From: a virus
DNA length: 44,978 nucleotides
IMG/VR virus record: IMGVR_UViG_3300033182_000753
Span: 1 to 44,978 of that record
Reading direction: 5' to 3' (one strand)
Shown here: positions 1-44,978 of the stretch, in pieces
How positions within the stretch are numbered: position 1 is the stretch's first letter
Layout: every line of letters begins with the position of its first letter
The notes under the pieces: generated by a model
Databases searched by the model: none
The model's input: only the letters and a program-made list of their open reading frames with translations
What the model was told of the DNA's origin: nothing
Made by a program: the position numbers and the translations under genes

Positions 1-19
1 CTCTTCATTAAATTTATAA

Positions 20-205
20 TCAATCGACAAGTGCCGGTCCCTCCACTACAGTGCTTTTACGAATATCTACAAACTCACCACGATCAGTCTGCAATACAAA
101 CTTCTCAGACATCGGGTTGTTCAATACTTCAGGCATTGTGCCTACTTCAACGAGCTCTTTGTTCTCGTCTTTCCAATGTTTAAACTTGATTCTAAACTTT
201 TTCAT
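20..205 (-). CDS. Small hypothetical protein downstream of gp41
   Basis: I do not recognise this 61-residue basic protein. It starts KKFRIKFKHWKDE and contains a short acidic/hydrophobic C-terminus (STVVEGPALVD). The ATG at 205 overlaps the gp41 stop codon as ATGA, the arrangement used at many junctions here. An in-frame ATG two codons upstream (211) is also possible. It is probably co-translated with the helicase gene; function unknown. Confidence 0.6.
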   Translation of the reverse strand: MKKFRIKFKHWKDENKELVEVGTMPEVLNNPMSEKFVLQTDRGEFVDIRKSTVVEGPALVD

Positions 206-1602
206 TTCCATGATTCGAATATACTCTTGTCTACTCGTTCTCGTTTTAAACCTTCACCAAACTCTGTATTGTCCATGACTGGCTTGTCAGCAATGTCAGG
301 TCCAATATTGTTCTGTGCATTCTGTTCTACATCGTACAGCTTCATTCTTGATCGGTCGACTCCGACGACAAATCGACGATGGAGACCGGGGTCGTTGTAA
401 CGATTCTTGAGCTGTTTAATGAGGAGTTGACCGAGGCTCTCAAGCTCTTCGTTAGAAATGGCGGCAAACATAAAATCCGCAGTAGCGGGCAATCCAAAGG
501 ACTCGCTAGTGTCCTCGAGGCCGACGTCTGATGATGTAAAGCCTGTACGGTTCGTCTGCGTTGCTGTAAAGATCGGTAGGTTGAATTCAACTGCAAGCCC
601 TCTTAGTTCTTCGGCGATGGCCTTGACATAGGAATATGTGTTGACATTGGCACCCATACGGATACGAGATGAAACACATAGATTGAGATAATCGATATAG
701 ATGATATTAGGTATGAAGTTCTTCTTCAGCTTCAACTCGTTGAGTAGATGTCGAAGGTGACCACTACCGATAGAGGCAGTAGGATATTCTTTGACGATCA
801 ACTTACCAGCTGTCTTACCTTTGATTCGATTGAGTTTAGTTTCGTAGGTGTCTTTAGGATATGTCGACAGATCGTTGAGAGGGACACCCATGAGATTCGC
901 ATCGATACGTTCTGCGATCCTCTCTTCGGCCATTTCTAAGGTAACATACAATACGTTCTTACCTTGCATGAGGTTCGATGCAGCGAAGTGACACATCATC
1001 AGTGTTTTACCTACACCAGTACCAGCAAGAATTACGTTGAGTGTTTTACGAGGAATACCACCGCGAGTGATACGATTGAAGTAATCGAGGTCGAATGGTT
1101 GACGTTCGACTACCTTGTGATAGAAGTCGTATCGTGATTCGAAGTCTTCGAGGAAGTCATGACCAATATTGGTATCGAAGGAGACAGCGAGTGCATCAGA
1201 CAAGATTTCAGGCAATGCACCTTTGTCTTTGTCTGACTTCCCATCGATCACCTGAATCGATTCCATAATGGCGTTGTAGATTGCTTTGTCTTGACAATAC
1301 TTCTCTGTCTGCTTCAACAGCCACTCTTCATCCGTGTCTGATTTATTGAGCGACCCAATGAACTGTACACAGGCCGCATGAGTATCTGTATTGAGAGACA
1401 ACTCGTCCACCTCGATCTTCAGCGCTTCACGAGATGGACATGCATTGTATTTTGTAAAGTACTTGTCTACGAGGTTGAAGACAATACGTTGCTCATGATT
1501 GACAAAATATTCTTCTTTAAGAAATGGTAAGACACTACGAATGTAGTTCTCATCATATAGTAGATTGCTGAGTATAAGATTCTCGATTGAGATATCACTC
1601 AT
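202..1602 (-). CDS. 41: gp41-like replicative DNA helicase (DnaB family)
   Basis: Replicative 5'-3' helicase of the phage replisome, which moves on the lagging strand and works with the primase. The 466 residues are close to T4 gp41 (475). An N-terminal helical domain (about 1-110) is followed by a RecA-type ATPase core with Walker A AGTGVGKT at 194-201 and a Walker B-like IIYIDYLNL segment near 310. The C-terminal 'FTATQTNR' stretch resembles the DnaB motif H3 region. The start ATG overlaps the end of uvsX by 8 nt, so the two recombination/replication genes are coupled. The T4-superfamily assignment is secure. Confidence 0.95.
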   Translation of the reverse strand: MSDISIENLILSNLLYDENYIRSVLPFLKEEYFVNHEQRIVFNLVDKYFTKYNACPSREALKIEVDELSLNTDTHAACVQFIGSLNKSDTDEEWLLKQTEKYCQDKAIYNAIMESIQVIDGKSDKDKGALPEILSDALAVSFDTNIGHDFLEDFESRYDFYHKVVERQPFDLDYFNRITRGGIPRKTLNVILAGTGVGKTLMMCHFAASNLMQGKNVLYVTLEMAEERIAERIDANLMGVPLNDLSTYPKDTYETKLNRIKGKTAGKLIVKEYPTASIGSGHLRHLLNELKLKKNFIPNIIYIDYLNLCVSSRIRMGANVNTYSYVKAIAEELRGLAVEFNLPIFTATQTNRTGFTSSDVGLEDTSESFGLPATADFMFAAISNEELESLGQLLIKQLKNRYNDPGLHRRFVVGVDRSRMKLYDVEQNAQNNIGPDIADKPVMDNTEFGEGLKRERVDKSIFESWK

Positions 1603-2653
1603 TAGTTACAAACTCCTCTATCTCTTCGTCTGTGATAATAGCAGAGTGACCAACTTGATAGGTCTGCTTTATATATTCATTAAACTTTTCAGACGTCACA
1701 ATCGGCAACCAAAAATCTTTGGTGTCAGTATCTTTCAGTCTAAATTTTTTGTCTTCTACTTCCCCGGTGGTGACATCAACACGGGAGTACCAACCGTTAC
1801 TAGGTTTGACGATAAATTTTCCTGCCAATGCGATATCGAGTAGTCCAGACCAACGACTAATACCGCCGCCATGAGTAACAGTAACAGGAATCTTGGATTT
1901 TTCTCGTACATAACGTGATTTCTCCACATTGATAATGAAGTTATATCCTACCACATCTTTGCCTTCTTTTTCCTGTTGACGACCAATAATGTAGATGTTG
2001 TCTGCAGAATAGTATGAACCAGTACCACCACCAACGATATCTTTCGGGAACAAACTGATCTCTTTGTAAGTATGATTCACAACGACCATCGGAATATCTT
2101 TGAGTGTGAGGTGTGGCGTGACCATACGGAACAATGACTTGATCTGTTTTGCACGTGACATATCGGCAACTGCTTTCTCGTTGAGTGCATCTTCGACTTC
2201 TTTCTTCGAAGCGAGATTACCAATAGAATCGACAATCACAATGACTTTATCACCACGATCTACATTGTCGAGTTGTTTCATAATATCGAACTTGAGTTGC
2301 TCAACGTCTGTTACAGGTGTGTGCAGTACACGATCCATATCGATACCAAAAGTTTCGAAGTATGATTGAGGTGTACCGAACTCTGAGTCATAGAACAACA
2401 AAGCAGCGTCTTCGTACTTGTCGAGATATGCTTTCGCCATCAACAAGCTGAACGCTGTCTTGAAGTGTTTACTTGGACCAGCCCACATCGTAAGACCAGG
2501 TGTGAGACCACCATCGAGTCTGCCTGACAATGCAAGATTGATGATAGGAATGGCTGTTGGAATCATATCCTTCTTTGTGAAGAACTTTGATTCAGAAAGG
2601 ATAGCTGTATCCTTGATGGTTGAATTCTTTTGTAACTTAGATAAAATTGACAT
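1595..2653 (-). CDS. uvsX: UvsX, RecA-like recombinase
   Basis: Strand-exchange recombinase for recombination-dependent replication and repair, acting on gp32-coated ssDNA with UvsY. The Walker A is the distinctive T4-type GPSKHFKT (residues 59-66 from the chosen start), not RecA's GPESSGKT. The Walker B-like VIVIVDSIGNL and the GGGTGSYYSADN loop segment follow in order. I chose the ATG at 2653 because an AGGAG lies just upstream and a promoter sits at 2681-2709. The longer reading frame (seven extra residues) lacks this. It is the first gene of a uvsX-41 unit. Confidence 0.95.
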   Translation of the reverse strand: MSILSKLQKNSTIKDTAILSESKFFTKKDMIPTAIPIINLALSGRLDGGLTPGLTMWAGPSKHFKTAFSLLMAKAYLDKYEDAALLFYDSEFGTPQSYFETFGIDMDRVLHTPVTDVEQLKFDIMKQLDNVDRGDKVIVIVDSIGNLASKKEVEDALNEKAVADMSRAKQIKSLFRMVTPHLTLKDIPMVVVNHTYKEISLFPKDIVGGGTGSYYSADNIYIIGRQQEKEGKDVVGYNFIINVEKSRYVREKSKIPVTVTHGGGISRWSGLLDIALAGKFIVKPSNGWYSRVDVTTGEVEDKKFRLKDTDTKDFWLPIVTSEKFNEYIKQTYQVGHSAIITDEEIEEFVTNE

Positions 2654-2680
2654 GTGAACTCCTATACTTTTCACTGTCCC

Positions 2681-2709
2681 ATTCTACTCTAATTATTTTA
2701 ATTTGTACA
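2681..2709 (-). promoter_or_regulatory. Promoter candidate for uvsX-41
   Basis: On the minus strand TGTAC (2709-2705) is followed after 18 nt by TAGAAT (2686-2681) and then GGG. It lies in the gap between the glycosyltransferase-like gene and uvsX, about 28 nt before the uvsX start. It matches seven other sites in this window with the same element and spacing. Confidence 0.65.
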
Positions 2710-3609
2710 TGCTATTGGTCTTAACTTCGATGATGCTGTTATTAAATGAGCATAGTCACTTTGAGCTTCTTGTAAAGATTCGCCAAAGTTGTATTTATTT
2801 TCAGGATAACCATCACGGAACCATTCTTGATGATCAAAATGTTGTTGGCCAATCTTTGCTATTCCAGTACAATCAATTGCAAATGTATCGTACGGTTCAC
2901 ATAAAATTTGCCACCAACCATATTCTGCTGCGCCTAATTGTTTTGTTTTATACAAATATAAAGTTCTGGCCCAATCAAACATATCCGCTTTATGGATAAT
3001 GACAAAATCATGTACGCCCATCGAATATAGGCTTTGTAATTTTATTGGGGCTTTAATACATTCTTCTATAGAACGACTGTGATTAAACGAATGAAAACCT
3101 ATAGGTGTACACTTATCATATACTATATCACAATAATCTTTGATATGACACTTCAGTTCGGCTCTACAAAATGCATCATATCTTACTCTTATAATAATAT
3201 CATATTTTTTTTGATCTATCAGATCTCTCACAATCATAGCATGCGCTATATGTTGTTTCATATGATTGCGGCTTTTTAATCTAGCGTGTATTGTCGTTTC
3301 GCATTCTTTTTTTAATTTAGCGAGTGGATTAGGATCATTGATAAATCTTTGTGGTAATTGCTTAATATCGATTTCGTCTTTGCGAATTTTTTTCAATACT
3401 TCGATAGCAGTTTTAAAATGTGTTTTAGCTGGATGATAATGAGATCGTGGTTCTTGATGAACAATATTAATAAATGGTTCAATAGATTGATTGTGCCATG
3501 TTGAGAAAAAGTAATCTGCATCCGGCAACATTTTTTTAAATCTATAAATATTTTGTTGGTATGATCCTCTTAACTGACCAGAAAAACATACAGCAATCTT
3601 TAACGCCAT
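2698..3609 (-). CDS. Glycosyltransferase-like hypothetical protein, paralogue 1
   Basis: Probable phage-encoded glycosyltransferase-like protein of 303 residues; substrate unknown. It opens with KIAVCFSGQLRGSY, contains KQHIAHAM and the strand-like IIIRVRYDAFCRAEL, and ends with a GWWQILCEPYDTFAI segment. The same three blocks occur in the upstream neighbour (3600-4328), so the two are tandem paralogues. ATG 3609 is chosen because the reading frame upstream is only an overlap with the neighbour and a GAGAGAAAG precedes it. Its role could be decoration of a sugar on host surface, virion or DNA; nothing in the sequence decides this. Confidence 0.6.
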   Translation of the reverse strand: MALKIAVCFSGQLRGSYQQNIYRFKKMLPDADYFFSTWHNQSIEPFINIVHQEPRSHYHPAKTHFKTAIEVLKKIRKDEIDIKQLPQRFINDPNPLAKLKKECETTIHARLKSRNHMKQHIAHAMIVRDLIDQKKYDIIIRVRYDAFCRAELKCHIKDYCDIVYDKCTPIGFHSFNHSRSIEECIKAPIKLQSLYSMGVHDFVIIHKADMFDWARTLYLYKTKQLGAAEYGWWQILCEPYDTFAIDCTGIAKIGQQHFDHQEWFRDGYPENKYNFGESLQEAQSDYAHLITASSKLRPIACTN

Positions 3610-4328
3610 CTTTCTCTCTCTATTTTTACATATGCACAACTAGCACAATAAACATTAACATGAAATGGTTCACACAAAATCTGCCACCAGCCGCCTTCTG
3701 CCGATTTTAGTTTTTTAGAAGCAACTAAATCATATACTATTTGTGGCTTAAACATATCTGCTCTATGACAAATAACTACATCTCCAAAAGCTTCTATATG
3801 TGGTATATAATTGAATTTTGTCCCTTCATATTCTCCCATATATCCAATCGAAACTGGAGTTTTTTGATGATACGAGAGATTAATCATGTAGTGTAAAACT
3901 TCTCGTGTAAAATCTTCAGTATATTTTAAATCGTATCGTACACGAAATACTACATCATAATCTTTGTCTTCACAATATTTTTCAAATGCCAATGCATGCG
4001 CTAGATGTTGTTTGACTCTATCTCTGCCAGTTTTTCTTATCTGATAACTTAATACACGATGCGGCTCAGCGCCTGTTTTGGCAGGAGGTACAAAACCATT
4101 TTCTTTTTTTATTTCTCTCAGTTGTTTTAACCATACTTTATGAATATATCTTTCACTGTTATATGGTATATGCGGCTCTTCAAACTTATGATCTATCCAA
4201 TCAAAATCGTTATCGTCCCACGACGTAAAAAACATATCAGCTTCTGGTAAGTGTGTTTTCCACCACCATATATTATCTTTATACGACTCGCCTCTGATTT
4301 GACCAGAGAATAAAACTGCAACTTTCAT
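3600..4328 (-). CDS. Glycosyltransferase-like hypothetical protein, paralogue 2
   Basis: 242-residue paralogue of the downstream gene: KVAVLFSGQIRGESY at the start, KQHLAHALAF and VVFRVRYDLKY in the middle, GWWQILCEPFHVNVY near the end. It is shorter at the C-terminus. The start codon overlaps the HAD-nucleotidyltransferase stop (ATGA), so it belongs to a co-translated sugar-metabolism block with that gene. It probably uses a nucleotide-sugar made or handled by that neighbour (inference). Confidence 0.6.
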   Translation of the reverse strand: MKVAVLFSGQIRGESYKDNIWWWKTHLPEADMFFTSWDDNDFDWIDHKFEEPHIPYNSERYIHKVWLKQLREIKKENGFVPPAKTGAEPHRVLSYQIRKTGRDRVKQHLAHALAFEKYCEDKDYDVVFRVRYDLKYTEDFTREVLHYMINLSYHQKTPVSIGYMGEYEGTKFNYIPHIEAFGDVVICHRADMFKPQIVYDLVASKKLKSAEGGWWQILCEPFHVNVYCASCAYVKIERERWR

Positions 4329-5674
4329 CTGTTTATAAACAATTCCAAATCTTCAGGTGTACCCAAACCCCACATGCCATCAACGTGATACGCTTGTATT
4401 TTCTTTCCATCAGCTATCGCTTCATTGAATACAGGGCAAACATAAAACTCATTGTTTACTCTGATATTTTTGTTTATCATTTGTTTAGCGTACTTAACAA
4501 AATCACTACCCTTTTTCCAATAATAAAATCCAACGGTTGCATTGTCACTAATAGGATCTTTTTCTGCAACTCTTATAACATAACCATTCTCATCTATTTC
4601 AGCAAAAGACCATTTCGGATGAGAAGCTTTAAACGTTACAATACCACCGTCACAATCTTTTTCTTGCATATTGTACATAAATTCTACTGGATCCCATTCA
4701 ACAAACTGATCGCTGTTTGCAAAAAATAATGGATTATTATTGTCAATCAAATTTTCTGCCAGCAGAGCTGTGCAAGCAGCTCCCTCTGTGACGTAATTAA
4801 TATCTACGATACTATTATTAGACGTCATCATATTCATCATAGTATCTAGATTAAACTTGTCTCTGTGTTCTTCTTGACAAATATAAATATGATTTGCTTC
4901 CATCCCAATATTTTCTACTACAAGCTGAATCATTGGTTTACCTTCAACTTGAATCAATGGTTTTGGAAATGAATAGCCGGCTTCTTTAAATCTTGTACCA
5001 GCTCCTGCCATCGGAATCAATACATTTAATTTAGGATCGCTCCATTTTAGTTTAGTTGGCTCGGATGAAATTTGTGGCATAATATTTTCGATAGTCACTT
5101 CGCTAGGATCTTTTACACGAATGACATTAGCACCTGATCTTTTAGCGGCTAATAAACCAGGAGGAGAATCTTCGACGATGACTGTTTCTTCTGGCAATAC
5201 ACCAATTCTTGACATCGCAGACCAATATAATTCAGGATGGGGTTTAGCATTATCAACATGTTCGTTAGCTAGCATCACATCCATTTGATTCCACAACTTA
5301 GCTGATTTTAATGCAGCGTGCATTGTTGTACGTATTGAATTAGTACATACACCAACTTTATATCCTTTAGATTTCAAATGCATTACTAGATCATATACAT
5401 GTTGTAAAGCCCCTAGCTTTCCGATCTGCTCAGAGGTATAATCCTGCTTAGCTTTAAATATTCTATCGTGTTCCGAAGTTGGCAGCCCCTTGTTATTCGT
5501 CAGCATCTCAAGTTTTTGCTGAGTCTTATGGCCATCGTAAATTTTCAGATGTTCTTCTTCAGTGATGACATAGGTCTCGTCATAATTAGCGAGAGCCTTG
5601 TTGAGAGAATTGAAGTGGATGTTTTTGGCGTTAATCAATACACCGTCAAGATCAAACAAAACTAATTTTATCAT
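4325..5674 (-). CDS. HAD phosphatase-nucleotidyltransferase fusion protein
   Basis: Two-domain sugar-metabolism enzyme of 449 residues. Residues 1-205 are a beta-phosphoglucomutase-like HAD phosphatase: DxD motif FDLDGV (D8, D10), a VCTNSIR motif-II region, KPHPELYW, and VIVEDSPPG as motif III/IV. Residues about 212-449 are a sugar-1-phosphate nucleotidyltransferase: IPMAGAGTRF nucleotide-binding loop, FPKPLIQVEGKPM, and FANSDQFVEW as the metal-binding Asp region. The fusion could make an NDP-sugar or NDP-polyol and dephosphorylate a related sugar phosphate. The glycosyltransferase-like genes on either side are likely users. The exact substrate cannot be read from the sequence. Confidence 0.85.
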   Translation of the reverse strand: MIKLVLFDLDGVLINAKNIHFNSLNKALANYDETYVITEEEHLKIYDGHKTQQKLEMLTNNKGLPTSEHDRIFKAKQDYTSEQIGKLGALQHVYDLVMHLKSKGYKVGVCTNSIRTTMHAALKSAKLWNQMDVMLANEHVDNAKPHPELYWSAMSRIGVLPEETVIVEDSPPGLLAAKRSGANVIRVKDPSEVTIENIMPQISSEPTKLKWSDPKLNVLIPMAGAGTRFKEAGYSFPKPLIQVEGKPMIQLVVENIGMEANHIYICQEEHRDKFNLDTMMNMMTSNNSIVDINYVTEGAACTALLAENLIDNNNPLFFANSDQFVEWDPVEFMYNMQEKDCDGGIVTFKASHPKWSFAEIDENGYVIRVAEKDPISDNATVGFYYWKKGSDFVKYAKQMINKNIRVNNEFYVCPVFNEAIADGKKIQAYHVDGMWGLGTPEDLELFINR

Positions 5675-6143
5675 GAATCAAATATTTCTCCGGTGTATCA
5701 GTACAAATGCCATAAAAGTTTCTTATATTTAGCCCGCTATCCTCGGGCATCACAGCGATACCTCTGATAGGCAAACTCACATCAATACCTGGATATGCCC
5801 AAATAAAACCTCGCGATGTCATAGTAAAATCATCTGTTTCATGCCAGAAAAAATTCAGTTTTTCTGTTTCATGATGGTTATGTAAATATACTAGAGCTAA
5901 CATATTCTTGCAGTGTATCCACAAAAAGTTTCTTCGTGTGAACAACCACTCAAAAGAAACTTCGTATTGAGGTTCATCGTGACCGAGCCAAAATTCTACG
6001 AATTGATTGTTCTCAAAAATCCATAGATCTACTTCTACGTTAATCTCTAATCCACGAATGCACCGATCTATATGCGTAGGATCATTTTCTATGCTCGGAT
6101 CTTTACCCGATACATTTCCTCTGTGTGATATGACTAACATCAT
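5652..6143 (-). CDS. Short GDPD-like phosphodiesterase family protein
   Basis: 163-residue protein that looks like a minimal glycerophosphodiester phosphodiesterase (TIM-barrel PLC-like). It opens MMLVISHRGN (the HRG motif), then GLEINVEVDLW (E-x-D metal ligands) and WLGHDEP (catalytic H-D). It is much shorter than the usual 250-300 residues, so either the barrel is compact or the C-terminal half has diverged. I chose ATG 6143 because the longer reading would need a TTG start. It overlaps the HAD-nucleotidyltransferase start by 23 nt. Its role in the sugar block is unknown. Confidence 0.55.
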   Translation of the reverse strand: MMLVISHRGNVSGKDPSIENDPTHIDRCIRGLEINVEVDLWIFENNQFVEFWLGHDEPQYEVSFEWLFTRRNFLWIHCKNMLALVYLHNHHETEKLNFFWHETDDFTMTSRGFIWAYPGIDVSLPIRGIAVMPEDSGLNIRNFYGICTDTPEKYLIHDKISFV

Positions 6144-6160
6144 CGTATCCGTGTTGAGAC

Positions 6161-7027
6161 TTAAAACCAATTTTTAGGTCTACCATCTTGATGAGGTGAA
6201 CCCAATCGAGCAATGCCTTTGTACTGCATTTCTTTTATATATCGAAAATTATAGAGATAATTTTCCATATAATTAACATTTTCTTGTAATGTATCGTGTA
6301 TATCGAATCTATTTCGTACAAACTTCTTATCTTCTTCAGGTACAACTCTATTTGCAATTTTTTCGACTTCTTCTTCATCGAGATAATGCATATTTGAAAA
6401 ATGTGTTATCCATTCTTTTATGATTTTAGTTGGTCCTATCCAAGAATAGTCCCAATCACTTAGAGTACAAAAATATACACCTCCAGCTCGCGTATCTTTT
6501 GTAATAGGTAATTCTACATGATCACCGATGAGATACATTGTATTTTCTTTTAGTATGACATCCTCACGAAAGAAACAGTCGGGTCTCAAAAAAATAACAT
6601 AGTCGTAATCATCAAAAGAAATAACTTTATCATGCAGATCTTTCATTCTAATTGCTGGATATATTTGACTACACTCAAATCCCATTGCGCTGATATTATT
6701 AAGTCTCAGTTTGCTAAGGTCTAATTCTCTAATACTATGAAATCCCCAATATTCATCAGCAAAAATTTCATAAACCATTTTTTTAGTTTGATCGAACGAC
6801 GTAATATTCTCATTTTCTTTCCAATCATCTTTATAATACTTAGAAGAAAAATTAGTCGGATCAAATGAACAAACTGTTGTAAATTTTGTATTTGGATTTT
6901 TATCTATGAGTTTTTCTTTCCAATTAAAATAATTAGTATGAAAACCATATTCGTAGTGTTGCTCTTTTGGTCTTCTAATTGCTATGCCACAAAGACATAA
7001 AAGGACACTAGTTACCGTCTCTGCCAT
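6161..7027 (-). CDS. Putative glycosyltransferase-like protein
   Basis: 288 residues, not assigned to a family with confidence. It starts with a hydrophobic strand (SVLLCLCGIAIRR) typical of a Rossmann-like beginning. A DYDYVIFLRPDCFF segment (about 133-146) looks like the DxD-bearing strand of a GT-A glycosyltransferase, and resembles the IIIRVRYDAFC block of the two paralogues at 2.7-4.3 kb. It overlaps the 3' end of the coiled-coil membrane protein gene by 20 nt. A third, more distant member of the local glycosyltransferase set is the best guess. Confidence 0.5.
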   Translation of the reverse strand: MAETVTSVLLCLCGIAIRRPKEQHYEYGFHTNYFNWKEKLIDKNPNTKFTTVCSFDPTNFSSKYYKDDWKENENITSFDQTKKMVYEIFADEYWGFHSIRELDLSKLRLNNISAMGFECSQIYPAIRMKDLHDKVISFDDYDYVIFLRPDCFFREDVILKENTMYLIGDHVELPITKDTRAGGVYFCTLSDWDYSWIGPTKIIKEWITHFSNMHYLDEEEVEKIANRVVPEEDKKFVRNRFDIHDTLQENVNYMENYLYNFRYIKEMQYKGIARLGSPHQDGRPKNWF

Positions 7028-7871
7028 GACCTTCTCTATTCACTCTCACTTCTTCCACTTCTACATCTCTCATCACATCTTGTTCAGTCATGAATGCGAT
7101 AGGTGTCAACATCTCACGGTGTTTCAATCCTACATTGCCTGCAAGTAACAGACAAATTGCGAGAGGATCAAATACCACAATAAGCAAGATAATAATCCAG
7201 CGAACAGCTGTGTCGAAATAATCTTCAGCTTCATCACCATATATTAACTCAGCGATATATTTAAGAGGCCCAATCTCTGCTTCAAGTTGAATAGCTTGTC
7301 TGCGGAGTGGCAAGATTTCTTCGGTAAGGGTTTCGATAGTATCGTACGCATTAGAGATCGTTTGGTTGAGCGCCGCCCTTTCCTCGGATTGAGACTGCCT
7401 AACTGCAATCGAACCTTCAGGTCCTCGTATTCGATCGTATTCTTGAAGCGTGGATACCGCTTCGTCAAGTTGTCCGAGGACGAGCTGCGAATCATTGATG
7501 ATACTACTTTGCCTGTCGATTCGGCGTTGTAACGATTCAATACGTATTTCATTATTACCTCCTTCCAAAACTGTCTGATCGACATGAGCTTTGGACAAAT
7601 AACCAAAAATTCCCATCGACGTGATGACAATCAAAACTACGACTGCTATAGTCATATATATGCGCATCAACCATGGTGCTATCGACCAATTACGATAGAG
7701 CCACGATGCTGCAACAAGTTTAGAGGTTTCGAGGGCACCGGCCATAACGACCACAGACCAAAAAGCGCCCGCAAAAATAGTAGCAATACCGACTACTGAG
7801 AAGTAGCCGGCTACAGCGGAGAGTATAAGACCCATAGCCAGTGCCATGACACTAATTGGAAAACTCTGCAT
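7008..7871 (-). CDS. Coiled-coil membrane protein conserved in marine T4-like phages
   Basis: 287-residue predicted inner-membrane protein. Hydrophobic segments occur at about 5-30, 31-52 and 70-92, followed by a long charged coiled coil (about 105-205, rich in E/Q/R with ESLQRRIDRQ and ETLTEEILPLRRQ). A final hydrophobic segment, VRWIIILLIVVFDPLAICLLLAG, is followed by a cytoplasmic tail. This topology is familiar from conserved hypothetical proteins of marine T4-like phages; function unknown. A good AGGAGAATAAC ribosome-binding site precedes the ATG, overlapping the iscU stop. Confidence 0.75.
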   Translation of the reverse strand: MQSFPISVMALAMGLILSAVAGYFSVVGIATIFAGAFWSVVVMAGALETSKLVAASWLYRNWSIAPWLMRIYMTIAVVVLIVITSMGIFGYLSKAHVDQTVLEGGNNEIRIESLQRRIDRQSSIINDSQLVLGQLDEAVSTLQEYDRIRGPEGSIAVRQSQSEERAALNQTISNAYDTIETLTEEILPLRRQAIQLEAEIGPLKYIAELIYGDEAEDYFDTAVRWIIILLIVVFDPLAICLLLAGNVGLKHREMLTPIAFMTEQDVMRDVEVEEVRVNREGHGRDGN

Positions 7872-7872
7872 G

Positions 7873-8262
7873 TTATTCTCCTAAATTGTTTTTGTTCTTA
7901 TAATCTAGGATCGCAGTTTTGATTGCATCTTCTGCGAGAACACTACAGTGGATTTTTACAGGGGGAAGGGAGAGTTCTTGAGCGAGGTCAGTATTCTTGA
8001 TCTGATTAGCTTCCTCAAGGCTTTTACCTTTGACCCATTCTGTGAGAAGAGAACTTGATGCAATTGCGGATCCGCATCCAAAAGTTTTGAATTTAGCGTC
8101 TTCAATGATTCCGTTGGGCGAAACCTTGATTTGCAATTGCATGACATCTCCGCAAGCCGGAGCGCCAACCAAGCCTGTTCCCACGGTTTCATCCGTTGCA
8201 TCAAGCTTTCCAACGTTTCTTGGGTTATCATAGTGGTCTAATACTTCCTTTGAGTATGCCAT
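7873..8262 (-). CDS. iscU: IscU-like iron-sulfur cluster scaffold protein
   Basis: Scaffold on which [2Fe-2S] clusters are built from cysteine-desulfurase sulfur before transfer to apoproteins. At 129 residues it is full length for IscU. It has the three cluster cysteines in context: GAPACGDVM (C37, D39), TFGCGSAIASSS (C63) and HCSVLAEDA (H105, C106). It also has the LPPVK segment (99-103), which in bacterial IscU is the HscA-chaperone recognition motif. No other Isc/Suf gene is visible here, so it would have to work with host IscS/HscA or an equivalent. It sits in the gp43-downstream unit between an exported protein and a membrane protein. An auxiliary metabolic role (supporting host Fe-S supply during infection) is inferred. 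Confidence 0.93.
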   Translation of the reverse strand: MAYSKEVLDHYDNPRNVGKLDATDETVGTGLVGAPACGDVMQLQIKVSPNGIIEDAKFKTFGCGSAIASSSLLTEWVKGKSLEEANQIKNTDLAQELSLPPVKIHCSVLAEDAIKTAILDYKNKNNLGE

Positions 8263-8265
8263 GGT

Positions 8266-8661
8266 TTAACCGGCTGGACAAACGCTCGCGTCGTCAGATG
8301 CGTCAAACAGATCGTCACCACAACCATACGTACCATCTTTATTTGAATCACAAGCACGCTGCCAATATTGGTCAGTGAACGAGTAACCATATTCGAATGG
8401 CACATGAGCTTTACACCATTCATGTGTACCCATTTGATTTGGGTTAGGTGTGGGTTCAGGTTTATCTACCTTCTCAGTAGGCCATTGCTTTTTAAATTGC
8501 ACTGACTTTGAGTAAGGGTGATATGACCAAAGGTTAGGTTGCTTAGATACGAAAACATATTCATCATCGGCAACTGTGTAAACATCTCCGTTATCATACG
8601 TAATGGTGTGAGCGGTAGCCAACGATGTAAAGGCCACAAGGAGCAACATTAAGTATTTCAT
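8266..8661 (-). CDS. Small exported protein of unknown function
   Basis: 131 residues with a clear signal peptide (MKYLMLLLVAFTSLATA, cleavage probably after A-T-A). The mature part has a YDNGDVYTV beta-like segment, a proline-rich linker (KPEPTPNPN) and a Cys-containing C-terminal region (EWCKAH, RACDSNKDGTYGCGDD, SVCPAG). The four cysteines could form disulfides in the periplasm. The acidic DSNKDG loop resembles a calcium-binding loop. I do not recognise the family. It is preceded by AGGA and follows the 103-residue gene directly. Confidence 0.65.
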   Translation of the reverse strand: MKYLMLLLVAFTSLATAHTITYDNGDVYTVADDEYVFVSKQPNLWSYHPYSKSVQFKKQWPTEKVDKPEPTPNPNQMGTHEWCKAHVPFEYGYSFTDQYWQRACDSNKDGTYGCGDDLFDASDDASVCPAG

Positions 8662-8662
8662 T

Positions 8663-8974
8663 TTAATCCTCCAGGATTTGCATCAGTTTTAGTTTAAAGG
8701 CATTGATCTTATTAACACGATCAGTACCTGGCCATAATATATATTCTTTCTCGGGCTCTTTAGAAAGATTACTCAATAATGGCTGAACGGCATTGTATAT
8801 CGTTTGAGCCTTCACCCTCCATTGTTCCGCCTGTGCTTGCCATTCTGCAACTTCCGTGGCTGTACTAGATAATTCCGTTTTAACTTGTTGTACGGCATCA
8901 AGTTGATCTGCATCGACCAAACTGAAACCGAAATCAAACTCTTCTAAGTTGATAGCTAATTTCTCGTTTGTCAT
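8663..8974 (-). CDS. Hypothetical coiled-coil protein after gp43
   Basis: 103 residues, acidic, with a predicted coiled coil (about 22-60, VQQVKTELSSTATEVAEWQAQ) followed by a short helical tail. Its ATG overlaps the gp43 stop as ATGA, so it is translationally coupled to DNA polymerase. I do not recognise it. Confidence 0.6.
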   Translation of the reverse strand: MTNEKLAINLEEFDFGFSLVDADQLDAVQQVKTELSSTATEVAEWQAQAEQWRVKAQTIYNAVQPLLSNLSKEPEKEYILWPGTDRVNKINAFKLKLMQILED

Positions 8975-11526
8975 GAGAAAAAGTCCTCAAGTGTGGCTAT
9001 CTTCTCAGACTTCCAACCGATTGCATGCAATATGATTTCGATTGGGTCGAGATAGCCTTTGACGAACTGTGTATCATAGTCTATATATTGTTCGAGACCA
9101 AACTCGTGCGGCAATACATCAGGACATGAGATCACAGTATCTCTGAAAGGATTCGGCTTGACCAAGTAACTAAACTTAATCTTCTCACCGCTTTTCACTT
9201 CCTCGTATTTTTTGGTCAGGTTATATTTATGCAAATAATGATTGTATAGTAGGCCACCTTTCACTTGAATCGGTGTAGCCTTTTTGTAAATAGTATCCTT
9301 ATCGGCGTATGTACCAGGATATCGCTGACCAGTTTTGTGGTTAGTTTCCCACTTGATGAAGTTACACGATCGAGGGAATGCAACTTGCTCGAAACTGAGT
9401 GTTCTAAATTCTTGACGAATGTCTGCGATGTATTTCTGTACTGTGATCTCGTCAGTTGCCATGATGAGTTCGAGTGTTTTCTTAATGTACTCACGACACA
9501 CCGCAGGAGTTGACGATCGAATGGCTTCGATGCCCATCATCTTGAGATCGGGCTCGTCATAGCGTACACCTTCGGAGTCATATACATTCATGATGTATCG
9601 CTTCTTGGCAGTCCATATTGCCTTGTCAGCGATGTTCTCCCGTTTCATGATCATTTTCTGTGCGTATGCATTTGTGTAGTCGGCAAGTTCTTGATATGAC
9701 TTATCGATGAATGCTTCGACTTGTGTCTTTGCAATCTTGTCAAGGAATTCGACTGGATCTTTCGGTTGAGTCAGCTCGATCATCTTGTCGAATGAGACAT
9801 ACACTGAATCGGTGTCGATTGCAACCACATAGTCTCGTCCTTTGGTCTCGAGTATCTTGTTCAACCACGCGTTGAGCTTCTTCTCGATCCATCGAATGGA
9901 CAACTGACCAGCCATGGTGATGGCCTCGGCATTATCATTGTCGAACCATCGGAAGTATTTGTTGGCAAGTGCGCCATAAGCTGAGTTCAGTTGAATTTTT
10001 TTGGCGTGTTGTAGGTTGTGATAACGGCTAATGTCAATCTCGAGTTCACGTGATGGATTCTTCTGATTTGCCAACTTCGCTTCGAACATCTTCTTTTTGT
10101 ACAATACACGATCATCGTACATCTTCGCCATGAGGGCAGGCAAGAAACCTTGATAATCTTTACGATAGATCTTGCCATTAGGTGTCATAGTCACATTATA
10201 TTCTTTGAGTGGCTCGAGGTCGAGTTCTTCGTTGAGTACTGTATCAACACTTGCATCCTTCGTAATAGTTAATAGGTCATCTGTCTTTGACAATCCTGTA
10301 TCAGGTGAGATGTTGTATTGCTGAATGAGATGTGGATACAGTGAGTTGAGATCGAATGACATCACCCACTTGTGCATACCGACGATTGGTTCTTTAACGT
10401 AACCGCCTTCGATTTGACGATCAGAATTTACTGGTAATTTTTCTGAAACTACTACTTTTTGATCCATTAAATAATTATGAATAATAGTATCCCAAATACC
10501 CACCGAGCCAAGAGTATCTTCGTAATTAACTCCAGCATCATACGCAATAGTAAATATTTGTTCTATAAAACCAAGTTTTTCTTCTAAGTCGAAGATGAGA
10601 TCTGTATCACGAATATTGTATTCGATAAACTTTTGAAAGTTGTTCTTGTACAACTCGTGCAAGTTACCATACTCACTGTAGTCAATCTTCTTTGTACCAA
10701 GTTCTGTCTCAGCAATGAAGTCGAGTCGATATGATTCACGAGGCTGTAGTCTAAATTTTTTATAGATAGCGAGATAATCTAGTTGTGAAATACCAAAAAT
10801 ACGATACGTCTGTGATTGTTTGTCACTTCCTGGTCGATATACTTTTGTATCTCTAAGTGGTTTAGGATGATCTTTAAATGGACACAATCTTTGTACTGCA
10901 TCTTCACCACAAATTTTAGTAATGCGGTTGACAAGATATGGTATATCAAAAAATTCTATATTCCAACCTGTAACAACATCTGGTTTTATATTTTCCCACG
11001 CTTGAAGAAATTTATTTAAAAGATGCTTTTCATCTCTACATTTTATATAATACAAATCTTTCTTATCGTGAGTAAAATCACCACAACCTAAAACCACTGT
11101 ATAAGATTTGTTTCGAAGAGCAATTGCTGTAACTTCTTTGTCGGCATCTTCAGGTTCAGGAAAACCGTCATCAGACGCGACCTCGATATCAATATTGACT
11201 ACATTGATAACAGATGTATCAGGTACTTGCTTGCGAAAATTATCGTATATATAAAGATTTTTATAACGTTCAAGGCCATAAATAGAAAAACTTTCAACAT
11301 TTTCATATTGTCGTCGAAAATCTTTCGCATCCCGGATACTAGGAAAATCTAAGCGTTTAACGTAATTTCCATAAATATCCTTGTACTCTGTTTCAGTTGG
11401 AGACTTAACAAAACAATATGGCTTATACTTAGTTGAAAAAGAAAAACTAGAACCATCAGCATTGTAACCACGTACAAACATGTACTGGCCATATTGATCA
11501 ATATTAGTGTAAAATTTTGTCATCAT
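8971..11526 (-). CDS. 43: DNA polymerase gp43, family B
   Basis: Replicative polymerase with 3'-5' proofreading. Exonuclease motifs are NIDIEVASDDG (ExoI), TGWNIEFFDIPYL (ExoII) and EYNIRDTDL (ExoIII). Polymerase motifs are SFDLNSLYPHL (motif A), KKIQLNSAYGALANKYF (motif B) and AIDTDSVYV (motif C). About 851 residues, compared with 898 in T4. The C-terminus ends EKIATLEDFFS, a plausible clamp-interacting tail. Three ATGs compete: 11535, 11526 and 11523. I prefer 11526 because 11535 lies inside the -10 box of the promoter at 11534-11562. No clear Shine-Dalgarno is visible, so the message may be leaderless or have a very short leader. It heads the 2.7-11.5 kb unit. Confidence 0.96.
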   Translation of the reverse strand: MMTKFYTNIDQYGQYMFVRGYNADGSSFSFSTKYKPYCFVKSPTETEYKDIYGNYVKRLDFPSIRDAKDFRRQYENVESFSIYGLERYKNLYIYDNFRKQVPDTSVINVVNIDIEVASDDGFPEPEDADKEVTAIALRNKSYTVVLGCGDFTHDKKDLYYIKCRDEKHLLNKFLQAWENIKPDVVTGWNIEFFDIPYLVNRITKICGEDAVQRLCPFKDHPKPLRDTKVYRPGSDKQSQTYRIFGISQLDYLAIYKKFRLQPRESYRLDFIAETELGTKKIDYSEYGNLHELYKNNFQKFIEYNIRDTDLIFDLEEKLGFIEQIFTIAYDAGVNYEDTLGSVGIWDTIIHNYLMDQKVVVSEKLPVNSDRQIEGGYVKEPIVGMHKWVMSFDLNSLYPHLIQQYNISPDTGLSKTDDLLTITKDASVDTVLNEELDLEPLKEYNVTMTPNGKIYRKDYQGFLPALMAKMYDDRVLYKKKMFEAKLANQKNPSRELEIDISRYHNLQHAKKIQLNSAYGALANKYFRWFDNDNAEAITMAGQLSIRWIEKKLNAWLNKILETKGRDYVVAIDTDSVYVSFDKMIELTQPKDPVEFLDKIAKTQVEAFIDKSYQELADYTNAYAQKMIMKRENIADKAIWTAKKRYIMNVYDSEGVRYDEPDLKMMGIEAIRSSTPAVCREYIKKTLELIMATDEITVQKYIADIRQEFRTLSFEQVAFPRSCNFIKWETNHKTGQRYPGTYADKDTIYKKATPIQVKGGLLYNHYLHKYNLTKKYEEVKSGEKIKFSYLVKPNPFRDTVISCPDVLPHEFGLEQYIDYDTQFVKGYLDPIEIILHAIGWKSEKIATLEDFFS

Positions 11527-11533
11527 GTAAACC

Positions 11534-11562
11534 ATTCTACCATAAAATATAGGAAAAGTAAA
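11534..11562 (-). promoter_or_regulatory. Promoter candidate for gp43
   Basis: TTTAC (11562-11558) and TAGAAT (11539-11534) on the minus strand are separated by 18 nt and followed by GG. It fills the 35-bp gap between divergent gp43 and lysozyme and overlaps the lysozyme ribosome-binding site. It shares the string ATTTTATGGTAGAAT (with one change) with the promoter candidate before the gp45-side glycosyltransferase. Confidence 0.55.
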
Positions 11563-12008
11563 TGAACCGTGAAGCTGTCTACGAACAACTTAAGATCGAC
11601 GAAGGAGTCGTCTATGAAATCTACAACGATCACCTCGGTTACCCCACGTTTGGAATTGGTCACCTTGTCCTCGAAAGTGACGAAGAATATGGAAGGCCAA
11701 CAGGAACTCCAGTTACGGAGCAAAGAGTTAAGGAGTGTTTCGAAGCAGACCTTGACCTTGCCATCGGAGAGTGTGACGCTCTATACGGCAGAGGGAACTT
11801 TAACGACCTACCAGACGAAGTCCAGCAGATCTTGGTTAATATGATGTTCAACATGGGTCGAACTCGCCTCTCAAAATTTAAAAAGTTCAATGCTGCAATT
11901 CTAGAACACGATTGGTCTACTGCTGCTGTTGAGGGTCGTGATTCTCTGTGGTATCGCCAAGTAACAAATCGCGCCGAACGGTTGATGTCTCGTCTCGAAG
12001 CTGTGTAG
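11562..12008 (+). CDS. e: T4-type lysozyme (endolysin gpe)
   Basis: Muramidase that cleaves peptidoglycan for host lysis. The 148 residues align well with T4 lysozyme: LKIDEGVVYEIYNDHLGYPTFGIGH carries the catalytic triad equivalents E14, D23 and T29. Further matches are NMMFNMGRTRLSKF and SLWYRQVTNRAERLM. No signal peptide, so release would need a holin, not seen in this window. An AGGAAAAGTAA site precedes the ATG. It is one of only two plus-strand genes, divergent from gp43, and ends shortly before a bidirectional terminator. Confidence 0.95.
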   Translation: MNREAVYEQLKIDEGVVYEIYNDHLGYPTFGIGHLVLESDEEYGRPTGTPVTEQRVKECFEADLDLAIGECDALYGRGNFNDLPDEVQQILVNMMFNMGRTRLSKFKKFNAAILEHDWSTAAVEGRDSLWYRQVTNRAERLMSRLEAV

Positions 12009-12087
12009 CTTCAACAGATAAAACAAATGTGATGCTTCCTGCAATCATAGGCAACATCATCAATAAAATGAGTCCAAATATTTCCAT
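11917..12087 (-). CDS. Small membrane protein antisense to the lysozyme 3' end
   Basis: 56-residue reading frame with an AGGAG six nucleotides before its ATG. It starts MEIFGLILLMMLPMIAGSI, a single membrane segment (about 4-25), followed by a charged, Gln-rich tail. The last 92 nt overlap lysozyme on the opposite strand. It begins immediately downstream of the UUCG hairpin, so its mRNA would come from read-through of the hsp20 unit or from an unseen promoter. The strong RBS and hydrophobic start support it, but it remains a short unproven gene. Confidence 0.45.
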   Translation of the reverse strand: MEIFGLILLMMLPMIAGSITFVLSVEATQLRDETSTVRRDLLLGDTTENHDPQQQQ

Positions 12088-12100
12088 TTGTATCTCCTAG

Positions 12101-12126
12101 AAAAGGGCGCCGAAGCGCCCTTAATT
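12101..12126. terminator. Bidirectional rho-independent terminator with UUCG loop
   Basis: An 8-bp stem (AAGGGCGC/GCGCCCTT, 12103-12110 with 12115-12122) closes a four-base loop. Read on the minus strand the loop is C(TTCG)G, the very stable tetraloop, followed by TTTTC. Read on the plus strand the stem is followed by AATTTTTA. It can end both the lysozyme message and the hsp20/small exported protein message. Confidence 0.85.
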
Positions 12127-12127
12127 T

Positions 12128-12328
12128 TTAGGCCTTAGTTTTTTCCTTGTCTTGCGCCTTTTGTTCCACATAATACCAGTCCCCAGACTTGGGATCCTGG
12201 CGGTGGACATCTGCTAATTTAACCATGATGATACGAACTCTTTGTACTTTGACAACGAGTTCTTCAAGATCATTTGCAGTCGCGAAAGATGAAAATAAAC
12301 ATAAGGCAACGATTGCCAGTTTTTTCAT
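12128..12328 (-). CDS. Small exported protein after Hsp20
   Basis: 66 residues: signal peptide MKKLAIVALCLFSSFATA (cleavage after A-T-A), then a short helical stretch (DLEELVVKVQRVRIIMVKLAD) and a lysine-rich tail. It starts one nucleotide after the hsp20 stop with GAGGACTAAG as ribosome-binding site. No family recognised. Confidence 0.6.
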   Translation of the reverse strand: MKKLAIVALCLFSSFATANDLEELVVKVQRVRIIMVKLADVHRQDPKSGDWYYVEQKAQDKEKTKA

Positions 12329-12329
12329 C

Positions 12330-12779
12330 TTAGTCCTCAGTTAAAAGTTGTTTCTTACCTTTTTTACCAATTTGGACAATGCGAGGACGCTTCTCTTCGG
12401 GGATTTCAACTCTCAAATCTATAACGAGTAATCCATCTTTGAAGTCTGCTCCGTCTACAACAACGTGTTCGGACAGTCTGAAAGTACGCGTGAATTTCTT
12501 TGCAGAAATACCACGGTGGAGATACTCACGTTCTTCGTCTCCCTCGGTTTTACCACCAGTTACCACGAGGATTCCATCTTTGACCTCAACAGTGAGCTCA
12601 TCTTTGGAATAACCAGCTAATGCTAGTTCAACTGAGAAATGTGTATCATCTTGTTTGACTACATTGTGAGGAGGATACAGCTTATTGTCTGACATTTCTG
12701 AAAGACGAGCGATATCATTCCAAATGTGGTCGAACCCAATGAAGTGTGAACGTGGAAAAGAAAATGCTTTGCTAACCAT
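12330..12779 (-). CDS. Hsp20/alpha-crystallin small heat-shock protein
   Basis: ATP-independent holdase chaperone, a recurrent gene of marine T4-like phages. The 149 residues include the alpha-crystallin domain (about 40-135): FSVELALAGYSKDELTVEVKDGILVVTGGK, then FTRTFRLSEHVVVDGADFKDGLLVIDL, with the G-L-L-V motif. The tail is basic with no obvious IXI motif. It has the strongest ribosome-binding site in the region (AAAGGAGGCCGTT). A weak -10 (TAGAGT at 12820-12815) lies upstream, but no convincing -35 is visible. Confidence 0.93.
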   Translation of the reverse strand: MVSKAFSFPRSHFIGFDHIWNDIARLSEMSDNKLYPPHNVVKQDDTHFSVELALAGYSKDELTVEVKDGILVVTGGKTEGDEEREYLHRGISAKKFTRTFRLSEHVVVDGADFKDGLLVIDLRVEIPEEKRPRIVQIGKKGKKQLLTED

Positions 12780-12929
12780 AACGGCCTCCTTTTGTAAAGC
12801 GAGGTTGTTGTTTTACTCTACCAGATTATCTGCGTAGAGGTGTGTGACCCGTGTCCCCGGTATCACAACATTATTTATTAAATTTTTACACTGACCCTAA
12901 TGTAAATTTTGTATATATACTAATAGCAG

Positions 12930-12947
12930 TTGTAACAAAACTGTAAC
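12930..12947 (+). promoter_or_regulatory. Direct-repeat operator resembling a Pho box
   Basis: TTGTAAC-AAAA-CTGTAAC is a pair of 7-bp direct repeats with an A4 spacer (11-bp period), the architecture of PhoB binding sites. It lies about 50 nt before the plus-strand exported protein gene, downstream of a TATATATACT stretch. No good -10 sits at the expected distance, so the assignment is tentative. Confidence 0.3.
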
Positions 12948-12998
12948 ATTCACGCTGTGAAGCGACTAACGCGTCGTGATGACGCAAGGAGAAATCCC

Positions 12999-13277
12999 AT
13001 GAAAAAGCTAATAGTAGCTATTCTACTACTCTCATCAGCATTTGTACATGCTGACGTCCTACCTACGAGATCACTCGAGCCGGTCATTCATATTGTCGAT
13101 AGTACAATTTATGTTACCGACAAAAAAGGTAATGACTGGGCAGTTGTAACCAATTGTCAAATACAACGTAGAGAAGTCAAAGAATTTACCGTACGTGGTA
13201 AAGCATTACGAGCTGGTGCTGTAGTGAAGCTAAACGAAAACAAGCACTGCGAAATCGAGACTATTCAGGCGGCGTAA
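12999..13277 (+). CDS. Small exported protein on the plus strand
   Basis: 93 residues from the ATG that follows AAGGAGAAATCCC. Signal peptide MKKLIVAILLLSSAFVHA, then a small beta-rich domain (HIVDSTIYVTDKKGNDWAVV, FTVRGKALRAGAVVKLNENKHCEIE) with two cysteines that could form a disulfide. I do not recognise the family. The leader contains two small hairpins (TTCAC-GCT-GTGAA and GCGTC-GTGAT-GACGC) just before the RBS, and the direct repeats at 12930-12947. Its 3' end overlaps the convergent minus-strand gene by 17 nt. Confidence 0.65.
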   Translation: MKKLIVAILLLSSAFVHADVLPTRSLEPVIHIVDSTIYVTDKKGNDWAVVTNCQIQRREVKEFTVRGKALRAGAVVKLNENKHCEIETIQAA

Positions 13278-13611
13278 AGACGTTCTGATCGTTATATCGA
13301 CTTAGTCGCGGTTCATCACCGTCCATAAAGGAACAGGTGACAGGCACCTTTGCGCCATTGATATATCGAACCTCGTAAACTGCAAATGTGAATGGCTGTT
13401 CACAAGCTGGTTGATAACAGCGAATGGCCATTTCTCTTTCTACTTTTCCTTCTCTTTCTCTCATAAGAAAGATTCTTTTAGTTGGCCACTCGTTCGTAAT
13501 ACGATTGTAGCACATCTTCATTTGATCGTGCATTATATCAACTTGATCACTATGTACCTCTTCGACATGAAAGATAAAAAGACAGAAGACTAAAGCAACT
13601 ATCCACCGCAT
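13261..13611 (-). CDS. Exported hypothetical protein
   Basis: 116 residues from ATG 13611 (the longer frame would need TTG). N-terminal hydrophobic signal MRWIVALVFCLFIFHVEEVHS, then a region with CYNRITNEWPTKRIFLM, and cysteines in IRCYQPACEQPF and VTCSFMDGDE. Probably periplasmic, function unknown. It overlaps the end of the 2OG-oxygenase gene by 13 nt and converges on the plus-strand gene. Confidence 0.55.
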   Translation of the reverse strand: MRWIVALVFCLFIFHVEEVHSDQVDIMHDQMKMCYNRITNEWPTKRIFLMREREGKVEREMAIRCYQPACEQPFTFAVYEVRYINGAKVPVTCSFMDGDEPRLSRYNDQNVFTPPE

Positions 13612-14156
13612 GGTACAAGCTGACAATTAAATGGTAAAGTATATCTATTATTGCCATCATAAGATTCAGTACGATATTGATGTGGAATAATCGATGGAAA
13701 AAAGATAACGTTGCCTAATCTCGATTCATGGGCATACATAGAGCTGTGGCCGGTAGGTGCTACAGTAAAAAAGTCTGTACTACCGATTGAAGTTAAATAC
13801 AAAATAGCTGAATAAGCTAAATTGTTTTGATAACCATCTTGATGATTATGCAATGGGTGGCAACCATGCGGTCCTGTATAACAAGATACCCAAGAAAATA
13901 TATTTTCCATTCGAGTATTCATTTGAGCCCACTCATTTTGTAGGAGAGGAATCACTTCGTTATTGAATGTTTCAATAGGTATCGTACTCAAAAAATCAGT
14001 TGAGTAGTCAGACACAGGATGTATCTGCGTAGCTTCGCTTACCGTATTAATTTGATTTTGTTTGTCTTTAATTTCGTTCAATACTGCCAATGCAAGATTG
14101 GAATCAATATCAATCTCATAGAACATCGTTGGAAAGAGAGGTTTTTCAATTAACAT
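13599..14156 (-). CDS. 2OG-Fe(II) oxygenase-like protein
   Basis: Predicted non-haem iron, 2-oxoglutarate-dependent dioxygenase of 185 residues; substrate unknown. The double-stranded beta-helix signature is visible. HNHQDGYQNNLAYSAILYL carries the H-x-D pair (H105, D107), NVIFFPSIIPHQYRTE the distal iron ligand (H159), and NNRYTLPFN the Arg (R171) expected to bind 2OG. Marine T4-like phages often carry such genes. A second, different member is at 17360-18139. Confidence 0.75.
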   Translation of the reverse strand: MLIEKPLFPTMFYEIDIDSNLALAVLNEIKDKQNQINTVSEATQIHPVSDYSTDFLSTIPIETFNNEVIPLLQNEWAQMNTRMENIFSWVSCYTGPHGCHPLHNHQDGYQNNLAYSAILYLTSIGSTDFFTVAPTGHSSMYAHESRLGNVIFFPSIIPHQYRTESYDGNNRYTLPFNCQLVPCGG

Positions 14157-14427
14157 TTTTCAATTTTAATCCTGTAGTAAAGAAGAACTTATCCTTATTC
14201 GGATCGTTCTCGTCAAGGCGTACAATAATCTGAGACGATAGGATGTTTTGAATCACACCTTCATAATCACCATCAGTATATGTTATATGTACCCTATCTC
14301 CCTCCTTATACAGAACGCCACCTTTCTTTAGTTTAGTTTTAGGAACATCATAAGGTTCTGATGCCTCAAACATTTTTGGTTTTTTCGGTTCGACGATCTT
14401 ACGATTAGCTTTACGTCTTCTCGGCAT
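14146..14427 (-). CDS. Basic hypothetical protein
   Basis: 93 residues. The N-terminal third is highly basic (MPRRRKANRKIVEPKKPK). The C-terminal part reads like a small beta-barrel (KKGGVLYKEGDRVHITYTDGDYEGVIQNIL..QIIVRLDEND), reminiscent of KOW/Tudor-like folds. A nucleic-acid-binding role is a guess. It overlaps both neighbours. Confidence 0.55.
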   Translation of the reverse strand: MPRRRKANRKIVEPKKPKMFEASEPYDVPKTKLKKGGVLYKEGDRVHITYTDGDYEGVIQNILSSQIIVRLDENDPNKDKFFFTTGLKLKNVN

Positions 14428-14743
14428 AATACTCTTTCACCATTTCATAGACAAATCCATTTGCGTTAGGTTTAAAACCACCAATATGCCAGTCTGTTAC
14501 CCACTCGATTGGCTTGTCTTCTTTCCAATCATAGATAGTAGCGATAGCATAATCATCAGCGATCTCGTCATAGAACTCTATAACCCACTCTACACGAATC
14601 TTATCATCAGCAGAAGGTTCACAACTCGTAGGCTTACCTAACATTTGAACCAACTCGTAGTACGAGATTTCAATACGACCTTGAAGACTAGTACCACCAA
14701 TGGGTATACAAGCAAGATCAGGCATTACATCATACTTGAGCAC
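14411..14743 (-). CDS. Hypothetical protein with GTG start
   Basis: 110 residues. I place the start at the GTG (14743) because AGGAG lies seven nucleotides upstream; the in-frame ATG further upstream is buried in the previous gene and has no RBS. The sequence GRIEISYYELVQMLGKPT and VEWVIEFYDEIADDYAIATIYDWKE.. is typical of small conserved T4-like phage early proteins. No function known to me. Confidence 0.6.
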   Translation of the reverse strand: MLKYDVMPDLACIPIGGTSLQGRIEISYYELVQMLGKPTSCEPSADDKIRVEWVIEFYDEIADDYAIATIYDWKEDKPIEWVTDWHIGGFKPNANGFVYEMVKEYYAEKT

Positions 14744-15035
14744 TGTTTCTCTCCTCTGATTGGGCAAATCGGATGAGTGTATACTCAGGATTTTTCTCAG
14801 CATTCAGGCCATCATATCGGTACAGGCTGACCTTCGTAAAATTCATCTGTGTGTTGTCAGCTCGTGGATTACCACCACGAAAAGACGCCCACCATGATTC
14901 GAATATAGATTCAGCCTCGGCTCTATCATAGCAAACACGAGTGTCATCGCCTCCGATATAGTTGACGTCACCAGCTGACAAAGGTCGACCAGTGTTGTCG
15001 ACTCCTTCGTGTTGTAGCATTACTCTATAAGTCAT
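14730..15035 (-). CDS. Hypothetical protein
   Basis: 101 residues, soluble, no motif recognised (VMLQHEGVDNTGRPLSAGD, FESWWASFRGGNPRADN). It is coupled to the upstream gene by a 4-nt overlap and contains the next gene's start. Part of the small-gene early run at 13.3-16.1 kb. Confidence 0.6.
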   Translation of the reverse strand: MTYRVMLQHEGVDNTGRPLSAGDVNYIGGDDTRVCYDRAEAESIFESWWASFRGGNPRADNTQMNFTKVSLYRYDGLNAEKNPEYTLIRFAQSEERNSAQV

Positions 15036-15226
15036 GCTTCACTCCTTGCGGACATCATCTCTGTCCACTCATAATCAATTGCAAATAACGCATTACGAAC
15101 TTGATTAATACCATCGACCACACCAATATTGTGTGCGTTAGGATTATCGATTGCACGATCATCTGCTTCTTTAGCTATATCATCGACGCTGTTTAAGATG
15201 TGACGAATCAGATCACTTGTTGTCAT
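15032..15226 (-). CDS. Small acidic hypothetical protein
   Basis: 64 residues from ATG 15226, preceded by GAGGAGAAAAAGC, which decides the start over an upstream in-frame ATG. Helical, acidic (SDLIRHILNSVDDIAKEADDRAID). Function unknown. Confidence 0.6.
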   Translation of the reverse strand: MTTSDLIRHILNSVDDIAKEADDRAIDNPNAHNIGVVDGINQVRNALFAIDYEWTEMMSARSEA

Positions 15227-15377
15227 GCTTTTTCTCCTCAATCTTCCACTTTCGGTCAGGATATTCTTGTTCTAATTGCTCGCATATCGATATTGCTTGT
15301 CCCGCTGAGCTAGCAGTCCAGCGATATGTAGCATCTTGCTCATTATCCCACTTACTTTCATAAATGACATAGAGCAT
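15213..15377 (-). CDS. Small hypothetical protein
   Basis: 54 residues from ATG 15377 (AAGGA upstream). Begins MLYVIYESKWDNEQDATYRW, ends with a charged lysine-rich tail. The frame extends further upstream only by overlap with the preceding gene. Function unknown. Confidence 0.5.
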   Translation of the reverse strand: MLYVIYESKWDNEQDATYRWTASSAGQAISICEQLEQEYPDRKWKIEEKKHDNK

Positions 15378-15378
15378 T

Positions 15379-15579
15379 TCAATATTCCTTAAAGTTGTTG
15401 ATAGCTTCATTGTCATTAAAACCTTGCATGTACTCAGCAATCTCTTGCTCAGTCATATCTGCCTCGAATACCTCTTCACTTTGATAGGTATTCCCTGTGA
15501 AGTAGTGAGGACGAGGACCACGCTGATAGTAAGAGTCAGCTGAACCACGATCATACGGACCACCGTGTCTTTTATCCAT
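15379..15579 (-). CDS. Small hypothetical protein rich in Gly/Tyr/Arg
   Basis: 66 residues. The N-terminal half is a low-complexity G/R/Y/S region (HGGPYDRGSADSYYQRGPRPHY), the C-terminal half a short helix (EQEIAEYMQGFNDNEAINNF). Start overlaps the stop of the 113-residue gene. Function unknown. Confidence 0.5.
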   Translation of the reverse strand: MDKRHGGPYDRGSADSYYQRGPRPHYFTGNTYQSEEVFEADMTEQEIAEYMQGFNDNEAINNFKEY

Positions 15580-15920
15580 TATACAATCTCTCCAATATTT
15601 TTGACATAAGCTTCACGAATGATCTCATCCATTTTCTCTTCGCAGATACGATCAATGTAGTCCCATCTAATACTCACGCCATACTTCCACGAGTTACGAA
15701 TCTCGCTGAGAGCACCAGGAAAGAAGCGAGCAGTTGAAGCATCGCGGTTACCACCACCGTTGTTATGTATATCGTAGTAGCTGTTGCAAGCTTTACGAAA
15801 ACGCTCGAGTGAAAAGACATGCTTACACATACCTTTCTTGACTTCGCCTTCGCGAGGAACAAGCTTGAACAGTTCTTCGTATTGCGCTTGATAGGTACCG
15901 TTAGAATTCCAATAGCTCAT
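15579..15920 (-). CDS. Hypothetical protein
   Basis: 113 residues, basic and aromatic-rich. It includes CKHVFSLERFRKACNSYYDIHNNGGGNRDASTARFF and ends with a helix (YIDRICEEKMDEIIREAYVKN). I do not recognise a domain. The ATG overlaps the stop of the upstream 51-residue gene. Confidence 0.6.
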   Translation of the reverse strand: MSYWNSNGTYQAQYEELFKLVPREGEVKKGMCKHVFSLERFRKACNSYYDIHNNGGGNRDASTARFFPGALSEIRNSWKYGVSIRWDYIDRICEEKMDEIIREAYVKNIGEIV

Positions 15921-16072
15921 TGATATTGCTCCATGATGTCACAGATTTGCTTGTGGTTTTTGCGAGGAAAAAGAACGCAAAGCTCTTCGTACACAGAGTC
16001 GTAAGAACAATACCATGTACCGTTGACTTTGAAAGTGTGCTTTTCGTAGATAGCTAAAATTTCGTCTCTCAT
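15917..16072 (-). CDS. Small hypothetical protein, first gene of the 13-16 kb run
   Basis: 51 residues starting MRDEILAIYEKHTFKVNG, with Tyr/Cys-rich centre (WYCSYDSVYEELCVLF). Preceded by GAAGGG and located about 23 nt after the expected transcription start of the promoter at 16102-16129, so it heads this unit. Its stop overlaps the next start codon. Unrecognised. Confidence 0.6.
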   Translation of the reverse strand: MRDEILAIYEKHTFKVNGTWYCSYDSVYEELCVLFPRKNHKQICDIMEQYQ

Positions 16073-16099
16073 GTGAGGCCCTTCATTAATTTACAGGTA

Positions 16100-16224
16100 C
16101 CATTATACTGCAGGGACCGAGAAAGTACACCTCTAAGTCTATGATTTTGTTAGACTTTCTGGCCAGTTGCAAGTTATTGATTTTGAAAGAGATTTTCTTA
16201 GACTTTTTTGTGTTAATATTTACA
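16100..16224 (-). repeat. 125-bp regulatory block, copy A
   Basis: Gapless alignment by hand with 38718-38842 gives about 22 mismatches in 125 positions. Contains the promoter (TGTAC-17 nt-TATAATGG), a palindrome AAGTCT-N11-AGACTT (16135-16157), and a second, related half-copy (AAGTTATTGATTTTG) about 36 nt away. The block lies upstream of a run of small early-type genes; it holds no reading frame. Confidence 0.85.
16102..16129 (-). promoter_or_regulatory. Promoter candidate in block A
   Basis: TGTAC (16129-16125), 17-nt spacer, TATAAT (16107-16102) followed by GG. A consensus -10. The palindromic repeats lie just upstream of the -35-like element, where an activator or repressor would bind. 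Confidence 0.75.
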
Positions 16225-16231
16225 CTATTTA

Positions 16232-16552
16232 TTACCGTCTCATGCTGGAGATGTCAGTAGCTTGCTCCTGATCGATGACAGGGACAGCATTGGACTTATG
16301 CATCGTAGCTATACCTTTGACCAATGTTCCTGTGTATTTCTGAGCTTCTGGGCGCGCGAGGACGATAGGACCATGATCGTCTGCAGACTTATATACGACA
16401 TCTTCGTCGCGTCTGACAGGACCACTGGATGTTTGGAGAGGCTGAAATGCTGGTGGACTATACTTGACATAGACTTCACCACGGACCTTACGAGCTTTGC
16501 GCTTGCGGCCTTGCATATCATATCTGAGACTGTTCGTGAACATCATACCCAT
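16232..16552 (-). CDS. Hypothetical basic protein
   Basis: 106 residues from ATG 16552, chosen because GGAG lies eight nucleotides upstream and the promoter at 16578-16605 starts transcription just before it. The longer frame would cross that promoter. Basic start (MQGRKRKARKVRGEVYVKY), then SSGPVRRDEDVVYKSADD and LARPEAQKYTG; conserved-looking but unrecognised. Confidence 0.6.
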   Translation of the reverse strand: MGMMFTNSLRYDMQGRKRKARKVRGEVYVKYSPPAFQPLQTSSGPVRRDEDVVYKSADDHGPIVLARPEAQKYTGTLVKGIATMHKSNAVPVIDQEQATDISSMRR

Positions 16553-16577
16553 GTGCATATCTCCATAACAAAGGTCC

Positions 16578-16605
16578 ATTCTACCAAATGGGCCGGATAT
16601 GTACA
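16578..16605 (-). promoter_or_regulatory. Promoter candidate for the 106-residue gene
   Basis: TGTAC (16605-16601), 17-nt spacer, TAGAAT (16583-16578) followed by GG. Upstream is AATGTAAATATTTACATAAG, an A/T palindrome that also appears at the far end of both 125-bp blocks as GTAAATATT. Confidence 0.7.
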
Positions 16606-16625
16606 TGCTTATGTAAATATTTACA

Positions 16626-16865
16626 TTAATTCTTTTTACCGTGGTGGTTTCTATAGCGGCCAAGATCTCCGTAGCCGCCACTTTTATAAGTATTGTATTG
16701 AACACATTTCGCTATGTGACAAGGCGATTCTTCGCCACAATCTACACATCTTTTGGTCGAGTCTTTGTAACCAAAAATTCTGTGATAGTTTTCTTCCCAC
16801 TTTGCCCTATCGACTGTAGCTGGTCGTCGAGCTGATCCTTTACCGCCGTGCCACTGTGAACTCAT
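16626..16865 (-). CDS. Small zinc-ribbon-like phage protein
   Basis: 79 residues from ATG 16865 (AAGGGAAG upstream). Starts MSSQWHGGKGSARRPA, a beginning familiar from conserved small proteins of T4-like phages. Contains CVDCGEESPCHIAKC, four cysteines that could bind zinc. Ends in a basic Gly/Asn-rich tail. Role unknown. Confidence 0.65.
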   Translation of the reverse strand: MSSQWHGGKGSARRPATVDRAKWEENYHRIFGYKDSTKRCVDCGEESPCHIAKCVQYNTYKSGGYGDLGRYRNHHGKKN

Positions 16866-17151
16866 TATCATCTTCCCTTGAACATTTAAATTGCTGTTTA
16901 CGGTTATCTTCTTTTCTTTGAATGAAGAAACCTCCTCCCCCGTCACCGATGCAAGTGTCCCACAAAGTTTGCATAAACTCATCGTATGCTTCTTTTTTTG
17001 ATATAGTGTTTTCTATATCAATCATGATCTTATGCACTTCTTCTTTTTCTTCTAGCGCAAATTTTAGTTTGTCTTTCCACGTAGATTGTGTCGTTGTAAC
17101 ACCAACGGCAAGACCCGCGATAAAGAATATTGTATACATCAAAAATTTCAT
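16840..17151 (-). CDS. Small membrane-anchored protein
   Basis: 103 residues: N-terminal membrane anchor (MKFLMYTIFFIAGLAVGV), then a charged helix (KDKLKFALEEKEEVHKIMIDIENTIS) and a C-terminal Gly/Cys segment. Coupled to the upstream gene by ATGA and overlapping the next gene by 26 nt. Function unknown. Confidence 0.55.
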   Translation of the reverse strand: MKFLMYTIFFIAGLAVGVTTTQSTWKDKLKFALEEKEEVHKIMIDIENTISKKEAYDEFMQTLWDTCIGDGGGGFFIQRKEDNRKQQFKCSREDDNEFTVARR

Positions 17152-17360
17152 TTGAACGCCAGCACAAATAAGATTAGAAGTAACAGAATGTTAGTGAATG
17201 CAATCTCAATAGCCAAAATAGTATGATACCATACCCATCTTGCTTCGTAGACTTTATTGACCTCACCCTCTTGTGGTAGTTTTTCTACTATAGCTTTATC
17301 TATAGGATTTTCTTCTACTGGTCTTTCAAGTTTTTTAATAATATTATTAAACCAATTCAT
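17148..17360 (-). CDS. Small membrane protein
   Basis: 70 residues. Amphipathic start, acidic middle, C-terminal membrane segment (TILAIEIAFTNILLLLILFVLAF). Start overlaps the oxygenase stop as TAATG. Could be a small lysis- or envelope-associated protein, but nothing proves it. Confidence 0.55.
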   Translation of the reverse strand: MNWFNNIIKKLERPVEENPIDKAIVEKLPQEGEVNKVYEARWVWYHTILAIEIAFTNILLLLILFVLAFK

Positions 17361-18139
17361 TATAGATCTCTCACTGGCTCCGGAGGATAGCTCAACATCG
17401 ATCCTCCTCTATGGTTGATATTTCCATACGGCCATATATTAAACGCAATCGAATATCGTATATCATCAATAGAACCCAAATTATTTAGACTATGATTCAT
17501 TCTTGAATTAAAGATAATGCATTTTCCTTTTTCTATAGGAATATCTATTTCATTTGTATTGAATATATTAGATTCTATCATATCAGATTGAAAAACCCAT
17601 GGATAATTATCTTGATCAAAGTCAGTTCCTAAATTATTATGTAATTGAATACCACAATTGCTATCGTCAAGATATAAAACACCGGTTAACCACGATGCTG
17701 CATGGTTATGTTTACGAAATGGTCCGCCTTCTGGATTTCCTTGTAGTTTAATCATCCACGAATCACTAAAATCTACCATACTATCTTTGTTTAATTTAAT
17801 GCCATATGCATTTTTGATAAAATGATTAGATATATCTAAAACTGCCTGACCTATGGATCTTAGTTCTGGACAGTTCTTTAAAATATTTTTTTGTAAGTGT
17901 AAGATTTGAAATGGAGCATCCCATACGGGCCACTTCGATCTTTCTTCAACTGTCTCATACGGCTTAGAATAAAATGTATCGATATCATCAGCAGCTATTA
18001 GACTATGTTCTATAGCATGTTCTTTCGTTTTCCATTTTTCCAATATCTTTTCTTCTTCATCAGAAAAATGTAATTTGTATTCACCAAACACTTTCGGAAA
18101 AATTGGCTGATGATAAAACTTTTCATCAATTGTAGACAT
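17360..18139 (-). CDS. 2OG-Fe(II) oxygenase family protein (Fe2OG_Oxy_5-like)
   Basis: 259 residues from ATG 18139 (AGGA upstream, coupled TGATG). Predicted dioxygenase of the type common in marine T4-like phages: WMIKLQGNPEGGPFRKHNHAASWLTG with the iron-binding His pair, LTGVLYLDDSNCGIQLHN, then CIIFNSRMNHSLNNL (distal His) and RYSIAFNIWPYG (Arg for 2OG, start of the last strand). The substrate is unknown; such enzymes may hydroxylate protein or nucleic acid. Distinct from the shorter oxygenase at 13.6 kb. Confidence 0.8.
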   Translation of the reverse strand: MSTIDEKFYHQPIFPKVFGEYKLHFSDEEEKILEKWKTKEHAIEHSLIAADDIDTFYSKPYETVEERSKWPVWDAPFQILHLQKNILKNCPELRSIGQAVLDISNHFIKNAYGIKLNKDSMVDFSDSWMIKLQGNPEGGPFRKHNHAASWLTGVLYLDDSNCGIQLHNNLGTDFDQDNYPWVFQSDMIESNIFNTNEIDIPIEKGKCIIFNSRMNHSLNNLGSIDDIRYSIAFNIWPYGNINHRGGSMLSYPPEPVRDL

Positions 18140-18306
18140 CAAAATCCTGCAATTCTATGATTCATCTGACTATGTTTACGCTCATCGTCACGTACACACT
18201 TAATCATATCGAGTAGCGTTGCATCATCGAGGTAATCACCATATAACATGCCAGAGAATATAATGATTGGAACTGCAATCCAAAAATAGACGAATAAGCT
18301 ACTCAC
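18139..18306 (-). CDS. Small single-span membrane protein with GTG start
   Basis: 55 residues reading from GTG 18306. GAGGG lies six nucleotides upstream and the stop overlaps the oxygenase ATG (TGATG), so it fills the gap exactly. Membrane segment SLFVYFWIAVPIIIFSGMLY, then a charged cytoplasmic or periplasmic tail (DMIKCVRDDERKHSQMNHR). Function unknown. Confidence 0.6.
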   Translation of the reverse strand: MSSLFVYFWIAVPIIIFSGMLYGDYLDDATLLDMIKCVRDDERKHSQMNHRIAGF

Positions 18307-18508
18307 TTGTTTCCCTCAAGATTTTATCTACGCCTTCGACCATCTCGAGGGCATGTACGTACTTGTCGACTTGTTCTTCGACTGCACCGACGAGATCTGG
18401 ATGCTCGCCGATGCCGACTGCCTTTTCATACACTTCGATGTTTACGAGTGCTTCTTCACAAATTGCTGCGTGCTTAGCTCGCACTGCCTTAAGTAGTTTC
18501 TCTTTCAT
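18299..18508 (-). CDS. Small helical hypothetical protein
   Basis: 69 residues, predicted all-helical, charged (KLLKAVRAKHAAICEEALVNIEVYEKAV). AAGGA upstream. Overlaps the next gene's GTG start by 8 nt. Unrecognised. Confidence 0.6.
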   Translation of the reverse strand: MKEKLLKAVRAKHAAICEEALVNIEVYEKAVGIGEHPDLVGAVEEQVDKYVHALEMVEGVDKILRETSE

Positions 18509-18519
18509 TTTCTAGTTCC

Positions 18520-20211
18520 TTAAAATAGACAAATTTCTTGTTCATCTTCAAATAATAATTCATCCATGTACATTTTACTTGTAGGTAAAAATTGTACACT
18601 ATGCTCCATTTCATGTAGTTGGCTCATTATATATCTTGTTCTTTGGATCGTCTCTGCATTATTTGTAGGTGGTGGTTGGTCTTCGATCAGGTCTAGACAG
18701 AAACAGCCACCACGTGTACCCATCTTCACCGACTGCCCCGCATAAGACCCTGCCTCTTCTGGCCAAAGACATGTCAGGTCGAAATTAGAAAACTTACCAG
18801 TCGCCAAGTCTGCATATGACATGATCGTACCATATCCACCATACACACCTTCGTAATCTGGATTGTCTTTCTGCGGATTATAACCAGGAAGATTGTATCC
18901 AAACGAGTATTCAAAGATTCCTGGCTGATCTGAATCTTGCCACTCATGTTGAGCGCCGAGCAAATGTCCGAGCTCATGAGCAAACGTCTCGCGCGCGCGT
19001 TCGTAATATCTCGTGGTTGAGGTTGATTGGAAAGTGCTATTATGGAAACACTGTGTAATGCCTCGAGTTTTATCAATACCACGCGTGGCGTCTAAATTAG
19101 CAACACCACATGCAATTCCATTTTCGGGTCTTTTCTTAAACAGGAACGCAATGTCAGCGCCTACCTGACGCTGCCAATCGTCAAGACCACTAAACTCATA
19201 ACGACCATTAAAAAATGCAGCGTATTGTCGGTACAAGTCACCTGCGGCAACTTCTACCATTTTGATACCAGCAACACGAACTACGGTATGTAAATTAGAT
19301 GAGAGGTAAATGTGATTTGCTTCCCACACTTGTTTGTCTACAAACTCTTCAACCGTCATGCCATCACGATCTTCTTCGGTTAAGTTGGTGTCAAATACAA
19401 CCAACATATCAATAACTGCCAGACCAGTATCTTGTTTATCAAACGGGAAGCTGACCGGCGTTCGTTGCTTTACACCATCACAAGTCAAGTAATTATATCT
19501 TGTGTCACCAGTATCAGTTGGAGTGGTTGGACAATCAGCTGGTTTCTCCATCTGAACAAAACAAGTTTGGTCTACGTGCACGAGTCGATCAGTATAGATG
19601 CCGCCTTCACCATCGTGATAATCTTGTAGACGATCTTGACGCAATAGGTGATTGATACCTTGTGCTACGACTTCCAGCTTTTCAGTATCATCCTCAAGAA
19701 TGTAAGCACAATATGAATCACCGATTGGTGTGCCTTCTTCGGGTACTAGTGTCCAACCACAATCTTCTGAGTCTGTCTCTACTACTTCAGTATATGAACC
19801 ACCTTCGCCGTCTGCGAGGTCTTGTACTTTATCAAACTCACTGAGATTTTGTACCGTGTTGAGTAAATCTATAAATTGTTGTTCGGTTGAATTGGCACAA
19901 TATGGATCACTGAGCGGTGTACCAAATTGAGGTGGTGCCTCATATCCGCACTGTTCTGAGTTAGGTGTTTCTTCTGTTGTCGAACCACCATTACCATCAG
20001 CAATGGTTTCGATGAGTGTCGTGCCATCGCACGATGTCTCCAATATAGTTCCTTCTGTCGGATTAGAGGGTGTAGTTGGAGTTGGTGTTACTACTATTTG
20101 TTGATCTTCAGTACCGCTACCGCCGCCACCACATGCAGCGAGTAATAATATAGAACCTACTACTATTACCAACAATAGTGTTCTTGTTGGAAAACAGCTA
20201 TAAAATTTCAT
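18520..20211 (-). CDS. Secreted metzincin-type metalloprotease lipoprotein
   Basis: 563 residues. A lipoprotein signal ends in LLLAACGG with lipid-acceptor C27, so the product should be anchored in the envelope. Residues about 30-240 hold imperfect repeats, each with a DGxGGxxT motif and Cys pairs (DGNGGSTTEE, DGEGGSYTEVVE, DGEGGIYTDRL; GTPLSDPYC, GTPIGDSYC). The catalytic part carries HELGHLLGAQH (412-422), the metzincin zinc site HExxHxxGxxH, and the Met-turn GTIMSYAD (M464). It resembles reprolysin/M12-like or M43-like secreted peptidases. Coupled by overlap to a SleB hydrolase. Possible roles: host-envelope processing, defence against surface competitors, or lysis. Unusual in a phage. Confidence 0.85.
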   Translation of the reverse strand: MKFYSCFPTRTLLLVIVVGSILLLAACGGGGSGTEDQQIVVTPTPTTPSNPTEGTILETSCDGTTLIETIADGNGGSTTEETPNSEQCGYEAPPQFGTPLSDPYCANSTEQQFIDLLNTVQNLSEFDKVQDLADGEGGSYTEVVETDSEDCGWTLVPEEGTPIGDSYCAYILEDDTEKLEVVAQGINHLLRQDRLQDYHDGEGGIYTDRLVHVDQTCFVQMEKPADCPTTPTDTGDTRYNYLTCDGVKQRTPVSFPFDKQDTGLAVIDMLVVFDTNLTEEDRDGMTVEEFVDKQVWEANHIYLSSNLHTVVRVAGIKMVEVAAGDLYRQYAAFFNGRYEFSGLDDWQRQVGADIAFLFKKRPENGIACGVANLDATRGIDKTRGITQCFHNSTFQSTSTTRYYERARETFAHELGHLLGAQHEWQDSDQPGIFEYSFGYNLPGYNPQKDNPDYEGVYGGYGTIMSYADLATGKFSNFDLTCLWPEEAGSYAGQSVKMGTRGGCFCLDLIEDQPPPTNNAETIQRTRYIMSQLHEMEHSVQFLPTSKMYMDELLFEDEQEICLF

Positions 20212-20696
20212 CTATCATACCTATAAAATACGTGAGCACCAATGCTCTTAGTTCTAACCATAGAATCAACCCAATATGGTTCAACTTTCGTACTATGATA
20301 AAACAACGACCCGTCTGTTAGATCATGATAGCCGTGATACACAACTTCTGCTACACGTATACTATCTTTGTATGCTCTCATATCGACAGGTACATCTGCC
20401 TTACCATCACAAAACCAACTGAATTGACACTGATTTCGTCTAGGTAAACGATTGCCTTTCCAGTTGACATACCATTTAGCTTGAGTCACAACACCACAAA
20501 CTGTACTAGGATACTTATTGTGTTTTACACGATTCATCGTGACATTTGCGACTGCAATTTTACCAGTCAGAGATTCTCCTCTCGCCTCAAAGTAGATGTT
20601 CTTCGCAAGACAATCAATTTCGTCTTGTATCCATTCGTCGGAAGCTGTAGCTTCTGACCATACCATACACATTATAACAAGTAATAGCTTATACAT
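20208..20696 (-). CDS. SleB/CwlJ-type cell wall hydrolase, exported
   Basis: 162 residues. Signal peptide MYKLLLVIMCMVWSEATA, then the Hydrolase_2 domain: CLAKNIYFEARGES (catalytic Glu region), AVANVTMNRVKHNKYPSTVCGVV, and CQFSWFCDGKAD. Predicted peptidoglycan lytic hydrolase delivered to the periplasm by the host export system, complementary to the cytoplasmic T4-type lysozyme. Strong RBS AAGGAGGAGTTT. It lies directly downstream of the tmRNA terminator. Confidence 0.88.
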   Translation of the reverse strand: MYKLLLVIMCMVWSEATASDEWIQDEIDCLAKNIYFEARGESLTGKIAVANVTMNRVKHNKYPSTVCGVVTQAKWYVNWKGNRLPRRNQCQFSWFCDGKADVPVDMRAYKDSIRVAEVVYHGYHDLTDGSLFYHSTKVEPYWVDSMVRTKSIGAHVFYRYDR

Positions 20697-20718
20697 AAAC
20701 TCCTCCTTGCCTCATAGC

Positions 20719-20753
20719 AAAAAAATGCCACACTTGGATAACAAGGCAGTGGC
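20719..20753 (-). terminator. Terminator downstream of the tmRNA coding piece
   Basis: Minus strand: GCCAC (20753-20749), loop, GTGGC (20731-20727), then A and T7 (20725-20719). The short stem can be extended by alternative pairing (CACT/AGTG). It sits between the tmRNA and the SleB gene. Confidence 0.6.
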
Positions 20754-20765
20754 CGCCCCGCGGGA

Positions 20766-20810
20766 TCATGCAGCTAGTGCGTAATCACCGTAGTAACTGT
20801 CATCATTGGC
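20766..20810 (-). other. tmRNA proteolysis-tag reading frame
   Basis: Starts at the likely resume codon GCC (20810-20808) and ends with TGA (20768-20766). Encodes ANDDSYYGDYALAA, which has the 'AND' start and 'ALAA' end of proteobacterial tags recognised by ClpXP and related proteases. Confidence 0.88.
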
Positions 20811-20899
20811 AGTTATAGTTTTGAACCACCGTTTTACGTCAGCGTTCATGGACGGTTCTCCATTTGCTTTCAGTTGCCTGTCGATTCCGTAACGCCCCC

Positions 20900-20998
20900 A
20901 TCAGATGAACACTATGTCGGATTTCCACCCACATACCCAACCAGCGGGATCTTGATCGTAGACTAAAATGACTACTCTTTAGATCAATAGTGTTCATT
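20900..20998 (-). other. tmRNA intervening segment with 11-bp clamp
   Basis: Segment between the CCA end and the GGGGGCG start, expected to be removed to give the two-piece RNA. ATGAACACTAT near its beginning and ATAGTGTTCAT near its end are perfect inverted repeats (11 bp). They would extend the acceptor stem in the precursor and bring both processing sites together. Confidence 0.8.
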
Positions 20999-21049
20999 TG
21001 GTGGAGGCGGCGGGAGTCGAACCCGCGTCCAAACTTCCTAATACAAACT

Positions 21050-22531
21050 TCAGCGAACATCTCTATTTATTTCTTGACAAATTCGCGATGCGTCTTGAGT
21101 AATTTCTATAGGATTGTCTAAATCATAATAATTTCTTAAATCGCAAACTGTTCTCCATTTATTAAAGCCGTCATGACCATAAACTTTATATGAATCATAT
21201 ACATCTAATGCTTCAATATCTGTTGTGTCCATACCATGTATCCACGGACCGCCGCGAGTAAAATGCAAACCATACGAATCATGTATTTCATTTAAGTCAC
21301 TATAGCCTTCACACCAATTCCACTTTTTTGGTAATTCAGCGATAGCATCAGTCCATTCAAATCCATGTAAATACTTTCCGCTTTCGGTCAACACTTTGTC
21401 AAGGGTTAACTTCTGACAATCTGGATGAGCATTATTAAATATCATCAAGCTTGACCAGAGTTTCTTATCATACCATGTATCTTTAACATTTGTAAACTTT
21501 GTATCATATTTGTGTTCAAAGTTATGTTTGACACATGCCACAGCACAATCAGGATCCATGAAAAAGAGTGTGTTTAAAATATTTTCTGTAAAAATAAAAT
21601 CATCATCTACAAAAATACTCATGCCTTCGTAGTTAGATAAGTATGGAACTAAGAAACGTGAATATGTAAATTCAGTTGATTGATCTTTGTATTCTCTCGT
21701 CCACCCATGTATTTTAGTAACATCGAGATGATGTATCTTGAGGAACTTATTGAGGTGAGGAGAGATATTATCTTGTATAGAATTATGACAAACGTAAGTA
21801 GCATCTTTATGTGTACTATCATAACCTATAAAGATATTAATAGGCTTGTCCCACATGTGTCTAACTTTTTCTTCCCATGCCCTGAGATTCTTCGATAGGT
21901 TCGTATGCTTAGAATTTTTGTGTATGTTCAAAATTTGTGGTGTATTCATATCGTTTTCACTTGGCAACAATGCTATTTCTAGCTCAGTATTGTCAGTATC
22001 ATATAGTGATATGATGTCACTTAAAGAAGCTTTTGGATAATCTGGAAAAATACAAAAAGGATCGAACACAACACAAAGATCATTTCTATCAGCCATTTTA
22101 AATGCGTGTTTTCTAAAAGAACCTGGATGAACATTTTGACTAAACACATTTGCATCATTTTTGTGTATATCAAACGACATCGATACCGTAATAGGTTCAC
22201 ATTTTTCTTTACTAATACTATTTAATAACCAATGCATTTTAATTATTCTGCGATACATACTATTCGCTGTGCCATCTAATTGGCCGGCAAATAAAAAGTT
22301 CTCATCAGTTTTTTGGCCTTCGGATAATCGACACGTATAATTATACACGTCATCACCAAATAATTTTTCGGATTTCAAATCCTTCACTGCAGCAATAGCA
22401 CTAAACGGTACGATTCTAACATGTTTGTAGTCAGAATAGTATTGTTCTATGCTTGTTCCTTTTACTCCATTTGGATCTCCTTTATAGAGAATATGGTATT
22501 GTAAAGGAAGTGGATCAGTATTATAGATCAT
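21050..22531 (-). CDS. Two-domain protein with GT8-like glycosyltransferase C-terminus
   Basis: 493 residues. The N-terminal part (about 1-225) is unrecognised (PLPLQYHILYKGDPNG, HWLLNSISKEK, LCVVFDPFCIFPDYPKAS). The C-terminal part (about 228-480) reads like a GT-A glycosyltransferase of the family-8 type: INIFIGYDSTHKDATYVCHNSI, TYSRFLVPYLSNYEG, then SIFVDDDFIF with the DxD metal site (309-311). Later LHFTRGGPWI may contribute the C-terminal His/Gly ligand region. Target unknown. Start overlaps the HAD gene stop (ATGA). Confidence 0.7.
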   Translation of the reverse strand: MIYNTDPLPLQYHILYKGDPNGVKGTSIEQYYSDYKHVRIVPFSAIAAVKDLKSEKLFGDDVYNYTCRLSEGQKTDENFLFAGQLDGTANSMYRRIIKMHWLLNSISKEKCEPITVSMSFDIHKNDANVFSQNVHPGSFRKHAFKMADRNDLCVVFDPFCIFPDYPKASLSDIISLYDTDNTELEIALLPSENDMNTPQILNIHKNSKHTNLSKNLRAWEEKVRHMWDKPINIFIGYDSTHKDATYVCHNSIQDNISPHLNKFLKIHHLDVTKIHGWTREYKDQSTEFTYSRFLVPYLSNYEGMSIFVDDDFIFTENILNTLFFMDPDCAVACVKHNFEHKYDTKFTNVKDTWYDKKLWSSLMIFNNAHPDCQKLTLDKVLTESGKYLHGFEWTDAIAELPKKWNWCEGYSDLNEIHDSYGLHFTRGGPWIHGMDTTDIEALDVYDSYKVYGHDGFNKWRTVCDLRNYYDLDNPIEITQDASRICQEINRDVR

Positions 22532-23103
22532 CCGACAATAATCTCGTAAATCTCTTTCCAGTTTTGTACACGAACGAATGCATCTTCAGTATTAGCATTA
22601 TGACCATGAGCCATGAGTAAACTATTCAAACCGGCTTTTTGGCCGGCGCGTGCATTCTCTGGCTTATCTTCAATCCAATAACATTCGGTGTCTTTATATT
22701 TAGCGAGCGCTTTATCCTTATCAGCACCGCAATCAAGGTACACATATTTCTCAAATACTGTATGACCAAACGTCTCACAGAGATTCTTCGTCCTCAGATG
22801 TTGGGCGTATTCGTCATCACTCAATGATGTAATTACATGAAAGATATAACCATGCTCTTCGTGTAGTTTACGAATGTACTTAATAGCATCTCTGAGTGGT
22901 GGAATCTTACGAATAGAAGCAGACTCATTGAACATACGTGTCAGTCTCTTCTTCTCACACATACCTACTTCATACTTCTTGCCAATGTCGTATTCGTTAA
23001 AATTTTGAATACGATAACCATGGCGTTTCATCCACTGATCAAACGCATATGTCCAATCGAGCATCACTCCATCACAATCTGTGAGGATTAATTTGTCTCT
23101 CAT
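22528..23103 (-). CDS. HAD-family phosphatase
   Basis: 191 residues from ATG 23103, which overlaps the upstream stop (ATGA). HAD motifs in order: LILTDCDGVMLDW (D9, D11), FHVITSLSDD (motif II Thr/Ser), KALAKYKD (Lys) and CYWIEDKPENARAG (acidic motif IV). The cap resembles 5'-nucleotidase-type HADs (FDQWMKRHGY). It may dephosphorylate a nucleotide or sugar phosphate; next to a glycosyltransferase and a MazG-like enzyme, neither can be excluded. Confidence 0.75.
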   Translation of the reverse strand: MRDKLILTDCDGVMLDWTYAFDQWMKRHGYRIQNFNEYDIGKKYEVGMCEKKRLTRMFNESASIRKIPPLRDAIKYIRKLHEEHGYIFHVITSLSDDEYAQHLRTKNLCETFGHTVFEKYVYLDCGADKDKALAKYKDTECYWIEDKPENARAGQKAGLNSLLMAHGHNANTEDAFVRVQNWKEIYEIIVG

Positions 23104-23366
23104 ACTACTAAACCTGTTGTGGCTTGAAGCCAAATCTTTTGAACTTCTTCGTTTGTTTCACACATCATGATAACAGCTAATTTGTTGTAGCTAACTTCTT
23201 TCGGATCTTTGATACCAGTCAAACAAACACCCGGCGCAAAACCCACACCGTCTCGTGTTTGTACAAAAGCTCGAGGATTTTCAAGCGTAATAGAGGTTTC
23301 ATCCTCACTTGAAATACGGCCAACCATTTCACCAGCAGCAGTTACTAATGTTATAATATCACTCAT
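23100..23366 (-). CDS. Small Sm-like beta-barrel protein
   Basis: 88 residues from ATG 23366 (AGGAG nine nt upstream). The sequence DIITLVTAAGEMVGRISSEDETSITLENPRAFV has the strand pattern of Sm/LSm-type barrels; this resemblance is by eye only. Conserved type in T4-like marine phages, function unknown. A similar opening is seen in the 43.6 kb protein. Confidence 0.55.
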   Translation of the reverse strand: MSDIITLVTAAGEMVGRISSEDETSITLENPRAFVQTRDGVGFAPGVCLTGIKDPKEVSYNKLAVIMMCETNEEVQKIWLQATTGLVV

Positions 23367-23367
23367 T

Positions 23368-23604
23368 CTATATTTCTCCTTCATAGTATTTGTCAAATTT
23401 CTTCTTACTCTTCTCTACTCGCTTGAGGAATTTGTCTTCATCAATGTCGAGTGTCTGTAGCAGAGCAGTAATCATAACGAGAGCATCAGCAGCTTCTTCG
23501 AGCACTTTACTTTCGTTTCGTTTTCCCCCACGATTTAAGTATTTAGAACATGCCTGAACGAGTTCACCGCATTCCTCCATTGCTTTTACTAATACATCAT
23601 TCAT
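23368..23604 (-). CDS. MazG-like nucleotide pyrophosphohydrolase (short)
   Basis: 78 residues, all-alpha NTP-PPase type: KAMEECGELVQACSKYL (EExxE metal site) and LEEAADALVMITALLQTL (E..D second metal site). Short versions of this fold hydrolyse non-canonical or excess dNTPs/NTPs, or alarmones. A second, longer member lies at 38847-39272. Coupled with its neighbours. Confidence 0.75.
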   Translation of the reverse strand: MNDVLVKAMEECGELVQACSKYLNRGGKRNESKVLEEAADALVMITALLQTLDIDEDKFLKRVEKSKKKFDKYYEGEI

Positions 23605-23785
23605 GAATTATCTCTGCATCTTCTTTTGACACATAATTCTTGAAGCTGATGCCATATTCGGGATCAGGCTTTTGAATAGTCAAATATTCTTTATCGAATG
23701 TTTTGATTAGAGGGAATGTCTCACCAACGTGGGTCGAGTACCATTTGCTTGGGTCGCTGCATTTTGTAATCTTCAATAATTCCAT
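23597..23785 (-). CDS. Small conserved phage protein
   Basis: 62 residues from ATG 23785 (AGGA upstream), inside the 3' end of the HExxH gene. Core KWYSTHVGETFPLIKTFDKEYLTIQKPDPEYG is the pattern of a small conserved protein found in many tailed phages; function unknown to me. Confidence 0.6.
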   Translation of the reverse strand: MELLKITKCSDPSKWYSTHVGETFPLIKTFDKEYLTIQKPDPEYGISFKNYVSKEDAEIIHE

Positions 23786-24254
23786 AGACAAATCCTGCCC
23801 ACTGTTTATGTTCTTGTAAGAACGAGACCGAAAGGCCATGTTCACGGCCATGGGCTTCGATTTCCCATGGTTGTTCAAAGTAATCCATCTTGTCGTGGTC
23901 AATCTTTTGTTTGTGCCAACGAGTCAAATTGGGATGTCGATCATACGAGTACATCTCGCCACGAGCCCACTGTTTAATGTGAACCATTTCGTGACAGATG
24001 ACACGTAAGAATTCTTGTAGATCGTCCATTGTGTCGACTCGAATAGTATAGTCTTTCGGTCGAACAACTGCATCTACATATTCGTAGATAACGTCTGCGT
24101 GTATGCCTTCGTTTTCGACTAAGTCCTTGACGCCGACAACGGTGATCTGCAGATCTTTGATACGAGGCATAAGTTTTTTGACACAGAAAGGAATAAGATC
24201 CCGAGCTAGCTTGCGCTGGACAGGAGTAAGCTTTTTGGTGTATACTGTTGTCAT
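23721..24254 (-). CDS. HExxH metallopeptidase-like protein (SprT-type)
   Basis: 177 residues, no signal peptide, so cytoplasmic. ICHEMVHIKQW (H88, E89, H92) is the zinc site, and FEQPWEIEAHGREHG supplies a downstream Glu/His. The overall plan (helical, single HExxH with 'E-A-H' later) resembles SprT-like or IrrE-like minigluzincins seen in phages. Substrate unknown. First gene after the promoter at 24277-24305; GGAGATTGT as RBS. Confidence 0.7.
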   Translation of the reverse strand: MTTVYTKKLTPVQRKLARDLIPFCVKKLMPRIKDLQITVVGVKDLVENEGIHADVIYEYVDAVVRPKDYTIRVDTMDDLQEFLRVICHEMVHIKQWARGEMYSYDRHPNLTRWHKQKIDHDKMDYFEQPWEIEAHGREHGLSVSFLQEHKQWAGFVYGIIEDYKMQRPKQMVLDPRW

Positions 24255-24276
24255 ACAATCTCCAAATTACATGCCC

Positions 24277-24305
24277 ATTCTACTATAGGGGGCTTCATTT
24301 GTACA
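24277..24305 (-). promoter_or_regulatory. Promoter candidate for the 16.2-24.3 kb unit
   Basis: TGTAC (24305-24301), 18-nt spacer, TAGAAT (24282-24277) followed by GGG, about 23 nt before the start codon of the HExxH gene and after regA. The rest of the 24255-24346 gap holds no gene. Confidence 0.7.
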
Positions 24306-24346
24306 TGTCGACAAGTAACAATTTTTTTCATAAGAAAATCAATAAC

Positions 24347-24745
24347 TTACTTCTTCTTGTTCCCAATGTTATACTTGGCCACCAGTTCCCAGTCGTTCTT
24401 GTCCTTATGGGCAATGATCTTGATCTGATTCATGGGGGCTGCTGGATCTTCGATGCTTTCTTCGTTTACGACTGAAATGAGATTCCAATCGGACAGAAGT
24501 TTAGTAATTGTATTGCGTCTACCTTGGTCCTCTTCAGAAAAGTTTGTAGGCTTGCCATCAAGGGCAAACAATTCTTTGAAGTGAACGATGTAATACTTGC
24601 CACGCTTATGAAGGATATGACATGATTGATAAAGTTTCTTTTCTTTGGGAGATGCAATACCGATACGTGTAAGTGTTTCACGTACCTTGAGGAAATCGTC
24701 ATGACTCTGGAGGGTAACTTCAACTAGAGATTCTACCGCACTCAT
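24347..24745 (-). CDS. regA: RegA-like translational repressor
   Basis: RNA-binding protein that blocks translation of early messages at their start sites. The 132 residues match T4 RegA (122) closely: VEVTLQSHDDFLKVRETLTRIGIA, KLYQSCHILHKRGKYYIVHFKELFALDG, and the C-terminal WELVAKYNIGN. It follows gp62 by two nucleotides, the same order 45-44-62-regA as T4. It probably regulates the clamp and clamp-loader genes. Confidence 0.95.
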   Translation of the reverse strand: MSAVESLVEVTLQSHDDFLKVRETLTRIGIASPKEKKLYQSCHILHKRGKYYIVHFKELFALDGKPTNFSEEDQGRRNTITKLLSDWNLISVVNEESIEDPAAPMNQIKIIAHKDKNDWELVAKYNIGNKKK

Positions 24746-24747
24746 AC

Positions 24748-25137
24748 TTAACCACCTTTTTCTAATTTTTCTTTTATTCTTGTTATTTGCTCATCAGACA
24801 GGATAGTTAGTGCTTGTGCTGCTCTCTCATTGCTATAGCCATAGAACTCTGCAACTGCTTCAACGTCACTGTCTTGCTCTTTCTTAAACCACTTCGAGAA
24901 TCTTTTACGTGGTCTTACAATATTTATAAGAAACTCGTATTGAAGTTTGTGGTCGAGATCATGATGTATATTCATCTCATTTGCAATAGTAACAGTGTCT
25001 TGAAAGTATGATAGTCCGCGATTGACGATGAAGGCATTATAGTCTTTCTCAGCGAGATTATCATTGTCAGTATCTCGCATCATATTTTTCTTTGTGACGT
25101 TGATAGAGTTAAGATAGTCAAATGGACTCGTCGCCAT
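24748..25137 (-). CDS. 62: gp62-like clamp-loader small subunit
   Basis: Partner of gp44 in loading the gp45 clamp. 129 residues, shorter than T4 gp62 (187) but of the size of marine T4-like versions. Recognisable blocks: AEKDYNAFIVNRGLSYFQDTV, YEFLINIVRPRKRFSKWFK, and a C-terminal ALTILSDEQITRIKEKLEKGG. Position between gp44 and regA supports it. Confidence 0.9.
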   Translation of the reverse strand: MATSPFDYLNSINVTKKNMMRDTDNDNLAEKDYNAFIVNRGLSYFQDTVTIANEMNIHHDLDHKLQYEFLINIVRPRKRFSKWFKKEQDSDVEAVAEFYGYSNERAAQALTILSDEQITRIKEKLEKGG

Positions 25138-25297
25138 AATGAGCCTCCGTTTTCTCTTGTATAATATCCATCAACTTCTCACATTCTTCACAGACATCGA
25201 ACGCATACTCGCCTACATATATTACAGCTGGTTCTTCTGGCAGTACATTACTACAGTTCGGTGTTTGACATTTTCTCTTAGGCTTTCTCTTAAACAT
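25118..25297 (-). CDS. Small four-cysteine zinc-ribbon protein
   Basis: 59 residues from ATG 25297, whose TGATG overlap with the upstream small gene decides the start. CQTPNC and CEEC pairs about 27 residues apart suggest a zinc ribbon; basic N-terminus (MFKRKPKRKC). Lies between the clamp-loader subunit genes. Function unknown. Confidence 0.6.
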   Translation of the reverse strand: MFKRKPKRKCQTPNCSNVLPEEPAVIYVGEYAFDVCEECEKLMDIIQEKTEAHYGDESI

Positions 25298-25455
25298 CAC
25301 CACCATCCTAAATTATGACCATTATGTATGATTATCATGAAACAGGTAAACACATGGAGGAGCCACCAGAACGTCCTGATGATAGCTACAGCATCTGCTT
25401 GCGAATCTGTTTCGCCTACTTTTTCACCAAGTGATTTGGCCCAAATTCTCCACAT
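25297..25455 (-). CDS. Small membrane protein between gp44 and gp62
   Basis: 52 residues: MWRIWAKSLGEKVGETDSQADAVAIIRTF, then a membrane segment (WWLLHVFTCFMIII). Start overlaps the gp44 stop (TAATG) and the stop overlaps the next start (TGATG). This exact fit supports both it and the gp44 C-terminal frame. It resembles small proteins seen at this place in marine T4-like phages; role unknown. Confidence 0.65.
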   Translation of the reverse strand: MWRIWAKSLGEKVGETDSQADAVAIIRTFWWLLHVFTCFMIIIHNGHNLGWW

Positions 25456-26393
25456 TACGAGAACTCACAGTTGACCATAATCTCGGTGAGACATGCAGTC
25501 ATGTTGATCTCATGATCAGCAACGAATGCATCCTTGTATTGATAATCGGCGAGGATGAGAACGAGTTGAGGTACACTACCAGGTTTCATGAAGTCAGAAC
25601 ACTTGTTATAGATCTGACGGAAGATGGTAGCTGCTTCTACGTCTGAGTTGTCTGCGACCCACTTTCTGACGGTGGTAAAGTCTTTGTCTCGTAAAGCTCC
25701 AACAAGATTTTGTAGTGTAGTCTCGTGTAGATCTCGGAGGACGCCATATCAAAAAAAAACAATAGCAGAGTATCGCTGTAGTTCATTCAGAATCCTTCGA
25801 TTATCTGGGAAGTATTTACTAATTACCTCGGCAACTGCTTTCTGATCGAAGTCGACATTCTCTGTATTGAGGATATTGATGACACGTTTAAAGAGTTGAG
25901 CTGCCATATCTGGCTTGTCTTCTTTGGCGATCTTGAACTCGATCACACTGCATCGAGAGTGAAGAGGTTCAATGATCTTGTTCTTGAAGTTACAAGTTAG
26001 AATAAAGCCACAATTCTTGGAGTATTCTTCCATGAAGTTGCGAAGTGCTGGTTGTGTGGAGTTTGGATTGAGATAGTCTGCTTCGTCGAGAATGACGTAC
26101 TTACGACCACCACTGAGTGAGACTGATGAAGCAAACTGTTGTATCTCTACACGAAGTGTATCGATGTTGCCATTCATCGAGCCATTGATAACGATGTAGT
26201 CGCAGTTGAGTTCTTCGAGCATTGCTCGAGCGACTGTTGTCTTACCTACACCAGGACCACCAGTGAGGATAAGGTTTGGAATATTCTTTTGATCGACAAA
26301 CTGTTGAAATGTTTTCTTCAGATCATCGGGTAAAATTGTATCACTTACGGTCTTCGGTCTGTGTGCCTCGACCCATAAAAAATCATCACGCAT
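25455..26393 (-). pseudogene. 44: gp44-like clamp-loader large subunit, interrupted by in-frame TGA
   Basis: AAA+ ATPase that opens and loads gp45. Walker A GGPGVGKTT (45-53), Walker B YVILDEADYLN, sensor-1 FILTCNFKNKI, then the RRILNELQRYSA helix. Codon 215 is TGA (25751-25749), directly after a T9 run. The same frame continues for 97 more residues that are clearly the gp44 C-terminal domain (VRKWVADNSD, FVADHEINMTACLTEIMVNCEF), ending TAA at 25457-25455. Total length (312) fits the family. Because gp44 is essential, compensating homopolymer errors, recoding, or a split protein are the options; see findings. The 214-residue N-terminal product is 25749-26393. Confidence 0.9.
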
Positions 26394-26419
26394 ATATCAC
26401 CTACTATCATAAAATAAAA

Positions 26420-26455
26420 TGGCCAATCGCCCCGTTCCCTTCGCTCATTTGGCCG
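26420..26455 (-). other. Hairpin in the leader of gp44
   Basis: GGCCAA/TTGGCC (6 bp, about 22-nt loop) followed on the minus strand by ATTTTATTTTATG. It could attenuate transcription between the clamp and the clamp-loader genes or act as an RNA element. No gene lies in the 26394-26492 gap. Confidence 0.35.
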
Positions 26456-26492
26456 ACACGTCAAGCTGTTCCGTGCCCCCTTTTTGATCGTA

Positions 26493-27149
26493 TTACTCGA
26501 AGGTCGAATTAGCTTCGAGGCTGATCCAATACTCTACATCGTCGGACACAAAGTGAGAAATGCCCTTCGAGGAAAGACTTACCGTGTAGGAGGACGGCAA
26601 GATCTTAACGTTTTCTGTTTTGAAAACTGCGGTAAAGGTACGATCGGTTGTTCCAACTTCGATGTCGTATTTATCAGAAGATGGATTCTTTGTGTCAGTT
26701 GCACGAAGGATAACCTTTCCGTCTTCGCCAACGACTACAAGATCGGGGAATGACATGACGCCAAGTGCTTTCATAATCTCAGCAAAGTTTTCTTGCTTGA
26801 GTTCGAACACTACATCAGGATCTTCCAACACAATCTCTCGATCTGGAGGTGTGATAATGGTAGAAGGATCGGCAAATGTATAGCTGACCTTTCGACCAGG
26901 TGATGCGATGTTAACCATACGCTCTTCGATCTGATATTCAGGATCTTCGAACAATGATACAACACCGAGAAAACGAGACAAATCATAGATGGCAAAAGTC
27001 GAAGGAATAACATCTTCGAGTTTGGCTTTGGCCATCATCGTCTTGTTTGGTGAGATAGTCTTCAAATTCATGCCTTCAGAGAACTGAATAGATGGGTTGA
27101 TAGACGCAAAGTTTTTGAGTACTTGAATAGTACGTGCATTAAGTTTCAT
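26493..27149 (-). CDS. 45: gp45 sliding clamp
   Basis: Trimeric DNA clamp for polymerase and for late transcription activation with gp55/gp33. 218 residues (T4: 228), beginning MKLNARTIQVLKNFASINPSIQF, typical of T4-like clamps, with AIYDLSRFLGVVSLF and the C-terminal ISHFVSDDVEYWISLEANS strands. It directly follows a glycosyltransferase gene and precedes gp44 after a 99-nt gap containing a hairpin. Confidence 0.94.
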   Translation of the reverse strand: MKLNARTIQVLKNFASINPSIQFSEGMNLKTISPNKTMMAKAKLEDVIPSTFAIYDLSRFLGVVSLFEDPEYQIEERMVNIASPGRKVSYTFADPSTIITPPDREIVLEDPDVVFELKQENFAEIMKALGVMSFPDLVVVGEDGKVILRATDTKNPSSDKYDIEVGTTDRTFTAVFKTENVKILPSSYTVSLSSKGISHFVSDDVEYWISLEANSTFE

Positions 27150-27160
27150 AATATAGTTTC

Positions 27161-28123
27161 CTACTTTTTCTTACCAAGTTTTTTGGGATCTGCTGTTGCT
27201 GATGCACCGATAGAAGCAATGTGTGCAAGAGAACCGCCAAATGTATAAGAACCGACATGTTTCAGTTGAATCCATGGACACATCCATACTTTCCTTCCCA
27301 TACGTCTTACATTATAACAAAACATGTAATCTTCGGACAAATATCGATTCGAATATGTTTCAGTATGAATGCCTGTCGTCTTATCGGACAAGAACTCAAT
27401 TACATCATCTTTGGACGCATCAGGATTTTTATCATAGAATGCAGTGATTTCATTCATTAAGTTTTGTGATTTATCGTCAATCAATGCATCGAAGTATGCC
27501 ATGATTTCGCGGCTACCATCAAAATTAGTAGTACGTACATGATCTGGCTTGTAATAGAACTGGGGATACTTTTCAGCATACTCTTCGAAGACACGCTTTT
27601 GAATCAACATAAAACCAGTACCACCTTCGGCTACTTCAGCCGGTTCGCTGATCTTAATAGCTTTCGATTTGACTGGATTGAAGACGTAATCACCTACATA
27701 ATTTTCAAGAGTGTTTGGATTTTCATCTGCCACACCTTGATTGACGGCCTGTGTAATTTTTTCCCAAGAAATTGTTTTCTTTGGATATGGACCACAGAGC
27801 ACATCATATTCGTCTGCATTTTGTATTGACAGCCCCAACATAGCGATGACATCATCCGATTTAAAACCAATATCAGAGTCTACAAACAATAAGTGCGTGC
27901 AATCAGAACGCATAAACTCGTCAACACAATAGTTACGTGCTCGAGTAATCAGTGACTCGTTAAACAAGTAATAAAATTGCAATGGAATTCCATACTTTGC
28001 CATCTTAGCAGATAGATCAGCCATTGCTCGTGTGTACATACCAGAGCATTGAGCTCCATACATTGGAGTAGCAATAAACAATTTATGTTTACGCAAATCT
28101 TCAACTGGAACGTTGATTTCCAT
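27161..28123 (-). CDS. GT2-like glycosyltransferase
   Basis: 320 residues. KLFIATPMYGAQCSGMYTRAM begins the nucleotide-sugar binding fold; HLLFVDSDIGF carries the DxD metal site (82-84). AEGGTGFMLIQKRVFEEY and SEDYMFCYNVRRMGRKVW (the ED acceptor-base region) follow in GT-A order. Target is unknown; DNA bases, virion or host glycans are all possible. First gene after the promoter at 28145-28173, with GAGGA as RBS. Confidence 0.8.
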   Translation of the reverse strand: MEINVPVEDLRKHKLFIATPMYGAQCSGMYTRAMADLSAKMAKYGIPLQFYYLFNESLITRARNYCVDEFMRSDCTHLLFVDSDIGFKSDDVIAMLGLSIQNADEYDVLCGPYPKKTISWEKITQAVNQGVADENPNTLENYVGDYVFNPVKSKAIKISEPAEVAEGGTGFMLIQKRVFEEYAEKYPQFYYKPDHVRTTNFDGSREIMAYFDALIDDKSQNLMNEITAFYDKNPDASKDDVIEFLSDKTTGIHTETYSNRYLSEDYMFCYNVRRMGRKVWMCPWIQLKHVGSYTFGGSLAHIASIGASATADPKKLGKKK

Positions 28124-28144
28124 AATATATCCTCACTTTAAAAT

Positions 28145-28173
28145 ATCCTACCATAAAATTGCGGGTTTGTAAA
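28145..28173 (-). promoter_or_regulatory. Promoter candidate for the glycosyltransferase-45-44-62-regA unit
   Basis: TTTAC (28173-28169, as GTTTAC), 18-nt spacer, TAGGAT (28150-28145). It shares the stretch TTTTATGGTAG with the gp43 promoter candidate. Confidence 0.6.
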
Positions 28174-29268
28174 CTAGAAAAATGCTTCGAGGGAATTTAC
28201 TTGTTTTTTCCCTTCGGGTATTGGTGTGTAGTCAATGATTGGTGCGTGGCTATACTCGTATCCTTGCCAATGTGGATACCATCGACGAGAAAGGTGTACG
28301 GACTGGGGTTTTTCCATATATTCAAAGTCTAACTCACCTTCATTATTTATCATCTCTCCTACCCATTCGTACAAAGAAACAGCATTCGAATTATATAGTC
28401 TCAACTCTTCTCTAAAGATTTTACGAATAGCATTACGAGATACCCAATCGCCACAAAATGGCGCGCCTTTATGCCATCCAGTTTTTGGTATTTTGCGACT
28501 AGGATTTTCGATAGGTAATAGTTCATAGAGTTTGACATTTGCACCATACGTTTCACACACCGCTCGAGCTTGTTCTATGTACTTACGAGCAAGTTCTTTT
28601 GCAGCTTGTTCAGGATTGTCTTGTCGACAGAGATGATGTCTTACGTCGATGTTGCCAAAATAAAATTCGATATCTGTGTATGAACCTTGTGGAATAAAAC
28701 TATGTAAGCCTTCTTTCAATGCGCCATGCAATGTTTTAAATGGTATTGAGATGTTTTTCCAACCAGGACGATACATACAAATAGCATGACTATCACCAAT
28801 TGCAATCTTTTTATGAGGTACAATTTTATTAGTATCTACAGTTTCTGCTTCTGTGCAGATACGCTTAAGATTATCCCAATCTACTTCATTCCATTCGGGA
28901 TCATACCACTGTCCTTTCTCTTTTGCTTTGTCTAACTTCTCTTTCATAATGGCGTAGTAGTCAGGCATGTCAATCGCCAGAGAATACACCATGCCTTTAA
29001 ATTTTGAGAAGTTGACAAAGTTGTAGATGCCGCTATAATTTTGCAGACCACCAAATAGATTCAGTGAACCACCCCAGTCATTGCCATGATACACAAAGAG
29101 TGCACCGTAGTCATCCCAATTTTCTTTGTACAAGTGACCAGACATACATACGTCTGCATTGTATCCTACTTCGTTGAGTTGACTGGCATAGATGACACCT
29201 TGTGCGGCGCGATGACTGTCCATAGATTTGGACATTACGTTGAACGGACATGCAACTAAGCTGCGCAT
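28174..29268 (-). CDS. SGNH-like hypothetical protein
   Basis: 364 residues from ATG 29268 (GGGAG upstream). An IAIGDSHAICMYRPG segment looks like the GDSx block of SGNH hydrolases, and IEFYFGNIDVRHHLCR may be the block with the downstream His/Asn. The N-terminal part (RSLVACPFNVMSKS, LFVYHGNDWGGSLNLFGG) could be another Rossmann-like domain. Family uncertain, function unknown. Under its own promoter candidate. Confidence 0.5.
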   Translation of the reverse strand: MRSLVACPFNVMSKSMDSHRAAQGVIYASQLNEVGYNADVCMSGHLYKENWDDYGALFVYHGNDWGGSLNLFGGLQNYSGIYNFVNFSKFKGMVYSLAIDMPDYYAIMKEKLDKAKEKGQWYDPEWNEVDWDNLKRICTEAETVDTNKIVPHKKIAIGDSHAICMYRPGWKNISIPFKTLHGALKEGLHSFIPQGSYTDIEFYFGNIDVRHHLCRQDNPEQAAKELARKYIEQARAVCETYGANVKLYELLPIENPSRKIPKTGWHKGAPFCGDWVSRNAIRKIFREELRLYNSNAVSLYEWVGEMINNEGELDFEYMEKPQSVHLSRRWYPHWQGYEYSHAPIIDYTPIPEGKKQVNSLEAFF

Positions 29269-29297
29269 TGATCTTTCTCCCACTGCGATATGAATCT

Positions 29298-29326
29298 ATT
29301 CTATCAAGAAACAGACTTTATGTACA
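29298..29326 (-). promoter_or_regulatory. Promoter candidate for the SGNH-like gene
   Basis: TGTAC (29326-29322), 18-nt spacer, TAGAAT (29303-29298). It overlaps the last codons of the upstream 60-residue gene. Confidence 0.65.
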
Positions 29327-29486
29327 TACGTCTTGCATAATTATCGATTTGATCTTCATTAATAAATCCATGTTCAAATAGATAGTTGGCTTTATTTCTG
29401 AACTCTTTTTGCTGAGTTATTGGCAAGCTTTCCCAAGACATAGCCTTCACCGGGACATTCTTTTGATCGTTTATTATTTGTTCCAT
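29304..29486 (-). CDS. Small hypothetical protein
   Basis: 60 residues from ATG 29486. SWESLPITQQKEFRNKANYLFEHGFI is a pattern I associate with small conserved phage proteins; function unknown. It overlaps, in another frame, the homing-endonuclease C-terminal remnant at 29392-29589. Confidence 0.5.
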   Translation of the reverse strand: MEQIINDQKNVPVKAMSWESLPITQQKEFRNKANYLFEHGFINEDQIDNYARRMYIKSVS

Positions 29487-29589
29487 TGTTCCACCATTTT
29501 GAACCAGCATGATTTGGATATGATCCTAATCTTCCTTCTTCATGCATTTTTCTAGTAGCTTCACTAATTTTCTTTTTATGTTCTTCACT
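29392..29589 (-). pseudogene. C-terminal remnant of a homing endonuclease
   Basis: 65 codons without a start, in frame with and directly after the stop of the upstream nuclease-like gene. SEEHKKKISEATRKMHEEGRLG followed by KWWNNGTNNKRSKECPGEGY is the tail seen in phage HNH/GIY-YIG homing endonucleases (NUMOD-like repeat plus a W-W-N-x-G...KxCPGEGW motif). It reads as the cut-off end of an older endonuclease gene. Confidence 0.6.
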
Positions 29590-30672
29590 TTAATGTCCTT
29601 TCATCTTATAATCACACATCACATGAGATGGAAATGTTCCACCTTGCTTGTTTCTAATATTCACTTTGAAAGTAAACATTGGAGTATCAATCTCAACGTC
29701 TACTCTCTTTGCAGAGCCGCCAACTGGATATTGAACGATAACCTTTCTAGGTGTCACACCATGCAGCACAGTATTCTTATCTAGATACTCTGTAATAACA
29801 CTATCTTGGTTCAGTGACTTAGCATGAACGAGATAATATCCGTAACCAACGCCAGTAGCTAAGAAGTTCTTTAGCTTGTTTTTATCGATTCTATTAGTTA
29901 CGTTATCTAATTTTTTAGGTGCGTTTCTTTTTTCTGTACCGCCTTTATAAGAAGCAAACACTTGAGCAAAAGTATCTGGATCGATACCTAGCGTTTCTAA
30001 TAGAGCAATACCATGCTTATTCTTAACTGTACCTGCTTGCAGCTCTCTCGGTACAAATATTTTAGTAACACCAGCGTTAAAGAATGTAACAGTGCCACCC
30101 ATTTTAAGAGACAAGTGATGAGGTTTACCATCAGTTTTTACTGTTACGTCTGTTACTGTTGCACCAATGTCAGCGATAGTTGGCTTCATAATGTAAGGCT
30201 TATTGCCTTGGAAGCCGAGAGACCTCTTCTGATTAAGAGCTCCCATATCAATAATCTCAATCTCTTTTGCTTTGCTTAACACCTTTTTAATAAATGGTGT
30301 CATAAAAGTCTTATATTTGTAATCGGCATCTTCACTTCGGGTCTTAACATAATGTCCGAGGTCGCGAGATAAAAATTTCTCAAAAGCAATACCTCGGTTA
30401 CCAGCACCAGCATTACCTCTGGAACCGTTACCGAAAGAAATTTTTGTGTTTGTTTTTGCTGCTAGGTCTTTGAGCTTATCGTCGTCTATATCTGCTTGAA
30501 GGCTGCGATGAATTTTAACGTTTACAGATCTTCCAGAATCTATAGCTATAGGATCTTTCATATCCTTAGAAATGTCTTGAATTAGATCATACAACTTTGC
30601 CAAGTCTTTCTTATTAGTAAACGAGCTGTCTAAAATGCTCTGTTTATTATCAGGGACAAAATTGTATGCCAT
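29590..30672 (-). CDS. Putative PD-(D/E)XK-like nuclease
   Basis: 360 residues. A core GNRGIAFEKFLSRDL (Glu), IADIGATVTDVTVKTDGKPHHLSLKMGG (Asp ... S-L-K) fits the E-D-xK layout of PD-(D/E)XK nucleases by eye. The last residues, CDYKMKGH, run into the homing-endonuclease remnant and look like a captured end. It starts with AGAGG upstream, just after the HNH gene, and has a TATAAATA motif at 30705-30698. It appears to have been inserted into an older endonuclease gene. Confidence 0.5.
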   Translation of the reverse strand: MAYNFVPDNKQSILDSSFTNKKDLAKLYDLIQDISKDMKDPIAIDSGRSVNVKIHRSLQADIDDDKLKDLAAKTNTKISFGNGSRGNAGAGNRGIAFEKFLSRDLGHYVKTRSEDADYKYKTFMTPFIKKVLSKAKEIEIIDMGALNQKRSLGFQGNKPYIMKPTIADIGATVTDVTVKTDGKPHHLSLKMGGTVTFFNAGVTKIFVPRELQAGTVKNKHGIALLETLGIDPDTFAQVFASYKGGTEKRNAPKKLDNVTNRIDKNKLKNFLATGVGYGYYLVHAKSLNQDSVITEYLDKNTVLHGVTPRKVIVQYPVGGSAKRVDVEIDTPMFTFKVNIRNKQGGTFPSHVMCDYKMKGH

Positions 30673-30684
30673 TGTTAAATACCT

Positions 30685-30939
30685 CTAAAGGTCTGTATAT
30701 TTATATTCCTCCCAAGTCGACCATTTAGCAGAGCGAGACCTATTTACTACAGTCGATGTACCAACACCGTGCGCTGCAGCATGTTCTTCAACGGTAAGTT
30801 CAACTAGATTTGATGAATCGTCTGTTCCGCCTGCATGTTTAGGTATTTTATGATGCAGATGTGTCTTTTTCCCATGGTCTGTATGAGTCGATTCTGTCGT
30901 ATATTGTTTCGTCCTGTAATACGGGTTCCGTCCCGACAT
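30685..30939 (-). CDS. Short HNH homing endonuclease
   Basis: 84 residues. LHHKIPKHAGGTDDSSNLVELTVEEHAAAH is the HNH metal-binding fold (HH...N...H). It passes at once into GVGTSTVVNRSRSAKWSTWEEY, a DNA-binding NUMOD-type tail. The usual long middle is missing, so it is either a minimal enzyme or an internally deleted one. It overlaps the PLP-enzyme 3' end by 92 nt, suggesting insertion there. A TATAAATA motif lies at 30983-30976. Confidence 0.75.
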   Translation of the reverse strand: MSGRNPYYRTKQYTTESTHTDHGKKTHLHHKIPKHAGGTDDSSNLVELTVEEHAAAHGVGTSTVVNRSRSAKWSTWEEYKYTDL

Positions 30940-31738
30940 TCCACATTAGAACGTCTTTATGTTTGGCTTCTTCCTTATTTATAAAACGCCACACTTTACC
31001 ATCATACGTATCAATAGTTGGAAATGGTGGTAGGAACTCAGGTTTTTCAGGAGTCGTAAAAGGAAACGGATGACTTATAACTTCAGCTCGACCTAACTCG
31101 CCGGCTTTAAGATTCCGAGCAACAGCAACGCAACGGAAGGTAGCATTGGGCCATGCAATCTGAAGAGCTCTTGTAAGAACACCAGTAGAGATAGCGACGT
31201 ATACGATTTCGGGCTCAGGAATCTTACTAGCCGCGTATACGATTCCCGCAGTGGCGAGTTCGTGTTTGAGTCCGAGGGGGATGAAGTACGCGCCAGTTCG
31301 TTCAGCATATTCTTTTGCCTTTTTATTGAGGTTGGGCATCGCAGCGATACGATGAAATTCTACATCAGCACCACGCTCAATACAACAAGCTTGATGCAAT
31401 GATACTCGTTTTGAAGAAGGCATAAACAACGTTACCTTCTTATTATGATGCTTTGCTACATCGAGAAGAGATACACCAGCAAGGCCAGTTCGAGGCTGAC
31501 AATACACAAGATGATCATTGGGAATCCGAGCAGCGAGAAGATCTCCTGCTCTTGTTTTTGTTCCAATGGTAAGATCATCCCTGACCACTCGCACACCATT
31601 GTGTTCTTTGACAATTGGGTCAGGATTGTATGGTGTCCATCCATCACATAATTCCAAGTAGTAGTCTTTTGCTGCCTCGTAACCAAACAGACCTACATCC
31701 TTATTTACTCCATCAATTACGTGGTTGTTGTGAGCCAT
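30848..31738 (-). CDS. PLP-dependent enzyme, ACC-deaminase/D-cysteine-desulfhydrase-like
   Basis: 296 residues from ATG 31738 (GAGAAG upstream). VVRDDLTIGTKTRAGDLLAA resembles the cofactor-lysine loop of fold-type II PLP enzymes (K61; compare GNKxRKLE in ACC deaminases). CQPRTGLAGVSLLDVAKHHNKKVTLFMP would be the Ser/Asn-rich phosphate and substrate loop, and VYVAISTGVLTRALQIAW the Gly/Ser loop near the end. Substrate unknown. PLP enzymes occur in known phage base-hypermodification clusters, and its neighbours make that role attractive (inference). Confidence 0.6.
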   Translation of the reverse strand: MAHNNHVIDGVNKDVGLFGYEAAKDYYLELCDGWTPYNPDPIVKEHNGVRVVRDDLTIGTKTRAGDLLAARIPNDHLVYCQPRTGLAGVSLLDVAKHHNKKVTLFMPSSKRVSLHQACCIERGADVEFHRIAAMPNLNKKAKEYAERTGAYFIPLGLKHELATAGIVYAASKIPEPEIVYVAISTGVLTRALQIAWPNATFRCVAVARNLKAGELGRAEVISHPFPFTTPEKPEFLPPFPTIDTYDGKVWRFINKEEAKHKDVLMWNVGTEPVLQDETIYDRIDSYRPWEKDTSAS

Positions 31739-31949
31739 ATTTCTTCTCAAATTGTAAACGCAGGTATGTCTTACGACTCACTGCAAAAAAGAACATTATA
31801 CCTGTTTGTGCTATCATTGTAACTGTCGGTCCCCACATAAACTCGAAGGCATAATATAAAATTATCCAACTCAAAGCTATGTTAAGTGGTGTAGCGAGTA
31901 CAGTATCAGTGACCGCCTCGATTACGGCTCTACGCACTCGTTCTGTCAT
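31713..31949 (-). CDS. Small membrane protein
   Basis: 78 residues: MTERVRRAVIEAVTDTVLATPLNIALSWIILYYAFEF and a second hydrophobic segment (VTMIAQTGIMFFFAV), then a basic tail. This EAVTDTVLAT opening is familiar from small conserved phage membrane proteins. Overlaps both neighbours. Function unknown. Confidence 0.65.
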   Translation of the reverse strand: MTERVRRAVIEAVTDTVLATPLNIALSWIILYYAFEFMWGPTVTMIAQTGIMFFFAVSRKTYLRLQFEKKYGSQQPRN

Positions 31950-32928
31950 ACTTGTTCGTCTTCAATGACCAGTTCTGCGGATATACCCAATCATACGGGA
32001 TCATTTTCGTTTGTTTCTTTTCACCGAGTTTCATCGACATGAACTTAAAGTGCATGCATAGTTTGTCTTCTAAGTTGAGATACTGATGAGTATGGATTGG
32101 ATTATTTGGATGATTCTTCAAGTAGTTCATATGTTCTACTTGCATCTCTGCCCACTTGTTCATAGGCACATATTCACCATACTCATCGATCTCATACTTC
32201 GACTTACTCATGAGATGAGGACAGTCAAACACTTGTGACAGACCATCGAAATAACCTGTACCACCATGCAAGAATGAATCGGGATCTACTAATTCGGGGT
32301 GTGACATTGCGATATGACGAGCAACATTCTTCGATGCATACATGGCATTTCGGAAACCGTAATCACGTACCATGATGATGTTCATTTTTTTGGCAAATTC
32401 CATCATTGTGAACGGCCGAATAGTCATTCGCTCAACAAACATCGATTCAATATCAAGAGCAATACGTCGTGGTGCTTCGATCAACCAATCTTTAACCTTC
32501 GTACCCTTTGGATAGTATATCTGAAACAGATCAGAACGTGCGTGGCGATAGTTAGAGAACCGTACCTTCATACCATCATAGCCATGATCACGCCATGCCC
32601 TGAACGTCTGCCAATGCTCGTTACTAAACGAAAACAGGACACATCCTTCGATTAATTTGGCACGATTAGTTTCTTGTGCCATTTCCTCAACGAAAGGACA
32701 TTCATGCCAGTGCAAGCGATGTGAAAATTGTTGGTAGTTATTCTTGAGTAGAAAATCTTGGCGCTCGTCATAGGCACGACAAAACTCGAAGAACTTATTC
32801 GTTCGAGCCTCTTGACACCAATCTTTCATCCAGCTTTCAGTTGGTTTGCCGTTCTTCAACTCTACATCGGCAATCTTTGGATATTGGATGTCGTGTTCGT
32901 GTTCACCCAGAAAATGTGTTAGACTCAT
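31930..32928 (-). CDS. HhH-type base-modification-like protein, paralogue 1
   Basis: 332 residues, assigned tentatively. The pattern LIEGCVLFSFSNEHWQTFRAW, then RPFTMMEFAKKM, NVARHIAMSHPELVDPDSFLHGGTGYFDGLSQVF, fits the layout of the DNA-glycosylase-fold 'alpha-glutamyl/putrescinyl thymine pyrophosphorylase' group, as I recall it. In that layout a helical YQxAxDI segment is followed by a GPGxxxGI loop. Its neighbour has the equivalent FQYAAVVADIADWYP ... GTNAIECISYL. I see no catalytic residue that proves this. The two genes overlap by 4 nt and may form a complex. Confidence 0.35.
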   Translation of the reverse strand: MSLTHFLGEHEHDIQYPKIADVELKNGKPTESWMKDWCQEARTNKFFEFCRAYDERQDFLLKNNYQQFSHRLHWHECPFVEEMAQETNRAKLIEGCVLFSFSNEHWQTFRAWRDHGYDGMKVRFSNYRHARSDLFQIYYPKGTKVKDWLIEAPRRIALDIESMFVERMTIRPFTMMEFAKKMNIIMVRDYGFRNAMYASKNVARHIAMSHPELVDPDSFLHGGTGYFDGLSQVFDCPHLMSKSKYEIDEYGEYVPMNKWAEMQVEHMNYLKNHPNNPIHTHQYLNLEDKLCMHFKFMSMKLGEKKQTKMIPYDWVYPQNWSLKTNKYDRTSA

Positions 32929-34091
32929 CCGTATAATCGCTTGACTTGTCGTTTGTACTCATCTACCGACATTTCTGCCTTTTTCAATACGTAATCATCT
33001 GATGGATGACTAGTCATACCATTGAATGTATCGATCAATCCTAAATCTAACATTGCTTTCTGCCTACCATAAGGATGATCTTTGATTCCGTGAGAAGGCC
33101 ATAGATTATCAAAATCTAAGTGGTTATAATCTGGTCCAGGTCTAACGTATGACTCGATATATCTGATAAAATCACAACATACATCTTCGGCATTATATGG
33201 TACACTTTGTGTATCTTCATAAATCTTTGTCATCACAGCATCGAGGAATTGTTCCTTCTTCATCTTCTGTGTTGGATTTGCAAGATATGAAATACATTCT
33301 ATAGCATTTGTGCCATAGTAGAACATGCTTTCTAAATTTACATACTGTGGATACCAATCTGCAATATCTGCTACGACTGCTGCATATTGGAATTGGTACT
33401 TGCGTAATCCATTCTTGACATTCCACTCTAGCATAAACTCGCCAATCTCTCGTAGATCGCGTTTGCCACCAGATTCCAACCATTCTGCCAATTCCCTTGC
33501 CAAACGAGGCGCATACTCACCAAGAAAATAATCGCCACCTTTCTTGTAGTCACCTTTCGGTTTAGGAAATGCAGGAAATTGATAACCTACAGAAGTATAT
33601 ATCGGGGCAGGATAATGCTTCATCAGACCAACCATCTCTTCAATGTTTTTGCACTGATGCAAATTAAAGAGAATGGTGTTGTGGTAGCCTGAAGGTTTTT
33701 GTGCGTAGTTAATCGCAGAGCCAGTCACACGATGTAGAATAAAGATGTAGAGCCATTCGGGTAAACTAAAGTCAGCATGTTTGCCTGTCCAATCTTTCGC
33801 GACCTGCTCACGCTGGCGTGTCACCATACCAGCTTCCATCTTCTTCCAATATGGATGCTTATCAGTCCAACCATAGAACACATCATTGACGATCTGAGAG
33901 AAGCCTGCATACTTACGTTCAACTACATCATATAGTTCAACGTGTTCCATCAGATCATCACCCATATCACTGTCAGCATGTTTGATCATACCGTATGGTT
34001 CATGGTCTGCTACGTTACATTTCCACTGTTGCTCGATAGCTAGCTGATAGTAACGAAGAAACTCATCATAGTATTTTGTCGGTTCAATCAT
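32925..34091 (-). CDS. HhH-type base-modification-like protein, paralogue 2
   Basis: 388 residues. EWLYIFILHRVTGSAINYAQ, AFPKPKGDYKKGGDYFLGEYAPRLARELAEWL and KYQFQYAAVVADIADWYPQYVNLESMFYYGTNAIECISYL are the main blocks. The last resembles the YQIATDI ... GPGA core of amino-acid:DNA transferase-like (HhH) proteins. C-terminal HPSDDYVLKKAEMSVDEYKRQ is a charged tail. Stop overlaps the next start (ATGA). Tentative family call; confidence in the reading frame is high. Confidence 0.35.
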   Translation of the reverse strand: MIEPTKYYDEFLRYYQLAIEQQWKCNVADHEPYGMIKHADSDMGDDLMEHVELYDVVERKYAGFSQIVNDVFYGWTDKHPYWKKMEAGMVTRQREQVAKDWTGKHADFSLPEWLYIFILHRVTGSAINYAQKPSGYHNTILFNLHQCKNIEEMVGLMKHYPAPIYTSVGYQFPAFPKPKGDYKKGGDYFLGEYAPRLARELAEWLESGGKRDLREIGEFMLEWNVKNGLRKYQFQYAAVVADIADWYPQYVNLESMFYYGTNAIECISYLANPTQKMKKEQFLDAVMTKIYEDTQSVPYNAEDVCCDFIRYIESYVRPGPDYNHLDFDNLWPSHGIKDHPYGRQKAMLDLGLIDTFNGMTSHPSDDYVLKKAEMSVDEYKRQVKRLYG

Positions 34092-34164
34092 TCATATAAT
34101 CCTGTACTACTAGCCATACTACTATGATAACCAATCCAAGTACACCGAAAAATATTTCAATCAT
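34084..34164 (-). CDS. 26-residue single-span membrane microprotein
   Basis: MIEIFFGVLGLVIIVVWLVV is almost all membrane segment, followed by QDYMND. The start ATGA overlaps the upstream stop and the stop overlaps the downstream start (ATGATTGA), so it exactly bridges two genes. Very short; function unknown. Confidence 0.4.
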   Translation of the reverse strand: MIEIFFGVLGLVIIVVWLVVQDYMND

Positions 34165-34448
34165 ATACTCGCGACCATGTCATCGCCATAATCACTACGA
34201 ATCTTTTCAGCTTCTCGTCTATTCATATGATATTCTTTTGCATGCTGCTCAAATGTGTCCCACAGTTTATTAAACCTGACTTCGTAAACTTCTTTAAGAC
34301 CTAAATACTTGTTCATCAATGCATCACATACTTTGGGATCCATGCCTGCCCAATCCTTAGAATCAACAAAGTATTCTGTAATCATATCAATATCATCTAT
34401 GATATTCCAGCACTTCATGATTTCTTGTTCTAAATCATATATCTTCAT
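34161..34448 (-). CDS. Conserved small phage protein
   Basis: 95 residues from ATG 34448 (TAGGTGG upstream). KIYDLEQEIMKCWNIIDDIDMITEYFVDS is a familiar opening of a conserved T4-like phage protein. Helical and acidic; role unknown. Confidence 0.65.
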   Translation of the reverse strand: MKIYDLEQEIMKCWNIIDDIDMITEYFVDSKDWAGMDPKVCDALMNKYLGLKEVYEVRFNKLWDTFEQHAKEYHMNRREAEKIRSDYGDDMVASI

Positions 34449-34716
34449 TACACCACCTAATCTTTCTGTCACACTCTTGTTCATACTGTGCGATAATATC
34501 ATCAAACTGCCACAGTTCGTGGGTCTTAAAATCATCTAGCCAACCACCAAAGTCGTTCCAATCCTCACTGTGCATGGGCGACAACCCGTACTCTATAGGA
34601 TAATGTTCACCTGGCACACCGTAAATGTCGATACGACCAGCACTCCAACAATCACCGTGTTCTTCAATCCACTTTTGATTGATTGGGCCCATCCAGTTTG
34701 TGCTATATGATATCAT
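34435..34716 (-). CDS. Conserved small phage protein
   Basis: 93 residues from ATG 34716 (GGAAAGG upstream). ISYSTNWMGPINQKWIEEHG is the beginning of a family present in many T4-like phages; CWSAGRIDIYGVPG and SEDWNDFGGWLDDF follow. Function unknown. Confidence 0.7.
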   Translation of the reverse strand: MISYSTNWMGPINQKWIEEHGDCWSAGRIDIYGVPGEHYPIEYGLSPMHSEDWNDFGGWLDDFKTHELWQFDDIIAQYEQECDRKIRWCNEDI

Positions 34717-34928
34717 TCGCCTTTCCAGTTCATCAATACCTGCAACAATTCCCACTCACCGTTACTCAAACTGAACCGCTCCATACCACGTTTACGGTCA
34801 ATCAAAATATCGTAACCTTCACCGTTGCTCCATTCAGTGACTTCCATGTAGTCATGGTCACCACTGTGCATACAGTAGTCTTTGAGTTCACCAATTACTG
34901 CTCTACGATTATTGACTTCGATTTTCAT
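34713..34928 (-). CDS. Conserved small phage protein
   Basis: 71 residues from ATG 34928 (AAGG upstream; a GTG one codon earlier is possible). DYMEVTEWSNGEGYDILIDRKRGMERFSLSNGEWELLQVL looks like a small beta-rich protein. Coupled to its neighbours, unrecognised. Confidence 0.6.
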   Translation of the reverse strand: MKIEVNNRRAVIGELKDYCMHSGDHDYMEVTEWSNGEGYDILIDRKRGMERFSLSNGEWELLQVLMNWKGE

Positions 34929-35181
34929 CACTCAACCTTTCAAGTTGGGTTCGTGCATAGTAAGCCATTTGCTCTAGACTCTTCACAAATGCCTCTGCAT
35001 CATCATAGTCTACCTTAAGAATTACGCCGCTAAGGGTGTACGACTCTAATGTCCGATCGACCAACTTTTCGTAGGGTACTGTCTCTTCGTGTACGGGTTC
35101 ACCGCTATTGTTAAACCATAGCGTAGATGAAACTTCGTCTTCGCTCAACCATATGTCAATATCAATATCAATTTTACTCAT
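34909..35181 (-). CDS. Acidic small hypothetical protein
   Basis: 90 residues, acidic, beta strands first (IDIDIDIWLSEDEVSSTLWF), then a helical end (AEAFVKSLEQMAYYARTQLERL). AGGAGG upstream. Unrecognised. Confidence 0.6.
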   Translation of the reverse strand: MSKIDIDIDIWLSEDEVSSTLWFNNSGEPVHEETVPYEKLVDRTLESYTLSGVILKVDYDDAEAFVKSLEQMAYYARTQLERLSDENRSQ

Positions 35182-35236
35182 TACAAATCCTCCTTCTAAT
35201 TTGATCTAATCGTTCGAGAAGTTCTTTTTTTGTCAC
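35174..35236 (-). CDS. Possible 20-residue coupled microprotein
   Basis: GTG-started frame (VTKKELLERLDQIRRRICNE) whose start overlaps the phosphoesterase stop and whose stop overlaps the next ATG. It fills the 51-nt gap exactly but is too short to be sure. It also contains the next gene's AGGAGG. Confidence 0.25.
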   Translation of the reverse strand: MTKKELLERLDQIRRRICNE

Positions 35237-35748
35237 TCATAACTACGCCACCCTGCTTTGATCAATTGAAAATTGATTGGTTTGTAGTCCACGTTCTCAC
35301 AACACACGTTGATGTAGTTATCATCAGGCACAGTAGCGAAGTGAACGTGACCGTGAATATTCGGTTTGCCTCGCAACTCCAATGGATGAATCGGGGGGTG
35401 AGTCAACCAGAATCCACCGATCTTGAACATGCTGCCAACTTTGTGAAACAATCCCATGTTGATCATCGTCTTCAACAAATCTTTACGTTCGGTGGTGTCA
35501 GTGTCGTGGTTGCCAGGAATAAAGTTCAAGTGATGTACTCTTTTAGAGATCGCTTTCGCATATTCGATAGTATGTTCTTGAAAGAAACAATCTCCTAACA
35601 TCCACAAGATGTCACGCTTCTTTACGGTATCTAAAATATTCTTCAATATGAACTGATCGTGCTCTTCCATTGAAGAGAACTGTTTACGATAATAGCAAAT
35701 ACCCTTGTGACCGAAATGTGTATCACTGATTATATAAACTACACTCAT
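35233..35748 (-). CDS. Calcineurin-like metallophosphoesterase
   Basis: 171 residues from ATG 35748 (GGAGG seven nt upstream). All metal motifs are in order: ISDTHFGH (D-x-H), MLGDCF (GD), FIPGNHD (GNHD), WLTHPP (H) and IHGHVHF (GHxH). Small cytoplasmic phosphoesterases of this type act on nucleotides, phosphodiesters or phosphoproteins. The substrate is unknown. Confidence 0.88.
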   Translation of the reverse strand: MSVVYIISDTHFGHKGICYYRKQFSSMEEHDQFILKNILDTVKKRDILWMLGDCFFQEHTIEYAKAISKRVHHLNFIPGNHDTDTTERKDLLKTMINMGLFHKVGSMFKIGGFWLTHPPIHPLELRGKPNIHGHVHFATVPDDNYINVCCENVDYKPINFQLIKAGWRSYE

Positions 35749-35851
35749 CACTTAACCTCCAGTCTGCTAACACCTTGTAGATAGGATAGGTTCCTTTGTC
35801 TGCTTTCAGTTTTAGCACTACCCAATTATTGGGATAATATTCACTCATCAT
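35723..35851 (-). CDS. Shortened conserved phage protein
   Basis: 42 residues. MSEYYPNNWVVLKLKADKGTYPIYKVLADW matches the N-terminal part of a small conserved phage protein, but the usual Gly-rich ending (as I remember it, YKVLGGWSGGYL...) is replaced by RLSDECSLYNQ inside the phosphoesterase gene. Start overlaps the upstream stop (TAATG). Possibly truncated by rearrangement. Confidence 0.5.
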   Translation of the reverse strand: MMSEYYPNNWVVLKLKADKGTYPIYKVLADWRLSDECSLYNQ

Positions 35852-36555
35852 TACCAATCTACCAAATGAAAGTGTTTCTCATATACATGTAAATTCTGTA
35901 CTTGCCAAAAGATAGCACCGACTTCTACATGATCAAAGTTCTTATGATTGTATCCTTCAACTAGCTGTTCGAGGATGTGCTTTTGCCATGCGTAGTCATT
36001 TCTGTAACCGAAAATGACGTCATTGGAACGCATTTGTACACAGCAGTGGAGCTTATCCCCTCGGATATAGTAGGTGACGGCGTTCGTACATATGAAATCA
36101 CTTTTACCATTTTCATTGTACTCGGTCCAGATGCTTGGTCGGTTGTAGACCATACATGCTCGGCGGGTATCTCGATTTGCCAAGAGTTCGGCCAAACATC
36201 GTTTGTATTGCTCGTAGTATTGCTCGGAAAAGATAATACGTCCATAGTTCGAATTGATTTCTCCATGATAGTTAGCGGCATATTGCCATGCTTTTGGTGG
36301 TTTTTTAGGATCACCGTTCTCATCGTAGATACCAGTATAGATATCATTGATGTTGTTTGATCCTTTGAAATACCAATCGATCTCGGCTTGAATGTACTCT
36401 TGATTTGGTTCACCGAAGATTGCAGGTTCATCGGCTAAAAACGAGGCACCGATCAACTCGATAGTCTTACCACCAAGTCGATCTTCAACAAAATCACCTG
36501 CGCGCATTCGATCAATGAATGCACGTCGAATATGTTTAGTCGTCTGTTGAATCAT
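35851..36555 (-). CDS. 42: dCMP hydroxymethylase-like enzyme (thymidylate synthase superfamily)
   Basis: 234 residues. NRDTRRACMVYNRPSIW, DFICTNAVTYYIRGDKLHCCVQMRSNDVIFGYRNDYAW and IFWQVQNLHVYEKHF are the thymidylate-synthase superfamily blocks. The nucleophile is C156. The residue 31 positions later, where thymidylate synthases have Asn, is Asp (D187, in FGYRND). T4 gp42 has the same pair, Cys148 and Asp179, also 31 apart, and that Asp selects dCMP. So the product is predicted to make hydroxymethyl-dCMP for cytosine-modified phage DNA. Start overlaps the Nmad1-like gene. Confidence 0.8.
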   Translation of the reverse strand: MIQQTTKHIRRAFIDRMRAGDFVEDRLGGKTIELIGASFLADEPAIFGEPNQEYIQAEIDWYFKGSNNINDIYTGIYDENGDPKKPPKAWQYAANYHGEINSNYGRIIFSEQYYEQYKRCLAELLANRDTRRACMVYNRPSIWTEYNENGKSDFICTNAVTYYIRGDKLHCCVQMRSNDVIFGYRNDYAWQKHILEQLVEGYNHKNFDHVEVGAIFWQVQNLHVYEKHFHLVDW

Positions 36556-36883
36556 CTTTCACCCTGTTCAAAAAATCACGGTCTGCCCATTGGCCATCCA
36601 TCTTACCACGCATATACGATACTACGAACGATGCATAGTTGATCAAGTCTTTAGCCGAATCTTCGAGTGATTCGAAGTTAGGCTCATATTCAGGATCATG
36701 CTCGCTAGCTTCGATGACTGATTGCATACGAAGAACTTTAGCGTAGATAAGATCGACTATAGTAGCAACGCCACGAGGATAGTAATCTGCTTGACGAATG
36801 CGTGAGTGGTCATTCTGATAGTCGTTAGACTTTTTGACTTGCACTTCTGCACATTCTTGCAGGACTTTAAGAGATTCTTTCAT
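36536..36883 (-). CDS. Nmad1/DUF1599-like protein
   Basis: 115 residues, helical: VQVKKSNDYQND, then RGVATIVDLIYAKVLRMQSVIE and SLEDSAKDLINYASFVVSYM. It resembles DUF1599, a domain named for its association with nucleotide modification. Directly upstream of, and overlapping, the gp42-like gene by 20 nt, which supports a shared pathway. Confidence 0.55.
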   Translation of the reverse strand: MKESLKVLQECAEVQVKKSNDYQNDHSRIRQADYYPRGVATIVDLIYAKVLRMQSVIEASEHDPEYEPNFESLEDSAKDLINYASFVVSYMRGKMDGQWADRDFLNRVKDDSTDD

Positions 36884-36892
36884 AGTACGTCC

Positions 36893-37297
36893 TTAGTCAG
36901 AAACATAAATTAATGGATTGAGTGTGGCTATAAGCATATGTTCTATTAGAACACGCTGTCGTTTATTTCGTGCATTAACATCACTAGATAAGATATATTC
37001 TACCACGTATCGTCTATTATGTACACCAGCAGCACGAAACTTTTTACCAGATGCTTCAGTCACCCAGTCTGGTTCACGAATTGATCTTTTATGATTTGCT
37101 ATTCTGCTTTTGATAGATCTACCAGTTTCACCAACATAATACGGGGCTCGTGTTTCGGCATCTCTGATTACATACATGCCGGGTTCGTGTGGTATATTTT
37201 TGTATCTAACATTTTTTTCATGAGCAGAAAATTCATCACCAACTCTCAATTGCAGAGTGTTTACATATTCTGCGCAATGTAGTTCAAACTCTTCCAC
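36893..37297 (-). CDS. GIY-YIG nuclease (free-standing, homing type)
   Basis: 134 residues reading from GTG 37297. PGMYVIRDAETRAPYYVGETGRSIKSRIANHKRS is the GIY-YIG core (G-M-Y ... Y-V-G, R and later Glu in IEHMLIATLNPL). Intron-less homing endonucleases of this kind are common between T4-like phage genes. It overlaps the metallopeptidase stop. Confidence 0.78.
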   Translation of the reverse strand: MEEFELHCAEYVNTLQLRVGDEFSAHEKNVRYKNIPHEPGMYVIRDAETRAPYYVGETGRSIKSRIANHKRSIREPDWVTEASGKKFRAAGVHNRRYVVEYILSSDVNARNKRQRVLIEHMLIATLNPLIYVSD

Positions 37298-37901
37298 GAA
37301 TTTCTTCCATTCGCTTGTAAGATTTGTACCATGATTCTGGTGAACGGGGTTGCGGCATAGACATCTTCAACTTCTTTTTCTTAAACGATGTTTTCAATTC
37401 TTTAGCAGCTGCCGTACCCATAAATCTAGATACTAATCTTACCAAATTTATACGGAATTGTACACCGTGATGCATAGCATTCGGTGTCTGATGTGCTAGT
37501 TCGTGAAGCAGAGTATACTCATTGAGACCAGAGTTGGCGAGCTTGATCTTGCCAGTCCAGTACGCCATACCAGCATATCGCTTCATACGACCAGTGTGTT
37601 CAAGAGACGTCGGCCGACCTTTTAGATCAGACCATAGCTTACTACTCGTGATCTGCTTCATGCGCTTCTCAGCTTCTCTGATGTCTTTGAACTTCTTGAT
37701 GTCTACCTTCTTTTGAAATGCCCATTCGGCGTCGTAGACTTTTTGCTTCTCGCTATCAATTGAAGCGACTTTGCCAGTACGATGAGGCCTTAGTTTTTTG
37801 AGCCAATAGGTTTCATACTTAAAAATCTCTTCTGCATCCATGCCGAGGCTTTTGCACTCGGCAACTGTTTCACTGGGTAGAGTGTAGCGATTTGACTTCA
37901 C
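37284..37901 (-). CDS. HExxH metallopeptidase-like protein
   Basis: 205 residues from GTG 37901, preceded by GGAGGAAGG. LLHELAHQTPNAMHHGVQF holds the zinc site (H133, E134, H137, then H144/H145), with a long basic N-terminus and a C-terminal basic helix. Minigluzincin-like; no signal peptide. Together with the gene at 24 kb the phage has two cytoplasmic HExxH proteins. Confidence 0.68.
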   Translation of the reverse strand: MKSNRYTLPSETVAECKSLGMDAEEIFKYETYWLKKLRPHRTGKVASIDSEKQKVYDAEWAFQKKVDIKKFKDIREAEKRMKQITSSKLWSDLKGRPTSLEHTGRMKRYAGMAYWTGKIKLANSGLNEYTLLHELAHQTPNAMHHGVQFRINLVRLVSRFMGTAAAKELKTSFKKKKLKMSMPQPRSPESWYKSYKRMEEIRGRV

Positions 37902-38086
37902 TAACCTTCCTCCAAGTAGAGTTCGACTTCCTCACAAGCTTCTTCGTAGCTCATGACTCGAGTTAGTTGAGCAACAACCTCTTTCTTGGTCCTAGCAAAA
38001 GGACCTTCTAAACTTTCGAGTTGGTCAAGAACCCACTCGCCCGTACGGCCGCGGCTGTACGGTTTACAAACATATACTTCACTCAT
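37901..38086 (-). CDS. Small acidic hypothetical protein
   Basis: 61 residues from ATG 38086 (GGGAG upstream). SEVYVCKPYSRGRTGEWVLDQL then an acidic helix (YEEACEEVELYLEEG). Unrecognised. Confidence 0.55.
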   Translation of the reverse strand: MSEVYVCKPYSRGRTGEWVLDQLESLEGPFARTKKEVVAQLTRVMSYEEACEEVELYLEEG

Positions 38087-38387
38087 ACTTATATCTCCCA
38101 TCATCATAGATATAGACGTCAAAACGCTGTGCGTTGGCGAGACCTCCTACGATATCGCCTGACCAATTATATCCTTTACCATTCACTTTTTCAATTGGCT
38201 CGCGGCCTTTGACAGCCACGCGCTTACACTTTTTGACCAAACCCCAATGACCTGCGTCTTCCCATTTGACGGCAGCGTTCAATACCTTGACACTACGTTT
38301 GATACTATTTAAAATTTCCATGTCAACGCATGACAGCGGATCTAATGAACACACGTAGCTTGTACTTTTGCGATCACGAATTTCCAT
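38079..38387 (-). CDS. Hypothetical protein
   Basis: 102 residues, basic (RSVKVLNAAVKWEDAGHWGLVKKCKRVAVKG), ending in a beta-like FDVYIYDDGRYKYE. No domain recognised; overlaps both neighbours. Confidence 0.55.
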   Translation of the reverse strand: MEIRDRKSTSYVCSLDPLSCVDMEILNSIKRSVKVLNAAVKWEDAGHWGLVKKCKRVAVKGREPIEKVNGKGYNWSGDIVGGLANAQRFDVYIYDDGRYKYE

Positions 38388-38683
38388 TAGAGTACCTTCA
38401 ATTTGTTGAAACCATTAATAGAAACTAACCAATATGCATGTTCACCATCATGAGTTTCGATGATATCACCAATACTCGTAGAGTGACCACGATCAATTCG
38501 AAGTACACGATCTTCGTCATCCCAATGATTGGTCAGAGCAAAGACGTGGTTCAAGTCGTCAGCGTCTACACGAAAGACTGGAGTGTAGTGCTCGAAGTCA
38601 CCTGGCAAATAGTTATCGTTGAACGCGATACGTGAAGGTGCTTCTCGCTTGTTTTGAACCTGATGAACGGTGAAAGTTGCCAT
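38387..38683 (-). CDS. Hypothetical early-type protein
   Basis: 98 residues from ATG 38683 (AGGAAAAAAGCT upstream). FEHYTPVFRVDADDLNHVFALTNHWDDEDRV is the core; HGEHAYWLVSINGF ends it. First gene after the promoter in block B, so probably expressed at once after infection. Unrecognised. Confidence 0.6.
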   Translation of the reverse strand: MATFTVHQVQNKREAPSRIAFNDNYLPGDFEHYTPVFRVDADDLNHVFALTNHWDDEDRVLRIDRGHSTSIGDIIETHDGEHAYWLVSINGFNKLKVL

Positions 38684-38717
38684 AGCTTTTTTCCTGTGTT
38701 TTTCCATTTGACAAGAG

Positions 38718-38842
38718 CCATTATACAGCAGGCACCGGGAAAGTACATCTCTAAGTCTTTGATTTTGTTAGACTTTTGGGACGTACCTAAGTTATTGATT
38801 TTGTTAGAGATTTTTTTAGACTATTTTTGTATAATATTTACA
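38718..38842 (-). repeat. 125-bp regulatory block, copy B
   Basis: Second copy of the block at 16100-16224, same length and orientation, about 82% identical by hand. Holds the promoter, the AAGTCT-N11-AGACTT palindrome (38753-38775) and a half-copy 36 nt further on (AAGTTATTGATTTTG). It is the only content of the 38684-38846 gap. Confidence 0.85.
38720..38747 (-). promoter_or_regulatory. Promoter candidate in block B
   Basis: TGTAC (38747-38743), 17-nt spacer, TATAAT (38725-38720) followed by GG. Drives the 38.7 kb small-gene cluster. Confidence 0.75.
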
Positions 38843-38846
38843 TTTT

Positions 38847-39272
38847 TTAGAAATCATTAGGGTCCGAGTACGGCATGGTAGCCAGGAGACCATGATTATT
38901 CTTATGGCTAGGCGATCGCCAGCCTTTGGGCTTCACCAGATCGGGTAGCCCGAGGGGATTAGGTCGACTGTCTTTCTGACCGACCTCTTTGCGCATGTTC
39001 GCTTTGTAGACACGATCCCATGCTTTGTTAGCATCGACACCAAATGCGTCGAGTGTACCGATGGCGACGACACAGATGTCGATCAGACCATCAACGATTT
39101 CTTCAGCATCACGTGCATCAACAGCGAGCGATGTCTCGTTGGCTTCTTCATAAAGGAAACGCAGACGAAAGTCGAGAAACTGCTTGAGTTGGTGTTGGTT
39201 ATTCTTCACCCACTCGTGAACGCCATACTTCTCGTGCATCTTGTTGATATCTTTAACCCAATTCTTACTCAT
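38847..39272 (-). CDS. MazG-like nucleotide pyrophosphohydrolase (long)
   Basis: 141 residues from ATG 39272 (GGAGAATCATC upstream). FRLRFLYEEANETSLAVDARDAEEIVDGLIDICVVAIGTL has the EExxE and ExxD metal sites of all-alpha NTP-PPases. KANMRKEVGQKDSRPNPLGLPDLVKPKGW is a conserved tail of phosphoribosyl-ATP-pyrophosphatase-like members. Likely cleans or limits NTP/dNTP pools. Confidence 0.8.
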   Translation of the reverse strand: MSKNWVKDINKMHEKYGVHEWVKNNQHQLKQFLDFRLRFLYEEANETSLAVDARDAEEIVDGLIDICVVAIGTLDAFGVDANKAWDRVYKANMRKEVGQKDSRPNPLGLPDLVKPKGWRSPSHKNNHGLLATMPYSDPNDF

Positions 39273-39519
39273 GATGATTCTCCGTATTAACCGATTGAAC
39301 CGGTCTAAATTTTCGACCGGTTCGTCTTTCTCGTCTAGATGTATCCATCTTACCATTATATAGGGGAAATGTACATGGTGAATAGGTGCGCATATACACT
39401 TTCTCATATCCATAATACCACTGACCATCTTTGCAATGTGGAATGTGATAGTCTTTTGGACTTGGTTTTCTTTTCGGTTTTTTGCGAAAACCAAATTTCT
39501 CTGTCAAATTATCAAGCAA
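39265..39519 (-). CDS. Basic hypothetical protein with TTG start
   Basis: 84 residues if read from TTG 39519, overlapping the deformylase stop. HIPHCKDGQWYYGYEKVYMRTYSPCTFPLYNGKMD followed by an Arg-rich tail looks protein-like, and the frame ends in an overlap with the MazG-like start. The start codon is not supported by a good RBS. A weak promoter candidate (TTCAC-17 nt-TATAATGG, 39382-39355) lies inside it. Confidence 0.45.
   Translation of the reverse strand: MLDNLTEKFGFRKKPKRKPSPKDYHIPHCKDGQWYYGYEKVYMRTYSPCTFPLYNGKMDTSRRERRTGRKFRPVQSVNTENHHE
39355..39382 (-). promoter_or_regulatory. Weaker promoter candidate before the MazG-like gene
   Basis: TTCAC (39382-39378), 17-nt spacer, TATAAT (39360-39355) followed by GG. 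The -10 is consensus, the -35-like element differs by one base from TTTAC. It lies inside a short coding frame. Confidence 0.4.
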
Positions 39520-40030
39520 GTTGCATTCTCTTTAGTTTGCGTTCGATCAACTTTTGTTTTCTTTTTGCTTGATCTAAATGAATTTTCTTTGCTTTAGAAA
39601 GATAGTTGACTCCATCAAGATGATCGAGTTCATGTTGAAAAGCTCGCGCTGCTAAACCATTTAGAGTTTCGGTTCTCATACTACCATCGACTTCTTGAAA
39701 ACGGACACGAATCCATTGTGGCCGTCTAATTTTTACAAATAAGCCAGGAAATGTCAAACAACCTTCTTCTACGACCGCATACTTCTCACTATAATGTATA
39801 ATCCTTGGATTAAAACACACAATAGGATCAGGTTTAGTGTTTAATACAAATACACGATGCTCAAGACCAAGTTGATTAGCAGCAAGACCCGCAGCTCCGG
39901 CTTTCTGCATCATGTCAACCATTTTTTCAGTCAATTCTTTTGGATCTATAGAACCATCAAACTCAAACTGTTCTATTTTTTTGGTGAACGCTGGATGACT
40001 CGGCGGTACAATGTGTAGCTTATCCGACAT
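39512..40030 (-). CDS. def: Peptide deformylase
   Basis: Removes the N-formyl group from new proteins. 172 residues with all three metal motifs: GLAANQLG (about 48-55), EGCLTFPG (89-96) and QHELDHLDG (HExxH 133-137). The basic C-terminal helix (KAKKIHLDQAKRKQKLIERKLKRM) may bind the ribosome. Marine T4-like phages often carry def. Confidence 0.95.
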   Translation of the reverse strand: MSDKLHIVPPSHPAFTKKIEQFEFDGSIDPKELTEKMVDMMQKAGAAGLAANQLGLEHRVFVLNTKPDPIVCFNPRIIHYSEKYAVVEEGCLTFPGLFVKIRRPQWIRVRFQEVDGSMRTETLNGLAARAFQHELDHLDGVNYLSKAKKIHLDQAKRKQKLIERKLKRMQLA

Positions 40031-40232
40031 CTTCTAACTCTGGTGCCTCTTCAATTTTGAATTGACGATTATATCCGCCTTCTTCTTGTTTAGGCTGTTG
40101 ATCAATATAATATTGCGCAGCTTCTTCATCTAAGAATAGTCGAGGTACTGATCGAGTACGACTGAGTTTCATATCGAGTACTGGATCCCAATCCCCGTCT
40201 TCTGATACTTGTACTAAAACTTTGTATGCCAT
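40020..40232 (-). CDS. Small hypothetical protein
   Basis: 70 residues, with a short beta/alpha motif (YKVLVQVSEDGDWDP..RLFLDEEAAQYYIDQQP), overlapping the deformylase start by 11 nt. Sits directly after gp46. Unrecognised. Confidence 0.6.
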   Translation of the reverse strand: MAYKVLVQVSEDGDWDPVLDMKLSRTRSVPRLFLDEEAAQYYIDQQPKQEEGGYNRQFKIEEAPELEDVG

Positions 40233-40240
40233 ATTTCCTC

Positions 40241-41941
40241 CTACGCAGCGATCTGCGAGAAATTCTTGACCTTCTCAAACTTGATGTTACTGTGGAACTT
40301 ATCAAAGAGTTGGTCACCTTTGTGTGAGATGACAAAGACGTTCGTGTCTTGTGTCAGTTGTGTAATCAATTTCAAGAACTCATCGGTACCTGTTGTATCA
40401 AGGGAAGAATCAAACACTTCGTCCATGATCAAAAGGTTAGTCGTTACCGAGTTTCTTAGCTTGGCGACTGCGCGCCATGTGAAAAGGAGTGAAAGATCAA
40501 TGCGCATCTTTTCACCTTCGGAGAACGAGTCGTATGTAAACTCATCCCTGAACCTCGACTTGATCTTTTCGTTAAATTGTTCATCAAGTTCGAACTGTAC
40601 GAAGAACTCCATCGCAGCGAGGTATTTATTCATCAGCTTGTTGATGATAGGCACATATTGCTTGATGATTTTCGACTTAATACCACCATCTTTGAGAAGA
40701 GATGATGCAATCTCATATCTCTCTTTCTGAATTAATAATGTCTCGTGCTTTTCTTTGTTCTTACTAAGTGTGACATTTAATTCATCGAGGTTATCTGTCT
40801 CTTGCACTTGTGGTACTTCTTCGAGAGATTGATTAAGTTCTTTGATACCATTCTGTGTAGATGTCATCTCGCTGTTAAGATTCATCATAATCTGATTGAT
40901 GTCGTTGATAGTATCTTGTACGGCTGAGATCTCGTTCAGCCTGCGCTCGACCTCATCGAAGTGGTCGGTCATCTTATCGATACCGTCTTTGATCTCGAGT
41001 TGCTTCTCTTGCTGTTCACAGATATGATCTTCTTTGAACTCTTCATCGATAGATTGATGACATGTAGGACAATCGTCATGGTCTTTGAAGAACTCGATCT
41101 GTGATTGTATATTTTGTACTTTCGAAGAGAGTTGCATCTTCAGCTCGTTCAACTTACGCTGCTTACTTTTGATAGTGTCTCGGTCTTTGATACTCTCGTG
41201 AAGATGCTTGACGTGATTTGCTTTGCCTTCGTATTGCATTCGAAGATCGTCGAGTTTGGTCTCTAGCTCTTCGACTTTCTTTAACTTAGCATCACGATCT
41301 GACTTTTGCATTGACATAATTTCGTTAAGATGTTTCTTTGTTAATGAAATACGTTGCTCGAGCATGTCGATCTGATACTTGGCCTCTATCACATCATCTT
41401 TATTCTTGTTGATCTTTTCTTTGAGTAGGTTATTCATCTTCGTAAAGATTTCAATGTCGAGCAGATCTTCGATGACATCGCGACGTTCCCATACTTTCAT
41501 CTGCATGAACGGAATAAAGTTAGCAGAGCCAATCACTACGATTTGTGTGAATGATTTGTGATTGAGTTTAAGTACGTTCTTCTCGAGGTATTCTTGATAC
41601 TCTCGTACAGATGCATTCTGATCGACAAGCTTGCCATCACAGAAGATCTCAAACACATTTGGCTTGATACCACGACGAATCATGTATTCTTTGCCTTTGA
41701 CATTAAACTCGATCTCAACAACACAACGCTTGGATGTAATGCTGTTGACGAGTTGTGGCTTATTGATGTTGCGATATGGCTTGCCGTACAGACCAAACGA
41801 GATAGCATCGAGCATAGTAGATTTACCTGCTCCGTTCTCGCCTACGATTAGAGTAGATTGTGCCTTGTTCAGTTGGATCTCAGTCCACTGATTACCCGTC
41901 GACAAGAAGTTTTGCCAACGTACAGTTTTAAAATAAATCAT
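40241..41941 (-). CDS. 46: gp46 recombination nuclease subunit (Rad50-like)
   Basis: ATPase partner of gp47 that processes DNA ends for recombination-dependent replication and host DNA breakdown. 566 residues (T4: 560). Walker A GENGAGKST (34-42), two coiled-coil arms with the zinc hook CPTC (C291, C294), ABC signature-type SEGEKMRIDLSLL, and Walker B LLIMDEVFDSS with D-loop and switch His (VISHKGDQLF). Confidence 0.95.
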   Translation of the reverse strand: MIYFKTVRWQNFLSTGNQWTEIQLNKAQSTLIVGENGAGKSTMLDAISFGLYGKPYRNINKPQLVNSITSKRCVVEIEFNVKGKEYMIRRGIKPNVFEIFCDGKLVDQNASVREYQEYLEKNVLKLNHKSFTQIVVIGSANFIPFMQMKVWERRDVIEDLLDIEIFTKMNNLLKEKINKNKDDVIEAKYQIDMLEQRISLTKKHLNEIMSMQKSDRDAKLKKVEELETKLDDLRMQYEGKANHVKHLHESIKDRDTIKSKQRKLNELKMQLSSKVQNIQSQIEFFKDHDDCPTCHQSIDEEFKEDHICEQQEKQLEIKDGIDKMTDHFDEVERRLNEISAVQDTINDINQIMMNLNSEMTSTQNGIKELNQSLEEVPQVQETDNLDELNVTLSKNKEKHETLLIQKERYEIASSLLKDGGIKSKIIKQYVPIINKLMNKYLAAMEFFVQFELDEQFNEKIKSRFRDEFTYDSFSEGEKMRIDLSLLFTWRAVAKLRNSVTTNLLIMDEVFDSSLDTTGTDEFLKLITQLTQDTNVFVISHKGDQLFDKFHSNIKFEKVKNFSQIAA

Positions 41942-41995
41942 CCTATCACCAAAAAATGGAAGAAGTGTGCACCAGGTGTGAACTTCTGCAAATTT

Positions 41996-43045
41996 TTATT
42001 CATTACTCAACGCTTCATGGTATAGATCATAGAAGAGATCATTCATTGGTTTGTTGTCACTGAGCTGTAGATTATCTATGTACTTCCGAATGATGGTAAT
42101 TGTATCTTCGGCTTCGTCTACAATATTCTCATCATCTTCAAGGTCGAGGTTGAAGTTATCTTCGACCACTTGCATGTGTGCAGGATTGGCAGCGTTCAAC
42201 TTATCGATGTACAGATCAAACAAGTACGGGTTGTCTTTGTTCTTGACAACCACCTTTACATGTGTATCCTTCAACTTTTCAAAGTCTTGCTTCAATACCT
42301 CTTCACCTTGACTATCGTCATAGAAAACCTTATGGAACATTATAAACGGATTTTGAAAATAAGTTAACTCTTTTGTTTCGGTGTCGAGAATATGGAATCC
42401 ACGTGGATCATCATAGTCAGACCATGTCATCTCGTATGGTGCACCAAGATAATTGATATTGTCTTTCGTAGACTTGTGATGGAAGTGGCCAGAACAAACC
42501 ATGTCAAACTTCTGAAATGCTTTATGCGATAGACCATGATCAATCACTGCACCACGATACATCTCAAAGCCTTGGAACTCGAGATGGCCGAGACAGGTGT
42601 CTGACTTTGATTTCTCAATGGCATACATCGCGACATCATAGTTCTGACTATTAATCCATGGCATCATCAGAATAGATGTGTCATAGAAATCTACTTCAGT
42701 CGGTTCAGAATACACATGCAAATCAAACTCACCGAGTAAGAGATCAGGTGCATTGACTCTATTAGTATTCTTGAAATAAATGTCATGGTTGCCTACGATA
42801 CAATGTAGACTTAGCCCATCACGAGCGATAGGATCAAAAAAGTAATCGCGGCAACGAGACAGGGTGTCAAAATTAACATATTTACGCCTGTCGAAAATGT
42901 CGCCGAGCTCGACGATATCTCTGACGCCCATTTCTCTAAGAGTTGGGAAAAAGAACTCTGAGTAGAATTTTTTGTAGTATTCGTGGAATTGGATGCTGTC
43001 ATTACGTACTCCGAAATGTTGATCGGTAATCAATGCAATCTTCAT
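41996..43045 (-). CDS. 47: gp47 recombination nuclease subunit (Mre11-like)
   Basis: Metal-dependent nuclease partner of gp46. 349 residues. Phosphoesterase motifs in order: LITDQHFGV (D-x-H), VELGDIFDRR (GDxxD), CIVGNHDIYF (GNHD), and MVCSGHFHHKS (GHxH). The ATG overlaps the gp55 stop (ATGA). A short 54-nt gap separates it from gp46. Confidence 0.95.
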   Translation of the reverse strand: MKIALITDQHFGVRNDSIQFHEYYKKFYSEFFFPTLREMGVRDIVELGDIFDRRKYVNFDTLSRCRDYFFDPIARDGLSLHCIVGNHDIYFKNTNRVNAPDLLLGEFDLHVYSEPTEVDFYDTSILMMPWINSQNYDVAMYAIEKSKSDTCLGHLEFQGFEMYRGAVIDHGLSHKAFQKFDMVCSGHFHHKSTKDNINYLGAPYEMTWSDYDDPRGFHILDTETKELTYFQNPFIMFHKVFYDDSQGEEVLKQDFEKLKDTHVKVVVKNKDNPYLFDLYIDKLNAANPAHMQVVEDNFNLDLEDDENIVDEAEDTITIIRKYIDNLQLSDNKPMNDLFYDLYHEALSNE

Positions 43046-43557
43046 TCTGTAAATTTCTCCAAGCCTTTTGGCTCTGCTGCTTTTTTCTTCGTTTTGTTTT
43101 CAAATTTATCGATGATTGGCTTCATCTTCTCGTTGGCGATGTCATAGTTCTTATATGCATCTGAGCCTTCGGCATCGAGGAGTTCTGCATCGACTACTAG
43201 TTGTTCGAGCGACTTGTACTTGACGTATGTTTGCTTCTTCTCTTTTTCGATACGTCGAAGGAATGCATACCAAATAATTTGTGTAAAGTATGCGAATGGA
43301 TTCTTGGATTTTTCTGGATTAAAGCTGTGTACAGCTACTACACAATTTTCGAGGGCATCGCAGATCATCTCGTCTTTGTATGTGTATCCAGAGAAGTTAG
43401 CTTTTGTAGCCAACTTTGTGGCAATCATCATAAAGCATTTGCCGATATCTTCTGGTACTCGTGGTGCTGGTTGACCAGCCTTTTCTGCTTCAGCGCAATC
43501 GGTTTTAAATTGTTGTAGAAGAGCATAGAACTCTTTGTTGTTGATATAGTTTGCCAT
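43042..43557 (-). CDS. 55: gp55 late-transcription sigma factor
   Basis: Redirects host RNA polymerase to late promoters, together with gp33 and the gp45 clamp. 171 residues (T4: 185). NNKEFYALLQQFK, FSGYTYKDEMICDALENCVVAVHSFNPEKSKNPFAYFTQIIWYAFLRRIEKEKKQTYVKYK is the region-2 homology that recognises the late -10 box. Neighbouring gp47 as in T4. Confidence 0.93.
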   Translation of the reverse strand: MANYINNKEFYALLQQFKTDCAEAEKAGQPAPRVPEDIGKCFMMIATKLATKANFSGYTYKDEMICDALENCVVAVHSFNPEKSKNPFAYFTQIIWYAFLRRIEKEKKQTYVKYKSLEQLVVDAELLDAEGSDAYKNYDIANEKMKPIIDKFENKTKKKAAEPKGLEKFTE

Positions 43558-43934
43558 CAGTGTACCTCATGATCACCTTTCAATCTTTCCATCATCGCTA
43601 TGAGAATTTCATCTCTATCATAGTGTTTTTGACGTGGTTTATTTTGTTTGTTTGCATAACTCTGTTTACAGTCTAACAACTCATCTTCGTAAAACGAAAT
43701 AAGTGAATCAACTGGATCTTTAAATATATGCATGATACAGTCATTTGGTATTGTAACATCAAATGACCGAGTAAAGATACAATATTTGGTAAAGTACATG
43801 ACTGGAGTATTGGACACATCGCTAATATGATAGCGCATCAACATAGCATCGTCTAGCTCTATACTGTTCTCGTTTTTAATCGTCATCTTACCAAACACTT
43901 CTTCACCGTTTTTAAGTTTTACTACTACGTGCAT
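43557..43934 (-). CDS. Conserved protein between uvsW and gp55
   Basis: 125 residues. The first part (VVVKLKNGEEVFGKMTIKNENSIELDDAMLMRY) looks like an Sm-like small barrel; the rest is helical and ends with a charged tail. This position and type recur in marine T4-like phages, but I know no function. Confidence 0.65.
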   Translation of the reverse strand: MHVVVKLKNGEEVFGKMTIKNENSIELDDAMLMRYHISDVSNTPVMYFTKYCIFTRSFDVTIPNDCIMHIFKDPVDSLISFYEDELLDCKQSYANKQNKPRQKHYDRDEILIAMMERLKGDHEVH

Positions 43935-44978
43935 TAGTTTAGTCCTATGCTATATAGTTTGTAGTCGAACTTTTCTTCATCGTATATCTTTACTCTCTCC
44001 ATCAAATGCTTCAGTGTAAAGTTCGATGTTGATTTCCATGATAGATCATCAGCGATATCATATAGCATCGCCGAGTCCTTTGTATCTGACTTCCTCAATC
44101 CTCGTCCTATCGATTGTAAGTTACGTATCTTTGACTTCGATGGACTTGCAAAAATAATCGAGTGCAGATTCTTGATATTTACCCCTGTTGAAAACGTACC
44201 GTATGAGGCTACAATGATTGCACCGTTCTCATTCTCTACGATACCACGAATGTCATCACGTTCTTCGCCTTTAACACCACCATGTATGAAGAATACTTTA
44301 CGATCACCTGCCTCTTCTTTTATCATCTCTTCCAGTATTTTACCATGTTTCTCAACATATTGAAATAAGAGAAGTGTGTTACCTTCTAACGAGAGAGCAA
44401 GATTCTTGATAAACTTATTACGGCCTTCGTGTGATACGATGAAGTCCATCTCTGCTTGATAGTCCATCTTCGATACAATCTTGCGAATCTCATCATGGTA
44501 CTTAAGCGCCAATATCTTGATCTTAAAGTCTGCTAAAGTGCCACTGTCCATTAGCTCCTTCGTTGTGATAACTTTCTGTGCAGGTCCGAATAAACCTTCG
44601 AGCACAAGTTTATGTGTCTGTGTTCCGTCCAATGTACCAGTAAAACCAAAGCGATACTCTGTATCTTCCATTTTTTCTAAGATAGATGTCAGTGACTTGG
44701 CCTTGAAGAGGTGTGCTTCGTCACCTATGACTACATCAAACTTTTTAAACCAGTCTTTGCGCAACTTGTATATGGACTGCCATGTTGTAATGACGACTGG
44801 CTTGTCTGTGTTCTTGTCTTTACCACTAAATATCTTATGACAGTATTTCTCACTGTTGAATCCGTACTCTTGAAAATCTGAGTACATCTGATGTACCAGC
44901 GTAGTCGTAGGCACAATGATCAATGTCTGTCGTAGTAACTTACGCATCACCATATAAATGATGAAGGACTTACCAGAA
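43934..44978 (-). CDS. uvsW: UvsW helicase, 5' end cut by the window
   Basis: RNA-DNA and branched-DNA helicase that drives the switch from origin- to recombination-dependent replication. The frame stays open to the window edge; the last bases read SGKSFIIYMVMRK, so the Walker A lysine is present and the N-terminal part lies outside. VVIGDEAHLFKAK is the DEAH box, FGFTGTLDG motif III, SIIFASPSKSKIRNLQSIGRGLRKS motif VI. Typical superfamily 2 helicase; T4 protein is 587 residues. Confidence 0.93.
   Translation of the reverse strand, partial: SGKSFIIYMVMRKLLRQTLIIVPTTTLVHQMYSDFQEYGFNSEKYCHKIFSGKDKNTDKPVVITTWQSIYKLRKDWFKKFDVVIGDEAHLFKAKSLTSILEKMEDTEYRFGFTGTLDGTQTHKLVLEGLFGPAQKVITTKELMDSGTLADFKIKILALKYHDEIRKIVSKMDYQAEMDFIVSHEGRNKFIKNLALSLEGNTLLLFQYVEKHGKILEEMIKEEAGDRKVFFIHGGVKGEERDDIRGIVENENGAIIVASYGTFSTGVNIKNLHSIIFASPSKSKIRNLQSIGRGLRKSDTKDSAMLYDIADDLSWKSTSNFTLKHLMERVKIYDEEKFDYKLYSIGLN

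Follow-up and report, generated by a model that had tools for sequence, protein, structure and literature searches.

A 44,978-base IMG/VR virus record, analyzed here over its full length and called the window, carries a locus that an earlier note had read from the letters alone as a circularly permuted, two-piece tmRNA gene. This locus raises the question of whether a phage keeps such a gene in working order and of what is carried in the spacer that separates its two halves. The genome is T4-like, as had been proposed, with homologues of gp43 DNA polymerase, UvsX, gp44 and gp62 (the clamp loader), gp45 (the sliding clamp), RegA, gp46/47, and the late sigma factor gp55, along with a DnaB-like (gp41-type) helicase and a further DNA helicase. 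Cyanophage and marine T4-like enzymes are the nearest matches to the polymerase, at about 47% identity. Auxiliary genes for a peptide deformylase (39512-40030), an Hsp20 (12330-12779), a NifU-like protein (7873-8262), and a threonine-dehydratase-like protein (30848-31750) were also seen in the window.

Layout and conservation of the permuted tmRNA gene

The covariance-model search that the earlier note had suggested as a check was run and returned a full-length match to RF04321 (tmRNA_permuted; model positions 1-213 of 213) at 21061-20727 on the minus strand. The match scored 105.1 bits (gathering score, 47), with an E value of 1.4e-19 computed for the window, and the T arm and pseudoknots were intact. 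ARAGORN called a tmRNA* here as well, and its tag, ANDDSYYGDYALAA, is the same tag, ending in ALAA and followed by TGA, that had been read originally. On the minus strand between 20600 and 21300, the order is GATGTTCG, T arm, CGCCTCCACCA, 99 nt, GGGGGCGTTACGGAATCGACA, and the ANDDSYYGDYALAA-TGA frame. As claimed, the T-arm/CCA half (about 21061-20999) comes before the GGGGGCG half (from 20899), and the halves pair as a 7-bp acceptor stem, in which CGCCUCC (21009-21003) is joined to GGGGGCG (20899-20893) with a G3-U70 wobble included. The G3-U70 pair is the main alanine identity element. These data identify the locus as a complete circularly permuted tmRNA gene. The earlier note had thus recognized the gene and placed it correctly; its limits of 20754-21063 were slightly narrow, with the 3' hairpin and T run reaching to about 20719. 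The features of the locus are listed in Table 1.

Table 1. Features of the tmRNA locus and its neighbors, in window coordinates
Feature	Position	Strand	Description	Evidence
Upstream ORF, 493 aa, nucleotide-sugar-transferase-like	21050..22531	-	Stop overlaps first 12 nt of tmRNA	phrog_28018; tblastn hits annotated nucleotide-diphospho-sugar transferase
T4-type late-promoter-like element AATAAATA (consensus TATAAATA)	21064..21071	-	Just before RNA start	
Acceptor half	20999..21061	-	5' strand of P2, T arm GCGGG-TTCGACT-CCCGC, acceptor 3' strand CGCCUCC, discriminator A, encoded CCA (21001-20999)	RF04321 alignment; compensatory changes in P1, T stem, P2
Intervening sequence, 99 nt	20900..20998	-	Predicted absent from mature RNA	Fold, base stem
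mRNA half	20727..20899	-	GGGGGCG acceptor 5' strand, D region, P2 3' strand, pseudoknot 1, tag frame, 3' pseudoknot and hairpin	ARAGORN, RF04321, covariation
Tag reading frame ANDDSYYGDYALAA and TGA (GCC..GCA TGA)	20766..20810	-		ARAGORN
3' hairpin GCCAC/GUGGC, then T run	20719..20753	-	tmRNA 3' end, likely intrinsic terminator	Sequence; compensatory change in L034
Downstream endolysin gene	20208..20696	-	About 22 nt past T run	PF07486 cell wall hydrolase, Pfam 96 bits; phrog_938

The tag is of the degradation type, with an ALAA end, and reads either ANDDSYYGDYALAA or ANDDNYYGDYALAA in relatives. A hairpin, UAACUG..CAGUUA, surrounds the resume codon (20791-20815, minus strand); in L123, L124, L127, and other contigs it reads UAGUUG..CAACUA, which amounts to two compensatory changes.

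Covariation was assessed in 12 sequences, that of the window and those of 11 relatives. Pairing persists despite sequence variation in P1, P2, the T stem, the 3' hairpin, the 3' pseudoknot, and both pseudoknot 1 stems. The helix changes are mostly two-sided (compensatory), with some wobble in pseudoknot 1 and the 3' pseudoknot; a few noncanonical pairs occur, mainly in the short P2 of more distant relatives. The 7-bp acceptor stem with G3-U70 is kept throughout the 12 sequences. A3-U70 acceptor stems were considered for the ..GGUCCACCA tmRNAs and rejected: every recovered 5' half starts with GGG, so G3-U70 is kept. Close relatives were picked by the closest endolysin (70-93% identity) or by an NT5C-like neighbor (83-89%). 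Those whose contigs extend to the site, 16 in number, all have the tmRNA; they include one of 160 kb and L217. The compensatory changes in the stems and the retention of the gene at one site in 16 relatives show that the tmRNA match is more than chance. This comparative evidence indicates that the gene of the window is complete and under purifying selection in a T4-like phage genus. A general linkage of tmRNA and endolysin was also considered and rejected, with the tmRNA lying directly upstream of the endolysin gene in the 7 closest relatives and in none of 73 at 47 to 55% identity.

Lineage and late-promoter-like element

A permuted ssrA had been called unusual for a T4-like genome, which proved incorrect. 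A 2022 study described two-piece tmRNAs from T4-like phages of marine origin and counted 53 among phage isolate genomes, most of them aquatic, as well as 17 in 47 Melnitz-group contigs (PMC9004378). With one search pattern, we found permuted tmRNA loci in at least 120 IMG/VR contigs. A phage-encoded permuted tmRNA is in itself already known.

An alphaproteobacterial host or origin was not supported either. The best lineage model was RF01850 (Beta_tmRNA), which matched the window tmRNA over its full length at 79 bits, against a cut-off of 84; RF01849, the alpha model, was not the best match. The GGACCCGGGGGCGGTACCC form of the T arm, which we take to be alphaproteobacterial, is found in nearly all sampled permuted cellular tmRNAs and is absent from the window.

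The promoter-like element has one mismatch to TATAAATA, the T4 late promoter box. Within the genus, ATAAATA stands a few bases 5' of the RNA start and is invariant in all eight aligned members. Among 147 phage permuted tmRNAs, 46 have TATAAATA with at most one mismatch at -75 to -40 from the T loop, compared with about 7 per equal window further upstream. Because the window holds both the late-promoter motif and a gp55-like late sigma factor, we infer that its tmRNA is expressed late.

The spacer between CCA and G1

The mature parts of the tmRNA are 90 to 98% identical to those of the window within the genus, and the spacers are unrelated in sequence. Their lengths also differ: the window spacer has 99 nt, and the others are a 20-nt linker in nine contigs, 55 nt in four, 72 nt in one, and 150 nt in two. 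In L127, a relative within the genus, the spacer contains a Shine-Dalgarno (SD)-ATG frame of 55 codons, with a weak match to phrog_16066. The 55-nt spacer also occurs in L109, a phage that is 87% identical over the tmRNA and has another gene order; spacers thus appear to move between phages. ARAGORN placed a tRNA-Asn in the spacer of L037, a call that was rejected, as the Rfam tRNA model did not make it.

The base of the window spacer is a perfect 11-bp stem (20997-20987 paired with 20915-20905) followed by CUGAU, its interior is multibranched, and the predicted fold has a z score of -2.4 relative to shuffles. A base stem of at least 8 bp with no more than one mismatch was present in 91% of 157 distinct phage spacers, compared with 33% when the arms were taken from different phages. 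A similar short hairpin occurs in Burkholderiales tmRNAs, so the base stem looks ancestral, with the loop having been enlarged in phages. Searches for known content in the window spacer were negative: no Rfam match was found up to an E value of 10, which led us to reject a glutamine riboswitch or other known RNA, and its sequence pattern matched no other IMG/VR viral contig. A coding insert was rejected as well, since the only frame (MNTIDLKSSHFSLRSRSRWLGMWVEIRHSVHL..) is weak and has neither an SD sequence nor relatives. Spacers of 80 to 99 nt hold 10 open frames against 6.5 expected, which is not above chance. The 99-nt structured spacer of the window is probably noncoding. Elsewhere, the spacers of L310 and L314 resemble degraded tRNAs by eye, with T-arm-like GGGTTCGAATCCC and AGGTTCAAATCCT. 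A structured noncoding spacer family with the motif AGTGCGCATAA is common to the unrelated records L311, L325, and L350, and in L239, L247, and L062 a frame resembling a zinc ribbon (C..CGK.F.V....P...YCS..C) spans the T arm, CCA, and a 98-nt spacer.

Longer spacers gave a different count. Of 31 distinct spacers of 130 to 200 nt from viral permuted tmRNAs, 21 contain a small ORF, defined as an ATG frame that starts in the first 26 nt and reaches within 14 nt of the spacer end. Dinucleotide shuffles predict 0.74 and never gave more than 3 coding spacers in 300 rounds; because some of the 31 spacers are related and thus not independent, counting by family is fairer. A search for the CCA-SD-ATG arrangement recovered 38 viral loci, 37 of which lie in tmRNA acceptor halves. 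In total, 44 distinct coding spacers in 17 ORF families were collected, and the median dN/dS was about 0.10 to 0.38 in the seven families where it could be measured. All 14 tmRNA genes with spacer ORFs that were tested matched RF04321 over the full length. Nested spacer genes were seen in L312, L317, L295, L315, L318, L420, L394-L428, L336-L349, L319, and L321.

The predicted small proteins include MFENWHWVY.., MENLILLVLIVVL.., and MKLFAKTRDNQ.., and several have a strongly hydrophobic segment. In some families (e.g., L312), the stop is a conserved UGA directly before G1; in others, the frame continues into the mature 5' half. The SD-ATG geometry is recurrent, with the SD sequence located in the 5' arm of the base stem. 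One family (MKTRKLQSGEEVTEL.. / MKRKLITGEEVPEL..) is found both in L344, which scores 139 bits with beta_tmRNA, and in L411, which scores 101 bits with alpha_tmRNA; this distribution argues for spacer exchange between the alpha- and beta-type tmRNA lineages. In L339, L345, and L347, the spacers are nearly identical and the tags differ. A tblastn search of five spacer-ORF families against 50,697 phage records gave no match.

About 85,000 cellular genomes were scanned as a partial control, the pattern missing alpha-type T arms and genes without an encoded CCA, and only two spacers of 131 to 191 nt, those of L350 and L351, were recovered. Both were rejected as cellular coding spacers. The L350 spacer is noncoding and lies in an Achromobacter genome beside a tRNA array and a GOLLD RNA. 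L351 (CALMJT010000228.1) has a permuted tmRNA whose spacer holds a 37-codon frame, on a 46-kb contig with phage-like genes that was binned in an Alteromonadales MAG, and it is likely a misbinned phage. Both loci look mobile or viral.

Proposed function of the tmRNA and its spacer

Taken together, the findings are very probably best explained by a working phage-encoded two-piece tmRNA with late expression and a replaceable spacer slot. It is highly improbable that the gene is instead a remnant of host ssrA, brought in by imprecise prophage excision or recombination and without phage function. Although ssrA is a common integration site, and most matches in phage-collection DNA span only about 50 bases of the query, some of them likely attachment fragments of temperate phages, the gene of the window is complete, has helices with compensatory changes, is kept at its site in 16 contigs, and has its own promoter-like element. 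It is also improbable that the main role of the phage RNA is to compete with host tmRNA by sequestering SmpB, and so to dampen host trans-translation, as proposed for mycobacteriophage DS6A. The DS6A RNA consists of the tRNA-like domain only, and RNA of this type inhibits tmRNA in Escherichia coli (PMC4131195, PMC11915505). A search for SmpB in the window and in the 160-kb relative was negative, which would suit a competitor and also means that the tmRNA would need host SmpB. However, the RNA of the window differs from that of DS6A in having an intact, conserved tag frame, pseudoknots, and ALAA end, none of which a decoy would need.

For the spacer, we consider it fairly likely that the permuted-tmRNA spacer of phages is a cargo slot. 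The precursor would double as an mRNA for exchangeable, conserved small proteins encoded between CCA and G1, ribosome binding would compete with RNA processing for one hairpin, and the genus of the window would be swapping the contents of the slot (20-nt linker, structured inserts, coding insert). That the spacer is neutral filler, with the ORFs of long spacers being incidental captures of phage genes that have no function there, is unlikely. Such filler would fit the rapid replacement of spacer sequence, the lack of a coding signal in the window spacer, the degraded-tRNA look of L310 and L314 by eye, and the reduction of the spacer to a 20-nt linker in some relatives, but it does not account for dN/dS values of about 0.1 to 0.4 in seven ORF families, the recurrent SD-ATG geometry, or the covarying base stem.

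Under the working-tmRNA explanation, the RNA would be transcribed from the T4-type late promoter, and the hairpin formed by the acceptor stem and spacer would be cut at G1 by host RNase P and at CCA by host 3' tRNA-processing enzymes, releasing the spacer. The two RNA pieces would then be joined by P1 and P2 and loaded through alanylation by host AlaRS and binding of host SmpB. Late in infection, when degraded mRNAs strand ribosomes, this tmRNA may rescue them and tag the nascent chains for host proteases; in this way, it could supply or replace host trans-translation. The excised spacer hairpin would be exempt from the constraints on the mature RNA and could serve as a replaceable slot, apparently swapped at least four times in the genus of the window and, across phages, often carrying a small protein gene. 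Where the spacer is coding, the SD sequence lies in the 5' arm of the base stem, so that folding of this stem would compete with translation, whether of the precursor or of the spacer once excised.

If this proposal is correct, protein genes of about 17 unrelated families nested in the precursor of a rescue RNA would constitute a new form of gene nesting, one that ties maturation of a noncoding RNA to expression of small phage proteins. Such ORFs are easily overlooked because they are located inside RNA genes. Our search of the open-licence literature found no report of protein genes in permuted-tmRNA spacers, which is not proof of novelty. The accessible part of a 2025 tmRNA database paper, which covers 97,179 sequences, 79 of them from phages, mentions one tRNA and one repetitive element inside intervening sequences and no protein-coding ones. 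What is new here is the exchange of the spacer between related phages and, in some phages, the conserved gene for a small protein that it contains; we have found neither reported.

The closest known systems are the marine T4-like myophages Melnitz (a Methylophilales phage) and Mosig (a Pelagibacter phage), which also have a complete permuted tmRNA (PMC9004378). In the annotated Mosig tmRNA, as in the window, an upstream ORF overlaps the 5' end; the Mosig spacer, however, is about 50 nt, its tag is GEDNFALAA, and its T arm is of another form. In the Melnitz study, the promoter was argued to be early and to be accompanied by a glutamine riboswitch (PMC9004378), whereas the window has a late-type promoter and no riboswitch match. 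The permuted tmRNAs of Betaproteobacteria (RF01850) share with the window the GGUUCGA T loop, the 3' CCUUGUUA pseudoknot region, and a short spacer hairpin, often with a GAU end before G1, but their spacers are about 25 to 43 nt in six Burkholderiales compared with 99 nt in the window. Group I introns with homing endonuclease ORFs likewise place a protein gene inside a tmRNA gene (PMC11915505); those ORFs belong to a self-splicing intron located in the T loop, whereas the phage ORFs lie between CCA and G1 of genes that have neither an intron nor an endonuclease. The same paper describes a tRNA-Ala in the intervening sequence of the permuted tmRNA of GCA-2688965, where the spacer also holds another gene. 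That case involves one tRNA, from a nominally archaeal MAG, whereas the phage spacer genes are protein-coding and recurrent.
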